Of a stretch of 64,000 nt of DNA, positions 1 through 64,000 are shown piece after piece. The stretch is from Synechococcus sp. PROS-7-1. Lineage in GTDB: Bacteria > Cyanobacteriota > Cyanobacteriia > PCC-6307 > Cyanobiaceae. The notes under the pieces are model-generated. The model was not told where the DNA came from, searched no databases, and worked only from the letters and a program-made list of their open reading frames with translations. Every line of letters begins with the position of its first letter. Position 1 is the first letter of the stretch. The stretch spans positions 2,500,572 to 2,564,571 of the forward strand of contig NZ_CP047945.1 in NCBI RefSeq assembly GCF_014279795.1, given 5' to 3'. The position numbers and the translations under genes were made by a program.

Positions 1-298
1 GCTCCAAGACTGAATCCGCCTGCACCCGCAATAACGGCTCCGGCGCCGCAATCACCACCACCTCCCAACTCCGGGATTGATCGAACAAGCGATCACCGGG
101 CTGAAGGGCGCCCTCCCGCGGCAACTGAAGCAAAAGAGAACGTCCACAATGGCTACGGCGGCGACCACGGAGCACCGTGCGATCTTCGGCCGTGAGCGGC
201 AATTGCAGGCGGCGGTCGGGCGGAAGATCTCCAACGGCCTCACCCACTTGGCGATGCTCCAACACGATCGGTTTGTGATCGCTCGCGTTGTCACTCAT
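1..298 (-). CDS. ureE: urease accessory protein UreE (partial, C-terminus beyond the window)
   Basis: UreE is the nickel metallochaperone that delivers Ni to the urease apoenzyme complex. The visible 99 residues begin MSDNASDHKPIVLEHR and contain the UreE N-terminal features: a stretch of LPPDRRLQLPLTAEDR followed by RGRRRSHCGRSLLLQLPREG and LQPGDRLF. The ATG at 298 is the first good start; the protein runs off base 1, so the His-rich nickel-binding tail cannot be seen. It is divergent from ureD, the arrangement usual for marine Synechococcus, where ureF and ureG normally follow ureE. Identification rests on residue pattern plus the adjoining ureDABC. Confidence 0.85.
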   Translation of the reverse strand, partial: MSDNASDHKPIVLEHRQVGEAVGDLPPDRRLQLPLTAEDRTVLRGRRRSHCGRSLLLQLPREGALQPGDRLFDQSRSWEVVVIAAPEPLLRVQADSVLE

Positions 299-362
299 CG
301 CGTTGTCGTCCAAGGCTTCTCCGCGTTCACCCTGAGCCTGCCCAGCCGTCTGCGTTGATTTG

Positions 363-376
363 GTGTTGATTGCTAC
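363..376 (+). promoter_or_regulatory. possible NtcA-like site upstream of ureD (one mismatch)
   Basis: GTG-N8-TAC lies in the ureE/ureD divergent gap, one base from the NtcA consensus GTA-N8-TAC. I see no TAnnnT -10 element about 22 bases downstream, so the match may be chance. It would fall inside ureD if that gene started at the TTG at 360. Confidence 0.2.
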
Positions 377-410
377 AGGTCATCGCAGCTCAAGCGCCGA
401 GCGTGGGGGA

Positions 411-1370
411 ATGCAACGCCTCGATCCCTGGCATGGCCGCTGCGAGCTGCGGTTTGAACACCGGCAGACCGAACGCGGCGACGCAGGCACAGTTCACCAA
501 GGGGGCTGCAGCGCCCCGTTCAAGCTTCTGCGGGCTGAACAGGGCAAAGACGGCCGCTGTGAGCTGCCAATCCTGCATACAGCTGGAGGACTGGTGGGTG
601 GCGACCAACTCAGCATTGCCCTGGACCTGAAAACAAACAGTCGCGGCCTGATCACCAGCGTCGCCGCGCAGAAGGTCTACGGGTCCATCGGTCGCAGCCG
701 CCTCTACCCCGAAGGCCAATGGGCCCGTCAACAGGTGCACTGCAAACTGGCGAAGAGCAGCGATCTGGAATGGCTACCCCAGGAGCTGGTGCTTTATGCG
801 AATGCCCTCTATGAGCAGCATCTGACGGTGCAACTACCAGCTGACGCCTCCTTTCTCAGTGCAGAAATCGTGCGGCTGGGCCGCACCGCCGCTGGAGAAA
901 CCCTGCAGCAGGGTCGCTGGCGCTCAGCCCTGAGCATCTGCCGACGCAGTGATAAACCTCATCAAGCCGATCGCTGGGAAATCGTGGACCGGTTGGACTT
1001 GGGGGGCGACGCCCTCAACGACCAGCACGGACTGAACAAACAGCCAGTGTTCGGATCGCTGGTGTGGGCTGCACCGATGCCCTTGAGCGGCGATGCTCTG
1101 ACGCAACTGCTGGAGCTGGTCCGCAGCGATCGCGCAGGCCTTGAAGGCACGCTGCGCTGCAGCAGCTTGGATCAGGGCCTGGTGGCCCGTTATGCCGGTC
1201 CGTCCAGCCGCGATGCCCGCTTCTGGTTCAGCCGCATCTGGGCTCGCACCCGCGCCCTGCGCGCCTTGAGCAGTCCACAGATCCCAAGGGTCTGGCCTTT
1301 GCAGGAACAGCCTTTGCCGACGTCATCGTTCATAGCGAACACTGCTTGGCCCGCGGTAGGGACACACTGA
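411..1370 (+). CDS. ureD: urease accessory protein UreD
   Basis: UreD is the scaffold that binds apo-urease and, with UreF and UreG, guides nickel insertion and lysine carbamylation. The protein of about 319 residues starts MQRLDPWHGRCELRFEHR and has family features: CSAPFKLLRAE, the hallmark LHTAGGLVGGDQL, and AAQKVYGS a little further on. Length fits UreD. I chose the ATG at 411 because WHGRCELRF is where the family homology begins; TTG 360 is in frame but would add residues with no visible conservation. It is the first gene of the ureDABC series. Confidence 0.92.
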   Translation: MQRLDPWHGRCELRFEHRQTERGDAGTVHQGGCSAPFKLLRAEQGKDGRCELPILHTAGGLVGGDQLSIALDLKTNSRGLITSVAAQKVYGSIGRSRLYPEGQWARQQVHCKLAKSSDLEWLPQELVLYANALYEQHLTVQLPADASFLSAEIVRLGRTAAGETLQQGRWRSALSICRRSDKPHQADRWEIVDRLDLGGDALNDQHGLNKQPVFGSLVWAAPMPLSGDALTQLLELVRSDRAGLEGTLRCSSLDQGLVARYAGPSSRDARFWFSRIWARTRALRALSSPQIPRVWPLQEQPLPTSSFIANTAWPAVGTH

Positions 1371-1388
1371 GAACGACCGAGCCAGTCC

Positions 1389-1691
1389 ATGCATCTCAGT
1401 CCCCAGGAAAAAGACAAGCTCCTGATTGTTACCGCGGCATTACTGGCCGAACGGCGACTCAAGCGTGGCCTCAGGCTCAACCACCCCGAAGCGGTGGCTT
1501 GGCTGAGCTTCCTTGTGCTGGAGGGTGCCCGCGACGGAAAGAACGTTGCAGAGCTGATGCAGGAGGGCACGACCTGGCTGAGCCGCGAGCAAGTCATGGA
1601 CGGCATTCCCGAACTGGTTCACGAGGTGCAGATCGAAGCGGTGTTTCCCGATGGCACCAAGCTCGTGACCCTGCACGACCCAATTCGCTGA
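1389..1691 (+). CDS. ureA: urease gamma subunit
   Basis: Smallest structural subunit of the cytoplasmic nickel urease that hydrolyses urea to ammonia and carbamate. The 100 residues start [20 protein letters not shown] and carry [17 protein letters not shown] and the end motif [20 protein letters not shown], all diagnostic for UreA. Length is exactly that of bacterial gamma subunits. It sits 18 bases after ureD and 22 bases before ureB, consistent with one transcript. Confidence 0.97.
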
Positions 1692-1713
1692 CCCACCACC
1701 CTGCATCCTTGCC

Positions 1714-2034
1714 ATGGCCCCGCTGATTCCCGGTGAACTGTTGCCCGAACCCGGCGACATCGAACTTAACGCTGGCCGCCCCGTCACCACGGTGAGCGTC
1801 TCCAATAGCGGCGACCGCCCCGTGCAAGTGGGGTCCCACTTCCACTTTGCAGAAGCCAACGCTGCCCTGCGGTTCGACCGCACCGCCGCGCGCGGTCAGC
1901 GGCTCGATATCCCCGCCGGCACCGCCATCCGCTTCGAACCCGGTGACAGCCGCGACGTGAACCTGATTCCCTTCGCCGGCAATCGTCGGGTGATCGGTTT
2001 CAACGGCCAGATCAACGGACCCCTCGACGCCTGA
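1714..2034 (+). CDS. ureB: urease beta subunit
   Basis: Beta subunit of urease, which packs against UreC. The 106 residues begin [19 protein letters not shown] and contain [19 protein letters not shown] and the C-terminal [14 protein letters not shown], both highly conserved in UreB. It ends three bases before the ureC start, so translation is probably coupled. Encoded separately from ureA, as in cyanobacteria and unlike species with fused gamma-beta chains. Confidence 0.97.
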
Positions 2035-2037
2035 CCC

Positions 2038-3747
2038 ATGCCCTACCGCATCTCCCGCCAGGCCTACGCCGAGACCTACGGACCCACCACCGGCGACCGG
2101 GTTCGCCTGGCCGACACCGAGCTGATCCTCGAAGTCGAAAAGGATTACACCGTCTACGGCGATGAGGTGAAGTTCGGCGGCGGCAAGGTGATCCGCGATG
2201 GCATGGGCCAGTCCCAGACCCCTCGAGCCGAGGGCGCCGTCGACACGGTGATCACCAATGCCCTGATCCTCGACTGGTGGGGCATCGTCAAAGCCGATGT
2301 GGGCCTGAAAGACGGCCGGATCGTGGGCATCGGCAAAGCCGGCAACCCCGACACCCAGGAAGGGGTGACGATCGTGGTGGGTCCAGGCACCGAAGCCATC
2401 GCCGGGGAAGGTCACATCCTCACGGCCGGTGGCATCGACACCCACATCCACTTCATCTGCCCCCAGCAGATCGAAACGGCCCTGGCCAGTGGCGTCACCA
2501 CCCTGATGGGAGGCGGCACCGGACCAGCCACCGGCACCAACGCCACCACCTGCACCCCCGGCGCCTTCCACATCGGTCGGATGCTCCAGGCCGCTGAAGG
2601 CCTGCCGGTGAATCTGGGCTTCTTTGGCAAGGGCAATGCCAGCACCCCGGAAGCCCTGGAAGAACAGGTGCGCGCAGGAGCCTGCGGCCTAAAGCTGCAT
2701 GAAGACTGGGGCACCACGCCGGCCACGATCGATGCCTGCCTGTCGGTGGCTGACCGCATGGATGTGCAGGTGTGCATCCACACCGACACCCTCAACGAAG
2801 CCGGCTTCGTGGAAGACACGATCGCCGCCATCAAGGGACGCACCATCCACACCTTCCACACCGAAGGTGCCGGTGGGGGTCACGCCCCGGACATCATCAA
2901 GATCTGCGGCGAAGCCAACGTGCTGCCGAGCAGCACCAACCCCACCCGGCCATACACCCGCAACACGCTCGAGGAACACCTCGACATGCTGATGGTGTGC
3001 CACCACCTGGATCCCAAAATCCCGGAAGACGTGGCCTTCGCCGAATCACGGATCCGACGCGAAACGATCGCCGCCGAAGACATCCTGCACGACCTGGGCG
3101 CCTTCTCGATCATCGCCAGCGACTCCCAGGCCATGGGCCGCGTGGGCGAGGTGATCACCCGCACCTTTCAGACCGCCCACAAAATGAAGGTGCAACGCGG
3201 TGCATTGCCGGAAGACTCCGCTCGCAACGACAACCATCGCCTCAAGCGCTACATCGCCAAGGTGACGATCAACCCGGCGTTGGCCCACGGCATCAGCACG
3301 GAGGTGGGCTCGATCGAAACCGGCAAGCTCGCCGATCTCGTGCTGTGGAAGCCAGGCTTCTTCGGCATTCGCCCGGAACTGGTGGTGAAGGGCGGTTCGA
3401 TCGTCTGGGCCCAGATGGGCGATGCCAACGCCTCAATTCCCACCCCCAGCCCCGTCCACGGCCGGCCAATGTTCGGAGCGTTCGGTAAGGCCCTGGCCCC
3501 CAGCTGCCTCACCTTTGTAAGCGAAGCAGCCATGGACGCCGACATCCAGAGCCAACTGGGGCTAGAGCGGACCTGCATGGCGGTGAAGGACACCCGCAGC
3601 GTGGGCAAAAGCGCCCTCAAGCTGAATGCAGCGCTGCCCAAGGTGAGCGTGGACCCGCAGACCTATGAGGTGTTCGCCGACGGTGAACTGCTCACCTGCG
3701 AACCCGCCGAGGTGCTGCCCCTCGCCCAGCGTTACCTGCTGCTTTGA
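2038..3747 (+). CDS. ureC: urease alpha (catalytic) subunit
   Basis: Catalytic subunit with the dinuclear nickel centre. The 569-residue length is standard. Visible active-site elements: the Ni-ligand pair in [11 protein letters not shown], the carbamylated lysine in [11 protein letters not shown], further histidines in [11 protein letters not shown] and [14 protein letters not shown], the mobile-flap Cys-His in MLMVCHHLD, and the Asp of [14 protein letters not shown]. All key residues are present, so the enzyme should be active. No urea ABC transporter (urtABCDE) follows within the window. Confidence 0.98.
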
Positions 3748-4228
3748 GCTCCACCCTGCTGGTCATCCAGCACGTTGACCACGAAGGGCCTGAAATGGCC
3801 AACACTTTTTTCACATCGCCCGGCAACTGTCAACAACGGTCGCTGAAACTCATTCCAATTGAAAAGGAACCATCAACAACTGAAGCTATGAATTTGCATC
3901 AATACAAATGGCCGGGAACACAGGCTTAGGCGCAAACACATCTTGCAATTTTAGCCATAAGCGTCCCTTTCTCTTCATGCGAGGCGCAGTACAAGCCAGA
4001 CCATGGGACGTTGAACTAAGTTTGCTTCGGATAACAATTATGATCCCCACTGAATGATCGCTATCGCCCCTAAGCTGGTCCACAGGAGCAGCAAACAGCC
4101 ACGAAATACAGTTCATCTTACTGATTGCAAGATTGACCTCACCCGTCAAGTGATTTGCAACTCGGTAACAAATAAAACAACTTGGCGATTAAATCTAGGG
4201 CGTAATGGAAAGATGTTGCACACACAAC
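3748..4228. other. gene-poor stretch after ureC
   Basis: About 480 bases with visibly lower GC than the flanks. Just after ureC, bases 3757-3772 form a 6-bp hairpin with a TCAT loop but no following T-run, so it is at best a weak terminator. A 44-codon frame at 3795-3929 shows no recognisable residue pattern and I do not call it. I see no RNA gene or repeat. It could be a decayed gene remnant or the promoter region of the small gene at 4229. Confidence 0.5.
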
Positions 4229-4450
4229 ATGGATCTGATCGCACAAACACTGGAGTCAAACTTCGTTCAACTCCAGCCTGCCAGCATCCATGGCGTTTTC
4301 TGGCTTCAGTGCCATTTCCCAAAAAAAGAGTGGGACATCTTGATTGCTGGCCAAGCTGCCTTCGCAACCGAATGCATGCATCAGCTTGCACACGATGCGA
4401 GAGTTGCTGGAGTCACTCTGGAATGGACCACATCCATTCATTCACGCTGA
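4229..4450 (+). CDS. small conserved-looking hypothetical protein
   Basis: 73 residues starting MDLIAQTLESNFVQLQP. The sequence is unlike random translation: a short amphipathic N-terminal helix, a hydrophobic core around IHGVFWLQCHFPKKEWDILI, then a helix-forming tail. I associate this organisation with small uncharacterised picocyanobacterial proteins, from memory only. The ATG at 4229 is preferred over one at 4205, because the eight extra residues look non-conserved. No signal peptide or membrane segment. It ends 8 bases before the convergent DUF1028 gene. No function can be given. Confidence 0.55.
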   Translation: MDLIAQTLESNFVQLQPASIHGVFWLQCHFPKKEWDILIAGQAAFATECMHQLAHDARVAGVTLEWTTSIHSR

Positions 4451-4458
4451 GTGCCTGA

Positions 4459-5133
4459 TTAAGCAACCAGACGATTTAGTTGCGGCAAATCGGCAAACGA
4501 ATCCCGCCATTGCTGGGCCCAGAGTTCCTGGCTCCGCTCATACACATTCATCAGTTCGATAACTGCTGAATCACGAAAATCAACCCTTAGATCCAACAGT
4601 GGGAATGCTGCTTCTCCACTGATTTGCAGTGCTGCTGAAGTCGAAAATGGGGAGCGGCCGTCCCCTCCAGCAGCTTCACCTGCCATCAGGGCCGTCATCA
4701 GGCGGCGGCCCAGCTTCCAACATGGATCGCTCGCCAGAAAAGCCTGTTCCATGGCAATGAGAACCGCCTCACCCACGAGATAGTTGCCAGCCACGGAGAG
4801 GTTCATTTGGTGGCGATGACCTGCCCAAGGTTCACAGCTGTCCCCTGTCCAGCAAGCGGTACGACCTTGCGCATCGATCAGATGGAACTGGCGGCGTACG
4901 CGGAGTGGGTCTTCAGCGAGCAGGCTGGCCAGCACCACATCCGCGTCAGCACTCTGTTCGAGCCGTTCCAGGCCGCAGATCCCTAGATAGGGATTGGTGT
5001 GGGCTTGTGTCGCAACAGCGCCCACTCCAGAGCGGATATGGGGAACCGTGGAGCCCACTGCGAGATGACAAGTGGCAACGGCAACTCCGAAACGACCATT
5101 GCTGGGATCACGGGCAACGATCGAGAACGTCAT
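4459..5133 (-). CDS. DUF1028 family protein (putative Ntn-hydrolase-like)
   Basis: 224 residues, a full-length DUF1028 domain (COG3342): MTFSIVARDPSNGRFGVAVA at the N-terminus, then GVGAVATQAHTNPYLG, AQGRTACWTGDSCEPWAGH and MNLSVAGNYLVGEAV. DUF1028 proteins have no established biochemical role; the fold is grouped with N-terminal-nucleophile hydrolases. Here Thr2 would become N-terminal after Met removal, as required for such catalysis, but that is inference. It overlaps the 3' end of the M20 hydrolase by 4 bases, so the two are probably translated together, and it closes the minus-strand cluster that begins with the symporter. Confidence 0.85.
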   Translation of the reverse strand: MTFSIVARDPSNGRFGVAVATCHLAVGSTVPHIRSGVGAVATQAHTNPYLGICGLERLEQSADADVVLASLLAEDPLRVRRQFHLIDAQGRTACWTGDSCEPWAGHRHQMNLSVAGNYLVGEAVLIAMEQAFLASDPCWKLGRRLMTALMAGEAAGGDGRSPFSTSAALQISGEAAFPLLDLRVDFRDSAVIELMNVYERSQELWAQQWRDSFADLPQLNRLVA

Positions 5134-6419
5134 GAGAGCACACGATCCAATCGTTCAAGGGTGTGCAAAAGAACGACGGTTCCTGCAAGACACTGACTAT
5201 CACTGGTGAATTCAGCTGCTGAATGGCTCAAACCTTCGCGGCTGGGCACAAAGATCATTCCCATGGGCCAACGCCGCCCAATCTCTTGGGCGTCATGGCT
5301 GGCACGGCTCGGAAGCCGACTCAGGCTCAACCCCAAATCTTCAGCCACTGATTCAATCGTGGCCATCACCAGCGCGTCAGCGGGAGTGGGCGCCACCTGA
5401 AACTGCGGCTCCAACTGGATTGCACAGCCGGTTTGCAAGCCAATGGATTCAAGCGCGTCCTGCAAGCAGGACACCAATTGGTCCAGAACAGCGGGATCCA
5501 GATCACGAATGTCCACCGTCATCGACACGGAGCCTGGAACAACGTTGGCGGCATTGGGCCAAACCTCCAGACGTCCCACCGTCGCCACAGGATCACCGGG
5601 ATGACACCGCGCCATCTCTTCCACCGCCAGCACAATCCGGGAGGCAGCGGCGAGGGCGTCCTGACGGAGTCCCATCGGCGTTGTGCCGGCATGGTTGGCC
5701 TGACCCTTCACATGAATGCTGAAACGTCTCTGCCCGACGATGCCCTCAACAATGCCAATGGCATCGCGCCGCTGCTCGAGTACAGCACCTTGCTCAACAT
5801 GCAGTTCAAGAAAGGCTGCAACAGCTAAATCAGATCGCGCCGCCGAGGGCAGGGATGGCCAGTGACCACCGATTCGCTCCAGGTTGATGTCAATCGGATC
5901 CCCATTGCTGGTGGCGTAAGCCGATGGGTCCATCGATGCCGTGCCAGCCATGCCCTTACAGCCGACCATCGTTGACTCTTCATCAGCGAAAGCCACGACC
6001 TCGAGGGGGTGTCGTAGACGCTGCCCCGCATCGCTCAGGGCACGGACGCATTCCAGGCCCGCCAAGACGCCAAGGACACCATCAAAACGACCACCTGTTG
6101 GGACGGTATCCAAGTGCGACCCCGTCATCAGCACCGGCAACGAGGGGTCTTGCCCCTCGAGCCGGCCAATCAAATTGCCAGCGGCATCCACACGCACCTG
6201 CATTCCGGCCTCTTGCATCCAGCACGCGAGTTGGTCCCGACCTTGCACGTCGGCAGCACTAAAGCCGCGGCGGCAAATGCTCCCATCGGCTTGAAGGCCA
6301 ATGGCCGCCATGGACTCGAGCGAATCGATCAATCTGTCGCGCCGAGGCTGAACACCTAACCGCTCCCGATCGGCTCCAGCTGGAGCGATTTGTGAGCGAT
6401 GGATCAACAGCTCGGGCAA
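5130..6419 (-). CDS. M20 family Zn-dependent hydrolase (N-carbamoyl-L-amino-acid hydrolase / allantoate amidohydrolase type)
   Basis: 429 residues of the hydantoinase/carbamoylase family, dimetal amidases that split N-carbamoyl amino acids or allantoate, releasing CO2 and ammonia. Metal and catalytic motifs are in order: GSHLDTVPTGGRFDGVLG, FADEESTMVGCKGMAG, LELHVEQG, the lid-domain QANHAGTTPMGLRQDA, and SREGLSHSAAEF near the C-terminus. No ATG is available before residue 37; TTG 6419 is the best start because the family homology (RLIDSLESMAAIG) begins upstream of that ATG. Substrate cannot be read from sequence. It overlaps the DUF1028 gene and follows asnB by 95 bases. Confidence 0.88.
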   Translation of the reverse strand: MPELLIHRSQIAPAGADRERLGVQPRRDRLIDSLESMAAIGLQADGSICRRGFSAADVQGRDQLACWMQEAGMQVRVDAAGNLIGRLEGQDPSLPVLMTGSHLDTVPTGGRFDGVLGVLAGLECVRALSDAGQRLRHPLEVVAFADEESTMVGCKGMAGTASMDPSAYATSNGDPIDINLERIGGHWPSLPSAARSDLAVAAFLELHVEQGAVLEQRRDAIGIVEGIVGQRRFSIHVKGQANHAGTTPMGLRQDALAAASRIVLAVEEMARCHPGDPVATVGRLEVWPNAANVVPGSVSMTVDIRDLDPAVLDQLVSCLQDALESIGLQTGCAIQLEPQFQVAPTPADALVMATIESVAEDLGLSLSRLPSRASHDAQEIGRRWPMGMIFVPSREGLSHSAAEFTSDSQCLAGTVVLLHTLERLDRVLS

Positions 6420-6514
6420 GGATCGTGACCTTCAGTTCAAACCAATCGCCACTTTCGCTTTGGAACCCAATTGAGCTTGTCGTCAATGCGACGTTTTAAC
6501 CCTCATCAAAGAAT

Positions 6515-8539
6515 TCAAACGGGCATCAATACCCGCCAACCGAGGTGATCAGCCTGCTCGCGAGCCTGCGCTGGCACATCGGCCGCCACAAACATCCGAT
6601 GCAGCATCTGAACACCCAAGAGGTGGTTGATCACAGCGTCCATCTGAACCCTCTCGGCGTCGGTGGTGGCGGGGTCGTCGTGGCGCGCAAACAAGGCACG
6701 TACCCCCTCTTTGCTCAACAACCCAGCCGCATCAATCGCTTCATCACTCAGGTAGTCATCGGCCAATTGCTTCATCTGCGCCCACTTCTCAGGCTCGGTG
6801 TGGGCCGGGGGCGCCATGAAGGCAAATTTCTCACGCTTGTAGAGCACCTCCGGCAGCAAGCCAGCCATCGCCTCCCGAAGCACGTATTTCTCGGTTTTGC
6901 CCTTGATCCGTAGCTCCGGAGGCACCTGCACCGCAGCGGCCGCGAGGTGGTGATCAAGGAAAGCCGGCCGAGCCTCCATGGAATTGGCCATGTCGACGCG
7001 ATCACCTCCCCAGGTGAGAATCTGGCCTTCCAACATTGTTTTGATCCAGACGTACTGAGCCTTGTCGAGGGCATGGCGGCCCTCGAGTTGCTGCGGATTC
7101 AACTGCTCAGCAATGGCCTTACCCGGCGAATACTCCGCTAACGCCTGGCGGTGCTCTTCAGCCAGCAGATCCGGCACAAGCGGCGCGCAGGCCAGCCAGG
7201 GCTGCAGACAACTGGGGGTGAAACCCACCACGGCATCAAGGTCGGGATCATCCACCTGATCAGCCGCCAACATCGCTCCCTGCACTAGGGAATTGTTGGT
7301 TTGAAGCAGAGATTCCCAGTCCTGGCGGTCGCTTTGCGGCAGATCATCCAAACCATGGAGGAACATGTCGCGCCGGAAGGCGGGGTAGCCACCGAACAGC
7401 TCATCTGACCCTTCCCCGGTCATCACGACCTTGTAATCGACGTTGTTGACGTGGCGACTCATCAGATATTTGGCCACAGCCAAGGTGTTGTAGATCGTGC
7501 GCTCGGTGTGCCAGAGCGTCTGTTCCATGTGGCCGTACAACTCACGACCCGACAGACGCATCACGTCCTGTTCGGCACCCGTGGCCTCTGCCATCTCGGC
7601 AGCAATGGGTGTTTCGTCGTAGCGCGCATCATCGAATCCGATCGTGAAGGCCTTGACGGGACCCTGACTCACCGCCGACGCCAGACCGAGGATCGAACAA
7701 CTGTCGATGCCGCCGGAGAGATAACAACCAACCGGCACATCCGCCACCATCCGCATCTCCACCGCTTCCAGCAGAGCAGCCCGCACATTGGCAATGTGAT
7801 CGGCCTCGGTGAGGGTGCTGTCCCGCTGATCCAAACGGGGAAAATCAACATCCCAATAGGTGGACTCCGACACCTCAAGCCGGTCACCCCTGCGTTGCAC
7901 CTTCAGCACATGCCCGGGCTGAACCTGGTGCACCCCGGCAAAGGCGGTCGTTCCCGGGACCATGGTCTGCATCAATTGATGAAAGAGACCCTCCGAGGTG
8001 AAGCGTCGCTCCACGGCCGGGTGAGCAAACAGCACCTTCAACTCGGAGCCGAACACCAATCCCTCCGGCGTCATCGTCCAGTACTGGGGCTTGATGCCGA
8101 AGCGATCCCTCACGAGATAAAGACAGTCATCCACCGCATCAAACAAAGCGAAGGCGAATTCCCCCCTCAGCAAGGGCAACGTGGACTCGAGACCTTGGCG
8201 TTGATAGAGACGCAGCAGGATCTCAGAATCACTCTTGGTGCAGAAACGCACCCCCTGTGCCGTGAGGTCAGCCCGAATGCGCTGAAAGTCGTAGAACTCA
8301 CCGTTGTGCGCCATCAGCACCTGACGGTCGTCGCTGAGGAACGGCTGCCTTGCCCGCGATTCGTTCAGATCAATGATCGACAACCGGGCATGGCAGAAGC
8401 CGACCCCGGCAGCGTCGATGCATTCCACACCGAAACCATCCGGTCCGCGATGGGACTGAATGGCCGCCATGTTGACCAACAACTGACGATCCAATGTCTG
8501 ACGACGGTCCGCCAGAAATACACCTCCGATTCCGCACAT
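6515..8539 (-). CDS. asnB: AsnB-like glutamine-dependent amidotransferase (asparagine synthase family)
   Basis: 674 residues, longer than E. coli AsnB (about 554). The N-terminal class II glutaminase starts MCGIGGVF, so Cys2 becomes the nucleophile after Met removal; SHRGPDGFG and HNGEFYDF follow. The synthetase domain has the PP-loop YLSGGIDSCSILG and TGEGSDELFGGYPAFRRDM. The enzyme uses ATP and glutamine to amidate a carboxylate. It may be ordinary asparagine synthetase, but position between an ATCase-like gene (9-base gap) and a carbamoylase suggests a dedicated acceptor, as for the AsnB-like enzyme of the N-acetylglutaminylglutamine amide osmolyte pathway. Family is certain; acceptor is not. 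Confidence 0.88.
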   Translation of the reverse strand: MCGIGGVFLADRRQTLDRQLLVNMAAIQSHRGPDGFGVECIDAAGVGFCHARLSIIDLNESRARQPFLSDDRQVLMAHNGEFYDFQRIRADLTAQGVRFCTKSDSEILLRLYQRQGLESTLPLLRGEFAFALFDAVDDCLYLVRDRFGIKPQYWTMTPEGLVFGSELKVLFAHPAVERRFTSEGLFHQLMQTMVPGTTAFAGVHQVQPGHVLKVQRRGDRLEVSESTYWDVDFPRLDQRDSTLTEADHIANVRAALLEAVEMRMVADVPVGCYLSGGIDSCSILGLASAVSQGPVKAFTIGFDDARYDETPIAAEMAEATGAEQDVMRLSGRELYGHMEQTLWHTERTIYNTLAVAKYLMSRHVNNVDYKVVMTGEGSDELFGGYPAFRRDMFLHGLDDLPQSDRQDWESLLQTNNSLVQGAMLAADQVDDPDLDAVVGFTPSCLQPWLACAPLVPDLLAEEHRQALAEYSPGKAIAEQLNPQQLEGRHALDKAQYVWIKTMLEGQILTWGGDRVDMANSMEARPAFLDHHLAAAAVQVPPELRIKGKTEKYVLREAMAGLLPEVLYKREKFAFMAPPAHTEPEKWAQMKQLADDYLSDEAIDAAGLLSKEGVRALFARHDDPATTDAERVQMDAVINHLLGVQMLHRMFVAADVPAQAREQADHLGWRVLMPV

Positions 8540-8548
8540 CAGTTCGCC

Positions 8549-9676
8549 TCAGATCACATCCATCACCCGCTCGGCACGGTTCACCATGCAGGTGAGCAGT
8601 GCCATGCGCAGAAACACCGCCCCACGCGCCTGGCTGAAATACCAGTTGTGCGGCGTGTCATCCAAACAGGTGCTCAGCTCGGGGCCCCGGGCCAGGGGGT
8701 GCAGGACGATCGCCTCAGGCTTGAACGGCAGATCCCGGGTGAGACAAAATCCACCGCCATGCACCTCATAGCTGTCGCCAACCCAGGCGATCGCGTTGAT
8801 ATAAACAACATCCAGCTCGGGAATCTCAGCCGACAGATCTGAACTGCAGCGGATGGTCACACCGCTCGCTTCCAGCTCTTCCAGTTGACCCGGATCAAAC
8901 AGGGGCGATTCTGACTCAACCCCGGCCGCATGAATCACCACCACCTCCTCAAGGATCTGGGGAAATTTGCTGAGGATCCGCAGCAATGAACGCACAGTGC
9001 GCATCCGTGACGGCAAACCGATCACCCCGATGCGGATCCGATCCTCGGGCGACACCTCTGATAAAGCCAGGCTGGGACGCCACTTGAAAATCGTGTAGAG
9101 ATCCGCCATCGCCTGCGTCGGATGCTCATCAATGCCATTGCCGGCATTGATGATCGGAATCCGGAGAGTCGCAGTCATGGCATAAACAGCATCCGGATTG
9201 CTGTCGCGCAGCACCACACAGTCGCCGTAGTTGTTGAACATGTGCGCCACATCCTCCAGCGACTCCCCCTTGGCGATTCCGGTGGTGCTGCGGTCGGTGA
9301 TGTTGATCGAATCACCGCCAAGGCGATGCCAGGCGCTATCGAAAGAGAGGCGTGTGCGCGTGCTGGGCTCGTAGAACGCGTTGATCAGGATCTTGCCGGT
9401 GAGCGGCGTGTTGTGACGGCAGTAACGGTCAGGGTTGCTCTCAAATTTCGCGGCCAATCGAAACAGCTGAAGCAGAGTTTCGGGTCGGAAGGCCTGCATC
9501 GACACAACATGCTGGTCGATCAGATCCAACAAGGGCTCGCCATCTTCAGCGATGGCAGCCAGAAGCTCCTGAGGCTGGTCATGACCGAACACATCGGGAC
9601 CCATCGGCCGAAAGCGGAGAGGCGCCGATACCTCCTCAATCACTGCTGTGCCGGGATCTGCCATAAGCAAGTGCAT
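8549..9676 (-). CDS. aspartate carbamoyltransferase-like protein with altered amino-acid site
   Basis: About 375 residues, longer than PyrB (about 310) by an N-terminal extension. Carbamoyl-phosphate site intact: YEPSTRTRLSFDSA, a Lys in the 80s-loop region (GIAKGES), LRDSNPD and the HPTQ motif in DEHPTQAMADL. The C-terminal DDTPHNWYFSQARGAVFLRM is ATCase-like. The aspartate side-chain site differs: where E. coli PyrB has TRVQ (Arg229, Gln231) this protein has NAIA, and HPLPR is HPLAR. I infer a carbamoyltransferase using another amino acceptor. Start uncertain: TTG 9736, ATG 9676 and ATG 9664 are in frame. Confidence 0.82.
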   Translation of the reverse strand: MHLLMADPGTAVIEEVSAPLRFRPMGPDVFGHDQPQELLAAIAEDGEPLLDLIDQHVVSMQAFRPETLLQLFRLAAKFESNPDRYCRHNTPLTGKILINAFYEPSTRTRLSFDSAWHRLGGDSINITDRSTTGIAKGESLEDVAHMFNNYGDCVVLRDSNPDAVYAMTATLRIPIINAGNGIDEHPTQAMADLYTIFKWRPSLALSEVSPEDRIRIGVIGLPSRMRTVRSLLRILSKFPQILEEVVVIHAAGVESESPLFDPGQLEELEASGVTIRCSSDLSAEIPELDVVYINAIAWVGDSYEVHGGGFCLTRDLPFKPEAIVLHPLARGPELSTCLDDTPHNWYFSQARGAVFLRMALLTCMVNRAERVMDVI

Positions 9677-9839
9677 CAACACCCGACGAGAAAATCGCGT
9701 GCTTGTGCTGTGAATCACATCTTCTCTCGATAACAAGAGTTGAGTGCGGACGTCTAGCTCGAAAGACGTTCTTTAGAAAAAGGGTTAAAAAATAGTTTGC
9801 GTTAATACAAAACACCTCAAATATGTTCGAAACGAACAC

Positions 9840-9986
9840 TTACCAGACACGTCCGCCTCTCCACTCAATCAACCAAATCAATAACAGCGCGAGCACAGAA
9901 CAGACGAGCGCCACCTGACTTCCCACCAGGACCAGAGAGAACCAGTGTTGGTCCACCAGAACCGTGATCAGCAACGCGTTGGCCAT
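9840..9986 (-). CDS. small single-span membrane protein after the symporter
   Basis: 48 residues from the ATG at 9986 to TAA. A GTG at 9995 is in frame and overlaps the symporter stop as GTGA, which would add three residues and couple translation. After MANALLITVLVDQHWF comes a strongly hydrophobic segment (SLVLVGSQVALVCSVLALLL, then IWLIEW) ending in the basic tail RGGRVW, consistent with one transmembrane helix. No family recognised. Sodium:solute symporters often travel with tiny membrane partners, so an accessory subunit is plausible. Confidence 0.6.
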   Translation of the reverse strand: MANALLITVLVDQHWFSLVLVGSQVALVCSVLALLLIWLIEWRGGRVW

Positions 9987-9991
9987 GGCGT

Positions 9992-11422
9992 TCACCCCTC
10001 CTCTTGCAAACGATTGAAATCAAACTGTTCTGGCTGCCAGCGACTGCCCACTGCCATCACGACGGCCGAAACGGCTGCGGAGAACACCGCCGCGCAATAG
10101 GGAGCAATCAGAACGTAGGCCGTCAGACCCACAGCAGTGCCGGCCAGCATGGCGACAATCGCAGCCCAACGATTGGCGGAGGACCAATAGAGACCGCAAG
10201 CCACAGGCCAGACCGTGGAAGCCACCAACGCACCGGTGAAGAACAACACCGTCGCCAGCGAGTCCAGCCGCGGCCAAGACAGGGCCAAGGTGACCACAGC
10301 CAGGCCAACCACCATCTGCCGTGCCGCCTGCTTGAGCTGAGCATCGCTCGCCTGGGGACGCAGCAGACGGAAATAAACGTCTTCAGCCAGCAGATCCGCG
10401 GTGGAGGCCAACAGGGAGTCCAAGGTGGACGTCAGTGAGGCAAAGACCACCACAAACACCAGTGCAGCCCCACCCGCGCCGAGGAGATCCGCTGCCATCA
10501 CCGGGAACACCATGTTCACCTGCTCTAGCGGCAGCTCGCGCGCCAACGCCACCAAACCGATCGATCCCGTCACCAGCGGGACACTCATCCAGGCCAATCC
10601 CCCCAAAACAAAAGAGGTCATCACCACACTGCGCCGGCTGGCGAACACGCGTGACCACCAGATGTTGTTGTGAAAGACCTCACCCATCGAGAACAGGGCT
10701 GAATTCCAGGCGATCAACAGACCGGCGGGGAGTAAGAGATCAAGACGGTCGGGATGCTCAGCGATTAAGAGGGCATGCACCTCCGGCATCGGGAACTGAC
10801 GAAACGCCAGCACCGCCACCACCGCCAGCAGCACCATGATCAGGAGCGATTGGATGAAATCGGTTCCAATCACCGCCCGCATGCCGCCGAACAGCGTGTA
10901 AACCGTTGCGACACCGATCACCACCACCATGCCCACGTGATAATCAAAACCGGAGAGCGCCTGAAGCAACAGGCCGGCCCCCATGGCCTGGGTCATCAGA
11001 AAACCCAGCGTGTAAATGGCGGTGATCACCATGAACACCCACCAGGCCAAACGTCCGTATCGCAGCCGAATGAAATCACCACTGGTGCGGCCATTCGGCA
11101 TCAGCTGCTTGATGCGTGAAGCCAGCGGCGCGAACAGGATCAACCCCAGACCGGCCAGGGCATAACTGAACATGCCCCAAAGACCGGTTCTGTAGCCGAA
11201 TTCCGGGGCCAACAGTGTGGTGTTGCCCGTCACCCAAGACGCCATCAAGGTGGCTGTGCTCAAGGCCAACCCGATGTTGCGGCCCGCCAGCATGTAGTCG
11301 TCGGCATCTCCATTACCGCGGCGGCCCCAGGTCATCCCCAGGGCGATCCACAGCACGGAAAACAACACAACCAGGGCCCAGGCGATGCCAGGCGCCAGAA
11401 ATGGTGTGGCTTCAGCGGGCAT
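9992..11422 (-). CDS. sodium:solute symporter family transporter
   Basis: About 476 residues with some 13 hydrophobic segments, an SSS-family (SLC5-type) Na+-coupled importer. Family hallmarks: DYMLAGRNIGLALSTATLMASW after helix 1, GNTTLLAPEFGYRTG, the GGMRAVIGTDFIQS loop, and FASLTSTLDSLLASTADLLAEDVY in the second half. The last is typical of the group containing urea/proline/pantothenate permeases. Substrate is unknown; location next to urease, carbamoylase and ATCase-like genes points to a nitrogen-rich solute such as urea, a ureide or an amino acid. ATG 11422 chosen; GTG 11440 is also in frame. It overlaps small membrane proteins at both ends. Confidence 0.88.
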   Translation of the reverse strand: MPAEATPFLAPGIAWALVVLFSVLWIALGMTWGRRGNGDADDYMLAGRNIGLALSTATLMASWVTGNTTLLAPEFGYRTGLWGMFSYALAGLGLILFAPLASRIKQLMPNGRTSGDFIRLRYGRLAWWVFMVITAIYTLGFLMTQAMGAGLLLQALSGFDYHVGMVVVIGVATVYTLFGGMRAVIGTDFIQSLLIMVLLAVVAVLAFRQFPMPEVHALLIAEHPDRLDLLLPAGLLIAWNSALFSMGEVFHNNIWWSRVFASRRSVVMTSFVLGGLAWMSVPLVTGSIGLVALARELPLEQVNMVFPVMAADLLGAGGAALVFVVVFASLTSTLDSLLASTADLLAEDVYFRLLRPQASDAQLKQAARQMVVGLAVVTLALSWPRLDSLATVLFFTGALVASTVWPVACGLYWSSANRWAAIVAMLAGTAVGLTAYVLIAPYCAAVFSAAVSAVVMAVGSRWQPEQFDFNRLQEEG

Positions 11423-11537
11423 CGGCCGACCCCCGATCACGCCAGTGCAGATGACCCTGAATGATCATCGCCACCGTGGCCAGAGTCACCACAGCACCGA
11501 GGGCAAAGATCAGTCCAGCCCAGAGATTGTCATCCAA
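11412..11537 (-). CDS. small single-span membrane protein before the symporter
   Basis: 41 residues starting at TTG 11537, preceded by a strong GGGGAGGA ribosome-binding sequence. The protein reads MDDNLWAGLIFALGAVV, then TLATVAMIIQGHLHWRDRG, a single hydrophobic span with a short acidic N-terminus and a charged tail. Its stop overlaps the symporter ATG region by about 11 bases, so the two are translationally coupled. No family recognised. It is the first gene of the minus-strand cluster and is divergent from the ATP-grasp gene. Confidence 0.6.
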   Translation of the reverse strand: MDDNLWAGLIFALGAVVTLATVAMIIQGHLHWRDRGSADAR

Positions 11538-11737
11538 AGCGAATCCTCCCCTTCAGCAGATCTCAGACAAGCAAATCGCGGAGTTCGCATGCTTTCACCG
11601 ACTAACAACAAAGTCGCCAGGGCTACCTGAATCACTGGCTGCCAGTGGCTTGATGCCTCCAATCTCGAAATGTGTAGCAATCACAACCCGCAGGGACCTG
11701 CTGGAGTTTTTGGATGCATCTGTTAATGACTCAGGCG

Positions 11738-13210
11738 ATGTTCACCGAGTACCGACCAACCCAGGGGTACGACGAATATTTCTGCCGTAAACAGTACGCT
11801 CCCCGTGCCGATCTAGAGCCACTGCTGTCCTCCCTCGGCGCCATGGGGTTAGCGGAACTGAATCGCAGTCATGCATCAGCGAGCAACCTGTTGCGGCGCC
11901 TTGGAGCCACCTTCCGACTCAACGGATCAGGGCTTCATGGCGGAGAACGCATCCTTCCCTTTGATCCACTGCCAAGACTCATTCACCGTCAGGAATGGTC
12001 CGTTCTGGAGCGCGGATTGGTGCAACGCCTGGAGGCCATTGATCAGTTTCTGGCGGACGTTTATGGACCCCAACGGATCCTCAATGATGGTGTGATTCCC
12101 CGCGAGGACATGGAGAGCTCCCAGGGCTGGCGGCCCCAGATGCAGGACATCGCCGTGCCGCTGAACCGCTGGTGCCACATCTCCGGTCTGGATCTGATCC
12201 GCGATGGCGACGGCACCTGGAGAGTCTTGGAGGACAACCTGCGCTGCCCCTCCGGCGTGGCCTATTTCCTTGAGAACCGCCGGGTGATGAAGCGCTTGTT
12301 CCCGAGCCTGTTTGCGGGCCGGACAGTGCAGCCGATCGACGATTACCCCTCCCATCTTTTGCGCACGCTGCAGGATCTGGCCCCTTGGAGTGATGCTCCA
12401 CGGGTGGTGCTGCTGACCCCCGGCGTGTTCAACAGCGCCTATTTCGAGCACAGCTATCTGGCCCAGCAAATGGGCATTGCCCTGGTGGAAGGCCGCGATC
12501 TGATCTGTGAGGACGGACGCGTCTGGATGCGCAGCACTGCCGGCAGGGAACCTGTGGATGTGATCTACCGGCGCATCGATGACGATTTCCTCGATCCGAA
12601 CGTCTTCCGGCGTGATTCGATGCTCGGTGTCCCCGGGCTCATCGATGCCATGCGCTCCGGTCGAGTAGCCATCGCCAATGCCCCTGGGAGCGGGGTCGCC
12701 GACGACAAGCTGATCTATGCCTACGTGCCGGCAATGATCCGTTATTACCTCAACGAAGAACCGATCATTGACAACGTCCCCACCTATCTCTGTTCAAGGG
12801 ACGACGACCTCCGTTTTGTGCTCGAGCATCTCAACGAACTGGTGGTGAAGTCTGTTGCCGAAGCAGGCGGCTATGGAATGTTGATCGGGCCCCATGCCAG
12901 CACTGAGGAGATTGAGAGCTTCGCGGCGAAGATCAAGGCACATCCGCGCAATTTCATCGCTCAGCCCACCCTGCAGCTTTCCACAGTTCCATCCCTCAGC
13001 GAAGGGGAGCTGTACCCCTGCCATGTGGATCTGCGCCCCTACGTGCTCCGGGGTAAAAGCGACTGGGTCAGCCCCGGCGGCTTGACTCGTGTAGCCCTGA
13101 AACGCGGTTCCTTGGTGGTCAACTCCTCCCAGGGGGGCGGCTGCAAGGACACCTGGGTGGTCAGCGACAACACAGTCACCGCCGAATGTGCGGAGCCGGT
13201 GCCGTGCTGA
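11738..13210 (+). CDS. circularly permuted ATP-grasp protein (COG2308, DUF404/DUF407)
   Basis: About 490 residues of the circularly permuted ATP-grasp family, predicted peptide or amide ligases. Conserved blocks: YRPTQGYDEYF at the start, LHGGERILPFDPLPRLI, VLEDNLRCPSGVAYFLENRR, YRRIDDDFLDP, ANAPGSGVADDKLIYAYVP and the nucleotide-binding VVKSVAEAGGYGMLIGP. I start at ATG 11738, where the family pattern begins (MFTEYRP); ATGs at 11714 and 11726 are possible. It overlaps the alpha-E gene by 7 bases. Known genomics (Iyer, Aravind and colleagues) ties this family to alpha-E and transglutaminase partners in a predicted peptide synthesis and turnover system whose product is unknown. Confidence 0.9.
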   Translation: MFTEYRPTQGYDEYFCRKQYAPRADLEPLLSSLGAMGLAELNRSHASASNLLRRLGATFRLNGSGLHGGERILPFDPLPRLIHRQEWSVLERGLVQRLEAIDQFLADVYGPQRILNDGVIPREDMESSQGWRPQMQDIAVPLNRWCHISGLDLIRDGDGTWRVLEDNLRCPSGVAYFLENRRVMKRLFPSLFAGRTVQPIDDYPSHLLRTLQDLAPWSDAPRVVLLTPGVFNSAYFEHSYLAQQMGIALVEGRDLICEDGRVWMRSTAGREPVDVIYRRIDDDFLDPNVFRRDSMLGVPGLIDAMRSGRVAIANAPGSGVADDKLIYAYVPAMIRYYLNEEPIIDNVPTYLCSRDDDLRFVLEHLNELVVKSVAEAGGYGMLIGPHASTEEIESFAAKIKAHPRNFIAQPTLQLSTVPSLSEGELYPCHVDLRPYVLRGKSDWVSPGGLTRVALKRGSLVVNSSQGGGCKDTWVVSDNTVTAECAEPVPC

Positions 13211-14187
13211 GCCGTGTGGCCGATTCGCTGTACTGGATCAACCGGTATATCGAGCGGGCCGAAAACATCTCCCGATTTCTGGAAGTGAGCGAAGCCATGG
13301 CTCTGGACTGCCCCCCGGGCAGCGCTGAGCCTTGGCTTCCCCTCGTGGATGCCAATGGAGACCGCCAACGCTTCGACGAAACCTATCCACTGGGAAGTCC
13401 AAACGATGTTGTTGGCTTTCTGCTGCTGGACCGCGACAACCCCAACAGCATCGTGAGCTGCATCGCCAAGGCCCGTGAAAACGCTCGCCAAATCCGCGAT
13501 GTAATCACCACAGAAATGTGGGAGCAGCTCAATGACCTCTATTGGAATGTTCAAGACGGTGAAGCGCTCTGGCAGGAACCGGATCAGGAGCAGCTACGCA
13601 GCATTCGTCGCGGTTGCCAGCTCTTCTATGGCATCACGGACGTGACCCTCAGCCGTGATCAAGCCTGGCTGTTTAGCCAGCTGGGGCGGCTGATCGAACG
13701 GGCGGACAAAACCTCCCGCATTCTCGATGTGAAGTACTTCCTGCTGTTGCCAACGCCAACGGAGGTGGGCGGGGTTCTCGATGAACTGCAGTGGATCTCA
13801 CTGCTGCGCACAGCTGGGGCTTATCAGATGTACAGACAGAGCGTTCAGCAGGCGATCACACCCGCATCGGTGGCACGATTCTTGCTGCTGGATCCAATTT
13901 TTCCCCGCTCGGTCCGCTTCTGTCTGCAGGAGATCAACACCACACTGGAGCGCATCCGGCCAGGTCCCCATGCAGGCCCCCCGGATGATCTTGAGTGCCT
14001 ACGCGGCCAGTTGTTGGCTCAGTGGAGCTATACCCGCATCGATGCAGTGATTGACCGGGGACTGCATGAGGCCGTGGATCAACTTCAGAGCGACCTCAAC
14101 AAGCTGCATGAACTCATCCACCGTCGCTACTTCACGACCACCGACTTCGGCTCCATCCCCACAGACCCGTCATGCGCGCTCAGCTGA
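13204..14187 (+). CDS. alpha-E domain protein (COG2307, DUF403)
   Basis: About 327 residues, all-helical alpha-E family. Typical opening after the GTG at 13204: LSRVADSLYWINRYIERAEN, then DRDNPNSIVSCIAKARENAR, a second helical repeat with QLGRLIERADKTSRILDVKY, and DPIFPRSVRFCLQEI. GTG 13204 is preferred to ATG 13186 because homologues start at LSRVADS. It overlaps the ATP-grasp gene by 7 bases and the transglutaminase gene by 16, so the three are one translational unit. The biochemical role is unknown; it always accompanies the permuted ATP-grasp protein. Confidence 0.9.
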   Translation: MLSRVADSLYWINRYIERAENISRFLEVSEAMALDCPPGSAEPWLPLVDANGDRQRFDETYPLGSPNDVVGFLLLDRDNPNSIVSCIAKARENARQIRDVITTEMWEQLNDLYWNVQDGEALWQEPDQEQLRSIRRGCQLFYGITDVTLSRDQAWLFSQLGRLIERADKTSRILDVKYFLLLPTPTEVGGVLDELQWISLLRTAGAYQMYRQSVQQAITPASVARFLLLDPIFPRSVRFCLQEINTTLERIRPGPHAGPPDDLECLRGQLLAQWSYTRIDAVIDRGLHEAVDQLQSDLNKLHELIHRRYFTTTDFGSIPTDPSCALS

Positions 14188-15071
14188 TCCACCGTCTCAA
14201 CTATCAATACGAGGCTCCGGTTCAACTGGGGGAACACCGCCTCTGTCTGCGGCCCAGGGCCCAGGGCCATCAACGACTGATTCAGCATTCCCTGCAGATC
14301 TCACCGGTTCCTGTTCACAGCCATGAGCTGTTGGCAGCCAGTGGTGATGCAATCGAGCGTGTGCGCTTCCAAGGGGCGACCGCTTCACTTCAGATCGAAG
14401 CCAGGAGCCTGGTGGAAACCCGGCAAGCCACTCCCCTGCTCGATTGCTTCAACGGCCTTGAGCCTCCGCTTCCCTATCCCAGAGGCCAGTTGAACCACGA
14501 CCTGTTGGGTGCCCTGGAAGGTTGGCTACCCAACGGACAGCATGATCCTTCTGCGGTGGAACTGGCTCAGGACGCCTTGATGGGAGGCAACCAACAGGCA
14601 CTGCCCTTTCTTCAGCAACTGATGGAGATGATTCAGGACCGGGTGAAGTACACCCAACGGCATGTGGGCCCGGCCTGGCCGGCGGGCCGCACCCTGCGCG
14701 AGCGGGTTGGGTCCTGCCGCGATCTGGCGATGTTGATGATGGAGTGCTGCCGCAGTGTTGGCCTTCCAGCTCGGTTTGTCAGCGGTTACCACCTGGCCGA
14801 GCCTGCCCCTGAGCGGTACGACCTGCACGCCTGGACCGAGATCTATCTGCCCGGTGCCGGCTGGCGTGGATTCGATCCCAGCGCTGGTGGAGAAATCAAC
14901 TCCCGCTACATCGTGCTGGCGAGTTCATCGAAGCCCGATCTCACCGCAGCCGTTCAGGGCACATTCCATGGCCCGATGGCCACCGCAAGCGAACTCAGTT
15001 GGACCATCGAAGCCGTTGTGGAGTCCGAGTCGTTGTCGGCACCCATCACACCCCTGATTCAGGCTGCCTGA
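14172..15071 (+). CDS. transglutaminase-like cysteine protease (COG1305)
   Basis: 299 residues: a beta-rich Bact_transglu_N domain from the start (LIHRLNYQYEAPVQLGEHRL CLRPR, residues 4-28) and a transglutaminase core from about residue 150. The triad is visible: Cys in RVGSCRDLAMLMMECCRS, His in YDLHAWTEIYLPG and Asp in GWRGFDPSAGG. Such proteins usually act as papain-like peptidases or amidases rather than cross-linkers. Third gene of the ATP-grasp/alpha-E set, likely to cleave the product of, or a precursor for, the ATP-grasp ligase. It converges with the cupin-like gene with a 13-base overlap. Confidence 0.9.
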   Translation: MRAQLIHRLNYQYEAPVQLGEHRLCLRPRAQGHQRLIQHSLQISPVPVHSHELLAASGDAIERVRFQGATASLQIEARSLVETRQATPLLDCFNGLEPPLPYPRGQLNHDLLGALEGWLPNGQHDPSAVELAQDALMGGNQQALPFLQQLMEMIQDRVKYTQRHVGPAWPAGRTLRERVGSCRDLAMLMMECCRSVGLPARFVSGYHLAEPAPERYDLHAWTEIYLPGAGWRGFDPSAGGEINSRYIVLASSSKPDLTAAVQGTFHGPMATASELSWTIEAVVESESLSAPITPLIQAA

Positions 15072-15550
15072 ACCAGGGGTTCCACCCCGTGAAAACGTGG
15101 CGGTGGAGCCTGGATCGACGTGACTGCCATCAGAGCTGGAATGCGTGCACTGTTGTACACGCGGAACTCCTGAAGCAACGACACCCCTTTCTCCCGAACC
15201 GCTTGGTTGAGGACCACGGACCCATCAGGGTCCGACACCGAACGATGGAAGGTACCGGGCGGAATGCGCAGGATGTCGCCGCCGCTCTGCAGACGCACGA
15301 TGTGAAACGGCTTCGTCCAAGCCAGATTCACCAGATAAAAAGTGCGGCCACCACTGGCCGCTAAAAGATTGTCTTCCTGATGAGGATGCAAATAGAACTG
15401 CCAGGCACCGCTGTCTGGATCATCGGGCGGACTGATCGCAGGCCCGCTGTGAATCACCAGATCACGGGCGTTGGACGTTTCCACCGTCACGTCAAAGAAA
15501 CGCACCGCTGGTGTGTCGCGGAAGCGCTCATAGGACAGCAATTCGAACAT
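15059..15550 (-). CDS. cupin-like hypothetical protein
   Basis: 163 residues from ATG 15550 (MFELLSYERFRDTPAVRF). A cupin pattern is suggested by YLHPHQEDNLLAASGGRTFY and, about 25 residues later, GGDILRIPPGTFHRSVSDPD; these give spaced histidines and the glycine/proline turn of a double-stranded beta-helix metal site. An in-frame upstream ATG at 15655 would add an Arg-rich stretch that looks non-coding. The enzyme activity, if any, is unknown. It converges with the transglutaminase gene; whether it belongs to that system is open. Confidence 0.6.
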   Translation of the reverse strand: MFELLSYERFRDTPAVRFFDVTVETSNARDLVIHSGPAISPPDDPDSGAWQFYLHPHQEDNLLAASGGRTFYLVNLAWTKPFHIVRLQSGGDILRIPPGTFHRSVSDPDGSVVLNQAVREKGVSLLQEFRVYNSARIPALMAVTSIQAPPPRFHGVEPLVQAA

Positions 15551-15775
15551 CCCTGATGTGTCCGTTAACGGCAAACAACTACGTCTGTGTTGTACTGGCC
15601 TCCGCCAAGGAAAACGGTGGCATCGGCGACGCTTCAGCCACCCAAATAGCCCCATTGGGGGGCCGTAGCCCCCGACCGACGTGGCATCGACTGCAGGAAC
15701 ATCTGGTGAACGCAGTCCATCAACTGTGTTGCCGGGAGTTCTATCCCGTCACCACAGCCTGGGTCAGGATCCGTA

Positions 15776-16564
15776 TTAAAAGGGAATGGGCATGGTGACG
15801 GCCGCCGGCTCAGGTGCACAGGCGCTGATCTGCTCCTTCACCACATCGCCAACCACCACGATGGACGGGGAGGCGAACTGTTCCTGACGCGCCCGTTCAG
15901 CGATGGTCGAGAGCACGGCCTGCAGACAACGCTGCCCGGCCACGGTTCCCTGTTGAATCACGGCCACGGGGGTCTCGGGGCTGAGCCCTCCGGCCATCAG
16001 CTCATCAGCGATGCGCGGCAGATTGTGAAGCCCCATGTAAATCACCAGGCCATCGCTCGCAGTCGCCAGGGAACGCCAGTTCACCGATGGTCGGCGCTTA
16101 TCAATCTCCTCGTGGCCTGTCACGAACGTGACCGAAGACCCTGCGCGCCGATGGGTGACGGGAATTCCCGCATAGGCCGGTGCTGCAATCCCAGCAGTCA
16201 CCCCCGGCACCACTTCTACCCGCACGCCATGTTTCACGAGATGCGCTGCTTCCTCACCACCCCGACCAAAGAGGAAAGGATCACCACCTTTGAGGCGGAC
16301 CACACAGGCGTGACGTGCCGACAGCTCCACCAGTACGGCGTTCGTGCTCGGCTGCGGGACGGAATGGTGCCCCCTGCGCTTCCCCACGAAGTGACGTTCA
16401 CAGTGCTCCGGCACAAGATCCAGAACCTCCCGCGGCACGAGCGAGTCGTACACAAGCGCATCACAGGATTGGAGCAGACGATGCGCCTTCACTGTGAGCA
16501 GCTCGGGGTCTCCCGGACCAGCACCAACGAGATAAACGATTCCAGAACTGTTAGCAGTAGTCAC
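15776..16564 (-). CDS. cobA: uroporphyrinogen-III C-methyltransferase
   Basis: About 262 residues of SUMT, which methylates uroporphyrinogen III at C2 and C7 with S-adenosylmethionine to give precorrin-2, the branch point to siroheme and cobalamin. Signature motifs: YLVGAGPGDPELLTVKA at the N-terminus, VRLKGGDPFLFGRGGEEA, VVPGVTAGIAAPAYAGIPVT and VIYMGLHNLP. The GTG at 16564 overlaps the stop of the chelatase gene as GTGA; the open frame extends to 16630 but adds unconserved residues. Its single SUMT domain, without a fused CysG part, fits a pathway with a separate chelatase, encoded just upstream. Confidence 0.93.
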   Translation of the reverse strand: MTTANSSGIVYLVGAGPGDPELLTVKAHRLLQSCDALVYDSLVPREVLDLVPEHCERHFVGKRRGHHSVPQPSTNAVLVELSARHACVVRLKGGDPFLFGRGGEEAAHLVKHGVRVEVVPGVTAGIAAPAYAGIPVTHRRAGSSVTFVTGHEEIDKRRPSVNWRSLATASDGLVIYMGLHNLPRIADELMAGGLSPETPVAVIQQGTVAGQRCLQAVLSTIAERARQEQFASPSIVVVGDVVKEQISACAPEPAAVTMPIPF

Positions 16565-17220
16565 GGCAAGGAAACCAGCAAATCGATCAAGCCCTGACGG
16601 ATCAGGGGATGGTCCAGCAAAGGGGGCCATTCTCCAGCCTCCCCGAGGGACTCAGTCATCCGGTTTGGAGCCAACGCCAACGTGAGTGGCTGAGCTTCTG
16701 GGTGGAGGCGTTGGTACTCGGGCCATTGATCAAAGGGCACAAGCGGGCGGCCCATTCGCATGGAGAGCTGGGTCAAGAAGCGATCAGCCAAGCCTGGACG
16801 GAGAGGGTGATGAATCAACACGCCCGTTGTTGATGCATGCAACTGCAGCGCCTGAGCCACCAGGCTCCACCAGCTGGTCCAGGCTCCAAGAAATGGCAGC
16901 AGCGTCACGGACTGGCCCTCCCCTACGAGACGACGACGGATCATCGGAACATCAACCCGGGCATGGGCGCCGGGCCAGAGCAGCATCGGCACCAGCCACA
17001 GAGGCCCATCAGATCGAGACGGGGGTGAGGCCCCGGTGAGGACTTCAAGCTCCACAGGAGCCCGGCGACCTGACTGCACAGACTGGCAAAGCCGTCGCAA
17101 GGCCTCTGGAACTTCGCCTCCAGCACGACCGTGCACAACCAGACGGATTGCACGCTGAGGCAGCAAAGCACTGTTTGGTAGCAATGGCCACGCCCGGGAG
17201 ACAGGAGCGGCTGTTCTCAT
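16561..17220 (-). CDS. CbiX/SirB-like sirohydrochlorin chelatase family protein
   Basis: 219 residues from ATG 17220. The fold pattern is that of class II chelatases: LVVHGRAGGEVPEALRRL (the His-Gly after the first strand) and the second conserved histidine in PMLLWPGAHARVDVPMIRR. A second, degenerate half follows (LLPFLGAWTSWWSLVAQAL, then VLIHHPLRPG). I infer Fe2+ insertion into sirohydrochlorin. The GTGA overlap with cobA and the nearby nirA, whose enzyme needs siroheme, support this. Divergence from canonical SirB is large, so the assignment is family-level. Confidence 0.7.
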   Translation of the reverse strand: MRTAAPVSRAWPLLPNSALLPQRAIRLVVHGRAGGEVPEALRRLCQSVQSGRRAPVELEVLTGASPPSRSDGPLWLVPMLLWPGAHARVDVPMIRRRLVGEGQSVTLLPFLGAWTSWWSLVAQALQLHASTTGVLIHHPLRPGLADRFLTQLSMRMGRPLVPFDQWPEYQRLHPEAQPLTLALAPNRMTESLGEAGEWPPLLDHPLIRQGLIDLLVSLP

Positions 17221-17226
17221 CGGTGC

Positions 17227-17478
17227 ATGTTGACCATGTTCAGCTCCATGACCCGCCGTCGTACCTCCAACCGTTCCGCCATGGACCGAGCCGCGATGGA
17301 GGCGCGTTCCGAGCGGAGATGCGCTCATGAACGTTATCGCCCGGAGAGCCAACAACGCCTGAACAGGGACCGGTTTCAGAGCGAACTGGACCGGGACTTT
17401 GTCGCCATGAAACGGGTCTGGCAAATGCTGAGGCACGGGGCTGTTCGGATGCTTGGCGAAGTTGGACGCCAATACTGA
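17227..17478 (+). CDS. small basic hypothetical protein between the chelatase gene and nirA
   Basis: 83 residues, rich in Arg and Met (MTRRRTSNRSAMDRAAMEAR near the start; RVWQMLRHGAVRMLGEVGRQ at the end), predicted helical, no signal or membrane span. It looks genuine because third codon positions are strongly G/C, as in neighbouring genes, and a textbook terminator begins at its stop codon. Its start is only 6 bases from the divergent chelatase start, so the promoter must lie inside one of the two genes or the start is further downstream. No family recognised. It could be a nitrite-assimilation accessory gene, judged by position only. Confidence 0.55.
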   Translation: MLTMFSSMTRRRTSNRSAMDRAAMEARSERRCAHERYRPESQQRLNRDRFQSELDRDFVAMKRVWQMLRHGAVRMLGEVGRQY

Positions 17479-17499
17479 AAAGGCGAAAGGGTGCCTTTT
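17478..17499 (+). terminator. intrinsic terminator after the small basic gene
   Basis: Seven-base stem AAAAGGC / GCCTTTT around the 8-base loop GAAAGGGT, with the T-run built into the 3' arm. It begins at the last base of the stop codon of 17227-17478 and separates that gene from nirA. Confidence 0.7.
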
Positions 17500-17521
17500 A
17501 CGGCTGAAGCTGCTTCGAAGC

Positions 17522-17537
17522 TGTAGCTGAAACAACA
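17522..17537 (+). promoter_or_regulatory. possible NtcA-like site upstream of nirA (one mismatch)
   Basis: TGTA-GCTGAAAC-AACA, one base from TGTA-N8-TACA, about 185 bases before the nirA start. NtcA activation of nirA is established in other cyanobacteria. No clear TAnnnT box follows at the usual distance, so this is weak. Confidence 0.25.
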
Positions 17538-17721
17538 CTTTCGCCTTGCAATCCAGAGCCGACCAGGACTTCAAAACTGTTCGAACTGCTACCGACAGCA
17601 TCAAAACGAACCAGTTCACTACCAATGGCGTTGCTTCCGTTTTGACACGCTCTTGGACCATGGGTCCGTTAACGATTGATTCACGCATTGTTTGGAGTGA
17701 TCAGTCCGTCCTTTCTTCTTA

Positions 17722-19269
17722 ATGACCATGACGATCAGCTCTCCCTCCAGGCCCTATCTGGATGGCAAGAAGCTCAATAAGATCGAGCAGAACAAGGCCG
17801 AAAAGGATGGTCTTCTGGTTGGACCTGAGATTGAGAAATTTGCTGAAATCGGTTGGGAGCAGGTCGACGAAACAGACCTTCAACTCCGGCTGAAATGGTA
17901 TGGAATGTTCTGGCGTCCCAAAACTCCAGGGCAATTCATGCTGCGATTGAGAGTTCCAAATGGCGTTCTCTCAGCCCAGCAACTGCGTGTGGTCGCATCG
18001 ATCGTTGAGCGTTACGGCGAGAGCGGCAGTTGCGACATCACAACACGCCAAAATTTGCAATTGCGTGGTGTCCTTCTCAACGATCTACCAGAAATCCTAA
18101 AGCGCCTCAAGGAAGCAGGACTCAGCTCAATTCAATCGGGTTTCGACAATCCCCGTAACGTCACCGGTAACCCTCTGGCCGGAATTGATCCCCACGAAAT
18201 TGTTGATACCCGCCCATACACCACGGAACTCCAGAACTTTCTGACCAACAGCTGTCAAGGCAATCCCAATTACTCCAACCTGCCGCGCAAATGGAATACG
18301 GCCGTCGCAGGCGCCAAAGATAATTTCCTTCTCCACAACGACATCGTTTTCCATCCTGTTGAACGCGATGGCGAGATGGGCTTTGGCGTTTGGATCGGCG
18401 GCATCCTTTCATCACAAATGAATGCCTACGCCATTCCTCTCAATGCCTGGGTGAAACCGACCGAAATCTGCCGCATGACCGACGCTGTGATTTCGCTCTG
18501 GAGAGACAACGGGGAACGAGACAAGCGTCCCAAAGGTCGCTTCCGCTTCTATCTGGATGCAATTGGCATCGAAGCGTTCCGATCGCAAGTCGAAACACTG
18601 TTTGGACCCTTAACCCCGGATCCAGGTTCCGTTTTTGCCACCACGCCCCGTTCTCATTACGGACTTCATCCGCAGAAACAGGAAGGATTGTCATTTGCAG
18701 GCCTTCATGTACCAGTGGGTCGCCTGACAGCTCAGGATCTTCAGGACTTCGCCACTGCAAGCCTTGAGTACGGCAATGGCGAAGTGCGGCTCACCGAAGA
18801 TCAAAATGTAATCGTGGTGGGTCTCCCCGACGAGGCCATTCCTGCATTCAAAGCTGATCCTCTGCTCCAACGGTTTCCATTAGAGCCGGGGTCCATTGCA
18901 GCAGGTACGGTGTCATGCACGGGAAACACCTACTGCAGCTTCGGCCTCACCAATACCAAAGATCAGGCTCGAAAGATCGCCCAGGAGCTTGACCAGGAGC
19001 TCAACCTACCTGAAGAAGTGAAGATCCATTGGACGGGATGCCCCAACACCTGTGGCCAGGCCTTTATGGGAGCCATCGGACTCACCGGAACCAAGGCCAA
19101 AAATAGCGAGGGTGTGATGGGTGAGGGATACATGCTCACCACTGGAGGCTCCCAAGGAGAAAATCCAACGGTGGGTGAAGTGAAACAGAAAGCGATTCCG
19201 GCCGATCAGATCAAAACCGTTTTGAAGGATCTTCTGGTGGAGCAATTCGGAGCATCACTCAAACGCTGA
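17722..19269 (+). CDS. nirA: ferredoxin-nitrite reductase
   Basis: 515 residues, the usual size for cyanobacterial NirA, which reduces nitrite to ammonium with six electrons from ferredoxin using siroheme and a [4Fe-4S] cluster. Cluster/siroheme cysteines are in SCTGNTYCSFGLTNTK and WTGCPNTCGQ; substrate and siroheme arginines lie in GSCDITTRQNLQLRG and in RLTEDQN. N-terminal LDGKKLNKIEQNKAEKDGL is typical. No narB or nitrate transporter is visible, and the adjacent focA suggests nitrite is imported directly. Probably nitrogen regulated through NtcA. Confidence 0.97.
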   Translation: MTMTISSPSRPYLDGKKLNKIEQNKAEKDGLLVGPEIEKFAEIGWEQVDETDLQLRLKWYGMFWRPKTPGQFMLRLRVPNGVLSAQQLRVVASIVERYGESGSCDITTRQNLQLRGVLLNDLPEILKRLKEAGLSSIQSGFDNPRNVTGNPLAGIDPHEIVDTRPYTTELQNFLTNSCQGNPNYSNLPRKWNTAVAGAKDNFLLHNDIVFHPVERDGEMGFGVWIGGILSSQMNAYAIPLNAWVKPTEICRMTDAVISLWRDNGERDKRPKGRFRFYLDAIGIEAFRSQVETLFGPLTPDPGSVFATTPRSHYGLHPQKQEGLSFAGLHVPVGRLTAQDLQDFATASLEYGNGEVRLTEDQNVIVVGLPDEAIPAFKADPLLQRFPLEPGSIAAGTVSCTGNTYCSFGLTNTKDQARKIAQELDQELNLPEEVKIHWTGCPNTCGQAFMGAIGLTGTKAKNSEGVMGEGYMLTTGGSQGENPTVGEVKQKAIPADQIKTVLKDLLVEQFGASLKR

Positions 19270-19292
19270 AGCCCGCTGCAATTGAAACGACG

Positions 19293-19325
19293 CGGCCGTG
19301 ACGCTTCCTTTTGAAGTCACGGCCG
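19293..19325 (+). terminator. 10-bp hairpin after nirA
   Basis: Perfect stem CGGCCGTGAC / GTCACGGCCG with a 13-base loop, 24 bases after the nirA stop. No T-run follows, so it may be a processing or attenuation structure that lowers expression of the downstream small ORF and focA rather than a full terminator. Confidence 0.5.
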
Positions 19326-19357
19326 TCAAGCTTCAAAACGGATTGCTCTCTTTCACC

Positions 19358-19492
19358 ATGGCACAACCAACCGACCCCTTCTCCAAGTTCGTCAACTGGC
19401 TGAGCGCCAAAGGAACTGCGCCAAAAACCGTCACTCACAACGACGGTGGCAAGGACTTTTTCTCAAAGCTGATGAACCGCATCTCTAGCTGA
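19358..19492 (+). CDS. small hypothetical protein between nirA and focA
   Basis: 44 residues from ATG 19358: MAQPTDPFSKFVNWLSAKGT followed by a tail ending FFSKLMNRISS. The repeated FxKFxNWLS / FFSKLMNRIS pattern suggests two short amphipathic helices. A longer in-frame start at 19298 would put the nirA hairpin inside the gene, so I prefer the internal ATG. It ends 26 bases before focA and is on the same strand. No family recognised; it may be a nitrite-uptake accessory peptide. Confidence 0.5.
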   Translation: MAQPTDPFSKFVNWLSAKGTAPKTVTHNDGGKDFFSKLMNRISS

Positions 19493-19518
19493 CTTCACAC
19501 ACCCAACTTCTAAACAGA

Positions 19519-20403
19519 TTGATGGATTACGTTCTCCCCAATGAACTTGTCGACGGCATGATTGCCGCCGGCGGCAAAAAATCAAACGTCAGCGTTAAAG
19601 ATTTACTTCTACGCGGATTCTATTCGGGCGCGATTCTTGGTCTGGCCGTGATTCTGGCCCTCACCGTTGGTATTCAAAGCAAGCTGCCGTTCCTGGGATC
19701 TGTGCTGTTCCCATTCGGGTTTGCCAGCATTGTGCTGTTCGGCATGGAGCTCGTCACAGGTAACTTCGCCCTCCTGCCCATGGCGACTTGGGCTGGTCGC
19801 TGCTCCTGGGGAGCCACATTCCGTAATTGGAGCTGGGTGTGGATCGGCAACTTCATCGGCACTCTGGTAGTGGCGGTGATCATGGCCATCAGCCTCACCA
19901 GTGGAGGCACCGTGGATCCAGCCGCGGATGGTGGGGTCTGGCAGAAGGTTGCCCAGAAAATCATGACGTTGAATATCGCCAACGTTGAAAAAAAGTACGA
20001 AGCTCTGGGTTCACTCGGATTCGGACTCGCCATTTTGCGAGCTGTGGTTGCCAACTGGCTCGTCTGTTTGGGTGTGACCATGGCTCTTGTCAGTAAGAGC
20101 GTTCCTGGAAAGCTTCTGGCCTGCTGGTTGCCGATCACGGCATTCCAAACGATGGGAATGGAACACATTGTTGTGAATCAATTTCTCCACACAGCAGGGC
20201 CAATTCTGGGTTCAGGCGTACCGTTCTGGAAATGCATCTTCTGGAATTTCCTTCCTGTTACCATCGGCAATATCATCGGTGGCATGGTGTTTATCGGCAT
20301 GCTTTTCTACAGCACCCACCGCACCACCATGGACAACGTGCTTCCGAAGGAACACGATGAGAAACTGGAGCGCGAACTCGCAGCAGAACTGGGAGCACGC
20401 TGA
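19519..20403 (+). CDS. focA: formate/nitrite transporter family channel
   Basis: 294 residues of the FNT pentameric channel family, with six predicted membrane helices. Typical sequence: GFYSGAILGLAVILALTVG, GMELVTGNFALLP, NWSWVWIGNFIGTLVVAV, the re-entrant region with NWLVCLGVTMALVSKSVPGK, and FWNFLPVTIGNIIGGMVFIG. With nirA directly upstream the substrate is most likely nitrite, as proposed for marine picocyanobacterial FocA homologues; formate is the alternative. The C-terminal tail is acidic and cytoplasmic. Confidence 0.93.
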   Translation: MMDYVLPNELVDGMIAAGGKKSNVSVKDLLLRGFYSGAILGLAVILALTVGIQSKLPFLGSVLFPFGFASIVLFGMELVTGNFALLPMATWAGRCSWGATFRNWSWVWIGNFIGTLVVAVIMAISLTSGGTVDPAADGGVWQKVAQKIMTLNIANVEKKYEALGSLGFGLAILRAVVANWLVCLGVTMALVSKSVPGKLLACWLPITAFQTMGMEHIVVNQFLHTAGPILGSGVPFWKCIFWNFLPVTIGNIIGGMVFIGMLFYSTHRTTMDNVLPKEHDEKLERELAAELGAR

Positions 20404-20409
20404 CAATCA

Positions 20410-21135
20410 ATGAGTGTTGACGAAGCCATCCTCTGGGATCGGCTGGCGCGATCACGCAGAGCTCCACTGGAGCCTTCCTGGCTGGAGGAGTCTTACTCCT
20501 CCAGCCTTTCTGCTGATCTGCGTCAAGCCCTCTGCGAAAAACTGGGATCCCTGGCCGCCCATGGCTGGCCAATCATCCTGCGCCTGATCCAGCAACACGG
20601 TGAGCAGAGAGAGCTCCTGCTGGCTGCAGGGTTGTGCCATCAACCTGAAGCTCGCGACTGGCTGCTGCATCGGCTTAATGAGCACAGTCAACTTGGTGAT
20701 GACCATCTTTGTGTCCTCCAGGCTTTGTCCTGCTGGGGCGCGGACGTTCCTGAATCAGTTCTGCTCAGATGCCTACAACACCCTGGCGCTCAACACCGTC
20801 TGACTGGCCTGCAACTGATCAGCTTCCGAGCTCACACACTCACGGATCAACAACTTCTCGCTCTCTGCAGCAATCTGCTGGATGATTGGCGCGATCCGAT
20901 TGTGATCTCCACCATTCGGGTGCTTCAACGCCGGGATGGTGGAGCGATCAGTGAACGCATCGCAGGCCTGTGCCAGAGCAACTCCGACGTGATTGCCGAC
21001 GCAGCCTTTCGAGCCCTGGGGTGTATCGCTACCCCCACCAGTCAACGATTACTCATTGAACTCAGTGAATCCCTGGATAATCCAAGCCGGCGCGAGCTCG
21101 CGCAGCGTCAAATAAACCAACAATTCCGTAACTAA
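20410..21135 (+). CDS. HEAT-repeat-like helical protein
   Basis: 241 residues, entirely helical, with units of about 30 residues resembling HEAT repeats: LCHQPEARDWLLHRLNEHSQ, WGADVPESVLLRCLQHPGAQ, DDWRDPIVISTIRVLQRRD, and SNSDVIADAAFRALGCIATP. No signal peptide, membrane segment or catalytic motif. It starts 6 bases after focA and ends at a terminator, so it is the last gene of the nirA-focA unit. A scaffold or assembly role in nitrite uptake or reduction is plausible; HEAT proteins in cyanobacteria also act on bilin lyases and phycobilisomes. Confidence 0.7.
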   Translation: MSVDEAILWDRLARSRRAPLEPSWLEESYSSSLSADLRQALCEKLGSLAAHGWPIILRLIQQHGEQRELLLAAGLCHQPEARDWLLHRLNEHSQLGDDHLCVLQALSCWGADVPESVLLRCLQHPGAQHRLTGLQLISFRAHTLTDQQLLALCSNLLDDWRDPIVISTIRVLQRRDGGAISERIAGLCQSNSDVIADAAFRALGCIATPTSQRLLIELSESLDNPSRRELAQRQINQQFRN

Positions 21136-21143
21136 ACAATAAA

Positions 21144-21164
21144 AAGCCCGGCAATGCCGGGCTT
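21144..21164. terminator. bidirectional terminator between the HEAT gene and cynS
   Basis: Nine-base stem AAGCCCGGC / GCCGGGCTT with an AAT loop, preceded by an A-run (aataaaaa) that serves as a T-run for the minus strand and followed by a short T-containing tail on the plus strand. It lies between convergent genes. Confidence 0.8.
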
Positions 21165-21209
21165 CATCCTCTCGCTGTCCTTTAAAAGCTCACACGGTTC
21201 AAGACCCAT

Positions 21210-21692
21210 TCACCATTTTTTGTAGGGGAGAAACTTGCCGCACATGGTGATCTTCACACGATCACCTTTTGGATCCTCAACCTTGTCAACTTCAAGGGTA
21301 AAGTCAATCGCACTCATGATGCCATCGCCGAATTTTTCCTGGATGACATCCTTCAGCGGCATTCCATACACCTGCATGATTTCGTAGAAGCGATAAATCA
21401 GAGGATCAGTCGGAATCACCGGCTCGAGACTGCCTTTTGTGGGGAACTCCTGGATTGCTGCTGTGATCGCGGGGTCCAAGGAGAGCAGTGACGCCAGCTT
21501 TTCAGCCTCCTCCGGTGATGCGGTGGCCTGTCCATAAAACAAAGAGGCGACCCAGACTTCATCGAGTCCAAGCGCTGATCCAAGATCGGTAAAACTCATC
21601 CCTTTAGCTTTCTTTGCTGCCATCAAACTGGCTGTCACAGTGCTCTGCGAAGGAGCAGAAAGCGATGCGGTCGTGAGTGTGGAGGAGGTCAT
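21210..21692 (-). CDS. cynS: cyanate hydratase (cyanase)
   Basis: 160 residues; the bicarbonate-dependent decomposition of cyanate yields ammonia and CO2, a nitrogen source found in some marine Synechococcus. The helical N-terminal domain ([20 protein letters not shown]) leads to the catalytic domain with Arg96/Glu99 in [12 protein letters not shown] and Ser122 in [12 protein letters not shown] (E. coli numbering), ending [16 protein letters not shown] 21692 gives normal length; the open frame upstream is unconserved. No cyanate ABC transporter is adjacent here. Confidence 0.97.
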
Positions 21693-22097
21693 GCCGGGAA
21701 GGCAATTTGCATGTGAGATGCTCACGCAGCCACCATCCACAAAATGCATCAACGACGACCAAAACGACAATTCGATTTGGATGCATTGAACACACCATTA
21801 CCGTTGCAGCCCTGCTCTATTGGAAAGAGATGATTTGATGTGATGAGCGCTCTTTTCCGTTCCTTCAGCTCCCTTTTGTTCAGCCAGCAACTTGATTCCA
21901 GTGGTGCTTCAAGCCTGGTGCTCGAACGGCTGTATTACGCCGATGGACGTCAAAATCCTGATCACCCACTCCACGGCAGCTTCACTGGCTTGTCCTATTT
22001 CGACTCTCCCTGACTTGCCTCCTCTAGTCTTCGGTATCAACGGCTACCCCTATGCCCTCCGCCCTGCAGAACACTGATCCAATCTGCTTGAACGCGC
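21693..22097. other. region between cynS and the TrpD2-like gene
   Basis: About 400 bases holding the cynS promoter side and one small plus-strand gene (21843-22013, listed separately). GAA-N8-TAC at 21788-21801 is one base from the NtcA consensus but has no -10 partner. I see no RNA gene. Confidence 0.5.
21843..22013 (+). CDS. 56-residue hypothetical protein
   Basis: Begins MSALFRSFSSLLFSQQLD and continues SSLVLERLYYADGRQNPDH then HGSFTGLSYFDSP. It has an amphipathic or weakly hydrophobic N-terminal helix followed by a Tyr/Asp/His-rich tail with LERLYYADGR and HPLHGSFTGL, a pattern I associate with small uncharacterised picocyanobacterial proteins. ATG 21843 to TGA 22013 on the plus strand, with codon choice like surrounding genes. 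It lies between cynS (divergent) and the TrpD2-like gene (same strand). No function can be assigned. Confidence 0.6.
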   Translation: MSALFRSFSSLLFSQQLDSSGASSLVLERLYYADGRQNPDHPLHGSFTGLSYFDSP

Positions 22098-23159
22098 GTG
22101 ACAAGCACTGCTCTTAGCGGTCGTGAACGGTTCAAACAGCACCTTCGCAAGGTTGGCAGCGGAGAACACACCAGCAAGGGCATGAGCCGCGAAGAAGCAG
22201 CGGATGCCCTTGAACTCATGCTTCACCAGGATGCAACTCCTGCCCAAATCGGTGCCTTTTTAATTGCACACCGGATCCGACGTCCCGAGCCCCAGGAACT
22301 CACGGGAATGCTCGACACCTACCGGAAACTTGGGCCGGTTCTTCGCAGTGCCCCCGGACAACGTCCGCCGCTGTGCTTCGGCATGCCCTACGACGGACGA
22401 ACCCGAACAGCACCGATCTACCCCCTCACCACCCTGGTTCTGCTGGCCTGCAATCAGCCGGTGGTGCTGCAGGGTGGTGAGCGCATGCCGATCAAATACG
22501 GCATCACGGCCATTGAGCTGTTCCGCAGCCTTGGGCTCGATCTACGTGGACTGCCACTGGAAACCGTTCAAGACGGCTTTCACAACCAAGGATTTGCCCT
22601 GATCCATCAGCCTGATCATTTCGCCATCGCCGAGAGTCTGATCAGTTACAGGGATGAACTGGGCAAGCGCCCCCCTGTGGCAAGTCTGGAACTGCTCTGG
22701 ACCGCCCATCAAGGGGACCATCGTCTGATCAGCGGATTCGTCCACCCCCCTACCGAAAGCCGAGCCTGGGAAGCACTGAAGCTCGCCGGTGAAACCGATC
22801 TCTTCACCGTGAAAGGATTGGAAGGTGGCACCGATCTACCGATTGGTCGAGCCTGCATCACCGCCCGCGTTCTCGGGGACCAAACAGAACGACTGATCCT
22901 GCATCCAAGGGATCACGGCTGTCATGCCACCGATGTGGAGTGGACTGACCTCACCACCTGGCAGGCCCAGGCCATGGACGCTTTGCAGAACCGCGGACCG
23001 CTGCGGGATTCCCTGCGCTGGAACGCCGGCGTTTATCTCTGGTTTGCGGGCCTCAGCGACAGCCTGGAAACGGCTTTAGAGACGGCCGCCACCGTGATGG
23101 ACGAAGGCAAAGCCCTGCACCAGCTTGATCAGTTGTGCAGTTGCCTTTCCATCCGGTGA
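22098..23159 (+). CDS. anthranilate phosphoribosyltransferase-like protein (TrpD2/YbiB type)
   Basis: 353 residues with the nucleoside phosphorylase type III/TrpD fold: helical N-terminal part (MSREEAADALELMLHQDATP AQIGAFLIAHRI) and a C-terminal region with GGTDLPIGRACITARV. The PRPP-binding GTGGD motif of true TrpD is replaced by FGMPYDGRTRT, so this is probably not the tryptophan enzyme but a TrpD2 paralogue. Known TrpD2 proteins bind DNA or have unknown substrates. It follows cynS divergently; the association with cyanate use is by position only. It overlaps the GNAT gene end by 31 bases. Confidence 0.8.
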   Translation: MTSTALSGRERFKQHLRKVGSGEHTSKGMSREEAADALELMLHQDATPAQIGAFLIAHRIRRPEPQELTGMLDTYRKLGPVLRSAPGQRPPLCFGMPYDGRTRTAPIYPLTTLVLLACNQPVVLQGGERMPIKYGITAIELFRSLGLDLRGLPLETVQDGFHNQGFALIHQPDHFAIAESLISYRDELGKRPPVASLELLWTAHQGDHRLISGFVHPPTESRAWEALKLAGETDLFTVKGLEGGTDLPIGRACITARVLGDQTERLILHPRDHGCHATDVEWTDLTTWQAQAMDALQNRGPLRDSLRWNAGVYLWFAGLSDSLETALETAATVMDEGKALHQLDQLCSCLSIR

Positions 23160-23587
23160 TGCGCGAATGGCACGCCAGCGACCGTAAAAGTCTCGAGCCT
23201 CAGATACCGCCAGCCACATCGCTCCAACAGAGGGCGACTTAGCAGACTCGCCTCAGCGTGAATGTGCAAAAGCCCTTCGGCACGAGCATCGCACTCAATG
23301 CGTTTCACCAGTGCCGTGCCGTGGCCTTGGCGTGACGCCCGTCCACGGCAATACAACAACGCCAGCCGATCCGGCGGCTGACGCATGGCAAAAGCAGCAC
23401 CATCGCCGCTGATCCAACCGTCACCCTCTCGAAACACTCGATCCAGCACTCCGGGGAGCCAGGCCAAAGAGATCCAAGCCCTGATCTGGTGCGGTGTGTA
23501 CAGGCCTGAGGCCTGACTCTCAATGGCATCCGTAAAGATCTCTTGAAGCAGAAGGGCATCGGCGGACCGAATGCGTCGCAAAGCCAT
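23129..23587 (-). CDS. GNAT family N-acetyltransferase
   Basis: 152 residues from ATG 23587. The acetyl-CoA-binding core is seen in LALLYCRGRASRQGHGTALV (motif A, Q/RxxGxG/A) followed by KRIECDARAEGLLHIHAEAS and RPLLERCGWRYLRLETF. The N-terminus (ALRRIRSADALLLQEIFTDA) is the usual first strand-helix. Substrate unknown. Upstream in-frame sequence to 23761 lies inside the divergent MFS gene and is not used. It converges with the TrpD2-like gene. Confidence 0.85.
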   Translation of the reverse strand: MALRRIRSADALLLQEIFTDAIESQASGLYTPHQIRAWISLAWLPGVLDRVFREGDGWISGDGAAFAMRQPPDRLALLYCRGRASRQGHGTALVKRIECDARAEGLLHIHAEASLLSRPLLERCGWRYLRLETFTVAGVPFAHHRMERQLHN

Positions 23588-23633
23588 CAGCGTGGCCTGT
23601 GGGAATGTGAGTCTCCTCTGAAGAGCAGCCAGA

Positions 23634-24857
23634 TTGCAGCGTCCTCGGATCCCCACCCTGCTCAGTGCTTTCCTCACGCTCCTGAACGACAGGTTGAGCG
23701 AAAGCATCGTGTTTCCGCTGCTGCCCTTCCTGCTGGCGAGCTTCAATGCCGACGGACGCACCCTTGGACTTCTGGCAGGAAGTTATGCCCTTGCCCAGTT
23801 CGCCGCGACCCCGTTGATCGGAGCCCTCAGTGACCGCTTTGGCCGTCGGCCGGTGATCGCGACGTGCGTCAGTGGCTCCGTGCTGGGCCTGGGTCTGTTC
23901 GCCCTCACCGTGAGCCTCGACTGGCCAGCCGGTGCCACATTGCCCCTCATGCTGCTGTTTCTGGCGCGGTTGATCGATGGCGTGAGCGGTGGAACCGCCG
24001 CCACCGCCAGTGCGGTCTTAGCCGACATCACACCTCCCGAGCAGAGGGCTCGAGCCTTCGGCCTCATCGGTGTGGCCTTCGGACTCGGCTTCATTGTGGG
24101 GCCTTTCCTCGGAGGGCAGCTCGCACGCATCAACGTGACCGTGCCGGTGTGGGCCGCCACTGGATTCGCAGTGGTGAATCTCCTGGTGGTTCTAGGACTC
24201 CTTCCAGAAACGCATCCTGCCGATGCACGCAGAGCGATGCCGCGCAAACGGGAGCTCAATCCGTTGGCCCAAGTCATCAAAGTGACGGCCAATCCCGCCG
24301 TCGGACGGCTCTGTCTGAGTTTTTTCCTGTTTTTCCTGGCGTTCAACGGCTTCACGGCCATCCTTGTTCTCTATTTCAAACAGCGTTTCAACTGGGGTCC
24401 CGAACTGGCCAGCACGGCCTTTCTGATCGTGGGCATTGTGGCCACCGTGGTTCAGGGAGGATTGATCGGCCCGCTGGTGAAACGTCTTGGCGAGTGGCGT
24501 CTCACCCTGATCGGTCTCAGCCTGGTGATCACCGGTTGCCTGCTGATTCCATCAACAACCGTTGAACAAGCGCAACTAGGAGTTTTCAGTGCCGTGGCGA
24601 TTTTGGCGACGGGCACCGGGTTGGTGACACCAAGCCTGCGCAGCCTGGTGTCCAGGCGTCTGAACTCAGAAGGTCAGGGGGCAGCCCTCGGCAGCCTGCA
24701 GGCCCTGCAGAGTCTCGGCAGTTTTCTCGGACCTCCCCTCGCGGGACTGAGCTATGACCTGCTGGGACAGACCAGTCCGTTCCTTGGCAGTGCAGGCTTG
24801 TTGATCGCCGTGACCCTGCTGGTGGGAGGAACGCCACGTCTCCGTCGAAGTGTCTGA
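23634..24857 (+). CDS. major facilitator superfamily exporter (TetA-like)
   Basis: 407 residues, 12 predicted membrane helices. The MFS signature after helix 2 is clear, GALSDRFGRRPVIATCVSG, as is the antiporter-type ARLIDGVSGGTAATASAVLADI and FGLGFIVGPFLGGQLARI in helix 5. This resembles drug:H+ antiporter family DHA1 (TetA/MdtG). Start is TTG 23634; no ATG occurs before the first membrane helix. Divergent from the GNAT gene with 46 bases between. Physiological substrate unknown. Confidence 0.88.
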   Translation: MQRPRIPTLLSAFLTLLNDRLSESIVFPLLPFLLASFNADGRTLGLLAGSYALAQFAATPLIGALSDRFGRRPVIATCVSGSVLGLGLFALTVSLDWPAGATLPLMLLFLARLIDGVSGGTAATASAVLADITPPEQRARAFGLIGVAFGLGFIVGPFLGGQLARINVTVPVWAATGFAVVNLLVVLGLLPETHPADARRAMPRKRELNPLAQVIKVTANPAVGRLCLSFFLFFLAFNGFTAILVLYFKQRFNWGPELASTAFLIVGIVATVVQGGLIGPLVKRLGEWRLTLIGLSLVITGCLLIPSTTVEQAQLGVFSAVAILATGTGLVTPSLRSLVSRRLNSEGQGAALGSLQALQSLGSFLGPPLAGLSYDLLGQTSPFLGSAGLLIAVTLLVGGTPRLRRSV

Positions 24858-24954
24858 ACGAACGCCACAACGGCCTCGGCTCGCTTTCCAGAACACATTC
24901 CTGTCAATCCACGATTGCTACGTTGCGCGAGCCGGCTCTCCTACTGGTCACGCC

Positions 24955-27093
24955 ATGAGTGACAAAGTTCTTGCTCCCGATCTCTACATCAACCGGGAGC
25001 TCAGCTGGATCGCTTTTAACGAAAGGGTTCTCGTTCAGGCTTTGGACGAGCGGACACCGCTGCTGGAACAAGCCAAATTCAGCGCCATTTTCAGCAACAA
25101 CCTCGATGAATTCTTCATGGTGAGGGTGGCCTCTCTGAAGGCCCAGGTTGAGGCCGGCATCGAAAAACTCAGCGAAGACGGACGCACACCGATCGAGCAG
25201 CTTCACGCGATCCGCGAGCGGCTCACCCCACTGCTGCACAAGCAACAGGAGCATTACCGCTCCCGCCTGAAGAGCCAACTTCTCGACCACGGCGCCCATC
25301 TACTGGATTACGAACAGCTCAACGAGCGCCAGCGCCTCTGGGTTGACAACTATTTCCAGACAGCGATCTTCCCGGTCCTCACCCCCTTGGCCGTTGATCC
25401 GGCTCATCCCTTCCCGTTCGTGAGCAATCTGAGCCTGAATGTTGCAGCTCTGATCCACGACCCCCAAAGCGGGCAACGCCAACTCGCCCGAGTGAAAGTC
25501 CCTCAAAAGATCCTGCCCCGCTTCGTCACCATTCCCACCGATCTCGCCGGCGGTGACTGTGAACCGATTCACACCGCCGTACCTCTGGAGCAGGTGGTGG
25601 CGTTCAACCTGGGCTTGCTCTTCCCTGGCATGACCATTGAAGGTCACTATTTCTTCCGAGTCACCCGCGATGCGGACCTGGAATTGAGGGATCTCGAGGC
25701 CGATGACCTCATGATCGCCATCGAGCAGGGCTTGCGCAAACGCCGGATGGGCGGCGAAGTCGTGCGTCTGGAGGTTGCCGATGAAATGCCCCAAGACGTG
25801 GTCGAGATGCTGATGGAGGGAATGTCCGTTGAGGAGGAAGACCTTTACAGGGTTGATGGTCCTCTCGGGCTGGACGACCTCTTCGGCCTGATGGGAATTC
25901 CCCTGCCGCAACTCAAGGATGAGAGCCATTCAGGACTGACTCCCGCCATCCTCGGGCGTGCGCAGCGGAGCATGTTGGAGGACGGGTCCCTGAAAGAAGA
26001 AGAGTTCGAAAGCATCTTCTCGGTGGTGCGGCGCCGCGACGTTTTGCTTCACCATCCCTACGACCTCTTCTCCACATCCGTAGAGGAATTCATCAACCAG
26101 GCGGCTGATGACCCCCTGGTGATGGGCATCAAGATGACCCTCTACCGCACCTCCAAGGATTCACCGATCATCGCCGCGTTGATTCGCGCCGCTGAGAATG
26201 GAAAGCAGGTGATGGCCCTGGTGGAACTGAAGGCCCGCTTCGATGAAGACAACAACATTCAATGGGCCAAGCACCTGGAACGGTCCGGCGTGCATGTTGT
26301 CTATGGCGTTCTTGGTCTAAAGACCCACACCAAAATCGTTCTGGTAGTCCGTAAGGAGAAAGAGCGCCTGCGGAGTTACGTGCATATCGGAACTGGAAAT
26401 TACAACTCCAAAACCTCACGGCTGTACACCGACCTCGGACTTCTTTCAGCACGACCGGAACTGGGCCAAGACCTCGTGGAGCTGTTCAATTACCTCACGG
26501 GTTTCTCCAAACAGCAGGGGTTCCGCAAGCTTCTGGTGGCACCCGTTTCCCTGCGCAAGGGAATGGAAAATCTGATCCGCAGAGAGATCGAGCATGCCCA
26601 GCAGGGCCGGGGAGGCCACATCCGGGCCAAGATGAATTCCCTTGTGGACCCTGGAATCATTGCCCTGCTGTATGAAGCCTCTCAAGCCGGAGTCAAAATC
26701 GAATTGATCATCCGTGGAATGTGCTGCCTCTACCCAGGCCGCAAAGGGCTCAGTGAATCCATCAGCGTGGTCAGCATTATTGGGCGTTTCCTTGAACACT
26801 CACGCATTTTCTGGTTCGGGAATGGTGGCAGCCCTGAGGTTTACATCGGCAGTGCTGACTGGATGCCCCGCAACCTTGATCGACGCGTCGAAGCAGTCAC
26901 TCCAGTGGAAGAGCCGACGCTACGCGAACAACTCGAACGACTTCTGCAGGTTTACCTCGACGACAACCGCGGCGCCTTTGATATGCAGAGCAACGGCGAT
27001 TTCACGCAGCGTCATCCCGAAGGTACAGAGCGGAATTCTCAACTTCAACTCATTGAAACCTGGAAAAAAGGCGTTCCCGCTCAGAATGAGTGA
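24955..27093 (+). CDS. ppk1: polyphosphate kinase 1
   Basis: 712 residues. PPK1 reversibly polymerises the ATP gamma-phosphate into polyphosphate. The N-domain begins DLYINRELSWIAFNERVL with SNNLDEFFMVRV; catalytic core features are TLYRTSKDSPIIAALIRAAE, VELKARFDEDNNIQWAKHLE, the autophosphorylated His in GLKTHTKIVLVVRKE, and the second His in NGGSPEVYIGSADWMPRNLD region (ADWMPRNLDRRVE). ATG 24955 is preferred to an upstream frame start at 24850, which overlaps the MFS gene and adds unconserved residues. Confidence 0.97.
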   Translation: MSDKVLAPDLYINRELSWIAFNERVLVQALDERTPLLEQAKFSAIFSNNLDEFFMVRVASLKAQVEAGIEKLSEDGRTPIEQLHAIRERLTPLLHKQQEHYRSRLKSQLLDHGAHLLDYEQLNERQRLWVDNYFQTAIFPVLTPLAVDPAHPFPFVSNLSLNVAALIHDPQSGQRQLARVKVPQKILPRFVTIPTDLAGGDCEPIHTAVPLEQVVAFNLGLLFPGMTIEGHYFFRVTRDADLELRDLEADDLMIAIEQGLRKRRMGGEVVRLEVADEMPQDVVEMLMEGMSVEEEDLYRVDGPLGLDDLFGLMGIPLPQLKDESHSGLTPAILGRAQRSMLEDGSLKEEEFESIFSVVRRRDVLLHHPYDLFSTSVEEFINQAADDPLVMGIKMTLYRTSKDSPIIAALIRAAENGKQVMALVELKARFDEDNNIQWAKHLERSGVHVVYGVLGLKTHTKIVLVVRKEKERLRSYVHIGTGNYNSKTSRLYTDLGLLSARPELGQDLVELFNYLTGFSKQQGFRKLLVAPVSLRKGMENLIRREIEHAQQGRGGHIRAKMNSLVDPGIIALLYEASQAGVKIELIIRGMCCLYPGRKGLSESISVVSIIGRFLEHSRIFWFGNGGSPEVYIGSADWMPRNLDRRVEAVTPVEEPTLREQLERLLQVYLDDNRGAFDMQSNGDFTQRHPEGTERNSQLQLIETWKKGVPAQNE

Positions 27094-27269
27094 GCGAAAT
27101 TCAGTTAAATCCGCAACATAAAACCGAGTGGATACTGCGCATCTGCCCCTTAATTGATCAAACCGCTTCCGATCCATTTGCGGTTACGGAAAGACTTTCG
27201 ATTCATTGAGGTCACACCCTTGAACGAGTGCTAAATTGCGCGCAAATCTAATTTCAGGAGGCCAGGGTG

Positions 27270-28289
27270 ATGGGGATCCCTCTGGAGTCTGAGGTCGAGA
27301 CCTCCATGGTCTCTTCCAAAGAACCTGTTTTGCCGGCGACTAGCCAGCGCAATTCAGGGTCACGTTCACGCACAACGTCGAATCGCTCGAGTCGTCAAAC
27401 AGGCCGTCTCTCGACCGATTCCATTGGTTATTACCTCAGCAGCATTGGCCGCGTGCCCCTGCTGACTGCAGCAGAGGAGATCGAGCTTGCGCATCACGTG
27501 CAGGCCATGAAGGAACTGTTGGATGTTCCGGATGATGAACGCACTCCTCGGCAGCGTCATCGCATCCGCATGGGCAAACGGGCCAGAGATCGGATGATGG
27601 CGGCCAACCTTCGCCTTGTGGTGAGCGTTGCCAAGAAGTATCAGAACCAAGGTTTGGAATTGCTGGATCTCGTCCAGGAAGGAGCCATCGGCCTGGAGAG
27701 AGCGGTCGACAAATTCGACCCCGCCATGGGCTACAAATTCTCGACCTATGCCTACTGGTGGATCCGTCAGGGAATGACCCGGGCCATCGACAACAGTGCA
27801 CGGACGATTCGTCTGCCGATTCACATCAGCGAAAAGCTCTCAAAGATGCGACGCATCACCAGGGAGCTATCCCATCGCTTCGGTCGTCAACCCAATCGCC
27901 TCGAGCTCGCCAACGCGATGGGGATCGAACCACGCGATCTCGAAGAACTGATCTCTCAAAGTGCACCCTGCGCATCTCTCGACGCCCACGCCAGAGGTGA
28001 AGAAGATCGCAGCACGCTCGGAGAATTGATTCCAGACCCCAACGGTGATGAGCCGATGGAAGGCATGGATCGAAGTATTCAAAAAGAACACCTCGGAGGT
28101 TGGCTGGCCCAACTCAATGAGCGGGAACAGAAAATCCTTCGCCTGCGCTTTGGACTGGATGGAGCAGAACCACTCACCCTGGCCGAAATTGGTCGTCAGA
28201 TCAATGTCTCTCGGGAACGCGTTAGGCAACTGGAAGCCAAAGCAATCCTCAAGTTGCGCACCATGACCGACCAGCAACAGGCCGCCTGA
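27270..28289 (+). CDS. group 2 sigma-70 family RNA polymerase sigma factor
   Basis: 339 residues. An unstructured Ser/Arg-rich N-terminus precedes region 1.2 (DSIGYYLSSIGRVPLLTAAE), regions 2.1-2.4 (ANLRLVVSVAKKYQNQGLEL, YKFSTYAYWWIRQGMTRAI), region 3 and region 4 with the helix-turn-helix TLAEIGRQINVSRERVRQLE. Lack of a long region 1.1 marks it as a non-essential group 2 factor (SigB-E type) rather than the housekeeping SigA. An AGGAGG ribosome-binding site at 27256-27261 supports ATG 27270. Group 2 factors in cyanobacteria respond to stress, nutrient and light changes. Confidence 0.93.
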   Translation: MGIPLESEVETSMVSSKEPVLPATSQRNSGSRSRTTSNRSSRQTGRLSTDSIGYYLSSIGRVPLLTAAEEIELAHHVQAMKELLDVPDDERTPRQRHRIRMGKRARDRMMAANLRLVVSVAKKYQNQGLELLDLVQEGAIGLERAVDKFDPAMGYKFSTYAYWWIRQGMTRAIDNSARTIRLPIHISEKLSKMRRITRELSHRFGRQPNRLELANAMGIEPRDLEELISQSAPCASLDAHARGEEDRSTLGELIPDPNGDEPMEGMDRSIQKEHLGGWLAQLNEREQKILRLRFGLDGAEPLTLAEIGRQINVSRERVRQLEAKAILKLRTMTDQQQAA

Positions 28290-28293
28290 TCCT

Positions 28294-28938
28294 TTGGTGC
28301 CGTCGCTGCTGGTGATTGGGGCCTGGATGGCTCTGGTTCTCTCAACAGCGGTGCTTTGCCGACGCGTCTTGCCGGAGCAAAAGGAACTCAGCCGCAAAAT
28401 CGTTCATATCGGTACCGGACCCGTCGTTCCCTTGGCTTGGTGGCTGCAACTTCCGGCCTGGGTGGCTGTTCCAGCCGCACTCTCAGTCACCATCATCACC
28501 GCAATCAACCATCGCTGGCGACTACTCCCAGCTGTTGAAGATATTGATCGACACAGCTACGGAACAGTGGCGTATGGACTGGCCATCACTCTTCTTCTCA
28601 TCCTTTTCTGGCCTGAACAGGCCATCGCCGCCTGTGCTGGGGTGATGGTGATGGCCTTGGGTGATGGCTTTGCAGGCTTGGTTGGGCGAGGTCTCCACTC
28701 ACCAACCTGGAGCCTATGGCAACAACGGAAATCTGTCGCTGGAACACTGACAATGGCCCTGGTCACGGCAGCGGTGCTGACCATGCTCGTGTTGATCAGT
28801 CAAAGCGCATTCCAGCCGATTCGCGTTTTGATCGTGTGTGCTCTGGCTGTTGGCCTTGAGCAACTGAGTCGATGGGGGATCGACAACCTCAGCGTGCCGA
28901 TCGCTGTGGGCTTGAGCTGGTCTTGGATGGTCTCTTAG
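28294..28938 (+). CDS. phytol/dolichol kinase-like membrane protein
   Basis: 214 residues with about six membrane spans, of the polyprenol kinase/CTP-dependent family that includes plant phytol kinase VTE5. Typical motifs: SRKIVHIGTGPVVPLAWWLQ after the first span, then VMVMALGDGFAGLVGRG and WSLWQQRKSVAGTLTMAL. The likely role is phosphorylating phytol from chlorophyll turnover for tocopherol or chlorophyll synthesis, by family. Start TTG 28294 or GTG 28297, just after the sigma factor stop. Confidence 0.8.
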   Translation: MVPSLLVIGAWMALVLSTAVLCRRVLPEQKELSRKIVHIGTGPVVPLAWWLQLPAWVAVPAALSVTIITAINHRWRLLPAVEDIDRHSYGTVAYGLAITLLLILFWPEQAIAACAGVMVMALGDGFAGLVGRGLHSPTWSLWQQRKSVAGTLTMALVTAAVLTMLVLISQSAFQPIRVLIVCALAVGLEQLSRWGIDNLSVPIAVGLSWSWMVS

Positions 28939-29255
28939 ACACGCAGCAACCGTTCCAAATGCAGGCACCAGTCACGGCTGCTGCCCAGGGCTGTGACGAG
29001 ACACTGATCATCCGGCAAGGAACGGAGCCTGCCCTGCCAAGTCTGAATCTCGCCTGCTTGGTCAACCCAGAAGTGCATCACCTGCTGATGCAAGGCATCG
29101 AGATCCCAACACTGCTGATTCGCAACGGCACTTGACCAATCGAGCAGAGCATCGAGCTGAAGCGGACGAAAACCCTGAACCCAGAGCCCGGTTTCCCGCT
29201 CCAGTTCGTAGAGGCGCATCAAATCGCCAAAACCAAGAATATGAATCCCAAACAT
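28935..29255 (-). CDS. hypothetical protein
   Basis: 106 residues: MFGIHILGFGDLMRLYELER, then WVQGFRPLQLDALLDWSSAV and a Leu/Trp-rich helical end with CLVTALGSSRDWCLHLERLL. Soluble, Trp- and Leu-rich; no motif recognised. The start may also be the ATG at 29219. It converges with the phytol-kinase-like gene (4-base overlap). A CIRCE-like palindrome lies about 110 bases upstream (29366-29396). Confidence 0.6.
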   Translation of the reverse strand: MFGIHILGFGDLMRLYELERETGLWVQGFRPLQLDALLDWSSAVANQQCWDLDALHQQVMHFWVDQAGEIQTWQGRLRSLPDDQCLVTALGSSRDWCLHLERLLRV

Positions 29256-29365
29256 GCTGAAAGCTTCCAGGCAAAGTTGCCCAAAATTAAAATAATCGAG
29301 CAGATCGAAAGTTCACGATGAACTGAACACTAAGACGGCCTATTTCAAGTTCAAAGTTGTCAATG

Positions 29366-29396
29366 AGTTGGCACTCATGCAGCTCGAGTGCCAACT
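29366..29396. repeat. CIRCE-like inverted repeat (11-bp arms, 9-base spacer)
   Basis: AGTTGGCACTC and GAGTGCCAACT flank the 9-base spacer ATGCAGCTC. The arrangement TTGGCACTC-N9-GAGTGCCAA differs by one symmetrical base from the HrcA operator CIRCE (TTAGCACTC-N9-GAGTGCTAA). It covers the last codons and stop of the DAHP synthase gene and is upstream of the 28935-29255 gene. No T-run on the minus strand; a TTTC run follows on the plus strand. Operator or terminator are both possible. Confidence 0.6.
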
Positions 29397-30439
29397 TTCT
29401 TCCGCGAATCAGCCAAACCTTCCAGCAGTTCGGCTGTCGTCTCCAGACTGATGCAAGCGTCCGTGACGCTTTGGCCGTAGGTCAGCGCTGATCGGTCGGC
29501 ACTGATCTTTTGATTGCCCTCAACAAGATGGCTTTCCAGCATCACCCCCATCACGTGCGCTGAACCCTGCTCCACTTGAGCTGCCACAGCTTTCAACACC
29601 TCACCTTGACGGCGGAAATCCTTATTCGAGTTGCCATGGCTGCAATCCACCATCAACCGGTCAGGCAGTCCCGCTGCTTTCAATTCTTCAGCAGCGTCCT
29701 GAATCGCCTCGAGGTGGTAATTCGTACCCCGGTTGCCTCCCCGCAACACGAGATGACCATCCGGATTACCGGTGGTACTCACAATCGATGCATGTCCCTC
29801 GCGATTGATTCCAAGAAAATGATGCGGTTTCGATGCGGCCTGCATGGCGTTGATGGCAATGGTGGCGCTGCCATCGGTGCTGTTTTTGTAGCCGATCGGC
29901 ATCGACAAGCCCGAAGCCATTTCACGGTGCGTCTGGCTTTCGGTGGTGCGGGCGCCAATCGCCGTCCAGCTGATCAGATCGGCGATGTATTGAGGAACCA
30001 CAGGATCGAGCAGTTCTGTGGCACAGGGCATTCCATCCCTTGCCAAATCGAGCAGTAACGACCGCGCCATGCGCAACCCCGTGTTGATGTCGTAGGAACC
30101 ATCGAGATTTGGATCATTGATGAGGCCCTTCCAACCCACGGTGGTGCGTGGCTTCTCGAAGTAAACACGCATCACAACCTCAAGCTCAGAGGCATGACGT
30201 TCACGCAGGGGAGCCAATCGGCTGGCGTACTCCCTCGCCGCATCCACATCATGGACAGAGCAGGGGCCAACGATCACCAGTAGCCGCCGGTCAAGGCCTC
30301 TGAGAATGGCTTGAATCCGACTGCGAGACGTGGCCACGGTCTCCGTTGCCCTGGCATCAATCGGCAGATCTCCATGCAGCAGGGCGGGAGGAACCAGAGG
30401 TCTGGTATCCACCACATGGAGATCGTGTGTGGTGGTCAT
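29375..30439 (-). CDS. aroG: 3-deoxy-7-phosphoheptulonate synthase (DAHP synthase, class I alpha)
   Basis: 354 residues catalysing condensation of phosphoenolpyruvate and erythrose 4-phosphate, the entry to the shikimate pathway. Motifs: LLVIVGPCSVHDVDAAREYA, VVMRVYFEKPRTTVGWKGL, GLRMARSLLLDLARDGMPCA, GARTTESQTHREMASGLS, DGHLVLRGGNRGTNYH and VDCSHGNSNKDFRRQ. This is the AroF/G/H type, normally feedback controlled by an aromatic amino acid. ATG 30439 gives the normal size. Divergent from acnB. aroE of the same pathway is at 43564. Confidence 0.96.
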   Translation of the reverse strand: MTTTHDLHVVDTRPLVPPALLHGDLPIDARATETVATSRSRIQAILRGLDRRLLVIVGPCSVHDVDAAREYASRLAPLRERHASELEVVMRVYFEKPRTTVGWKGLINDPNLDGSYDINTGLRMARSLLLDLARDGMPCATELLDPVVPQYIADLISWTAIGARTTESQTHREMASGLSMPIGYKNSTDGSATIAINAMQAASKPHHFLGINREGHASIVSTTGNPDGHLVLRGGNRGTNYHLEAIQDAAEELKAAGLPDRLMVDCSHGNSNKDFRRQGEVLKAVAAQVEQGSAHVMGVMLESHLVEGNQKISADRSALTYGQSVTDACISLETTAELLEGLADSRKKVGTRAA

Positions 30440-30552
30440 ACCAAAAGAATTAGGCTGATTTAGGTTACGCAAACCAAGGACACCCGCCGGCTTCCGGAAC
30501 GGAACGGTGACGCAGGAGAATGGCCTGCAATTCCGTTCCTGTGCTGATTTTG

Positions 30553-33135
30553 ATGCTGAGCACCTACCGCGAGAACGCTGCCGAACGTTTGGCCCTTGGG
30601 ATTCCGGCGCTGCCCCTGGACGCAAACCAGGCCAAGGCACTTACGGAGCTGCTGGAGAATCCACCGTCGGGTGAGGAGCAAGAGCTTCTGCATCTGCTCA
30701 TCGATCGAATCCCCCCCGGCGTCGACGAAGCGGCCTATGTGAAAGCCACCTGGCTCAGTGCCGTGGCACAGGGGGACACCACCAGTCCACTGGTGTCGCC
30801 CCTGGAGGCCACCCGCCTGCTCGGAACGATGGTGGGCGGTTACAACGTTGCGGCCCTGATCGAGCTGCTCCAGCACAGCGACGCGCAGCTGGCCGGATGC
30901 GCCGCTGAAGGCCTCAGTCGAACCCTGCTGGTGTACGACGCCTTCAATGAAGTGATGGAGCTGGCCTCCAGCAACCGCTTCGCCAAGCAGGTGGTGGACA
31001 GCTGGGCGGCTGCCGAATGGTTCACCTCGAAGCCGGAGCTGGCCGACACGATCACGGTGACCGTGTTCAAGGTGGAAGGAGAAACCAACACCGACGACCT
31101 TTCGCCCGCCACCCACGCCACCACCCGGCCAGACATTCCTCTACACGCTCTGGCGATGCTGGAGACCCGCGATCCGGACGGCCTGAAAACAATCGCAACC
31201 CTCAAAGAAAAGGGGCATCCCGTGGCCTATGTGGGCGACGTGGTGGGCACCGGCAGCTCCAGGAAAAGCGCCATCAACTCCGTGCTCTGGCACACCGGCG
31301 ATGACATCCCCCACGTCCCCAACAAACGGGGCGGCGGCGTCATCCTCGGCGGCAAGATCGCGCCGATCTTCTTCAACACTGCGGAAGACTCCGGCGCCCT
31401 GCCGATCGAATGCGATGTCACCGTGCTGAACACCGGTGATGTGATCACCATCCGGCCCCATACCGGCACGATCGAACGGGACGGTGAGGTGGTGAGCCGC
31501 TTCGAACTCAAGCCCAGCACCATCAGTGACGAGGTGCGGGCCGGTGGGCGCATCCCCCTGATGATCGGCCGGGCTCTCACCGACAAAGTGCGCGCCAAAC
31601 TCGGCCTCGCACCCTCTGAACTGTTCATCCGCCCCTCGGCACCGGCCGACACCGGCAAGGGCTTCACCCTCGCCCAGAAGATGGTGGGCAAGGCCTGCGG
31701 CCTGCCCGGTGTGCGCCCCGGCACCAGCTGCGAGCCGCTGATGACCACCGTTGGCTCTCAAGACACCACTGGGCCGATGACCCGGGATGAAATGAAGGAA
31801 CTGGCCTGCCTGGGCTTCTCCTCCGACCTGGTGATGCAGAGCTTCTGCCACACCGCGGCCTATCCCAAACCGGTGGACCTCCAAACCCAGAAGGATCTGC
31901 CTGATTTCTTCGCCCAGCGCGGTGGGGTGGCCCTGCGCCCCGGTGACGGGATCATCCACAGCTGGCTCAATCGCATGCTGCTGCCCGACACCGTGGGCAC
32001 CGGCGGCGACAGCCACACCCGCTTCCCCTTGGGCATCTCCTTCCCCGCCGGTTCAGGCCTGGTGGCCTTCGCCGCGGCCATCGGCGCCATGCCCCTGGAC
32101 ATGCCGGAATCGGTACTGGTGCGCTTCAGCGGCTCCCTGCAACCGGGTGTCACCCTGCGGGATGTGGTGAATGCGATTCCCTGGGTGGCCATCCAACGCG
32201 GGCTGCTCACCGTGGAGAAGGCCAACAAAAAGAACTTGTTCAATGGCCGGATCATGGAGATCGAAGGTCTTCCCGACCTCAAGCTCGAGCAGGCCTTCGA
32301 ACTCACCGACGCCAGCGCTGAGCGCTCCTGCGCCGGCTGCACCATCAAGCTCTCGGAAGAAACCGTGAGCGAATACCTGCGCAGCAACGTGGCGTTGCTT
32401 AAGAACATGATCGCCCGCGGCTACAGCGATGCCCGCACCCTGGCCCGCCGCATCAAGGAGATGGAAGCCTGGCTGGCCAATCCACAGCTCCTCAGTGCCG
32501 ACGGCGATGCCGAGTATGCCGAGATCCTGGAGATCAACCTCGACGAGCTCACCGAACCGGTGGTGGCCTGCCCCAACGATCCCGACAACGTGAAGCTGTT
32601 GAGCGAGGTGGCCGGTGATCCGGTGCAAGAGGTGTTCATCGGCTCCTGCATGACCAACATCGGCCACTACCGCGCCGCAGCCAAGGTGCTGGAAGGTGCC
32701 GGTCCGAACCAGGCCCGCCTCTGGGTGTGTCCCCCCACCCGCATGGACGAAGAAACCCTCAAAGCCGAGGGCTACTACGCCACCTTCGAGGCTGCTGGCT
32801 CTCGGATGGAGATGCCAGGTTGCTCCCTGTGCATGGGCAACCAAGCACGGGTGGACGACAACACCACCGTGTTCTCCACCAGCACCCGGAACTTCAACAA
32901 CCGTCTCGGCAAAGGCGCTCAGGTGTATCTGGGCAGCGCCGAACTGGCGGCGGTGTGTGCCCAGCTGGGCCGGATCCCCACCCCTCAGGAGTACCGCAGC
33001 ATCGCGGCTGAAAAGATCGATCCGCTCTCTGATGAGCTCTATCGCTACCTCAACTTCGACCAGATCTCCGGTTTCGAGGATCAAGGCCGAACCATCAGCG
33101 CGGACGATGTAGCCGAAGTGCTGACTGGGTCCTGA
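30553..33135 (+). CDS. acnB: aconitate hydratase B
   Basis: 860 residues, matching bifunctional aconitase B (citrate/isocitrate and 2-methylisocitrate). Features: N-terminal HEAT-like domain ([20 protein letters not shown]), swivelling domain with [20 protein letters not shown], and the [4Fe-4S] ligands in [18 protein letters not shown] and [23 protein letters not shown] 30553 is where AcnB homology begins; 11 in-frame residues upstream are ignored. Feeds 2-oxoglutarate production, the carbon skeleton and NtcA/PII signal for ammonium assimilation. Confidence 0.97.
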
Positions 33136-33152
33136 CCCGGATCAGCACTGCC

Positions 33153-34664
33153 ATGACCGTTCTGAGTGAACTGAAACAACGACGCCACCAACTCGGCTCA
33201 AGCCGCAGCATCCGCCGCCTACTGGAGCGGCGATGGTGGGTGGTGGTCCTCGCCCTGATGTTCACAGGACTGGGGGCCGCCCTGACAGGCGTGCTGTTCA
33301 AGGCAGGCATCAAGACTCTGGGGGCATGGCGTCTCGAACTGCTGGCCGATCTACCCGCCTGGGCGGTGCTACCAGGGCTCGGAGCCGCTGGTGGATTGGT
33401 GTCAGGCCTGCTCGTCACCTGCCTGGCGCCTGCCGCTGGCGGATCAGGAATCACCCACATCATGGGCTTTCTCAAACACCGGGCCGTTCCGATGGGACTG
33501 CAGGTGGGCCTGGTGAAACTGGTGGCAGGAATCGTGGCCATCGGCAGCGGCTTTCCCCTTGGCCCCGAGGGACCCTCCGTGCAGATGGGGGGTTCCGTTG
33601 CCTGGCAGATGGCGCGCTGGCTGAAAGCTCCTGTGGCCTTCCGGCGGGTGATCGTGGCCGCCGGCGGCGGTGCCGGAATCGCCGCGGTCTTCAGTGCACC
33701 CATCGGTGGGTTTGTGTACGCCGTTGAGGAGCTGCTGCACTCAGCCAGGCCCGTGGTGTTGCTGCTGGTGATCGTGACCACCTTCTGGGCCGATGCCTGG
33801 GCCGATGTGCTCGGGCTTGCCGGGCTCAGTCCCAGTGGAGGCGGTCTCGATGCAACCCAGGGGTTCCAGCTGGAACGGGAATACACGCCAATGGTGAGTT
33901 TTCTGCCGATCGATCTGGGCTACCTGATCGGGCTCGGCGTGGTGGTGGGCCTGCTAGCGGAGCTCTACTGCCGCTATGTGCTGGCCATGCAGCGGAAGGG
34001 GGATGCCTGGTTTGGCGATCGGCTGGTGCTGCGCATGGTGCTCAGCGGTGCCGTGCTGGGCAGCGTTTATGCCTTTCTTCCTGAAGAGTTCCACAACCTG
34101 GAGGGACTGCAACATCTGATTGCCAACGGCAAGGCCGACATTCCGATGGCGCTCGGAACGTTCACCGTGCTCTTCTTCAGCACCGGTCTTGCCGCGGCCT
34201 CCGGTGCTCCTGGAGGCCTGTTTTTCCCGATGCTCACCCTTGGCGGGGCGATCGGTTTGGCCTGCGGCTATTGGGTGGAAGCGCTCACGGGGCACGTTCC
34301 CAGCACCTATGTGTTTGCGGGCATGGGGGCCTTCGTGGCCAGCTGTTCGCGCACTCCGATCACCGCCATGTTTCTGGCCTTCGCACTCACGAAGGACCTG
34401 CTGATCCTCAAACCAATCCTTGTGGCCTGTCTGGCCAGTTTTCTGGTGGCCCGGTTGTTTGATGAACGCTCGATTTACGAGCGCCAGTTGGGCACGGAAC
34501 TGAAGGAAGAGGATCATCGGGAAGCGCGCCGCCAGCGCCACGGCAGCATTCATCACGCGTGGGGCGGCTCGACCCGTCGACGGGCCTTCACACCGCCGCC
34601 AGCACCTCCTCCCTCACCGTCACCGCCTGACGAGAACAAACCCAACCTCGGTCAAGACCCCTGA
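33153..34664 (+). CDS. ClC-family chloride channel/antiporter
   Basis: 503 residues with the ClC fold (about 18 helices). Anion-selectivity motifs: GGSGITHIMGF (in place of GSGIP), GFPLGPEGPSVQMGGSVA, whose Glu is the external gate, and GAPGGLFFPMLTLGGAIG. The VYAVEELLHSARP segment keeps the internal proton glutamate (Glu203 of E. coli EriC), so a 2Cl-/H+ exchanger is more likely than a channel. The C-terminus is Pro/Ser-rich and low complexity. Its stop overlaps the apparent CTG start of the next gene. Confidence 0.9.
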   Translation: MTVLSELKQRRHQLGSSRSIRRLLERRWWVVVLALMFTGLGAALTGVLFKAGIKTLGAWRLELLADLPAWAVLPGLGAAGGLVSGLLVTCLAPAAGGSGITHIMGFLKHRAVPMGLQVGLVKLVAGIVAIGSGFPLGPEGPSVQMGGSVAWQMARWLKAPVAFRRVIVAAGGGAGIAAVFSAPIGGFVYAVEELLHSARPVVLLLVIVTTFWADAWADVLGLAGLSPSGGGLDATQGFQLEREYTPMVSFLPIDLGYLIGLGVVVGLLAELYCRYVLAMQRKGDAWFGDRLVLRMVLSGAVLGSVYAFLPEEFHNLEGLQHLIANGKADIPMALGTFTVLFFSTGLAAASGAPGGLFFPMLTLGGAIGLACGYWVEALTGHVPSTYVFAGMGAFVASCSRTPITAMFLAFALTKDLLILKPILVACLASFLVARLFDERSIYERQLGTELKEEDHREARRQRHGSIHHAWGGSTRRRAFTPPPAPPPSPSPPDENKPNLGQDP

Positions 34665-36313
34665 ATCAGGAAACGCTGCTGTTCGATCCGGCCGTACCGG
34701 AACCCGGTGCCCTGCGCACGGTCCTGGCGTTCCCCAGCACGTACACGGTGGGAATCACCAGCCTTGGTTATCAAATCGTTTGGGCCACGCTGGCCTCGCG
34801 ATCCGATCTGGATGTGCGCAGGCTGTTCACTGATCAAGGCGATCCCCAGCACCGCCGCTGCGATCTGTTCGGTCTGTCCCTGAGCTGGGAGCTCGATGGT
34901 CCTGTGTTGCTGGATCTGCTCGAAGGTCAGAGCATCCCGATCTGGAGCGAACAGCGAACAGACGCTGACCCGATCGTGTTCGGAGGGGGGCCTGTGTTAA
35001 CCGCGAACCCCGAACCGTTGGCGCCGTTTTTCGATGTGATCCTGCTGGGGGATGGGGAGGACCTTCTTCCGGCCTTCATCGACGCCCTGCAGGCGGTGCG
35101 CAACGAACCACGGGCCGTGCGTCTGCGGCACCTGGCCAAGGTTCCTGGCATCTACGTCCCAGCTCTGTACGCCCCACACTTCGATTCCGAAGGGTCGCTG
35201 CAATCGATCAAGCCGATCGAAGCGGATCTCCCTGCCACCGTGGCCAAGCAGACCTGGCGAGGCAACACCCTCAGCCACTCCACGGTGATCACTCCCGATG
35301 CCGCATGGCCTGACATCCACATGGTGGAAGTGGTGCGCAGCTGCCCTGAGCTCTGTCGCTTCTGCCTGGCCAGCTATCTCACCCTTCCCTTCCGCACACC
35401 CTCGCTGGATGACGGCTTGATCCCTGCCGTCGAACGGGGTCTGATAGCGACCCGACGTCTGGGACTTCTGGGGGCTTCCGTGACCCAACATCCACAGTTC
35501 GGTGATCTGCTCACCTGGCTGAACAACGCACGCTTCGATGACGTGCGCGTCAGCGTGAGCTCGGTGCGGGCCGCCACTGTGACCCCTCAACTGGCCTCCA
35601 GCCTCGCCAATCGGGGCAGTAAGTCGCTGACCATCGCCATTGAAAGCGGCAGTGAACGGATGCGACGCGTCGTCAACAAGAAGTTGAGCAGCGAGGAGAT
35701 CAACGCTGCTGCACGCCATGCCAAGCAAGGTGGTCTCAGTGCCCTGAAGCTCTATGGAATGGTGGGCCTCCCCAGCGAGCAGGAGGAGGACGTGGAAGCG
35801 ACGGCCGATCTACTGCTTCAACTCAAGAAAGCCACACCAGGGCTGCGCTTCACCCTTGGGGTAAGCACGTTTGTTCCCAAGGCCCACACGCCGTTCCAAT
35901 GGCAGGGCGTGCGACCCGAGGCCGACAAACGCTTGAAACGCCTTGGCAAACGGCTGAAACCGAAAGGCATTGATCTGCGACCAGAAAGTTATGGCTGGAG
36001 CGTGATCCAGGCGCTGCTGTCGCGCAGTGATCGTCGACTGGCTCCTGTGATCGTGGCCGTCCGCGGCACACAGGAGAGTCTTGGCGGTTGGAAGAAGGCC
36101 TACCGAGCAGCTCGGGCCGGCGAGCTGCCAGCAGCGAAAAGCGCCGGTGTGGAGTTACCTCTGCCGCCCGCCTGGGAGCAGGTGATTCACGAAACCTGGC
36201 CAGACGACACCGTGCTTCCCTGGTCGCACCTGCAGGGCCCCCTCCCCCAGGACACCCTGCTCAAGCATCAGCACCAGGCACTGCGCCCTGAACCGGCTGA
36301 GGACTTGGACTGA
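34661..36313 (+). CDS. B12-binding-type radical SAM protein, apparent CTG start
   Basis: About 550 residues. An N-terminal cobalamin-binding-like domain (DLFGLSLSWELDGPVLLDLL, then PIVFGGGPVLTANPEPLAPF) precedes the radical SAM core with the cluster motif SCPELCRFCLASY (CxxxCxxC), TIAIESGSERMRRVVNKKL and GMVGLPSEQEEDVEATADLL. The first GTG is at 34748, but clearly coding sequence (LLFDPAVPEPGALRTVLAFP) precedes it back to CTG 34661, which overlaps the upstream stop as CTGA; the frame has no ATG/GTG/TTG before its stop at 34628. Resembles large uncharacterised TIGR-type B12-radical SAM proteins; substrate unknown. Confidence 0.82.
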   Translation: MNQETLLFDPAVPEPGALRTVLAFPSTYTVGITSLGYQIVWATLASRSDLDVRRLFTDQGDPQHRRCDLFGLSLSWELDGPVLLDLLEGQSIPIWSEQRTDADPIVFGGGPVLTANPEPLAPFFDVILLGDGEDLLPAFIDALQAVRNEPRAVRLRHLAKVPGIYVPALYAPHFDSEGSLQSIKPIEADLPATVAKQTWRGNTLSHSTVITPDAAWPDIHMVEVVRSCPELCRFCLASYLTLPFRTPSLDDGLIPAVERGLIATRRLGLLGASVTQHPQFGDLLTWLNNARFDDVRVSVSSVRAATVTPQLASSLANRGSKSLTIAIESGSERMRRVVNKKLSSEEINAAARHAKQGGLSALKLYGMVGLPSEQEEDVEATADLLLQLKKATPGLRFTLGVSTFVPKAHTPFQWQGVRPEADKRLKRLGKRLKPKGIDLRPESYGWSVIQALLSRSDRRLAPVIVAVRGTQESLGGWKKAYRAARAGELPAAKSAGVELPLPPAWEQVIHETWPDDTVLPWSHLQGPLPQDTLLKHQHQALRPEPAEDLD

Positions 36314-37565
36314 ACGAGGTCCGCAACCCCGCGAGCAGAATCCAGCCGGCGATGTTCAGACGGCTATCGAAGAACGGCAGATCCGTGGCGTGCAGAACCG
36401 TCAGCACCAGGGCAGCCGTCCACCAGGCTCGATCAAACAAACCGAGAGATCCACGGCGCAGGCTCACCACCAGCAGCAACAGCACCAGAGCCACCACCAA
36501 CACGGCTGCAGGCAGGCCATGGCTGATGGCCAATTCCAGCGGGAGATTGTGGGCATGGCCGTGCCACTTTCCGGTTCTGAGGGGGTAAATCACGGAAAAG
36601 GCCGCGGCACCCCAACCAAACCAGGGGCGTTCCGCAATCAACTGCAGCGCGAGTCCCCACTGGCTGAGCCGTGTGGACGCCAGGGCACGCTGGCTGGCGT
36701 ACTGCGTATCGCTGAGACGGGCCCAGATCCCCTCGGGGACGACCATGCGCGCAGGATCCTGGAGCGGGGGAGGCACCCCTGGCAAAACAGCCGCAAGCAC
36801 GGGTACTAGAGCCAACCCCAGCAGAGGCAGCAGCCAGGGCCAGCTCGGAGGACCGAGCACCAGGGGAACAGCGAGCACCAGCGCTCCCCAGCCATTGCGC
36901 GACTCGGTCAACACCAGTGACAACACCACTGACGCAGCCATGGTCAGCACCACCCCACGGCGCACGCGGTTGAGACCAGGCTGCACCAAAGTCGCCAGCA
37001 TCAACGGCCAGACCATCGCCAACCAGGCCGAAGCGATGTTGGCGTAGTCGAACAATCCCGACAGACGTCCCTCGGGTCGGCCACCTGCGGACATAAACCA
37101 GATGATCAGTCCACCAAAGATTTGCCAGGGTCCCTGCCAACCAAACCACAGCTGGCCCAGGCCGGTCACGACCACGGGAACACTTCCTGCCACAAGCCAG
37201 AGGCTGCTGCGGCGACGCGACGACGGCAGGGCCACATAAGGCTGAAACCCCCAGAACCCCCAGAAGAAAGGAATCCAATTGCCTAGGCCAACCCAGGCCA
37301 ACGGGCCGGAATACGACCGAACACAACCCACCACCATGAACAATCCAGCCAGCAGCAGGGGGGCATTCCAGGGATCACGCCAGAACGGACGCTCCCGATT
37401 CACACTTCCCAGAATCAGGGCTGGAAACAAGAGAAGACCAGCCAGCAGAGCACTGGACGGCAGAAAGAACAAACCGAGCTGAAAGCAACGCCATCCCCAG
37501 GTGGATGCCGATGGAGGACTCTTCCCGTCCAACCAGGCCGAGACCATGCGTAGGGAACGGGTCAT
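36261..37565 (-). CDS. O-antigen ligase-like / IctB-family membrane protein
   Basis: 434 residues with about 11 hydrophobic segments. The Wzy_C-type signature is in ERPWFGWGAAAFSVIYPLRT followed by WHGHAHNLPLELAISHGLPA, with LSLVLTESRNGWGALVLAVP earlier. The family includes O-antigen ligases/polymerases and cyanobacterial IctB, once proposed for bicarbonate transport. Either lipopolysaccharide assembly or a related polymer role is likely. Its start overlaps the purU stop by 4 bases; its end converges with the radical SAM gene (53-base overlap). Confidence 0.8.
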   Translation of the reverse strand: MTRSLRMVSAWLDGKSPPSASTWGWRCFQLGLFFLPSSALLAGLLLFPALILGSVNRERPFWRDPWNAPLLLAGLFMVVGCVRSYSGPLAWVGLGNWIPFFWGFWGFQPYVALPSSRRRSSLWLVAGSVPVVVTGLGQLWFGWQGPWQIFGGLIIWFMSAGGRPEGRLSGLFDYANIASAWLAMVWPLMLATLVQPGLNRVRRGVVLTMAASVVLSLVLTESRNGWGALVLAVPLVLGPPSWPWLLPLLGLALVPVLAAVLPGVPPPLQDPARMVVPEGIWARLSDTQYASQRALASTRLSQWGLALQLIAERPWFGWGAAAFSVIYPLRTGKWHGHAHNLPLELAISHGLPAAVLVVALVLLLLVVSLRRGSLGLFDRAWWTAALVLTVLHATDLPFFDSRLNIAGWILLAGLRTSFSPSPQPVQGAVPGADA

Positions 37566-38416
37566 GCGAACACAGCCGTGCGTCCGCGATACACCATCAC
37601 CTGACGACGGAGGTGGAGACGCAGGGCGCGGGACAGGGCCAGCCTTTCGGTGTCACGCCCTTTTCGAATCAGATCCTCCACCTCATCGCGGTGACTCACA
37701 GTGGCGATCGTTTGCTCGATGATCGGACCGTCATCCAGTTCCTCGGTGACGTAATGCGCTGTGGCACCGATCAACTTCACTCCGCGCTCCCAGGCCCGGT
37801 GATAAGGCTGCGCACCCTTGAAAGCGGGCAGGAACGAATGGTGAATGTTGATCACCTCAGAAAAACGCTCCAAAAACCCCCCGCTCAGCACCTGCATGTA
37901 CTTGGCGAGCACAGCCAAATCAATCTGATGCTCCGCCAGCAGATTGAGAATGGTGGCCTCCGCTTCGGTCTTGTTGCCTGACGTGACAGGAACGCAGACG
38001 AAAGGAACTCCGAAATCAGCGCAGCAGGCTTCCAAGTCTGGATGGTTGCTGATCACCAAGGGAACCTGCATGGGCAACTCTCCGCTGCGTGCCCGCCAGA
38101 GCAGATCGAGCAAACAATGGCTCTGTTTGCTCACCAGAATTGCGACGCGGGGATGGTCGTCGGAAAAATGAACCTGGGCGTCACCACCAAGACGCTCCGC
38201 CAAGGCCTTCACTGCCAAAGGGATGGCGTCCCTGGGTAAACCAAAACCCTGCAGATCCCATTCAATCCGGCTCAGAAACAATCCAGCACCAGCGTCGGTG
38301 TGGTGGTCCGCGTGACGAATATTGCCGCCGTTCGCTGCCACCCAGCCGGCGATGTCACTCACGAGTGCCGGGCGATCGGGACAGATCAGCTGCAGGATGA
38401 CCGAAGCGGGTGACAC
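37562..38416 (-). CDS. purU: formyltetrahydrofolate deformylase
   Basis: 284 residues: an N-terminal ACT domain (LQLICPDRPALVSDIAGWVA) and a formyltransferase-type hydrolase domain with PFVCVPVTSGNKTEAEA, VLAKYMQVLSGGFLERF, the catalytic His in INIHHSFLPAFKGAQPYHRA and the Asp in ATAHYVTEELDDGPIIEQ. It hydrolyses 10-formyl-THF to formate and THF, providing formate for PurT, which is also encoded in this window. Start is GTG 38416. Overlaps the membrane protein gene downstream. Confidence 0.95.
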   Translation of the reverse strand: MSPASVILQLICPDRPALVSDIAGWVAANGGNIRHADHHTDAGAGLFLSRIEWDLQGFGLPRDAIPLAVKALAERLGGDAQVHFSDDHPRVAILVSKQSHCLLDLLWRARSGELPMQVPLVISNHPDLEACCADFGVPFVCVPVTSGNKTEAEATILNLLAEHQIDLAVLAKYMQVLSGGFLERFSEVINIHHSFLPAFKGAQPYHRAWERGVKLIGATAHYVTEELDDGPIIEQTIATVSHRDEVEDLIRKGRDTERLALSRALRLHLRRQVMVYRGRTAVFA

Positions 38417-38466
38417 ACAAAAGACCGTGACAGACCCTGATTCTGCGCCCGGGAAAGCCCTTGAGC

Positions 38467-38727
38467 TCAGCGAAGGTGCAGGTTGAGATCCCGGGGTGTG
38501 GCCTGGCGGATCCTGGCCCGGATGGTGGAGAGACCGAGGCGTTCATGGGCCGCGACCCGGTGACAGCCGTTGAACCCCCAGAGCTGACCCTTCACCTCAA
38601 GAACATCGATCGGCTCGCGCAGCCCCTCCTGCGCAATCGATGCCATCAAAGCCTCCACCTTGGCTTCATCCAAAAAACGCTGAAGGGGGCGTCGCACAGA
38701 CGCGAGAGGCACCGATGCAACTCTCAT
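38467..38727 (-). CDS. srx: sulfiredoxin
   Basis: 86 residues of the ParB/sulfiredoxin fold. The active-site loop GFNGCHRVAAHERLG carries the catalytic Cys of the F-x-G-C-H-R motif, with ATP-binding residues in LREPIDVLEVKGQLW. Sulfiredoxin uses ATP to reduce the sulfinic form of 2-Cys peroxiredoxins. Size fits cyanobacterial enzymes. The strand is opposite to psbQ, with 74 bases of shared promoter region. ParB nuclease-like annotation is the alternative, but GCHR argues for Srx. Confidence 0.88.
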   Translation of the reverse strand: MRVASVPLASVRRPLQRFLDEAKVEALMASIAQEGLREPIDVLEVKGQLWGFNGCHRVAAHERLGLSTIRARIRQATPRDLNLHLR

Positions 38728-38801
38728 AAGCGAACTCGTAACGAGTATGAGCTAATTCACTGTAGGCCGCGGTTAAAGTCGCCTCACTTCCTTCACCTTC
38801 C

Positions 38802-39260
38802 ATGCTGAGCGCCCTGCGTCGCCTTGCTGCGTTCTGCCTCTGTCTCGCTCTCTGCTTCGGCCTGGCCGCCTGCAGTGGCGGCGCCAAGGCCAAGCCTGCC
38901 ACCATCAGTCCCGACGACATGGCGGTGATTCGTCGCCAAGTTGAGGGATTTACAGCTGCAAAAGAACGGCTTCCTGAATTGGCCCAACTCGTGAATCAGC
39001 GCGACTGGACGTTCACCCGCAACTTGATCCATGGCCCCATGCAGGAAGTGGGACGAGAAATGCTTTACATCAATCAGCGCCTGCTTCCCCAAGACCGTGC
39101 CAATGCCAATGCACTGGCTGCCTCGCTGAAGGATGCCCTGGCCGATCTCGATGAGGCTGCCCGGCTGCAAGACGGTGCCCGCCTCCAGAAAGCCTATGTG
39201 GCGGTGGCCACGGGATTCTCCAATTACTCCCAGGTCATCCCTGCCCAGGCCCTGAGCTGA
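38802..39260 (+). CDS. psbQ: photosystem II protein PsbQ (CyanoQ lipoprotein)
   Basis: 152 residues. A basic N-terminus, hydrophobic core and lipobox (CFGLAACSGG, Cys lipidated after cleavage) anchor it on the lumenal side of thylakoids. The mature part is a four-helix bundle typical of cyanobacterial PsbQ: RDWTFTRNLIHGPMQEVGRE, MLYINQRLLPQDRANANALA, and YVAVATGFSNYSQVIP. It stabilises the oxygen-evolving complex of PSII dimers. Its stop overlaps the apparent CTG start of the oxidoreductase. Confidence 0.93.
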   Translation: MLSALRRLAAFCLCLALCFGLAACSGGAKAKPATISPDDMAVIRRQVEGFTAAKERLPELAQLVNQRDWTFTRNLIHGPMQEVGREMLYINQRLLPQDRANANALAASLKDALADLDEAARLQDGARLQKAYVAVATGFSNYSQVIPAQALS

Positions 39261-40363
39261 CGACCTCCATCGCCGTCATTGGTGCCGGCATTGTCGGCAC
39301 CGCCACCTCCTGGCATCTCAGCCGCCTTGGACATGCAGTGGTGCTGGTGGACCCTTGCCTGGCATCAGCAGTTCCAGAGGCATCGAGTCAACGCCGTTTG
39401 AACGGGAGCACAGCGTCCCTCGGCGTTCTCATGGGCCATGCCTTTCGCCGTTCCAGCGGCCGAGGTTGGCGTTTACGCCAGCAGAGCATGGCCCTCTGGG
39501 CTGCTTGGGTCTCACAGCTTGACCATCCAACTTCACCGCTCAGCCTGCAGACCCCTCTGGTGCAGCTCGCTGCAAGCGACGAAGAAGCAGAGCGCATGCG
39601 ACAGCTCGCGCAAGCCAGGCAGGGAAGAGGACTGCAGTTTCTCGAAGAGCCAGCATTGCCTCCAGCGCCAACACCATGGCCGCGACCTGGCCATGGCGCT
39701 TTGCTCTCTGATCAGGATGGACGGGTGGACCCTCTGGCGCTGTTGCGCGCCCTGCGACGGGCTTTCGCCGCGCAAGGCGGAGAAATGCAGGCGACCACGG
39801 CTCAGTGTCTGGAGCGCTCCGGTGCCGGGGGCCAAGGTCGCTGGCGCGTGATCACGGCCAATGGGGATCTGCTGCACGTTGATGCCGTGGTGATCTGTTC
39901 GGCCCTGGGTAGTTCGCAATTAATCGAACCCTTGGGACACCACCGACCCATGGAGGCCGTGCTGGGGCAAGTGCTGGAGCTGAAACGACAGGACCCTCAA
40001 CCCAGCTGGGAGAACTGGCCAGCCGTACTCACCTGTGGCGGCATCAATCTGATCCCCCACGGCGATCGACAGCTGTGGCTGGGAGCCACCGTTGAGCCGG
40101 GCACGGTGGGTGATGCCTCGCTCGTGTCCGCGATGAAAACGCTGAACAACCTGGCGCCCGCGTGGTTGAAGGATGCTGAATGCATCGGCCAGTGGCAAGG
40201 ATTGCGCGCCCGCCCGCAGGACCAGCCGGCACCGCTGCTGGAGCATTTGGAACCGGGCTTAATTCTGGCCTCTGGCCACTACCGCAATGGCGTGCTGCTG
40301 GCTCCAGCCAGCGCCGAATGGGTGGGCCAACAAATTGATTCATCAATCCTTACCGGCTCTTAA
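39257..40363 (+). CDS. FAD-dependent oxidoreductase (DAO family), apparent CTG start
   Basis: About 368 residues. The dinucleotide-binding motif IAVIGAGIVGTATSWHL lies before the first canonical start (GTG 39338), so translation must begin upstream; the only candidate near the motif is CTG 39257, overlapping the psbQ stop as CTGA. The rest fits D-amino-acid oxidase/glycine oxidase-type proteins: VVICSALGSSQLIEPLG, LWLGATVEPGTVGDASLV and LEPGLILASGHYRNGVLLAP. A role in amine or glycine oxidation (ThiO-like) is possible; the substrate is unknown. Confidence 0.82.
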   Translation: MTTSIAVIGAGIVGTATSWHLSRLGHAVVLVDPCLASAVPEASSQRRLNGSTASLGVLMGHAFRRSSGRGWRLRQQSMALWAAWVSQLDHPTSPLSLQTPLVQLAASDEEAERMRQLAQARQGRGLQFLEEPALPPAPTPWPRPGHGALLSDQDGRVDPLALLRALRRAFAAQGGEMQATTAQCLERSGAGGQGRWRVITANGDLLHVDAVVICSALGSSQLIEPLGHHRPMEAVLGQVLELKRQDPQPSWENWPAVLTCGGINLIPHGDRQLWLGATVEPGTVGDASLVSAMKTLNNLAPAWLKDAECIGQWQGLRARPQDQPAPLLEHLEPGLILASGHYRNGVLLAPASAEWVGQQIDSSILTGS

Positions 40364-40438
40364 TTCGACGCTGAAAGGGTGTGCATAAGGTCCGGGCGGA
40401 GCTCGACCTCCTGACAAGCCGTTTTCGCCATCGAAATC

Positions 40439-41446
40439 ATGCGTCGTTCTTTTCAAGCCCGAGCGCTCACTGCCATCGCGGGACTCACCGCTGGTGTCAG
40501 CCTCGTCGCCTGCTCTTCAGGCGGAGGCGGTGGCGGAGACCAACTCAAGGGCAGCCTATCTGGGGCTGGCGCCTCGTTCCCAGCGGCCATCTACACCCGT
40601 TGGTTCCAGGAACTGGCTCCCCAGGGCATCAAGGTGAACTACCAGTCGGTTGGGTCCGGCGCCGGTGTGCGTCAGTTCCAAGCCGGCACGGTGGACTTCG
40701 GAGCCTCTGACGCGCCGATGAAGCCAGACGACATCGCCAAGGTGACCCGCGGCGTGCTGCAGATCCCAATGACCGCAGGCGCCATTGCCGTGGGCTACAA
40801 CTTCCCAGGCTGCGAACTGAAGCTCACCCAGGAGCAACTGGCCGGCATTTTCCTGGGCAAGATCAAGAACTACAGCGAAGTGGGCTGTGATGACAAGGCC
40901 ATCACCGTGGTCCGTCGTTCCGATGGCTCCGGCACCACTTACAACTTCACCAAGCACCTCTCAGCCATCAGCGATGCCTGGAAGAACGGTCCCGGAACCG
41001 GCAAGTCCGTGGCCTGGCCCACAGGCGTCGGTGCCAAAGGCAACGAAGGTGTCGCCGCCCAGCTGAATCAGATCGACGGTGGCTTGGGTTACGTGGAAGT
41101 GGCCTACGTGAAAGGAAAGCTGCAGTCGGCTGCCTTAGCCAATGCATCCGGTGAGCAGGTGAAGCCCACCAACGAAAGCGAGAGCACGGCCCTGGCCTCC
41201 ATCGACCTGGGTCCCGATCTGATCGGAGGCAATCCCAATCCTCCCAAGGGCTATCCGATCGTGACCTTCACCTGGATCCTGGCCTACAAGGAAGGCAACG
41301 CCGACAAAACCGACCTGCTGAAGAAGACCTTCGAGTTCATGCTGTCGGAGAAGTCCCAGAGCCAGGCACCGGAACTGGGCTACGTCTCCCTGCCGGCCGA
41401 GGTTGTGGAGAAGTCCAAGGCTGCCGTGGCCCAGATCAGCGAGTGA
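40439..41446 (+). CDS. pstS: phosphate ABC transporter substrate-binding protein
   Basis: 335 residues. Lipoprotein signal with lipobox SLVACSSGG; mature protein starts with LSGAGASFPAAIYTRWFQEL, and has VNYQSVGSGAGVRQFQAGTV, DFGASDAPM, VVRRSDGSGTTYNFTKHL and GLGYVEVAYVKGKL, all PstS. It captures periplasmic phosphate for PstCAB. The permease genes are not adjacent, common for the extra PstS/SphX copies in marine Synechococcus. I found no clear Pho box in the 75 bases upstream. Confidence 0.95.
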   Translation: MRRSFQARALTAIAGLTAGVSLVACSSGGGGGGDQLKGSLSGAGASFPAAIYTRWFQELAPQGIKVNYQSVGSGAGVRQFQAGTVDFGASDAPMKPDDIAKVTRGVLQIPMTAGAIAVGYNFPGCELKLTQEQLAGIFLGKIKNYSEVGCDDKAITVVRRSDGSGTTYNFTKHLSAISDAWKNGPGTGKSVAWPTGVGAKGNEGVAAQLNQIDGGLGYVEVAYVKGKLQSAALANASGEQVKPTNESESTALASIDLGPDLIGGNPNPPKGYPIVTFTWILAYKEGNADKTDLLKKTFEFMLSEKSQSQAPELGYVSLPAEVVEKSKAAVAQISE

Positions 41447-41479
41447 TCGCCCAGCGCTAAGGAGCAGGGACCAACAAAA

Positions 41480-41501
41480 AAGGGGGCCTTACGGCCCCCT
41501 T
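41480..41501. terminator. bidirectional terminator between pstS and dnaK
   Basis: Nine-base GC-rich stem AAGGGGGCC / GGCCCCCTT with a TTAC loop, preceded by AACAAAAA and followed by CGTTTT, so it can end both converging transcripts. Confidence 0.9.
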
Positions 41502-41523
41502 CGTTTTGCTCACTTGGTTGGAA

Positions 41524-43440
<1,917 letters not shown>

Positions 43441-43563
43441 TCGGTGCCTCCTGACTCCGCGAAATGACTGATTAGATCTTTCGCATCTTCGTCAGAGGAA
43501 ACGCCTGCAGGCGAGGTGTGGTTCCCGAACAGGCAGGCTGGTAACCAGACACACAAGGGCAAC

Positions 43564-44457
43564 ATGATCAGCGGAACCACCGGTCTGATCGGCCTGCTAG
43601 GGCAACCGGTGCGTCACTCGCTCTCACCGGCGATGCACAATGCCGCCCTTGAGGCCATGGGGCTTGATTGGCGCTACCTGGCGTTGCCCTGTGCGAAGTC
43701 GGATCTGGGCTCTGTGCTGAGCGGCCTCAGAGCCGTGAACTGCCGCGGCCTAAACGTGACCATCCCGCACAAGCAAGCCGTGGCCTCCCATTGCACGGAG
43801 CTGAGTGCTCTGGCCTCGCGTCTCCAAGCCGTGAACACTCTCATCCCTGCCGACAACGGCGGCTGGTACGGCCACAACACCGACGCGGAGGGATTTCTGG
43901 CTCCTCTGCAAGACACGTCAGAGGCGTGGCGCGGCGGCACGGCGATCGTGCTGGGCTGCGGTGGCAGTGCCCGTGCTGTTGTGGCAGGGCTTCAGCAACT
44001 GCCCCTGAACGCCATCCACATCGCCGGTCGACGGGACACAGCACTGGCAGCCTTCCTGAACGATCTGCATCAACCCGCCGAGGAGGAGACGGTCCCTCTG
44101 GTTGGCATCCCCCTTGAGGAAAACAGGATCCGGGAGGTTCTCACCCAGGCCTGCCTTGTGGTGAACACCACTCCAGTGGGGATGGAGGGGCACCAGAACG
44201 GAAGCGCCATGCCCCTGGATCAGGACATCTGGAACGATCTCGAGGCAAGCACAACGCTCTACGACCTCATTTACACACCAAGACCCACTCCCTGGCTGAC
44301 ACTGGGGGCAGAACGGGGTTGCCGCACCATCGATGGCCTGGAGATGCTGATCCAACAGGGGGCCGCTTCTCTTCGCCGTTGGAGCGGCTGCACCACGGTG
44401 CCGGTGGAGGTCATGCGCCAGGCGGCCCTCAACAGCCTTGCCTCAACGCAGCGCTGA
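43564..44457 (+). CDS. aroE: shikimate dehydrogenase
   Basis: 297 residues, NADP-dependent reduction of 3-dehydroshikimate. N-domain: GLLGQPVRHSLSPAMHNAAL, then the catalytic Lys in GLNVTIPHKQAVASHC and Asp in GHNTDAEGFLAPL. The NADP domain has the VLGCGGSARAVVAGL loop and VVNTTPVGMEGH; the end has GLEMLIQQGAASLRRWSG. ATG 43564 gives normal length. It lies after the dnaK promoter region and before the Tic20 gene on the same strand. Confidence 0.96.
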   Translation: MISGTTGLIGLLGQPVRHSLSPAMHNAALEAMGLDWRYLALPCAKSDLGSVLSGLRAVNCRGLNVTIPHKQAVASHCTELSALASRLQAVNTLIPADNGGWYGHNTDAEGFLAPLQDTSEAWRGGTAIVLGCGGSARAVVAGLQQLPLNAIHIAGRRDTALAAFLNDLHQPAEEETVPLVGIPLEENRIREVLTQACLVVNTTPVGMEGHQNGSAMPLDQDIWNDLEASTTLYDLIYTPRPTPWLTLGAERGCRTIDGLEMLIQQGAASLRRWSGCTTVPVEVMRQAALNSLASTQR

Positions 44458-44510
44458 GCCTCTGCATCCCCAGACTCCGGGCCTACGCTCAAACCGTTCG
44501 AACCGCGGTC

Positions 44511-44975
44511 ATGTCCATCCCTTCCTGGCAACGGTTCCTGGGTCTTCTGGCCTATCTCCTTCCGTGGAGCGACGCGATTCCCTTCGGAAGTCACCTGATG
44601 GGGCAGTTTCCTTGGCTGCAGTGGCTGACGCTGCCCGCGCTGCCGATCGCACTCCTGGAGCAGGGAATCCCCTTCGGCAACCTGCTGATCTTCTTCCTGC
44701 TGTTCTTGGCCGTGGTCCGCAATCCGGCTGTGCCTTATTTCATCCGCTTCAACACCCTTCAAGCGTTGCTGGTGGACATCATCGTTGTGCTGCTCGGGTA
44801 TGCCTTCATGATTCTCCTGCAGCCTTTGGGTGGCGGTTTGATGCTGAGAACCCTCTCCAGCACAGTGGTGATTGCCGTGCTGGCTGTCGTGATCTTCGCG
44901 CTGGTGGAATGCATCCGCGGTCGAGAACCTGATCTGCCGGGCCTGAGCCAGGCCGTGCGAATGCAGCTCTACTGA
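44511..44975 (+). CDS. Tic20 family membrane protein
   Basis: 154 residues, four predicted membrane spans. Typical Tic20 segments: RFLGLLAYLLPWSDAIPFG at the N-terminus, then FFLLFLAVVRNPAVPYFIRF NTLQALLVDI, and a last span preceding EPDLPGLSQAVRMQLY. Chloroplast Tic20 is part of the inner-envelope protein import machinery; the role of the cyanobacterial homologue is not settled. The ATG at 44511 follows aroE by 53 bases. Confidence 0.88.
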   Translation: MSIPSWQRFLGLLAYLLPWSDAIPFGSHLMGQFPWLQWLTLPALPIALLEQGIPFGNLLIFFLLFLAVVRNPAVPYFIRFNTLQALLVDIIVVLLGYAFMILLQPLGGGLMLRTLSSTVVIAVLAVVIFALVECIRGREPDLPGLSQAVRMQLY

Positions 44976-45013
44976 AGCTGTCAACCCCAAAGGGATAGGC
45001 TGTTGAATCCGTC

Positions 45014-45029
45014 GCTCACCCGGGTGAGC
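45014..45029. promoter_or_regulatory. 16-base palindrome in the rpsF leader
   Basis: GCTCACCCGGGTGAGC is a perfect palindrome ending 26 bases before the rpsF ATG. It may form an RNA stem near the ribosome-binding site or a DNA operator. S6:S18 leader autoregulation of rpsF is known in many bacteria, and a CCG triplet is present, but I cannot match the full motif. Confidence 0.35.
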
Positions 45030-45055
45030 CATCAGTCCCTGTCGGAGCTGTCTCC

Positions 45056-45427
45056 ATGACCCAGCAGCCTTACTACGAAACCATGTACATCCTCCGCCCG
45101 GACATACCGGAAGAGGAGGTTGAATCCCATCTCACCAAATACCGCGACATCCTGGTCGAAGCGGGCGCCGACGTGCTCGACAACCAGATGCGCGGGAAGC
45201 GACGCCTGGCCTATCCGATCGCCAAGCACAAGGAAGGCATCTATGTGCAGCTCAGCCACAACGGTGATGGTCAACAAGTTGCTGTGCTCGAAAAGGTGAT
45301 GCGTCTCAGCGAGGATGTGATCCGTTATCTCACGGTGAAGCAGGAAGGACCTCTGCCCGCACCGCGCGTCGTGCCCGGCACCGAGCCCGCTGCTCCCCAG
45401 CCGGAACCCGCGGAAACCTCTGCCTGA
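45056..45427 (+). CDS. rpsF: 30S ribosomal protein S6
   Basis: 123 residues. Core S6 pattern: [60 protein letters not shown] and [15 protein letters not shown] 25-residue Pro/Ala/Glu tail ([20 protein letters not shown]) extends past the usual domain, as in other picocyanobacteria. It binds 16S rRNA with S18. rpsR is not adjacent. Confidence 0.97.
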
Positions 45428-45470
45428 GCCAGGGATTGTGGAAGTCGTGACCGGGCGATAGCGTCCGGTC

Positions 45471-45848
45471 ATGGACCCCCAGGACCCCTCTCACCAAGCT
45501 CCGGTACCCCTTTGGCATCCGCAGCCTGATGCTGTTGAAGCCGACACCGCCGAGGATGCAGCGATCAGTGTTTTAAAGGAACGCATCGCTGAGCTCGAGC
45601 AGACCGTGCATGACTACGAATTGCTGCTCAAAGAGCTGCCGGAACTGTTCGAGCGCAAATTCCAGCAGCGGCTCGAACCGCTGCTGGAACGTTATCGACT
45701 GCTTGCCAGAGCCCAGCAACTGCTCGAAAGCCCCGCTCCTGAGTTGCCCGCAGAGCCAAACAACAACGAACAGCGTTCTCAGTTGTTCCGTTGGCGCTCA
45801 GAACAGCGCAGCGGCAGACGGCAAACGGATTTGGATGCTGCGGCATAA
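45471..45848 (+). CDS. coiled-coil hypothetical protein
   Basis: 125 residues. A Pro/Asp-rich N-terminus is followed by a long heptad-type helix (VLKERIAELEQTVHDYELLL, then ELFERKFQQRLEPLLERYRL), and a basic, Gln/Arg-rich tail. Soluble, no enzyme motif. Small coiled-coil proteins of this design are common in cyanobacteria but uncharacterised. Located between rpsF and the convergent argG. Confidence 0.7.
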   Translation: MDPQDPSHQAPVPLWHPQPDAVEADTAEDAAISVLKERIAELEQTVHDYELLLKELPELFERKFQQRLEPLLERYRLLARAQQLLESPAPELPAEPNNNEQRSQLFRWRSEQRSGRRQTDLDAAA

Positions 45849-45856
45849 GCCAGCCA

Positions 45857-47062
45857 TCAACGACGACGGGCGGCCGACCAGAGACGTATGGGCAGACCCC
45901 AGACATAAATGAAGCCTTCGGCAGCCCGGTGATCAAATTGATCCTCGCTGCCATAAGAGGCCATTTCAGGAACGTAGAGGCTGCTGTCGCTGGACCCCCT
46001 CCCGGTGACGATGGCATTGCCCTTGTGCAGGCGCAGCCGCACCACGCCGTTCACTTGGCTCTGGGTGCGATCCATAAAGCCATCGAGGGCCTCCTTGAGC
46101 GGACCGAACCACAGACCTTGATACACCAAATCAGCCCATTGCATCTCCAGTTGTCGCTTGGTGCGGAGCACATCAGCAGCAAGGGTGAGACTCTCCAGTT
46201 CCTGATGGGCCTGGATCAGCAGTAGCAAGCCTGGCGTTTCATAGATCTCTCGACTCTTGATCCCCACCACCCGGTTCTCGATCATGTCGAGTCGACCGAT
46301 GCCATGGGATCCAGCCAAACGATTGGCCTCTCGAATCAAGGCAACAGGATCCAGACGCTGGCCGTTGATACTCACAGGGTTGCCAGCTTCGAAGGCGATC
46401 TCGATCTCTTCAGCAACCGAGGGCGCCGCATCGATGGACACCGTCATGGCGAACACCTCTTCAGGGGGAGCCTGCATCGGATCCTCCAGAGGACCGGCTT
46501 CAACGCTGCGACCAAGAAGATTGAGATCGATGGAGTAGGGAGATTTCTTGCTCACCGGCGCTGGGAGGCCGCAGCGCTCGCCATAGGCAATCGTTTCCTC
46601 CCTGCTCATCCCCCATTCCCTGGCAGGCGTGAGCACCTTGAGATCAGGAGCCAAGGCGGCAATCGCCACGTCAAACCGCACCTGATCGTTGCCCTTGCCA
46701 GTGCATCCATGGGCCACAGCATCCGCGCCGACCTCCCGCGCGACCTCCACAAGCCGCCGGGCAATCAGCGGTCGCGCCAGAGCGGTGGACAAGGGGTAGC
46801 GACCCTCATAAAGAGCGTTGGCACGGATGGCGGGAAAGGCAAACTCTTCGATGAAAGGCTGGATGAGATCCCCCACCAACGACTGACTAGCGCCGGCATC
46901 GAGAGCCTTACGCCGAATCGGCTCCAGCTCATCGCCTTGGCCGAGGTCAGCAGCAAAGGTGATCACCTCCTCAACACCCCACTCCTGCTTGAGATACGGG
47001 ATGCAGACACTCGTATCCACACCACCGGAGTAAGCGAGCACAACCTTCTTGGCGCGTCCCAT
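45857..47062 (-). CDS. argG: argininosuccinate synthase
   Basis: 401 residues catalysing ATP-dependent joining of citrulline and aspartate, penultimate step of arginine synthesis. PP-loop in [20 protein letters not shown], then the citrulline/aspartate binding region [40 protein letters not shown] and [21 protein letters not shown] 47062 shares one base with the stop of the upstream small membrane protein gene. Confidence 0.97.
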
Positions 47063-47286
47063 CAAGCGGACTCCTGATCTGTATCGGACTGCTCCGATTC
47101 TCCACTCCCGCGGGACGACCACAGCAACCAAAGGGTGATCAACACGGCTGGGGCCAGCACCAGTACCAGTACCGGACCCGATTGGACCTCCAGAGGCTCA
47201 GGGTGACGCGCGCCCCAGAAGCGCAGTGCTGCACTTAGGAGCAGTGCTCCTCCCCACAGGGATCCAAGCCAACCCGCTTTGTTCAA
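47062..47286 (-). CDS. small membrane protein upstream of argG
   Basis: 74 residues, two hydrophobic segments ([20 protein letters not shown] and [18 protein letters not shown]) and an acidic Ser/Glu/Asp tail. Its TGA overlaps the argG start (TGATG), which supports real translation and coupling. No family recognised. Its own start overlaps by a few bases with sequence upstream of the divergent DUF3134 gene. Confidence 0.65.
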
Positions 47287-47356
47287 GGAACTGTCACGGA
47301 CTGTCTTCTATGATGACGGATTGGCTTGCGAGATCTTGTCCTCAGCCCTCACGGAC

Positions 47357-47608
47357 ATGAGCGCCCTTGACGGCGTCAATCCAGCTCTCACCCGCTACGG
47401 CCGAAAAGAACCAGCCCCGGTGCTTCCCTTGCGGGAAGAGCCTGATCTGCTGAGCTGGCTCGAAACCAGCGGGCGACTGGTGGAAGATGAGGAATCCAGC
47501 TCACCGGAAGTGAGCACCGTGGAAGAAGAAGAGCTGTCAGCTCTCATGGGCGAGAAAGAGGACTACAACGCTGCTGACGAGCAGAACGAGGAAAACTGGG
47601 AAGACTGA
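47357..47608 (+). CDS. DUF3134 family protein
   Basis: 83 residues beginning MSALDGVNPALTRYGRKEPA, followed by LPLREEPDLLSWLETSGRLV and a very acidic tail (EEEELSALMGEKEDYNAADE). This is the DUF3134 pattern, a small cyanobacterial family of unknown role. ATG 47357 is preferred to an upstream frame start at 47279. No signal or membrane part; probably partly disordered and strongly negative. Confidence 0.78.
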   Translation: MSALDGVNPALTRYGRKEPAPVLPLREEPDLLSWLETSGRLVEDEESSSPEVSTVEEEELSALMGEKEDYNAADEQNEENWED

Positions 47609-47638
47609 TTTAACGTCCAGCCGATTTGCGGTTGGGTT

Positions 47639-48736
47639 TTGAGCGACGCTTCGGACCAGACGCCCCGTCTTGATGGCCGGTGGCCTGCAGCCATTCTGAT
47701 CGGCGCGGTTGGCACCGCGGCCTTTCTTTCAGACCGCTTGATCCCCAACAGCCTGTTGAGCCTGCCGCTCATAGCCGCGACACTGGTGTCAACCCTGATC
47801 ACCTGGTGGGGAGTCCCCAGGTTGCGCGCCTTGAAGATGGGTCAGGTGATCCGAACGGAAGGCCCCCAGGGTCACCTCAGCAAATCCGGAACGCCCACGA
47901 TGGGCGGACTGCTGGTGGTGCCCGTTGGCGTGATCATCGGGGGGCTCGTGAGCAGCGAGGGGCGCAGCGCGCAGCAGCTTCTGGCCATTGCACTGGTGAC
48001 CCTCGCGTACATGGTCATCGGTGGTGTGGATGACTGGAGCAGCCTCACCAAACGCACCAACACCGGTCTCACGCCCCGAGGCAAGCTGCTGCTTCAAGCC
48101 ACAGCAGCCGTGCTGTTCCTGGGCTGGGCCGGATGGCAGGGCTGGATTGAACACACAGTGAGCCTGCCGTTCAATCTTGAGCTTCCGCTCCATTGGCTGA
48201 TCTGGCCCCTGGCTCTGTTTGTGTTTCTTGCCGAGAGCAATGCCACCAACCTCACCGATGGCCTCGATGGTCTGGCATCCGGCTGCGGAGCCCTTGTGTT
48301 CACTGGGCTGGCCCTGCAGCTGATGCTTCGAGGCAATGCCGGCGATCCTGCGCTGGCGGGATTTTGCATGGGCATGGCTGGCTGCTGGCTGGGATTTCTG
48401 ATCCACAACCGCAATCCCGCCAAGGTGTTCATGGGAGATACAGGCTCCCTCGCAATGGGAGCAGCGCTCACCGCCGTGGCCCTCCTCTCCGACAGTCTCT
48501 GGCCCCTGCTTCTGATGGGCGGTGTTTTTCTCGCCGAGTCCGTTTCAGTGATCGTGCAGGTGTGGGTGTTCAAAGCCACCAAAGGAGCCGACGGTCAGGG
48601 GCGCCGCATCTTCCGGATGGCACCGCTCCATCACCATTTCGAACTCGGAGGAACGCCAGAGCAAGTGGTGGTGCCCTTGTTCTGGCTGGTTACGGCGGGT
48701 CTGGTCATGCTGGGGCTTGGGCTTCACCCGAACTGA
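47639..48736 (+). CDS. mraY: phospho-N-acetylmuramoyl-pentapeptide-transferase
   Basis: 365 residues, about ten membrane helices. It transfers phospho-MurNAc-pentapeptide to undecaprenyl phosphate (lipid I). Motifs: [60 protein letters not shown] with catalytic Asp residues, [20 protein letters not shown] and [20 protein letters not shown]. Start appears to be TTG 47639; no ATG precedes the first helix in frame. Not in a mur operon here, as is usual in picocyanobacteria. Confidence 0.96.
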
Positions 48737-48746
48737 TCCCACCCTC

Positions 48747-48995
48747 ATGAGTTATTTCACCTGGAATGATGCCGGCCTGACCTCCGACTGCGCCAGTCTC
48801 GAGGCGATGGCCTCTCGTTTTGAGGAAGCGGCCCGACTGATGCGCCGGATGGCGGCTCAAGGCTTCGTTTTGGAACGAAACAACGGAGCGCAACGCATTA
48901 ACCACAACGATGCGGAGGTGTTCAACGCATGGGGGTTCGTGGATGAGGAGCCTGCCGTGCGTCAGCTCACGCTGATGCAGGACCTGGAATCCTGA
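48747..48995 (+). CDS. small hypothetical protein
   Basis: 82 residues: MSYFTWNDAGLTSDCASLEA, then MASRFEEAARLMRRMAAQGF, VLERNNGAQRINHNDAEVFN and AWGFVDEEP. One amphipathic helix and a polar C-terminus; soluble. The pattern looks like a conserved picocyanobacterial hypothetical. It starts 10 bases after mraY and ends 11 bases before the antiporter gene, so may be cotranscribed with both. Function unknown. Confidence 0.7.
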   Translation: MSYFTWNDAGLTSDCASLEAMASRFEEAARLMRRMAAQGFVLERNNGAQRINHNDAEVFNAWGFVDEEPAVRQLTLMQDLES

Positions 48996-49006
48996 GCGAC
49001 CCGCTG

Positions 49007-50194
49007 ATGCATCGCACCCTGCGCAACTCCGTCAGCCTGCTGAAGAGCAATTACGGCACCACCTGGTCCTTGCTCCTGCTTCCAGCCATGGCTGCGGCAG
49101 TCATCAGAGCACCATCGCCCGAAAGCACCCTGGATCTGCTTCTGCGCTTTTTGGCGTATGGAGTTGCTTTGATTCCTCTGGCCAGGGTGATCTCCATCCT
49201 CGTGGATCAACTGAGCGAACACCTTGGCGATCGCTACAGCGGCGTGGTGAGTGTTGGCCTGGGGAATCTGGTGGAACTGGTTGTGAGCATCACAGCCCTT
49301 GCCAGCGGTTTATACCGCCTTGTGGTGATCTCGGTTGCCGGTGCGGTGATCACGAACTGCCTCCTGGTGTTGGGCATCAGCACCTTCGTGGCAGGCCGCC
49401 GGGAACAGCATGTTCAGATCGACGACCGCAGCACCAACCTGCAGGCTCGCCAATTGATGCTGAGCCTTCTGTTTCTGGCAGTGCCGACCGTCTTCAGTCT
49501 CGGCAAAGGACTGAATCCGATGGAAGGCACCGATCAACTGGACAACTTTGCGGTGTACTCGCTGGTGGTGGCCGTGATGATTCTTCTGTATTACGTGCTG
49601 TCCTTCGTGCTGCAGCTAGGAACCCACCGGTCCTTTTTCAGCCACTCCCAGGATCAGCAGCATCTGCCGGGCTCTGCAGTGGAGAGCGCTGGAGGGCAGA
49701 CAGCTAGAGGGCAGACAGTGGCAGACAGCAGTTCACACCACGGCATCGGAGCCATCCTGATCGCCATGTTGGTGGTCAGTGGCGCCGTGGTGCTGGTGTC
49801 CGATCCTCTGGTGGAGACACTGGAAGTTCTGCTCAAAAACAGTCCACTGGGTGAACTCTTCATCGGATTAATCCTGCTTCCTCTGTTCGGTTCCACCGCC
49901 GAAGGGGTGATCTCCATTGGTGCCGCCGCAAAAGGTCGCATGGATCTGGCCATCACCAGCACCCTCGAATCCAGCGGCCAGCTGTTGATGTTCGTGTTGC
50001 CGATGTTGGTGCTGTTGGGCTGGCCCATGGGTCGATATCTGCATTTGAGCGTGCCACTGATGGCCCTCGGGTGCACAGGGTTCGCTGTTGTCGCCGTGCA
50101 CTGGATCACAGAAAACAATCAACTGGATTGGTATGAGGGAATTCAGCTGATCACGCTCTATACAGTGATCATGCTTGGCACTCTTCTTCTATAA
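49007..50194 (+). CDS. Ca2+/H+ antiporter (CAX type, CaCA superfamily)
   Basis: 395 residues, about 11 membrane helices in two halves. Both signature repeats are present: GLGNLVELVVSITALASGLY in the first half and LFGSTAEGVISIGAAAKGRM in the second, each with the ion-coordinating Glu. The central cytoplasmic loop is Gln/Ser/His-rich and contains short tandem repeats (GGQTARGQTVADSS). Exports Ca2+ or another divalent cation in exchange for protons. Confidence 0.9.
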   Translation: MHRTLRNSVSLLKSNYGTTWSLLLLPAMAAAVIRAPSPESTLDLLLRFLAYGVALIPLARVISILVDQLSEHLGDRYSGVVSVGLGNLVELVVSITALASGLYRLVVISVAGAVITNCLLVLGISTFVAGRREQHVQIDDRSTNLQARQLMLSLLFLAVPTVFSLGKGLNPMEGTDQLDNFAVYSLVVAVMILLYYVLSFVLQLGTHRSFFSHSQDQQHLPGSAVESAGGQTARGQTVADSSSHHGIGAILIAMLVVSGAVVLVSDPLVETLEVLLKNSPLGELFIGLILLPLFGSTAEGVISIGAAAKGRMDLAITSTLESSGQLLMFVLPMLVLLGWPMGRYLHLSVPLMALGCTGFAVVAVHWITENNQLDWYEGIQLITLYTVIMLGTLLL

Positions 50195-50367
50195 GAGTTG
50201 GCAACTAGCAACTATTTTTCCTGAAAACATTCATCAGCGAACATGCTTGCAGCTCAGAAAGATTAACCATGCAAACATTGACAAGCTAATTATTTGTTGC
50301 CTCCTGGCAGATACTGCCTACATTTCAAAAGTAAGACGTCTCAGCCCTTTCACTACAAGTGTTTGCA

Positions 50368-50634
50368 ATGCTCGAATTTGAATTGGCATCACTTCTCGGG
50401 ATCGGCGCTCCTGCTTTCGCTGCCTTCACCGCATTCACTCTGTGGCGTCGATTGCGGAAGCAACAACCCCCCTCGCCATCGGTTCAGCCAACTCCACCAC
50501 CCCTTTCAGCCCGGCAGAAACTGGTTTGGGGGCTCCTGCAGTTTCTGAAGGTCATTCCCGGATACAGCGGTTCACGGCTTCAGCAACTGGTTGAAACGAT
50601 GATCGCTCCCCCTGCCCTCATGGCCTGGTCCTGA
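50368..50634 (+). CDS. small hypothetical membrane-anchored protein
   Basis: 88 residues from ATG 50368: LEFELASLLGIGAPAFAAFT then AFTLWRRLRKQQ, one N-terminal membrane span; a Pro-rich linker; then LSARQKLVWGLLQFLKVIPG and an amphipathic end. No family recognised. The preceding 170 bases are AT-rich and gene-free. It ends 17 bases inside the convergent small membrane gene. Confidence 0.5.
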   Translation: MLEFELASLLGIGAPAFAAFTAFTLWRRLRKQQPPSPSVQPTPPPLSARQKLVWGLLQFLKVIPGYSGSRLQQLVETMIAPPALMAWS

Positions 50635-50797
50635 GAGCTCCCACCAGCCAAACCACGACAAAAGCCAGAAGCGATACCCCCAGATAAATCAACGCCCACT
50701 TCTGAACCGTGGCGATCTCCCAACCGAACAAAAGACCATTGGCCGCATCGCCAGCTGTTGTGAAGCCAATCGTGGTGAAGCTCAAGGGATTGGCCAT
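50618..50797 (-). CDS. 59-residue membrane protein
   Basis: Reads MANPLSFTTIGFTTAGDAAN, then GLLFGWEIATVQKWALIYLG and VSLLAFVVVWLVGALRTRP, from ATG 50797 to TGA 50618. One clear C-terminal transmembrane helix with a positive end (RTR), preceded by a Thr/Gly-rich region. Codon use matches neighbours. It is divergent from purT (45 bases) and convergent with the 50368 gene. Function unknown; single-span proteins of this size in cyanobacteria are often subunits of photosynthetic or NDH complexes, which is only a suggestion. Confidence 0.6.
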   Translation of the reverse strand: MANPLSFTTIGFTTAGDAANGLLFGWEIATVQKWALIYLGVSLLAFVVVWLVGALRTRP

Positions 50798-50841
50798 CAG
50801 GCACAGGGAGAGGATGGGTCCATGCTGCCGGGAAACCTTCC

Positions 50842-52011
50842 ATGACGACGTTGCCAGCCACCATTTTGCTGCTGGGGAGCGGTGAACTGGGCAAAGAGGT
50901 GGCCATTGCTGCCCAGCGCCTGGGATGCCATGTCATCGCCTGCGATCGCTATGCCGATGCTCCGGCCATGCAAGTGGCCGATGAGTCAGAGGTGCTGGCG
51001 ATGACCGACCGCGCAGCCTTACTGGACGTGGTTCGCCGGCACCGGCCCACTGTTGTGATTCCGGAAATTGAAGCGCTGGCAGTGAATGCTCTCGCTGAAC
51101 TGGAGGATGAGGGAATCACTGTGATTCCGACGGCACGTGCAACAGCCGTCACCATGAATCGCGATCGCATCCGTGACCTGGCCGCTGGTGAACTGGCCTT
51201 GCGCACTGCACGCTTCGCCTATGCCGCCAGTGCAGAAGAACTGCAAGCTGAAGCCCCGGCCCTCGGCTGGCCTGTGGTGGTGAAACCGGTGATGAGCTCC
51301 TCAGGCAAAGGCCAAAGCGTTGTGGATGGACCGGAGGGACTAAATGAGGCCTGGGAGGCGGCCATGGCCAATGCCCGAGGAACATCCACCCACGTGATTG
51401 TGGAGGAATTCCTGCGCTTCGATCTGGAAATCACCCTTCTCACCATCCGTCAGAAGGATGGCTCCACAGTGTTCTGCCCGCCCATCGGTCATGAACAGGC
51501 ACGAGGCGATTACCAATGCAGCTGGCAACCAGCTGCTCTCAGCGACAAACAGCTGAATGAGGCGAAAGCCATGGCACGCACCGTGACGGACAACCTTGGA
51601 GGTGCCGGACTGTTCGGTGTGGAATTCTTTCTCTGTGGAGACGAGGTGATTTTCTCGGAGCTGTCACCCCGCCCCCATGACACGGGTCTCGTGACCTTGA
51701 TCAGCCAGAACCTCAGCGAATTCGAATTGCACCTGCGTGCAGTGCTGGGGCTTCCGATCCCGGCGATCCGCTGCGCCGATGCCGCAGCCAGCCGCGTCAT
51801 CCTGGCCGACAGGCACGGCAGCCGCGTCACTTACAGCGGCATGGAAGAAGCACTCAAAGAAAGCGACACCAGTGTGTTTCTCTTCGGCAAACGCGACGCC
51901 CGGCCGGGACGGCGGATGGGGGTGGCATTGGCTCGAGGCGAACATCAAGCCGAGGCCCGTGCCAAAGCAGATCGCAGTGCTGCAGCCGTACGCCTTCAGA
52001 TCGAAGACTGA
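50842..52011 (+). CDS. purT: formate-dependent phosphoribosylglycinamide formyltransferase (GAR transformylase 2)
   Basis: 389 residues of the ATP-grasp enzyme that formylates GAR with formate and ATP in purine synthesis. N-terminal LLLGSGELGKEVAIAAQRLG, then the ATP-grasp region with GWPVVVKPVMSSSGKGQSVV, VIVEEFLRFDLEITLLTIRQ and FSELSPRPHDTGLVTLISQN. It needs formate, for which PurU (37562-38416) is the recognised source. Converges with the sucrose-phosphate synthase gene (16-base overlap). Confidence 0.96.
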   Translation: MTTLPATILLLGSGELGKEVAIAAQRLGCHVIACDRYADAPAMQVADESEVLAMTDRAALLDVVRRHRPTVVIPEIEALAVNALAELEDEGITVIPTARATAVTMNRDRIRDLAAGELALRTARFAYAASAEELQAEAPALGWPVVVKPVMSSSGKGQSVVDGPEGLNEAWEAAMANARGTSTHVIVEEFLRFDLEITLLTIRQKDGSTVFCPPIGHEQARGDYQCSWQPAALSDKQLNEAKAMARTVTDNLGGAGLFGVEFFLCGDEVIFSELSPRPHDTGLVTLISQNLSEFELHLRAVLGLPIPAIRCADAAASRVILADRHGSRVTYSGMEEALKESDTSVFLFGKRDARPGRRMGVALARGEHQAEARAKADRSAAAVRLQIED

Positions 52012-54164
52012 TCCGCACGCGAGCGTGCATTCAGGAATCGATAGTGCTGGAGCCCCTCCAGGACCCCAGACAGACGGGCGCGATCGGCGAAGTACACCCT
52101 TTGCAGCTGGCGGCATCCATCCAGGCAGGGGTCATGATCCGAGGGAATCACCGCAGCAGGGAGGCCTTGAACCAACTCAAGATCCCCCTGCTGACTGGCG
52201 ACGACCAGAAACCGGTCCAGTGGAAGAGACCAACGCAGGGAGAGAAAACGGATGGCTTCACTGCGGGATGCCCGAAGCGGAAGCACATCCAGAAACCAAT
52301 GGCAGCGAAGGTTGGGACGGGCTGCTTGATGCTGCTGCCGGAGACGCTGACGGATCAGAGGAAGCACGGAAGGTCCTGGCTGCCTGAGGAGGTAACTGAC
52401 CTTGAAAGGGCCTTGATTGCCAGGGGCCTGCAGCGTGATGTGATCGCCTAAATCGGCCAAAGCCTTTTCCACACCCTCACGCTGCCAATCGACACCGATC
52501 TCAGCGGACCAAAGACGATCGGACTGATCCTCCTGGCCGTAGTGAATCTCTGTTCCGGCCTGGGTGATCCAGACGGAAGGATCCGGTAGCTGCAATTCGA
52601 TAAATCGCTGCCTAGCGGCCGCTAGAGACCGACCCGTGATGATGCCAAGTCCAGGCCCCATGGGCAGACCTGCGGACGCTGTGAGCTGATGGCGCAGAGC
52701 CTGCAATGCCTCAGCGTCGGGTTGTTCGAGGCTGCTATCGAGGTCGAGCAGGAGCAAGCGATCACCCAGAGGGTTGGCTTGCGCAACAGGTCGCTCAAGC
52801 AGCTTCACCGCAGCAGCAGAGGGGCTGAGACGTCCCTGCATTAACGCCAGATAACTGCAGACATGTGCGTCCCAGCTGTAATGACGACTGACGGCTTCCA
52901 CCCCGTTATCACTCCAGCGACGCCAGCGCGCTGGATCTGATCCAGCACGTTCGAGGCCATCCTGGAGGGACTCGCGGTCGGTGACATCCACCAGCAGTCC
53001 GTTCTCACAACGACGCTGGATCTCGCGGGGCCCTCCATCGTCTGTGGCCACCATGGGCAGCCCGGAAGCAGCGGCCTCCAACAGGGTCAAACCAAACGGC
53101 TCCGTTAGGGCTGGATTCACAAACAGCCCTTTGCGCTCAGCAGCCCAGCGGTAAATCGCCGGGACCTGATCACGGCGATGGTGCTTGGGATAAGCAACTG
53201 ACCCGTAGAGGTCATAGCGGTCGACCAGTTCAAAGATCTGCTGGAACACGTCCCGCTGCTGCCGATCCATCTGGCGAGAGTCATCCCGATTCCCGAGCAC
53301 CAGAACAAGATTGTGACGCTCGCGCAGAACCGAAGATCGACCAAACGCTTCCACCAGCGCAGGAATGTTCTTGCGCCGATCAGCCCGGCAGATCGCCAAG
53401 AGCGGAGGTCGCTGAGGCTCACGCAGGAACGACTGCACCATGGCTGAGACATCCGCTGATTCTTGCGGGGTGCTTCGGGGGTGGAACCGTCGTGCATCAA
53501 CCCCGGGGGGTACGACGTCAGCGCGATCTGCCTGAAACCGCCCGTAACGGGAATACTGATGATCTCGCTCCTGACGGGTGCTGGTGATCACAAGATCCGC
53601 ATGGGCGAGCGCCAGTTCCTCGGCATCGATGCGGCGACTGATCGAGTAGGTCTGCTCGATCTGCTCACGATCACCACCTGCCGCCAACAAACGGCGCAAC
53701 TTTTCTCGACCCAAGGAATGACCCGTAAAGACGAGCGGCAGTCCCAGACGTCGACTCACCAGGGCGCCTACATAACCGGCATCGGCGTAGTGCGCATGAA
53801 TCCAGTCCGGACGTCGATCCGTAGCTTGCAGTTGAAGGACCAGCTGATCCGCCAGCTCATCAAGATGGGGCCAAAGCTGCTCTTTACGCAGATAACGCTT
53901 TGGCCCGAAGCTGAAACGTCGGATGCTCGCCCCAGGGGCAATCGATTCTTCAACCCGGGCGTAATCCGCAGAGACGCGACGGTCCTGAATCAAGCGGGTG
54001 ACCACTTCAACGTGATCAACCTCGGCGCGGGCCGCAAGACTTCGAACCAGTTCAAGGACGTAGAGGGTCTGACCACCGGTATCAGCATCTCGTCCTAGCT
54101 CCAGATCATGGGAACGGAACAGACCATGAAGATGAAGATGAAGCAGATTCAGTCCCACTTTCAT
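51996..54164 (-). CDS. sps: sucrose-phosphate synthase with C-terminal SPP-like HAD domain
   Basis: About 722 residues. GT4 glucosyltransferase domain from the N-terminus (LHGLFRSHDLELGRDADTGG, WIHAHYADAGYVGALVSRRL, FTGHSLGREKLRRLLAAGG, and NPALTEPFGLTLLEAAASGL), then a HAD phosphatase-like domain starting at LLLLDLDSSLEQPD. HAD motif I DLD, motif II Thr (GIITGRSL) and motif III Lys (GPFKVSYLL) are present, but motif IV reads VVASQQGDLE where active SPP has AGDSGND, so phosphatase activity may be lost. Makes sucrose-6-phosphate for osmolyte sucrose. ATG 54164 chosen over 54176. Confidence 0.93.
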   Translation of the reverse strand: MKVGLNLLHLHLHGLFRSHDLELGRDADTGGQTLYVLELVRSLAARAEVDHVEVVTRLIQDRRVSADYARVEESIAPGASIRRFSFGPKRYLRKEQLWPHLDELADQLVLQLQATDRRPDWIHAHYADAGYVGALVSRRLGLPLVFTGHSLGREKLRRLLAAGGDREQIEQTYSISRRIDAEELALAHADLVITSTRQERDHQYSRYGRFQADRADVVPPGVDARRFHPRSTPQESADVSAMVQSFLREPQRPPLLAICRADRRKNIPALVEAFGRSSVLRERHNLVLVLGNRDDSRQMDRQQRDVFQQIFELVDRYDLYGSVAYPKHHRRDQVPAIYRWAAERKGLFVNPALTEPFGLTLLEAAASGLPMVATDDGGPREIQRRCENGLLVDVTDRESLQDGLERAGSDPARWRRWSDNGVEAVSRHYSWDAHVCSYLALMQGRLSPSAAAVKLLERPVAQANPLGDRLLLLDLDSSLEQPDAEALQALRHQLTASAGLPMGPGLGIITGRSLAAARQRFIELQLPDPSVWITQAGTEIHYGQEDQSDRLWSAEIGVDWQREGVEKALADLGDHITLQAPGNQGPFKVSYLLRQPGPSVLPLIRQRLRQQHQAARPNLRCHWFLDVLPLRASRSEAIRFLSLRWSLPLDRFLVVASQQGDLELVQGLPAAVIPSDHDPCLDGCRQLQRVYFADRARLSGVLEGLQHYRFLNARSRADQSSI

Positions 54165-54392
54165 CCTCCGCAGCAATCAGGAAAGAGTCCTGATGGACCT
54201 ATCAATGGATAAAGGATCCAACCAGCAATAAAGATGAAAACAATCTGAGAAAGTGCAGCAATGGGTCTTTCAAATCAGGTGATAAGCCTTTGCTGAAGCG
54301 GATTTCCCGTGAATCAAAACGAAGGGCGAATGGCTTCAGATATCGAAACACCAACAGGACAGAGCACAATTCTCGTGTTGCAAAGGCTGTGC

Positions 54393-55913
54393 TCAGAGCT
54401 GACTGCTGACATCCACAAGACGTCGATCGGGATGGCCCCAACGACCTTCCTCAAACGTGGGCGAGGCCGGGACATTCAATTGTTGATTGATCCAAGCCAG
54501 CAGCACTGGCCCAATCACAGCCTTCGGAGCTTGGCCGCGAAAACTGCGCAAATTGAAATGGGTGCCACCGTCCACAAGCACCAGGCGATGGCCAAGCCGG
54601 GCGGCCTGCGTGTCACGCATAGGGGACACGGCTTCCGGGCCTGAAGGAACAATCCAGTCACGCGTGCCGCTGATCAACAAAATCTTCGGGCGAGAAGATC
54701 GAGTCGGATCCGCCCGGTCCAGCGACTTGTCTGGATCGAACAGAAGCCGCAGGGGGGGACTCACCGCAACCACTGTCTTCACCCTGGAATCTGCAACGCC
54801 TGCTTTGTTGATCCCTGAGAGCCAACTGCACTGCAACACCCAACTGATGTTGCGCTCAGAATCCTTGGGATCACGGCAACGGGCTTTCAACTTCTGATCC
54901 GTCGGACTACCACCCGCCAACTGGAGCGTCGTCGTAGCTCCCCACGAGTGGCCGACCACGGCCACTTCTTTGGTGTTGAGGTCGCGATCAGCAAGAAACC
55001 GACCTTTCTCGACAGCCGTCAGCAGCGCTGACACGTCCAAAGGGCGCAAACGCAGCTCTTCTGGACCCGGTGGTGGCTGATCACCCGCCAGCATCGCCCT
55101 CTGCTGATTGAGATTGCTGCCTGGATGGTCTGGCAGCACGACGACATAGCCATTGGCAACGAGAACCTCGGCCCAGGCTTCAAATGACTCCGGGTCATCC
55201 CAAAGACCATGGGAAATGACCACTAGCCGTTGGTTTCCCGCCCCGTTTGGCTTCACAACGAGAACGCGCAGAGGCTCCTCACGGTGCTGCACGGACACGC
55301 GAATGATTTCTCGACGCGAAGTCGCAAGACGAAGAGACTCAAAAAAGTCAGTCGACACTGGAGAAGCAGAGCCGACCTTCACGAGCTCCAGGCCGTCTTT
55401 TTGATTGGCCATCAAGCGGTTGACCGCCTCTCCAAGCTTGGAAAGATCGATGGAAGCCTCCTCTCCAGGAAGTTGGTAAAGGAAGCCGAGAAGATTGTCC
55501 TGGCCATTCTCGTAAGCGCGAATCAACGCTTTCGTAAGCATCGATCCACTGGTATCGGAAGGAACCCCTTCGAGATTGACGATGTAGGCAGCAGCTTTGA
55601 GTGCCTGCTCCAAGAGGGGCTGGCCGGTGGAGCCTTCCAAAAACCCCCGGAGCTCAATCGGTAATGGACTCAGGAAAACTTTCTTGAGCAGAGCGAGCAG
55701 TCGACCGTCTGAAGCACGGTCGAGATCAACAAGATCCGGGCTGGATTGAATGACCTCCTCGACCGATCGACCATCTCCAAGATTGATGGTGAAGTCGACG
55801 CCCAGATAGGGCATCCGCAAGACAAGCCGTTCCAATGCGGCCGCAGGAGATCCACTGAGAGCTAGGGCAGCACTGGCTGCAGCTGCAGCGAGGGAGCAAC
55901 GAATCCAGCGCAT
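54393..55913 (-). CDS. DUF1400 domain alpha/beta hydrolase
   Basis: 506 residues. Signal peptide with Ala-rich core (SLAAAAASAALALSGSPAAA), then a DUF1400 domain (LVLRMPYLGVDFTINLGDG; residues about 27-150) and an alpha/beta hydrolase domain with oxyanion HGLWDDPESF, nucleophile elbow VVGHSWGATTTLQL (Ser), and the His in LVDGGTHFNLRSF. A secreted or periplasmic lipase/dienelactone-hydrolase-like enzyme of unknown substrate. Its start overlaps the uvrA stop (TGATG). Confidence 0.88.
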   Translation of the reverse strand: MRWIRCSLAAAAASAALALSGSPAAALERLVLRMPYLGVDFTINLGDGRSVEEVIQSSPDLVDLDRASDGRLLALLKKVFLSPLPIELRGFLEGSTGQPLLEQALKAAAYIVNLEGVPSDTSGSMLTKALIRAYENGQDNLLGFLYQLPGEEASIDLSKLGEAVNRLMANQKDGLELVKVGSASPVSTDFFESLRLATSRREIIRVSVQHREEPLRVLVVKPNGAGNQRLVVISHGLWDDPESFEAWAEVLVANGYVVVLPDHPGSNLNQQRAMLAGDQPPPGPEELRLRPLDVSALLTAVEKGRFLADRDLNTKEVAVVGHSWGATTTLQLAGGSPTDQKLKARCRDPKDSERNISWVLQCSWLSGINKAGVADSRVKTVVAVSPPLRLLFDPDKSLDRADPTRSSRPKILLISGTRDWIVPSGPEAVSPMRDTQAARLGHRLVLVDGGTHFNLRSFRGQAPKAVIGPVLLAWINQQLNVPASPTFEEGRWGHPDRRLVDVSSQL

Positions 55914-58894
55914 CAGGCAGCGAGAGGAACATCCGATTCAGGTGGATGTTGCTCGAGAACCTTGGCCAGATAGCGACCCGTGTGACTGGTTGGATGCTGG
56001 GCCACCTCTTCAGGAGTTCCGCAGGCCACAATCTGTCCCCCTTTGTCACCACCTTCCGGCCCGAGATCGATTAACCAATCGGAACAGCGGATCACATCAA
56101 GATTGTGTTCGATGCAGATGATGGAATTGCCCTTATCCACCAAACGCTGCATCACATCCATCAGCTTGTGCACGTCATAGAAGCTGAGGCCTGTGGTGGG
56201 CTCATCAATCAAATAGAGGGTCTTGCCCGTGGCCCGTTTGGACAGCTCAGTCGCCAACTTCACCCGCTGAGCTTCACCCCCAGACAAGGTGGGTGCAGGC
56301 TGACCCAACTTCACGTAACCGAGGCCAACATCCACAAGCGTGCGCAGGCGATCCGCCGCTTGTGGGATAGCGGAAAACACATCCGCTGCCTGTTCCACAG
56401 TCATCTGCAGAACATCAGCAATCGTGAAGCCTTTGTAGGTGACCTGAAGGGTCTCACGGTTGAAGCGAGCTCCCTTGCAAACATCACACTGCACATACAC
56501 ATCCGGGAGGAAATTCATCTCAATCACATTCACCCCCTGGCCTCGGCAGGCCTCACAGCGCCCTCCCTTCACGTTGAAGCTGAATTGACCGACCTGGTAG
56601 CCGCGAGCCTTGGCCTCGACCGTGGCAGCAAACACCTGACGGATTGGATCGAAAGCTCCGGTGTAGGTGGCCGGATTGGAGCGGGGGGTGCGGCCGATCG
56701 GTGACTGATCAATCACGATCACCTTGTCGATCGATTTGATGCCCCTGAGTTCACCAAGGCCATTCGGAAAGGGCACCTTGTGACCGAGACCATGCTCCAG
56801 AGCGGGATGCAGCAGTTCATTCACCAAGGTGCTTTTGCCACTACCGCTGACCCCGGTGACCGACACCAAGCGGCCTAGCGGAAATTCAACACTCAGATCG
56901 GTGAGATTGTTGCGAGCACAGTTGAGAAGCTTGAGGCTGCGGGTTCCAACCGAACGCCGCTCTGAGGGCGTGGGAATGCTGCGACGACCGCTGAGATAAG
57001 CACCGGTTAGCGAGTCCTCGGCGGCCAGAAGATCCTCGAGAGAACCCTCGGCCACGATGTGACCACCGTGGACGCCGGCACCCGGCCCGATATCCACCAG
57101 GTGATCGGCGGCACGAATGGTGTCTTCGTCGTGCTCCACCACCACCAGGGTGTTTCCGAGATCACGAAGGCGCTCGAGGGTGGCCAGCAACCGATCATTG
57201 TCGCGCTGGTGAAGACCAATGCTCGGTTCATCGAGCACGTAGAGAACACCGGTGAGTCCAGCACCGATCTGGGTGGCGAGACGGATGCGCTGGGCTTCTC
57301 CACCGGAGAGGGTCATCGCTGGCCGATCGAGACTGAGGTAATCCAGGCCCACGTCGAGCAGAAAACGCAGACGCATGCGGATCTCGCGCAGCACCAGGTC
57401 ACCGATCTGAATCTGGCGATCCGTGAGCAACGGTTCACTGGCTTCGAAGGCCCCCACGCCCATCAAACGCTCAATGCGTTCCAGGGTCTGACCAACGCTG
57501 ACGGCGGTGAGTTCCGTGATCCGAAACGGACCGACCCGCACAGACAAAGCTTCAGGCCGCAACCGTTGACCGGCACAGCTGGCACAAGGCACCAGCTCCA
57601 GATATTTCTCCAGCTTCTGACGCATGGCCTCACCGCTGGCGTCCCTTAACTGACGCTCCAGGATCGGCAGGATGCCTTCAAAAGGCCGCTCGTAACCACC
57701 TTTACCTTTGCGGTAGCGACTATCGGCCTGAATCAGAATCGGATCCCGACTTCCATTGAGCAAAACGTCCTGCTGCTCCTCAGTGAGATCCTTCCAGGGC
57801 GTTTTAATCTCAAACCCAAAAGCCTCACCCACGGAATAGAGCAGGGAAAAGTAATAGGAGTTGTCTTTTTCCGCCCAGGGCGCAACGGCCGCATACACGG
57901 GCAACGCTGGATCAGGAATCACCCGCTCTGCGGTGAACTTGCGCAGATGTCCAATGCCATGACAGGCGTCACAGGCTCCATAAGGACTGTTGAAAGAAAA
58001 CAGTCGCGGCGACAGTTCTTCCATCACGGCCCCATGCTCAGGACACGCAAAGTTTTCGGAGTAGAGACGCTCCCGATCCACTCCTTCGGGAAGCTCCTCG
58101 TCCTTCTTTGGAACCACCTCAACGATGGCCAGACCATCGCCGCGCTTCAGGGCTGTCCTTAGGGAATCCGTGAGTCGCTCCTGAATGCCGTCGCGGGCCA
58201 CCAGGCGATCCACAACCACCTCAATGCTGTGCTGGTGGTTCTTGTCGAGCTCAATGTTGTCGGCAAGCTCCCGCACTTCTCCATCGATGCGCACGCGCGC
58301 GAATCCTTCAGCCGCAAGGCCACTGATCAGCTTGCTGTGAGTGCCCTTTTTGCCTCGAACCAGCGGCGTCAGCAGCTGGTAGCGGGTGCCTTCGGGAAGC
58401 GTCAGGATCTGATCAACCATCTCATCGATGGTCTGGGGCCGGATCGCCCGATCACATTGCGGACAGTGAGGTTCACCAGCCCGGCCGAAGAGAAGTCGGA
58501 GGTAGTCCTGGATTTCTGTGACCGTTCCCACGGTGGAGCGGGGATTGTGGCTCGTGGATTTCTGATCAATCGAGATTGCCGGTGAAAGGCCCTCGATGGC
58601 ATCCACATCCGGCTTGTCCACCTGACCCAGAAACTGACGCGCGTAGGCCGAGAGACTCTCGACGTAGCGGCGCTGACCCTCCGCAAAGATCGTGTCGAAA
58701 GCGAGGGAACTCTTGCCGCTGCCACTCACACCGGTGAACACCACCATCTTGTTGCGAGGGATGGTGACGTCGACATTCTTGAGGTTGTGCTGACGGGCAC
58801 CACGCACCCGAATCACATCCTCAAGGGTTCCACCACTGAGGTTGACGGGCTTAGAACCCGACGGGGCCTTCGATTTGGGAGCAGGACGCCCCAT
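55913..58894 (-). CDS. uvrA: excinuclease ABC subunit A
   Basis: 993 residues, nucleotide-excision-repair damage sensor with two ABC ATPase modules. Visible: first Walker A FTGVSGSGKSSLAFDTIFAE, second VTGVSGSGKSTLVNELLHPA, signatures LSGGEAQRIRLATQIGAG and LSGGEAQRVKLATELSKR, and zinc-binding CxxC pairs at PHCPQCD, ACDACHGIG and GRCEACRGQG with VQCDVCKGARF. ATG 58894 (MGRPAPKSK) precedes a Pro/Lys-rich leader. Cotranscription with the DUF1400 hydrolase is likely. Confidence 0.98.
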   Translation of the reverse strand: MGRPAPKSKAPSGSKPVNLSGGTLEDVIRVRGARQHNLKNVDVTIPRNKMVVFTGVSGSGKSSLAFDTIFAEGQRRYVESLSAYARQFLGQVDKPDVDAIEGLSPAISIDQKSTSHNPRSTVGTVTEIQDYLRLLFGRAGEPHCPQCDRAIRPQTIDEMVDQILTLPEGTRYQLLTPLVRGKKGTHSKLISGLAAEGFARVRIDGEVRELADNIELDKNHQHSIEVVVDRLVARDGIQERLTDSLRTALKRGDGLAIVEVVPKKDEELPEGVDRERLYSENFACPEHGAVMEELSPRLFSFNSPYGACDACHGIGHLRKFTAERVIPDPALPVYAAVAPWAEKDNSYYFSLLYSVGEAFGFEIKTPWKDLTEEQQDVLLNGSRDPILIQADSRYRKGKGGYERPFEGILPILERQLRDASGEAMRQKLEKYLELVPCASCAGQRLRPEALSVRVGPFRITELTAVSVGQTLERIERLMGVGAFEASEPLLTDRQIQIGDLVLREIRMRLRFLLDVGLDYLSLDRPAMTLSGGEAQRIRLATQIGAGLTGVLYVLDEPSIGLHQRDNDRLLATLERLRDLGNTLVVVEHDEDTIRAADHLVDIGPGAGVHGGHIVAEGSLEDLLAAEDSLTGAYLSGRRSIPTPSERRSVGTRSLKLLNCARNNLTDLSVEFPLGRLVSVTGVSGSGKSTLVNELLHPALEHGLGHKVPFPNGLGELRGIKSIDKVIVIDQSPIGRTPRSNPATYTGAFDPIRQVFAATVEAKARGYQVGQFSFNVKGGRCEACRGQGVNVIEMNFLPDVYVQCDVCKGARFNRETLQVTYKGFTIADVLQMTVEQAADVFSAIPQAADRLRTLVDVGLGYVKLGQPAPTLSGGEAQRVKLATELSKRATGKTLYLIDEPTTGLSFYDVHKLMDVMQRLVDKGNSIICIEHNLDVIRCSDWLIDLGPEGGDKGGQIVACGTPEEVAQHPTSHTGRYLAKVLEQHPPESDVPLAA

Positions 58895-58941
58895 AGGGAG
58901 GAACCTCGGCAGCACCGGATTCTACGGAGATCGAATCGGAT

Positions 58942-60630
58942 TCAGGCCACGCTTTGATCCAGAAGGCTGGCCGCATAAGCCTGAGCCTCTTCACGGTCAC
59001 CGCCAGCAAGTTCCGCCAGTTCCCGCTGGCGCTCCTGAGTGTCCCGCAGGTGGGACACTCGCGAGCGGGTGATTCCTGCAGAGACGTCCTTACTGACGCG
59101 GAAGTGATGATCGGCAACCGCAGCCACAAGCGGTTGATGGGTCACACAGAACACCTGGCGATGGCGTGAAAGAGTGCGCAGAAGATCGGCCATGGCACCA
59201 CTGACCCTGCCGCTCACACCGGTGTCGATCTCATCGAAGAGGAGGGTGCTCGATCCATCGACCATGGCCAGTGATGTTTTGAGAGCTAACAGGAAACGAG
59301 ACATCTCACCCCCAGAAGCCACCTCAGCCAGTGGCGCCATCGGTTGACCGGGGTTGGCTGAAAACAGAAAACAAACAGCGTCGGCGCCGAATTCCCCAGG
59401 GTCGACAGACTCGATCTTCACTTCAAACCGCACATTCGCCAGACCCATCGGACGCAAGTAGGCCATGAGATCGGTCTGGAGCTTTTGGGCCGCGGCCTGA
59501 CGTAAACGCGTCAAAGACGCGTTGCTGTGATCGCGTTCCACACGAGCTGCCAGCTCCTGCTCCTGCAAACGGCGCAGGAGCCCATCCGAACCTCCAGCTT
59601 CCTGGCGTTCACGCAACGCGTCACGCTGCTGAATCAGAGCAGCCAGATCCTGACCGTGGCGACGTTCAAGTCGCTTGAGCAGCGACATCCGATCCTGGAG
59701 GACCGCCAGACGTTCGGGATCACTGTCCAAAGACATGCCGTAACGCTCTAACGACCGAATCAGATCCTGAACACCAGCTTCAAGATCGAGACAGCGTTCC
59801 GTCCAGGGTTGCAGGGAGCTGTCCATGGCCTGCATCGACTGCAATTCGTGAGTGCAGGCAAGAAGATGATCAAGAACCGATGGAGCCTGATCAGCTCCAT
59901 CTTGCAAACGACCGATCAAAACGGAGACCCCCTCCAGCAAGCGCACGCCATGCACCAGGCGGTCCTGCTCCAACTCCAGCTGGGCTATTTCTTCTGGGTC
60001 GTCGAGGGCAGCCTGTTCAAGCTCCATGAGCAACGCCTCGAGCTCATCGCGTTGCTGTTCCAGTTGGAGACGGTCCGATTCGGCCCGATTAAGCGCATCG
60101 ATACAACGCTGCCAGTTCAGCCAGTTGCGTCGCACGTCAACGAGCTCCGACTCCAGCTGCGCACCACCGAGACGATCCAACCAGCGACGCTGCTGACCTG
60201 GTCGCGCCAGCTGCTGGGTCTGGCCTTGCACTGTGAGATCGATCAACAGAGGGCGCAACTCGAGCAACTGCTGCCGGTTGACAACCACCCCATTCAGACG
60301 GGATCGACTGCTGAGACGATCATCCTGCCGTCGCCACTCGCGCGTAACCACCAGCTCAGACTCTCCATCATCGAGCTGATGGCGCTCCAACCAGCGCTGC
60401 CCACTGTCTCCGACCCGGAAACTGGCTTCAATCAGAGCCCGATCACAACCGTTGCGCAGCAGACGCGATGCGGCAGACGCCTGCATGCCGCCAAGCACAG
60501 CATCGAGGGCATCGAGAAGGATGGATTTGCCAGCACCGGTCTCGCCGGTCAGCACGGAAAAACCTTGATCAAACGCCAGATCCAGGCTGTCGATCAATGC
60601 GATGTTTTGGAGTCGCAAACCGGTGAGCAC
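58942..60630 (-). CDS. recN: DNA repair protein RecN
   Basis: 562 residues, SMC-like ATPase used in double-strand-break repair. Walker A in FSVLTGETGAGKSILLDALD, long coiled-coil centre, ABC signature region EVASGGEMSRFLLALKTSLA, Walker B LLFDEIDTGVSGRVSGAMAD and the His switch VFCVTHQPLVAAVADHHFRV. GTG 60630 precedes LTGLRLQNIALIDSLDL, where RecN homology begins; longer frame to 60804 is unconserved. Adjacent to uvrA with 47 bases between, both on the minus strand: a repair pair. Confidence 0.95.
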   Translation of the reverse strand: MLTGLRLQNIALIDSLDLAFDQGFSVLTGETGAGKSILLDALDAVLGGMQASAASRLLRNGCDRALIEASFRVGDSGQRWLERHQLDDGESELVVTREWRRQDDRLSSRSRLNGVVVNRQQLLELRPLLIDLTVQGQTQQLARPGQQRRWLDRLGGAQLESELVDVRRNWLNWQRCIDALNRAESDRLQLEQQRDELEALLMELEQAALDDPEEIAQLELEQDRLVHGVRLLEGVSVLIGRLQDGADQAPSVLDHLLACTHELQSMQAMDSSLQPWTERCLDLEAGVQDLIRSLERYGMSLDSDPERLAVLQDRMSLLKRLERRHGQDLAALIQQRDALRERQEAGGSDGLLRRLQEQELAARVERDHSNASLTRLRQAAAQKLQTDLMAYLRPMGLANVRFEVKIESVDPGEFGADAVCFLFSANPGQPMAPLAEVASGGEMSRFLLALKTSLAMVDGSSTLLFDEIDTGVSGRVSGAMADLLRTLSRHRQVFCVTHQPLVAAVADHHFRVSKDVSAGITRSRVSHLRDTQERQRELAELAGGDREEAQAYAASLLDQSVA

Positions 60631-60687
60631 GGCAAGCCCCGGTGGTCGTGCCGACCGTAGCGGCGGCTCAGCTCGTTTAGAAGGGGG

Positions 60688-62574
60688 GTGAACCTGGCAA
60701 CTCGGCCCGTGGCCCCACAGGAACTTGGCGATTTCATCGAAGCCTCGGGTCTGCTCACCTACGACCCTGCAGCGATCACACGGATCTACGCCGGCCACCC
60801 GCAACGCCTATTGAGGCGTCTTTGGCAGACCTTGGTGCCCATCGGCCTGTTTCTGCTGGGCGTCGGCACCGACAAAGTGCTCGGGCTTCTGAGCGATCAA
60901 AAGCGTGCGCGCGCTCGAGCCAAAGAATTCGCAAACCTCTTGGTCGATCTCGGCCCGGCGTTCATCAAAGCGGGACAGGCGTTGTCCACCCGTCCAGACA
61001 TCGTCCCTCCAGTGCTGCTTGAGGAATTGGCCCAGCTGCAGGATCAGCTCCCGGGTTTCGATAGCGCCTTAGCCATGGCCTGCATCGAGGAGGATCTCGG
61101 CGCTCCCGTGGATGACATCTATGAATTCCTCGAACGGGAGCCGATTTCCGCAGCGTCACTCGGACAGGTGCATCGCGGAGTCCTGAAAAACGGCCAACGG
61201 GTGGCCGTGAAGGTGCAGCGACCAGGCCTGCGCGAGCAGATCACCCTGGATCTCTACATCGTGCGCAATATCGCCGCCTGGTTGAACACCAACATCGGTG
61301 TGATCCGCAGTGATCTCGTGGCCCTGATCGATGAACTGGGGCGCCGAGTGTTCGAGGAGATGGACTACCTGAATGAGGCCAGCAACGCCGAACGATTCAG
61401 CGAACTGCATCGGCATAACCCGCGCATCGCCGTTCCCCTCATCTTTAACGAAGCCACCAGCCGCCGGGTGCTCACCATGGAGTGGATCGATGGGGTGAAG
61501 CTCACCAATCTTGAGGCGGTGCGCAAGCTGGGGATCGATCCCGATGACATGGTGGAGGTGGGCGTGAGCTGCAGCCTCCAGCAGTTGCTCGAGCATGGTT
61601 TCTTCCATGCCGATCCCCACCCCGGCAATTTGCTCGCCCTTGAAGACGGCCGGCTCTGTTATCTCGATTTCGGGATGATGAGCGAGGTGACCAGAGAATC
61701 AAGAACCGGACTGATCCAAGCTGTGGTTCACCTCGTGAACCGCAATTTCGGAAAGCTGTCCAAGGATTTCGTCAACCTCGGATTCCTCGCGGAGGATGTG
61801 AATCTCGAGCCGATTGTTCCCGCCTTCGAAACCGTGTTCAGCCAGGCTCTCGAAGCCGGTGTGAGCCGAATGGATTTCAAAGCGGTCACCGACGACCTCT
61901 CTGGGGTGATGTACAAATTCCCCTTCAGGGTTCCTCCTTACTACGCGCTGATCATCCGTTCTCTGGTCACTCTGGAGGGCATCGCCCTCAGCGTGGATCC
62001 TGATTTCAAAATTCTCGGTGCCGCCTACCCGTATTTCGCAAGGCGACTGATGGAAGATCCCGATCCTCAGCTGCGTTTAAGTCTTCGAGAGATGCTGTTC
62101 GATGGCGACATCTTCCGCTGGACCCGTCTGGAAAATCTGGTCGCCAGCGCCGCCAGCCAGGATCAACTCGATCTGGATGCGCTGCTCGATCAAGTTCTCG
62201 ATTTCCTCTTCTCAGCCAATGGCGGCATGCTGCGCCGTCAGTTGGTGGATGCCATTGCTGATCGCCTCGATGCCCTGAGTTGGATGACCCTGCAACGCAT
62301 CGGACGACGCCTGCCACGCCCATTGCAACCGCCCTTGCTCCTGGAGGCAAGCGACAGCTTCGACCAGAGCACTTACCTCGATCTTGAGCCGGTCCGGCAA
62401 CTCATCGCTGTTCTGCAGCAACTGCCTGGTTTCAGCCCTGATCTGGTGTTCAGCCGTCTGCCCCGTCTGATCCGTGAACCGGATGCAAGACGCATGGGCC
62501 TAGACCTGGCCCAAGGCTTAGCCGAACGAGGAGTTGTCCGTCTGGTGAAGGCAGCCGCTGGCGTCTCCCCCTAA
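60688..62574 (+). CDS. ABC1/UbiB (AarF) family atypical kinase
   Basis: 628 residues. ABC1 kinase motifs: KxGQ in FIKAGQALSTRPDIVPP, the Ala-rich loop PISAASLGQVHRG, VAVKVQRPGL with the ATP-binding Lys, FEEMDYLNEASNAERFSEL, and the catalytic HADPHPGNLLALEDGRL with YLDFGMM. Two C-terminal hydrophobic stretches are weak. Cyanobacterial ABC1 kinases influence prenyl-lipid and quinone metabolism. GTG 60688, with a GGGGGG ribosome-binding sequence overlapping it, or GTG 60709, are candidate starts. Divergent from recN. Confidence 0.93.
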   Translation: MNLATRPVAPQELGDFIEASGLLTYDPAAITRIYAGHPQRLLRRLWQTLVPIGLFLLGVGTDKVLGLLSDQKRARARAKEFANLLVDLGPAFIKAGQALSTRPDIVPPVLLEELAQLQDQLPGFDSALAMACIEEDLGAPVDDIYEFLEREPISAASLGQVHRGVLKNGQRVAVKVQRPGLREQITLDLYIVRNIAAWLNTNIGVIRSDLVALIDELGRRVFEEMDYLNEASNAERFSELHRHNPRIAVPLIFNEATSRRVLTMEWIDGVKLTNLEAVRKLGIDPDDMVEVGVSCSLQQLLEHGFFHADPHPGNLLALEDGRLCYLDFGMMSEVTRESRTGLIQAVVHLVNRNFGKLSKDFVNLGFLAEDVNLEPIVPAFETVFSQALEAGVSRMDFKAVTDDLSGVMYKFPFRVPPYYALIIRSLVTLEGIALSVDPDFKILGAAYPYFARRLMEDPDPQLRLSLREMLFDGDIFRWTRLENLVASAASQDQLDLDALLDQVLDFLFSANGGMLRRQLVDAIADRLDALSWMTLQRIGRRLPRPLQPPLLLEASDSFDQSTYLDLEPVRQLIAVLQQLPGFSPDLVFSRLPRLIREPDARRMGLDLAQGLAERGVVRLVKAAAGVSP

Positions 62575-62597
62575 ATTCCGATCGCTGAGACTCCGTC

Positions 62598-63182
62598 ATG
62601 CCTGCACGTTCACGTTTGCGTCACCAAGCACTGGCTACGGGCTCAGCCCTGGCGCTCACGCTGCTGAACTGTTTTCAACCCCTTCATGCCGCTGAAGATG
62701 TCGCCCTGGTGAGCGGTGCCTTCATCCGATCCATCAGCGTGGCCGATCTCGCCTACCTAGCTGAAACCGGGAAAGCCCGGGGCTTGCTCTCCGATCTTCT
62801 GCGTCTTGGCAAACAAGATCCTCAAAACGTAGCCAAACTGCTGAATCAGGAATTGGATCTTCCGCTGGTGCTCACCAGCCGTCTGATGTCCACAAAGATT
62901 GGCGATGTGATCCTCAGGCGCGTCGCCAAAATCATTTACCCACTGCGCGTCCCTGAGCCTTCTGTGAGCGTTCCGGCCATTCGTGCTGGGGTGATCAACG
63001 GTCTGCAGATCGGTGAAGGTGGCCTCAACATGGTGAAGTTTTTGGAGGCCTATCCCGCAGACGTGATGGAGATCAATCTTCCAGCGCTTATGGCGGCCAT
63101 CGAAAAGGCTGAATCCATCGCCGGGCTGGTGAAGTTCTTCTCAGACTCTCCGCTCGATGGCCTCAAGGAGAGCGGTCAGTAA
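62598..63182 (+). CDS. stand-alone DUF1400 protein
   Basis: 194 residues. Signal peptide (ALATGSALALTLLNCFQPLH, then AAE), then a DUF1400 domain: VSGAFIRSISVADLAYLAET, LLNQELDLPLVLTSRLMSTK, VPAIRAGVINGLQIGEGGLN and MVKFLEAYPADVMEINLPAL. It has no hydrolase domain, so it is the N-terminal module seen in the 54393-55913 protein on its own. Probably periplasmic; role unknown. It lies between the ABC1 kinase and thrC on the same strand. Confidence 0.78.
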   Translation: MPARSRLRHQALATGSALALTLLNCFQPLHAAEDVALVSGAFIRSISVADLAYLAETGKARGLLSDLLRLGKQDPQNVAKLLNQELDLPLVLTSRLMSTKIGDVILRRVAKIIYPLRVPEPSVSVPAIRAGVINGLQIGEGGLNMVKFLEAYPADVMEINLPALMAAIEKAESIAGLVKFFSDSPLDGLKESGQ

Positions 63183-63235
63183 ACCCGCCGGCGGGGATCG
63201 CCACATAGATTCCTCTGGACGAGTGCCCTTCGCAG

Positions 63236-64000
63236 GTGTCAGTAATCAATGCCTTCCGCCGCCGTTTCTCCCCGGCACCAGTCCTTCAGGACTGGCCAGG
63301 GCTGATCGAGGCCTATCGGCCTTGGTTACCGGTTACGAAGTCAACCCCCGTTATCACCCTTCGAGAAGGCGCCACCCCGCTGATCCCCGTGCCATCGGTT
63401 GCCGAACGGATCGGCCGCGATGTGAAGGTGTTCGTCAAATACGACGGCCTGAATCCCACGGGGTCCTTCAAGGACCGGGGCATGACCATGGCGATCAGCA
63501 AAGCAAAAGAAGCCCATTGCGAGGCCGTGATCTGTGCCAGCACTGGAAACACATCCGCCGCCGCTGCTGCTTACGCACGGCGTGCCGGCATGCGCGCCTT
63601 CGTGCTGATCCCCGACGGATACGTGGCGCAAGGAAAGCTGGCTCAGGCTCTGGTGTACGGCGCAGAAGTGCTGGCCATCCGCGGAAATTTCGACCGAGCT
63701 CTAGACATCGTTCGCGAAGTGTCTGATCAGTTCCCGGTCACCCTGGTGAACTCCGTGAATCCCTTCCGCCTACAGGGACAGAAAACAGCGGCTTTCGAGG
63801 TGATCGATGCCCTGGGCGATGCGCCTGACTGGCTGTGCATTCCCATGGGCAATGCAGGCAACATCACGGCCTACTGGATGGGCTTCCAGGAGTACAACCA
63901 GGCAGGACGCAGCCGCAAGCTGCCCAGGATGATGGGCTTCCAGGCCAGTGGCTCCGCGCCTCTGGTGAACAACACCACGGTGACGGATCCGGACACGATC
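63236..64000 (+). CDS. thrC: threonine synthase (partial, C-terminus beyond the window)
   Basis: 255 residues visible from GTG 63236. PLP-dependent conversion of O-phosphohomoserine to threonine. Motifs: REGATPLIPVPSVAERIG, the PLP lysine in NPTGSFKDRGMTMAISKAKE, ASTGNTSAAAAAYARRAGM, VNSVNPFRLQGQKTAAFEVI and PMGNAGNITAYWMGFQEY. N-terminal region (FRRRFSPAPVLQDWPGLIEA) fits the shorter bacterial class. The gene runs off base 64000 with no stop. Confidence 0.93.
   Translation, partial: MSVINAFRRRFSPAPVLQDWPGLIEAYRPWLPVTKSTPVITLREGATPLIPVPSVAERIGRDVKVFVKYDGLNPTGSFKDRGMTMAISKAKEAHCEAVICASTGNTSAAAAAYARRAGMRAFVLIPDGYVAQGKLAQALVYGAEVLAIRGNFDRALDIVREVSDQFPVTLVNSVNPFRLQGQKTAAFEVIDALGDAPDWLCIPMGNAGNITAYWMGFQEYNQAGRSRKLPRMMGFQASGSAPLVNNTTVTDPDTI

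Follow-up and report, generated by a model that had tools for sequence, protein, structure and literature searches.

The stretch of Synechococcus sp. PROS-7-1 DNA that we analysed (64,000 nucleotides, referred to below as the window) carries a cassette of five genes on one strand, which encode a sodium:solute symporter (SSF), a carbamoyltransferase (CTase), an AsnB-type amidotransferase, an M20 hydrolase and a DUF1028 protein (Table 1). The AsnB gene starts 9 nt past the CTase stop, and the DUF1028 and M20 genes overlap by 4 nt. In its longest form, the CTase open reading frame spans 8549-9736 of the minus strand and begins with a TTG at 9736; a second upstream in-frame start, an ATG, lies at 9676, and the ATG equivalent to 9664 is the start of many aligned CTase orthologues. 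A first-pass annotation, made from the sequence alone, had set the upper bound of this minus-strand gene at 9676, which is an ATG, and its overall observation of an unusual carbamoyltransferase is confirmed here.

Table 1. Genes of the cassette and active-site features of the CTase, in window coordinates
Feature	Position	Strand	Basis
CTase (proposed glutamine N-alpha-carbamoyltransferase)	8549..9664	minus	ORF, Pfam, alignment
AsnB-type glutamine-dependent amidotransferase (proposed 1-carboxamide synthase)	6515..8539	minus	ORF, models, residue alignment
M20 hydantoinase/carbamoylase-family hydrolase (proposed N-carbamoyl removal)	5130..6419	minus	Pfam, NCBIfam, PDB match
DUF1028 protein (proposed amidase of recycling branch)	4459..5133	minus	Pfam, relation to 2imh
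Sodium:solute symporter (SSF)	9992..11440	minus	Pfam
STRTR, carbamoyl-phosphate loop	9350..9364	minus	alignment
Loop Lys (E. coli K84 position)	9269..9271	minus	alignment
HPTQ (H134/Q137)	9113..9124	minus	alignment
Arg of MRTV (R167 position, expected alpha-carboxylate anchor)	8999..9001	minus	alignment
NAIA replacing TRVQ, aspartate beta-carboxylate site lost	8786..8797	minus	alignment
HPLAR	8687..8701	minus	alignment

Both carbamoyltransferase domains of the window CTase score above their Pfam cut-offs (PF02729, OTCace_N, 138.2 bits; PF00185, OTCace, 44.5 bits), indicating that it is a member of the aspartate/ornithine carbamoyltransferase superfamily. It misses the cut-offs of all aspartate and ornithine carbamoyltransferase models, of 17 NCBIfam models listed, with 187.0 bits against 236.95 for the PyrB equivalog TIGR00670 and 94.2 bits against 280.85 for the ornithine carbamoyltransferase model TIGR00658. 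The motif DxxxSMG is characteristic of ornithine carbamoyltransferases, and the window CTase has N for its D. The top database names are aspartate carbamoyltransferase. A search of plasmid sequences with tblastn matched 151 records, none at 60% identity or more; the best of the 30 listed matches reaches about 33%, and those that are annotated are named aspartate carbamoyltransferase (four regions were opened, one of them annotated). The first-pass annotation had advised a check for a separate canonical pyrB, and one was found: the genome holds three PF02729 genes, namely ArgF, canonical PyrB and the cassette CTase. It had also called the N-terminal extension unusual for PyrB, an argument that proved weak. 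The extension is kept among cyanobacterial CTases (GPDxxG...PQxLL) and differs in the gammaproteobacterial ones, and an extension as such is not unique, as shown by PRK11891, a 430-position aspartate carbamoyltransferase model that matches the window CTase from model position 89 onward, and by a Comamonas gene of 1281 nt annotated as aspartate carbamoyltransferase. The structure prediction that it had suggested gave a poor AlphaFold model (mean pLDDT 60.4, from an 11-sequence alignment).

We compared the active site with that of E. coli PyrB in an alignment of 48 distinct cassette-type sequences, comprising the window CTase, 18 others from cyanobacteria and 29 from Gammaproteobacteria, with one relative of 49% identity (L152) included. 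The carbamoyl-phosphate site that the first-pass annotation had described as intact is indeed so: S52, T53, R54, T55, K84, R105, H134 and Q137 are unchanged in 48/48 sequences, as is R167, and S80 is Gly in all 48. In PyrB, Arg167 holds the alpha-carboxylate of aspartate, and Arg229 and Gln231 hold its beta-carboxylate, a point made in part by the first-pass annotation. At the latter positions the family has lost its aspartate contacts, since R229 is replaced by Ala in 39 of the 48 sequences and by Ser in the other 9, and Q231 is Ala in every one; R234 is Gly in 47/48 and Ser in the remaining one. Because the replacement of TRVQ by NAIA (or NSIA) extends to 48/48 relatives, it is a fixed trait of the family and not a chance event. 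Arg229 and Gln231 are both present in the PyrB of the same genome and in the PyrBs of Ectothiorhodospira mobilis (L062) and a Thioalkalivibrio (L061). The reading of HPLAR in place of HPLPR was correct as sequence and weak as an argument: Pro268 is also absent, with Asn in its place, from the canonical PyrBs of the window's genome and of E. mobilis, so HPLAR is not diagnostic.

Given the roles that these residues have in PyrB, the pattern suggests that the acceptor is an amino acid whose side chain is uncharged and whose alpha-carboxylate is free. The position of Tyr165 is occupied by Arg in 44/48 sequences, and this extra Arg could perhaps bind an acidic side chain, which keeps glutamate possible as the acceptor. 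The earlier proposal that the amino substrate is probably not aspartate is thus supported, although indirectly, by the loss of the residues and by the separate PyrB. These data bear on one rival explanation, that the CTase is a second, divergent aspartate carbamoyltransferase serving as a backup PyrB. In its favor are the best database names. Against it stand the sub-threshold TIGR00670 score, the loss of Arg229 and Gln231 throughout the family, and the canonical PyrB in this genome and in E. mobilis. As a candidate it was rejected, since it meets neither the TIGR00670 cut-off nor the requirement for Arg229 and Gln231, and we regard it as all but excluded.

Among 388 sampled genomes of the window's class, 20 contain the CTase (E <= 1e-40), and all of these belong to the same family as the window. 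We extended 18 of the 20 non-window matches and then 10 of 12 further genomes. CTase, AsnB, M20 and DUF1028 occur together in all 28 extended loci, and SSF is present in 16 of the first 18 and in all 10 of the further ones. UreC lies within ~8 kb of the cassette in 9/18 extended loci. Because the other nine have no UreC within this distance, the urease neighborhood appears incidental and we set urease aside as a clue to function; the cassette genes stay together whether or not urease is near. Several variants were seen. In five cyanobacterial loci (L192-L196) the DUF1028 gene is inverted and lies between AsnB and M20, in another (L198) AsnB is split in two pieces, and one genome (G361) has two full five-gene cassettes, one near urease, with a CTase 85% identical to that of the window, and the other elsewhere (75%). 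Beside the symporter, on the opposite strand at 11714-15071 of the window, the first gene encodes a circularly permuted ATP-grasp protein, and the ORFs that follow we take, by eye, to encode an alpha-E protein and a transglutaminase-like protein; the ATP-grasp gene adjoins the cassette in 9/18 extended loci. The consensus of the NtcA box is GTAN8TAC, and a scan made without a shuffle control found it ahead of SSF in none of 26 regions and ahead of CTase in 6 of 28. Promoter and terminator scans returned one promoter against 2.7 expected and 12 terminator-like sites against 6.8 expected.

A carbamoyl group and an amide on one amino acid recall carbamoyl-glutamine-amide (CGA), which is accumulated by the purple sulfur bacterium E. 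marismortui, for which E. mobilis is another name (PMC1224877), whose type strain is DSM 4180T (PMC7824335). The compound was described in 1991 by Galinski and Oren (as cited in PMC1224877 and PMC3857566); a 2013 review treats it as a minor solute known from a single organism, and it gave no recognised Raman signal and is absent from the signal library (PMC3857566). The CGA hypothesis and its test were set down before the scan described here. We scanned one genome from each of 84,980 species for NAG[ND]G...HPTQ followed by N-A-[ILVM]-A at the spacing of the family, using G/C third codon positions so that the cyanobacterial copies mostly fail to match. The scan produced 11 matches, 10 in Thioalkalivibrio and one in E. 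mobilis DSM 4180. In the latter, the genes for CTase, AsnB, an isochorismatase-family hydrolase and an M20 hydrolase are adjacent, with no SSF. The CTase and AsnB are 60% and 65% identical, respectively, to the window proteins, and the M20 hydrolase is 38% identical. The three PF02729 genes of E. mobilis are ArgF (L059), PyrB (L062) and the cassette CTase (L063); since the other two are ArgF and PyrB, the cassette CTase is the only spare PF02729 gene in the strain.

The CTase does not single out the CGA-producing strain, because it is present in 41/47 genomes of the order to which E. mobilis belongs. Among 369 sampled Gammaproteobacteria, 27 match it at E <= 1e-55, of which 23 are of the cassette type (at least 62% identity) and four have only a sister type (37-45%). 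In 398 genomes of the phylum of E. mobilis there were two matches, E. mobilis itself and one relative at 49%. The cassette CTase is thus uncommon, though not a marker of one strain. We read 34 gammaproteobacterial regions, made up of 14 of the 41 order genomes, 14 further genomes of the cassette type, five places of the sister type and genome G910. In the 29 extended cassette-type loci, AsnB adjoins CTase in 27, and the contigs of the other two (L133 and L147) end at that point; the isochorismatase-family hydrolase is found in 28 and SSF in 20. The second hydrolase therefore varies by phylum, DUF1028 in cyanobacteria versus the isochorismatase family in Gammaproteobacteria, and the CTase, AsnB and M20 enzymes are the constant parts across both phyla.

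Some gammaproteobacterial copies depart from this arrangement. In genome G398 (G398:C1:1194653-1195686) the CTase is split in two pieces. A sister clade of CTase-like proteins (L142 and L148-L151; 36-42% identity in the extended loci, 37-45% in the genome sample) lacks K84 in 5/5 members and has altered STRT residues in all four that cover the loop, L150 starting after it. No AsnB match was seen in the stretches read around these genes, some of which are short contigs. The members of this clade, which we excluded from the cassette counts, are likely pseudoenzymes. One genome (G679) has a sister-type gene in addition to an intact cassette (L141), and the L142 gene is followed by what we take, by eye, to be an ORF with a von Willebrand-type domain and an ABC-type ATPase ORF.

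The cassette AsnB has the score and the residues expected of its type. The window protein scores 424.3 bits with TIGR01536 (glutamine-hydrolysing asparagine synthase; cut-off 267.1), and its best database name is asparagine synthase. Cys1, Arg49, Asn74, Asp98, SGGxDS, Glu348 and Lys449, numbered as in AsnB, where they are glutaminase and synthetase residues, are present in all 45 sequences aligned, a set that excludes L152 and to which the two loci at contig ends contribute no row. In a FastTree phylogeny, ten reference rows were split from the cassette AsnBs and L152 with support of 1.000, and L152 together with the references was split from the other 45 with support of 0.990. The references, nine of them distinct, were E. 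coli AsnB, two TIGR03104 amidotransferases, an XrtA-type paralogue, an E. mobilis paralogue and four plasmid AsnBs. The cyanobacterial copies form one clade in the CTase tree and in the AsnB tree (support 1.000 in each), which fits joint inheritance or transfer. Plasmid tblastn with AsnB matched 299 records, none reaching 60% identity, the best listed being 38%.

Assignment of the hydrolases is less clear. The best model for the window M20 protein is ErtE (NF058540, N-carbamyl-L-glutamate amidohydrolase), at 426.8 bits under a cut-off of 520. It passes TIGR01879 (hydantoinase/carbamoylase family amidase; 397 bits, cut-off 204) and, narrowly, the allantoate amidohydrolase subfamily (400.3 versus 399), and its best structural match is the N-carbamoyl-L-amino acid hydrolase 3n5f (1.1e-85). 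The E. mobilis M20 protein scores 391.2 bits with ErtE, also under the cut-off, and has the allantoate amidohydrolase subfamily as its best model (530.2 versus 399). For the second hydrolase of E. mobilis, the best NCBIfam model is biuret amidohydrolase, below cut-off, and N-carbamoylsarcosine amidohydrolase ranks fourth among its PDB matches. The DUF1028 protein is related to 2imh, a hypothetical protein. Because the M20 enzymes are so dissimilar between the phyla and allantoate models score, it is possible that the hydrolases are separate recruitments or act on another substrate; the naming of allantoate amidohydrolases among the M20 models slightly lowers our confidence in the CGA reading.

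These enzymes also allow a catabolic explanation, in which the symporter imports a ureido compound, M20 and DUF1028 cleave it, the CTase runs in reverse to yield carbamoyl phosphate and AsnB merely makes asparagine. For it speak the presence of a symporter and two hydrolases in the cassette, the inclusion of allantoate amidohydrolases among the M20 models, the urease genes (identified by Pfam) and what we take, by eye, to be nitrite reductase genes close by in the window, and the fact that no full-length AsnB-type gene other than that of the cassette was found in the window's own genome. However, urease is near in only half of the extended loci, an ATP-consuming amidotransferase is the constant partner in both phyla, E. 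mobilis keeps the cassette AsnB despite four further strong AsnB-type matches, and the symporter is absent from 9/29 cassette-type gammaproteobacterial loci. We consider this explanation very unlikely.

We favor the reading that the cassette makes and recycles CGA as a salt-protecting metabolite, and we consider it likely. The residues, the gene order, the phylogenetic grouping and the fact that the CGA producer's type strain carries the cassette are shown; the substrate, the order of steps, the roles of the hydrolases and transporter and the occurrence of CGA in cyanobacteria are inferred, and no activity or metabolite has been shown. In the proposed pathway, the CTase, as a third and dedicated carbamoyltransferase, would use carbamoyl phosphate to carbamoylate L-glutamine at its alpha-amino group, with the Arg167 equivalent predicted to hold the alpha-carboxylate and a neutral side chain sitting where Arg229 and Gln231 are missing. 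AsnB would amidate the 1-carboxylate of the carbamoylated glutamine, M20 and the second hydrolase of each phylum would break CGA down, and the SSF symporter would recover it from outside. In support, the cassette CTase is the sole spare PF02729 carbamoyltransferase of that type strain; by inference, the CTase active site also suits an acceptor that is neutral and has its alpha-carboxylate free. Against this reading, CGA is only a minor solute in its known producer, the CTase is not specific to that strain, and each CGA molecule carries four nitrogens, which is odd in nitrogen-poor water. The first-pass annotation had judged from the neighboring genes that the product is an N-carbamoyl compound, and this is supported, again indirectly, by the recurrence of AsnB and M20 in the cassette in two phyla. 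It left the product unnamed; the extension to CGA is ours and rests on inferred chemistry.

A pathway of the same type could use another acceptor, such as glutamate or asparagine, and so, in cyanobacteria if not in both groups, yield a different N-carbamoyl amino acid amide. Sequence alone does not reveal which single amino acid the pocket takes, the extra Arg at the Tyr165 position is common, and the window and E. mobilis CTases share just 60% identity, all of which leaves room for this alternative. On the other hand, NAIA (or NSIA), HPLAR and Arg167 are the same in the cyanobacterial and gammaproteobacterial groups, and it is CGA that has been reported from E. marismortui. We therefore hold a different acceptor to be unlikely, though less so than the catabolic explanation.

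A salt-protecting role for CGA can be set beside what is known of the solutes of these organisms. In the open-access literature that we searched there was no report of CGA biosynthetic genes or of cyanobacterial CGA, which is not proof of absence. The word carbamoyl has no occurrence in the main text of the picocyanobacteria and Thioalkalivibrio papers searched (supplements were not covered); the solutes that these papers name are glucosylglycerol, glucosylglycerate, betaine and sucrose, and nitrogen-free glucosylglycerate is stressed under nitrogen stress (PMC11020310). The ggpSP genes are reported in all marine, 16/17 brackish and 2/67 freshwater strains (PMC9361551). In 151 sampled genomes of the window's family, ggpS scored above cut-off in 20/22 cassette-bearing genomes compared with 42/129 others (Fisher p = 2.4e-7, uncorrected for phylogeny or genome incompleteness); 66 genomes matched and only the 62 above cut-off were counted. 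Two cassette-bearing genomes have no ggpS above cut-off. With ggpS as a marine and brackish marker (PMC9361551), we count the association as a link to salinity in favor of the CGA reading; ggpS-negative genomes need not be freshwater.

A bolder form of the CGA reading is that the CTase is specific for glutamine and that CGA is made by picocyanobacteria with genomes of the marine Synechococcus type and by some that are Prochlorococcus-like, as a four-nitrogen osmolyte or nitrogen reserve unreported from these cyanobacteria in the literature searched; here the balance of evidence tips only modestly in favor. Both names are inferred, the first from genome size, gene content and ggpS, the second (for L039 and L040) from a small genome and low G+C at third codon positions. 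We found no description of a glutamine-specific carbamoyltransferase of this sort in that literature. If the reading is true, the gene assignment makes the orphan metabolite CGA testable by knockout and heterologous expression, adds a new acceptor specificity to a classic carbamoyltransferase family, and leads one to expect in marine picocyanobacteria an osmolyte rich in nitrogen, which would matter for the organic nitrogen of the sea. Annotation would also be affected, because the best database names are now aspartate carbamoyltransferase and asparagine synthase.

Compared with known systems, the CTase shares with E. coli PyrB (best solved sequence, PDB 6yw9) its fold family, a complete carbamoyl-phosphate site and Arg167. 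Unlike PyrB, it has no Arg229, Gln231 or Arg234, has the motif NAIAWVG, and lies in a dedicated cassette separate from the genome's PyrB. The window M20 enzyme has ErtE and 3n5f as its closest matches, yet it misses the ErtE cut-off and differs in also passing, if narrowly, the allantoate amidohydrolase subfamily. In the N-acetylglutaminylglutamine amide (NAGGN) system, the nitrogen of glutamine is capped and an AsnB-like enzyme then amidates the terminal carboxylate, which is the logic proposed here for the cassette. The cassette AsnB nevertheless falls far under the cut-off for the amidotransferase of that system (TIGR03104), scoring 294.8 bits in the window and 300.7 in E. mobilis versus 570.1. 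As a separate observation, at another place in its genome E. mobilis DSM 4180 carries a genuine TIGR03104 gene (L176), which scores 984.9 bits against the same cut-off, and the strain may make both glutamine-amide osmolytes, CGA and NAGGN. The two modifications in the CGA of E. marismortui are exactly those that the CTase and AsnB would introduce; CGA was reported for a purple sulfur bacterium, whereas the cassette is common to picocyanobacteria and the bacterium that yielded the compound.
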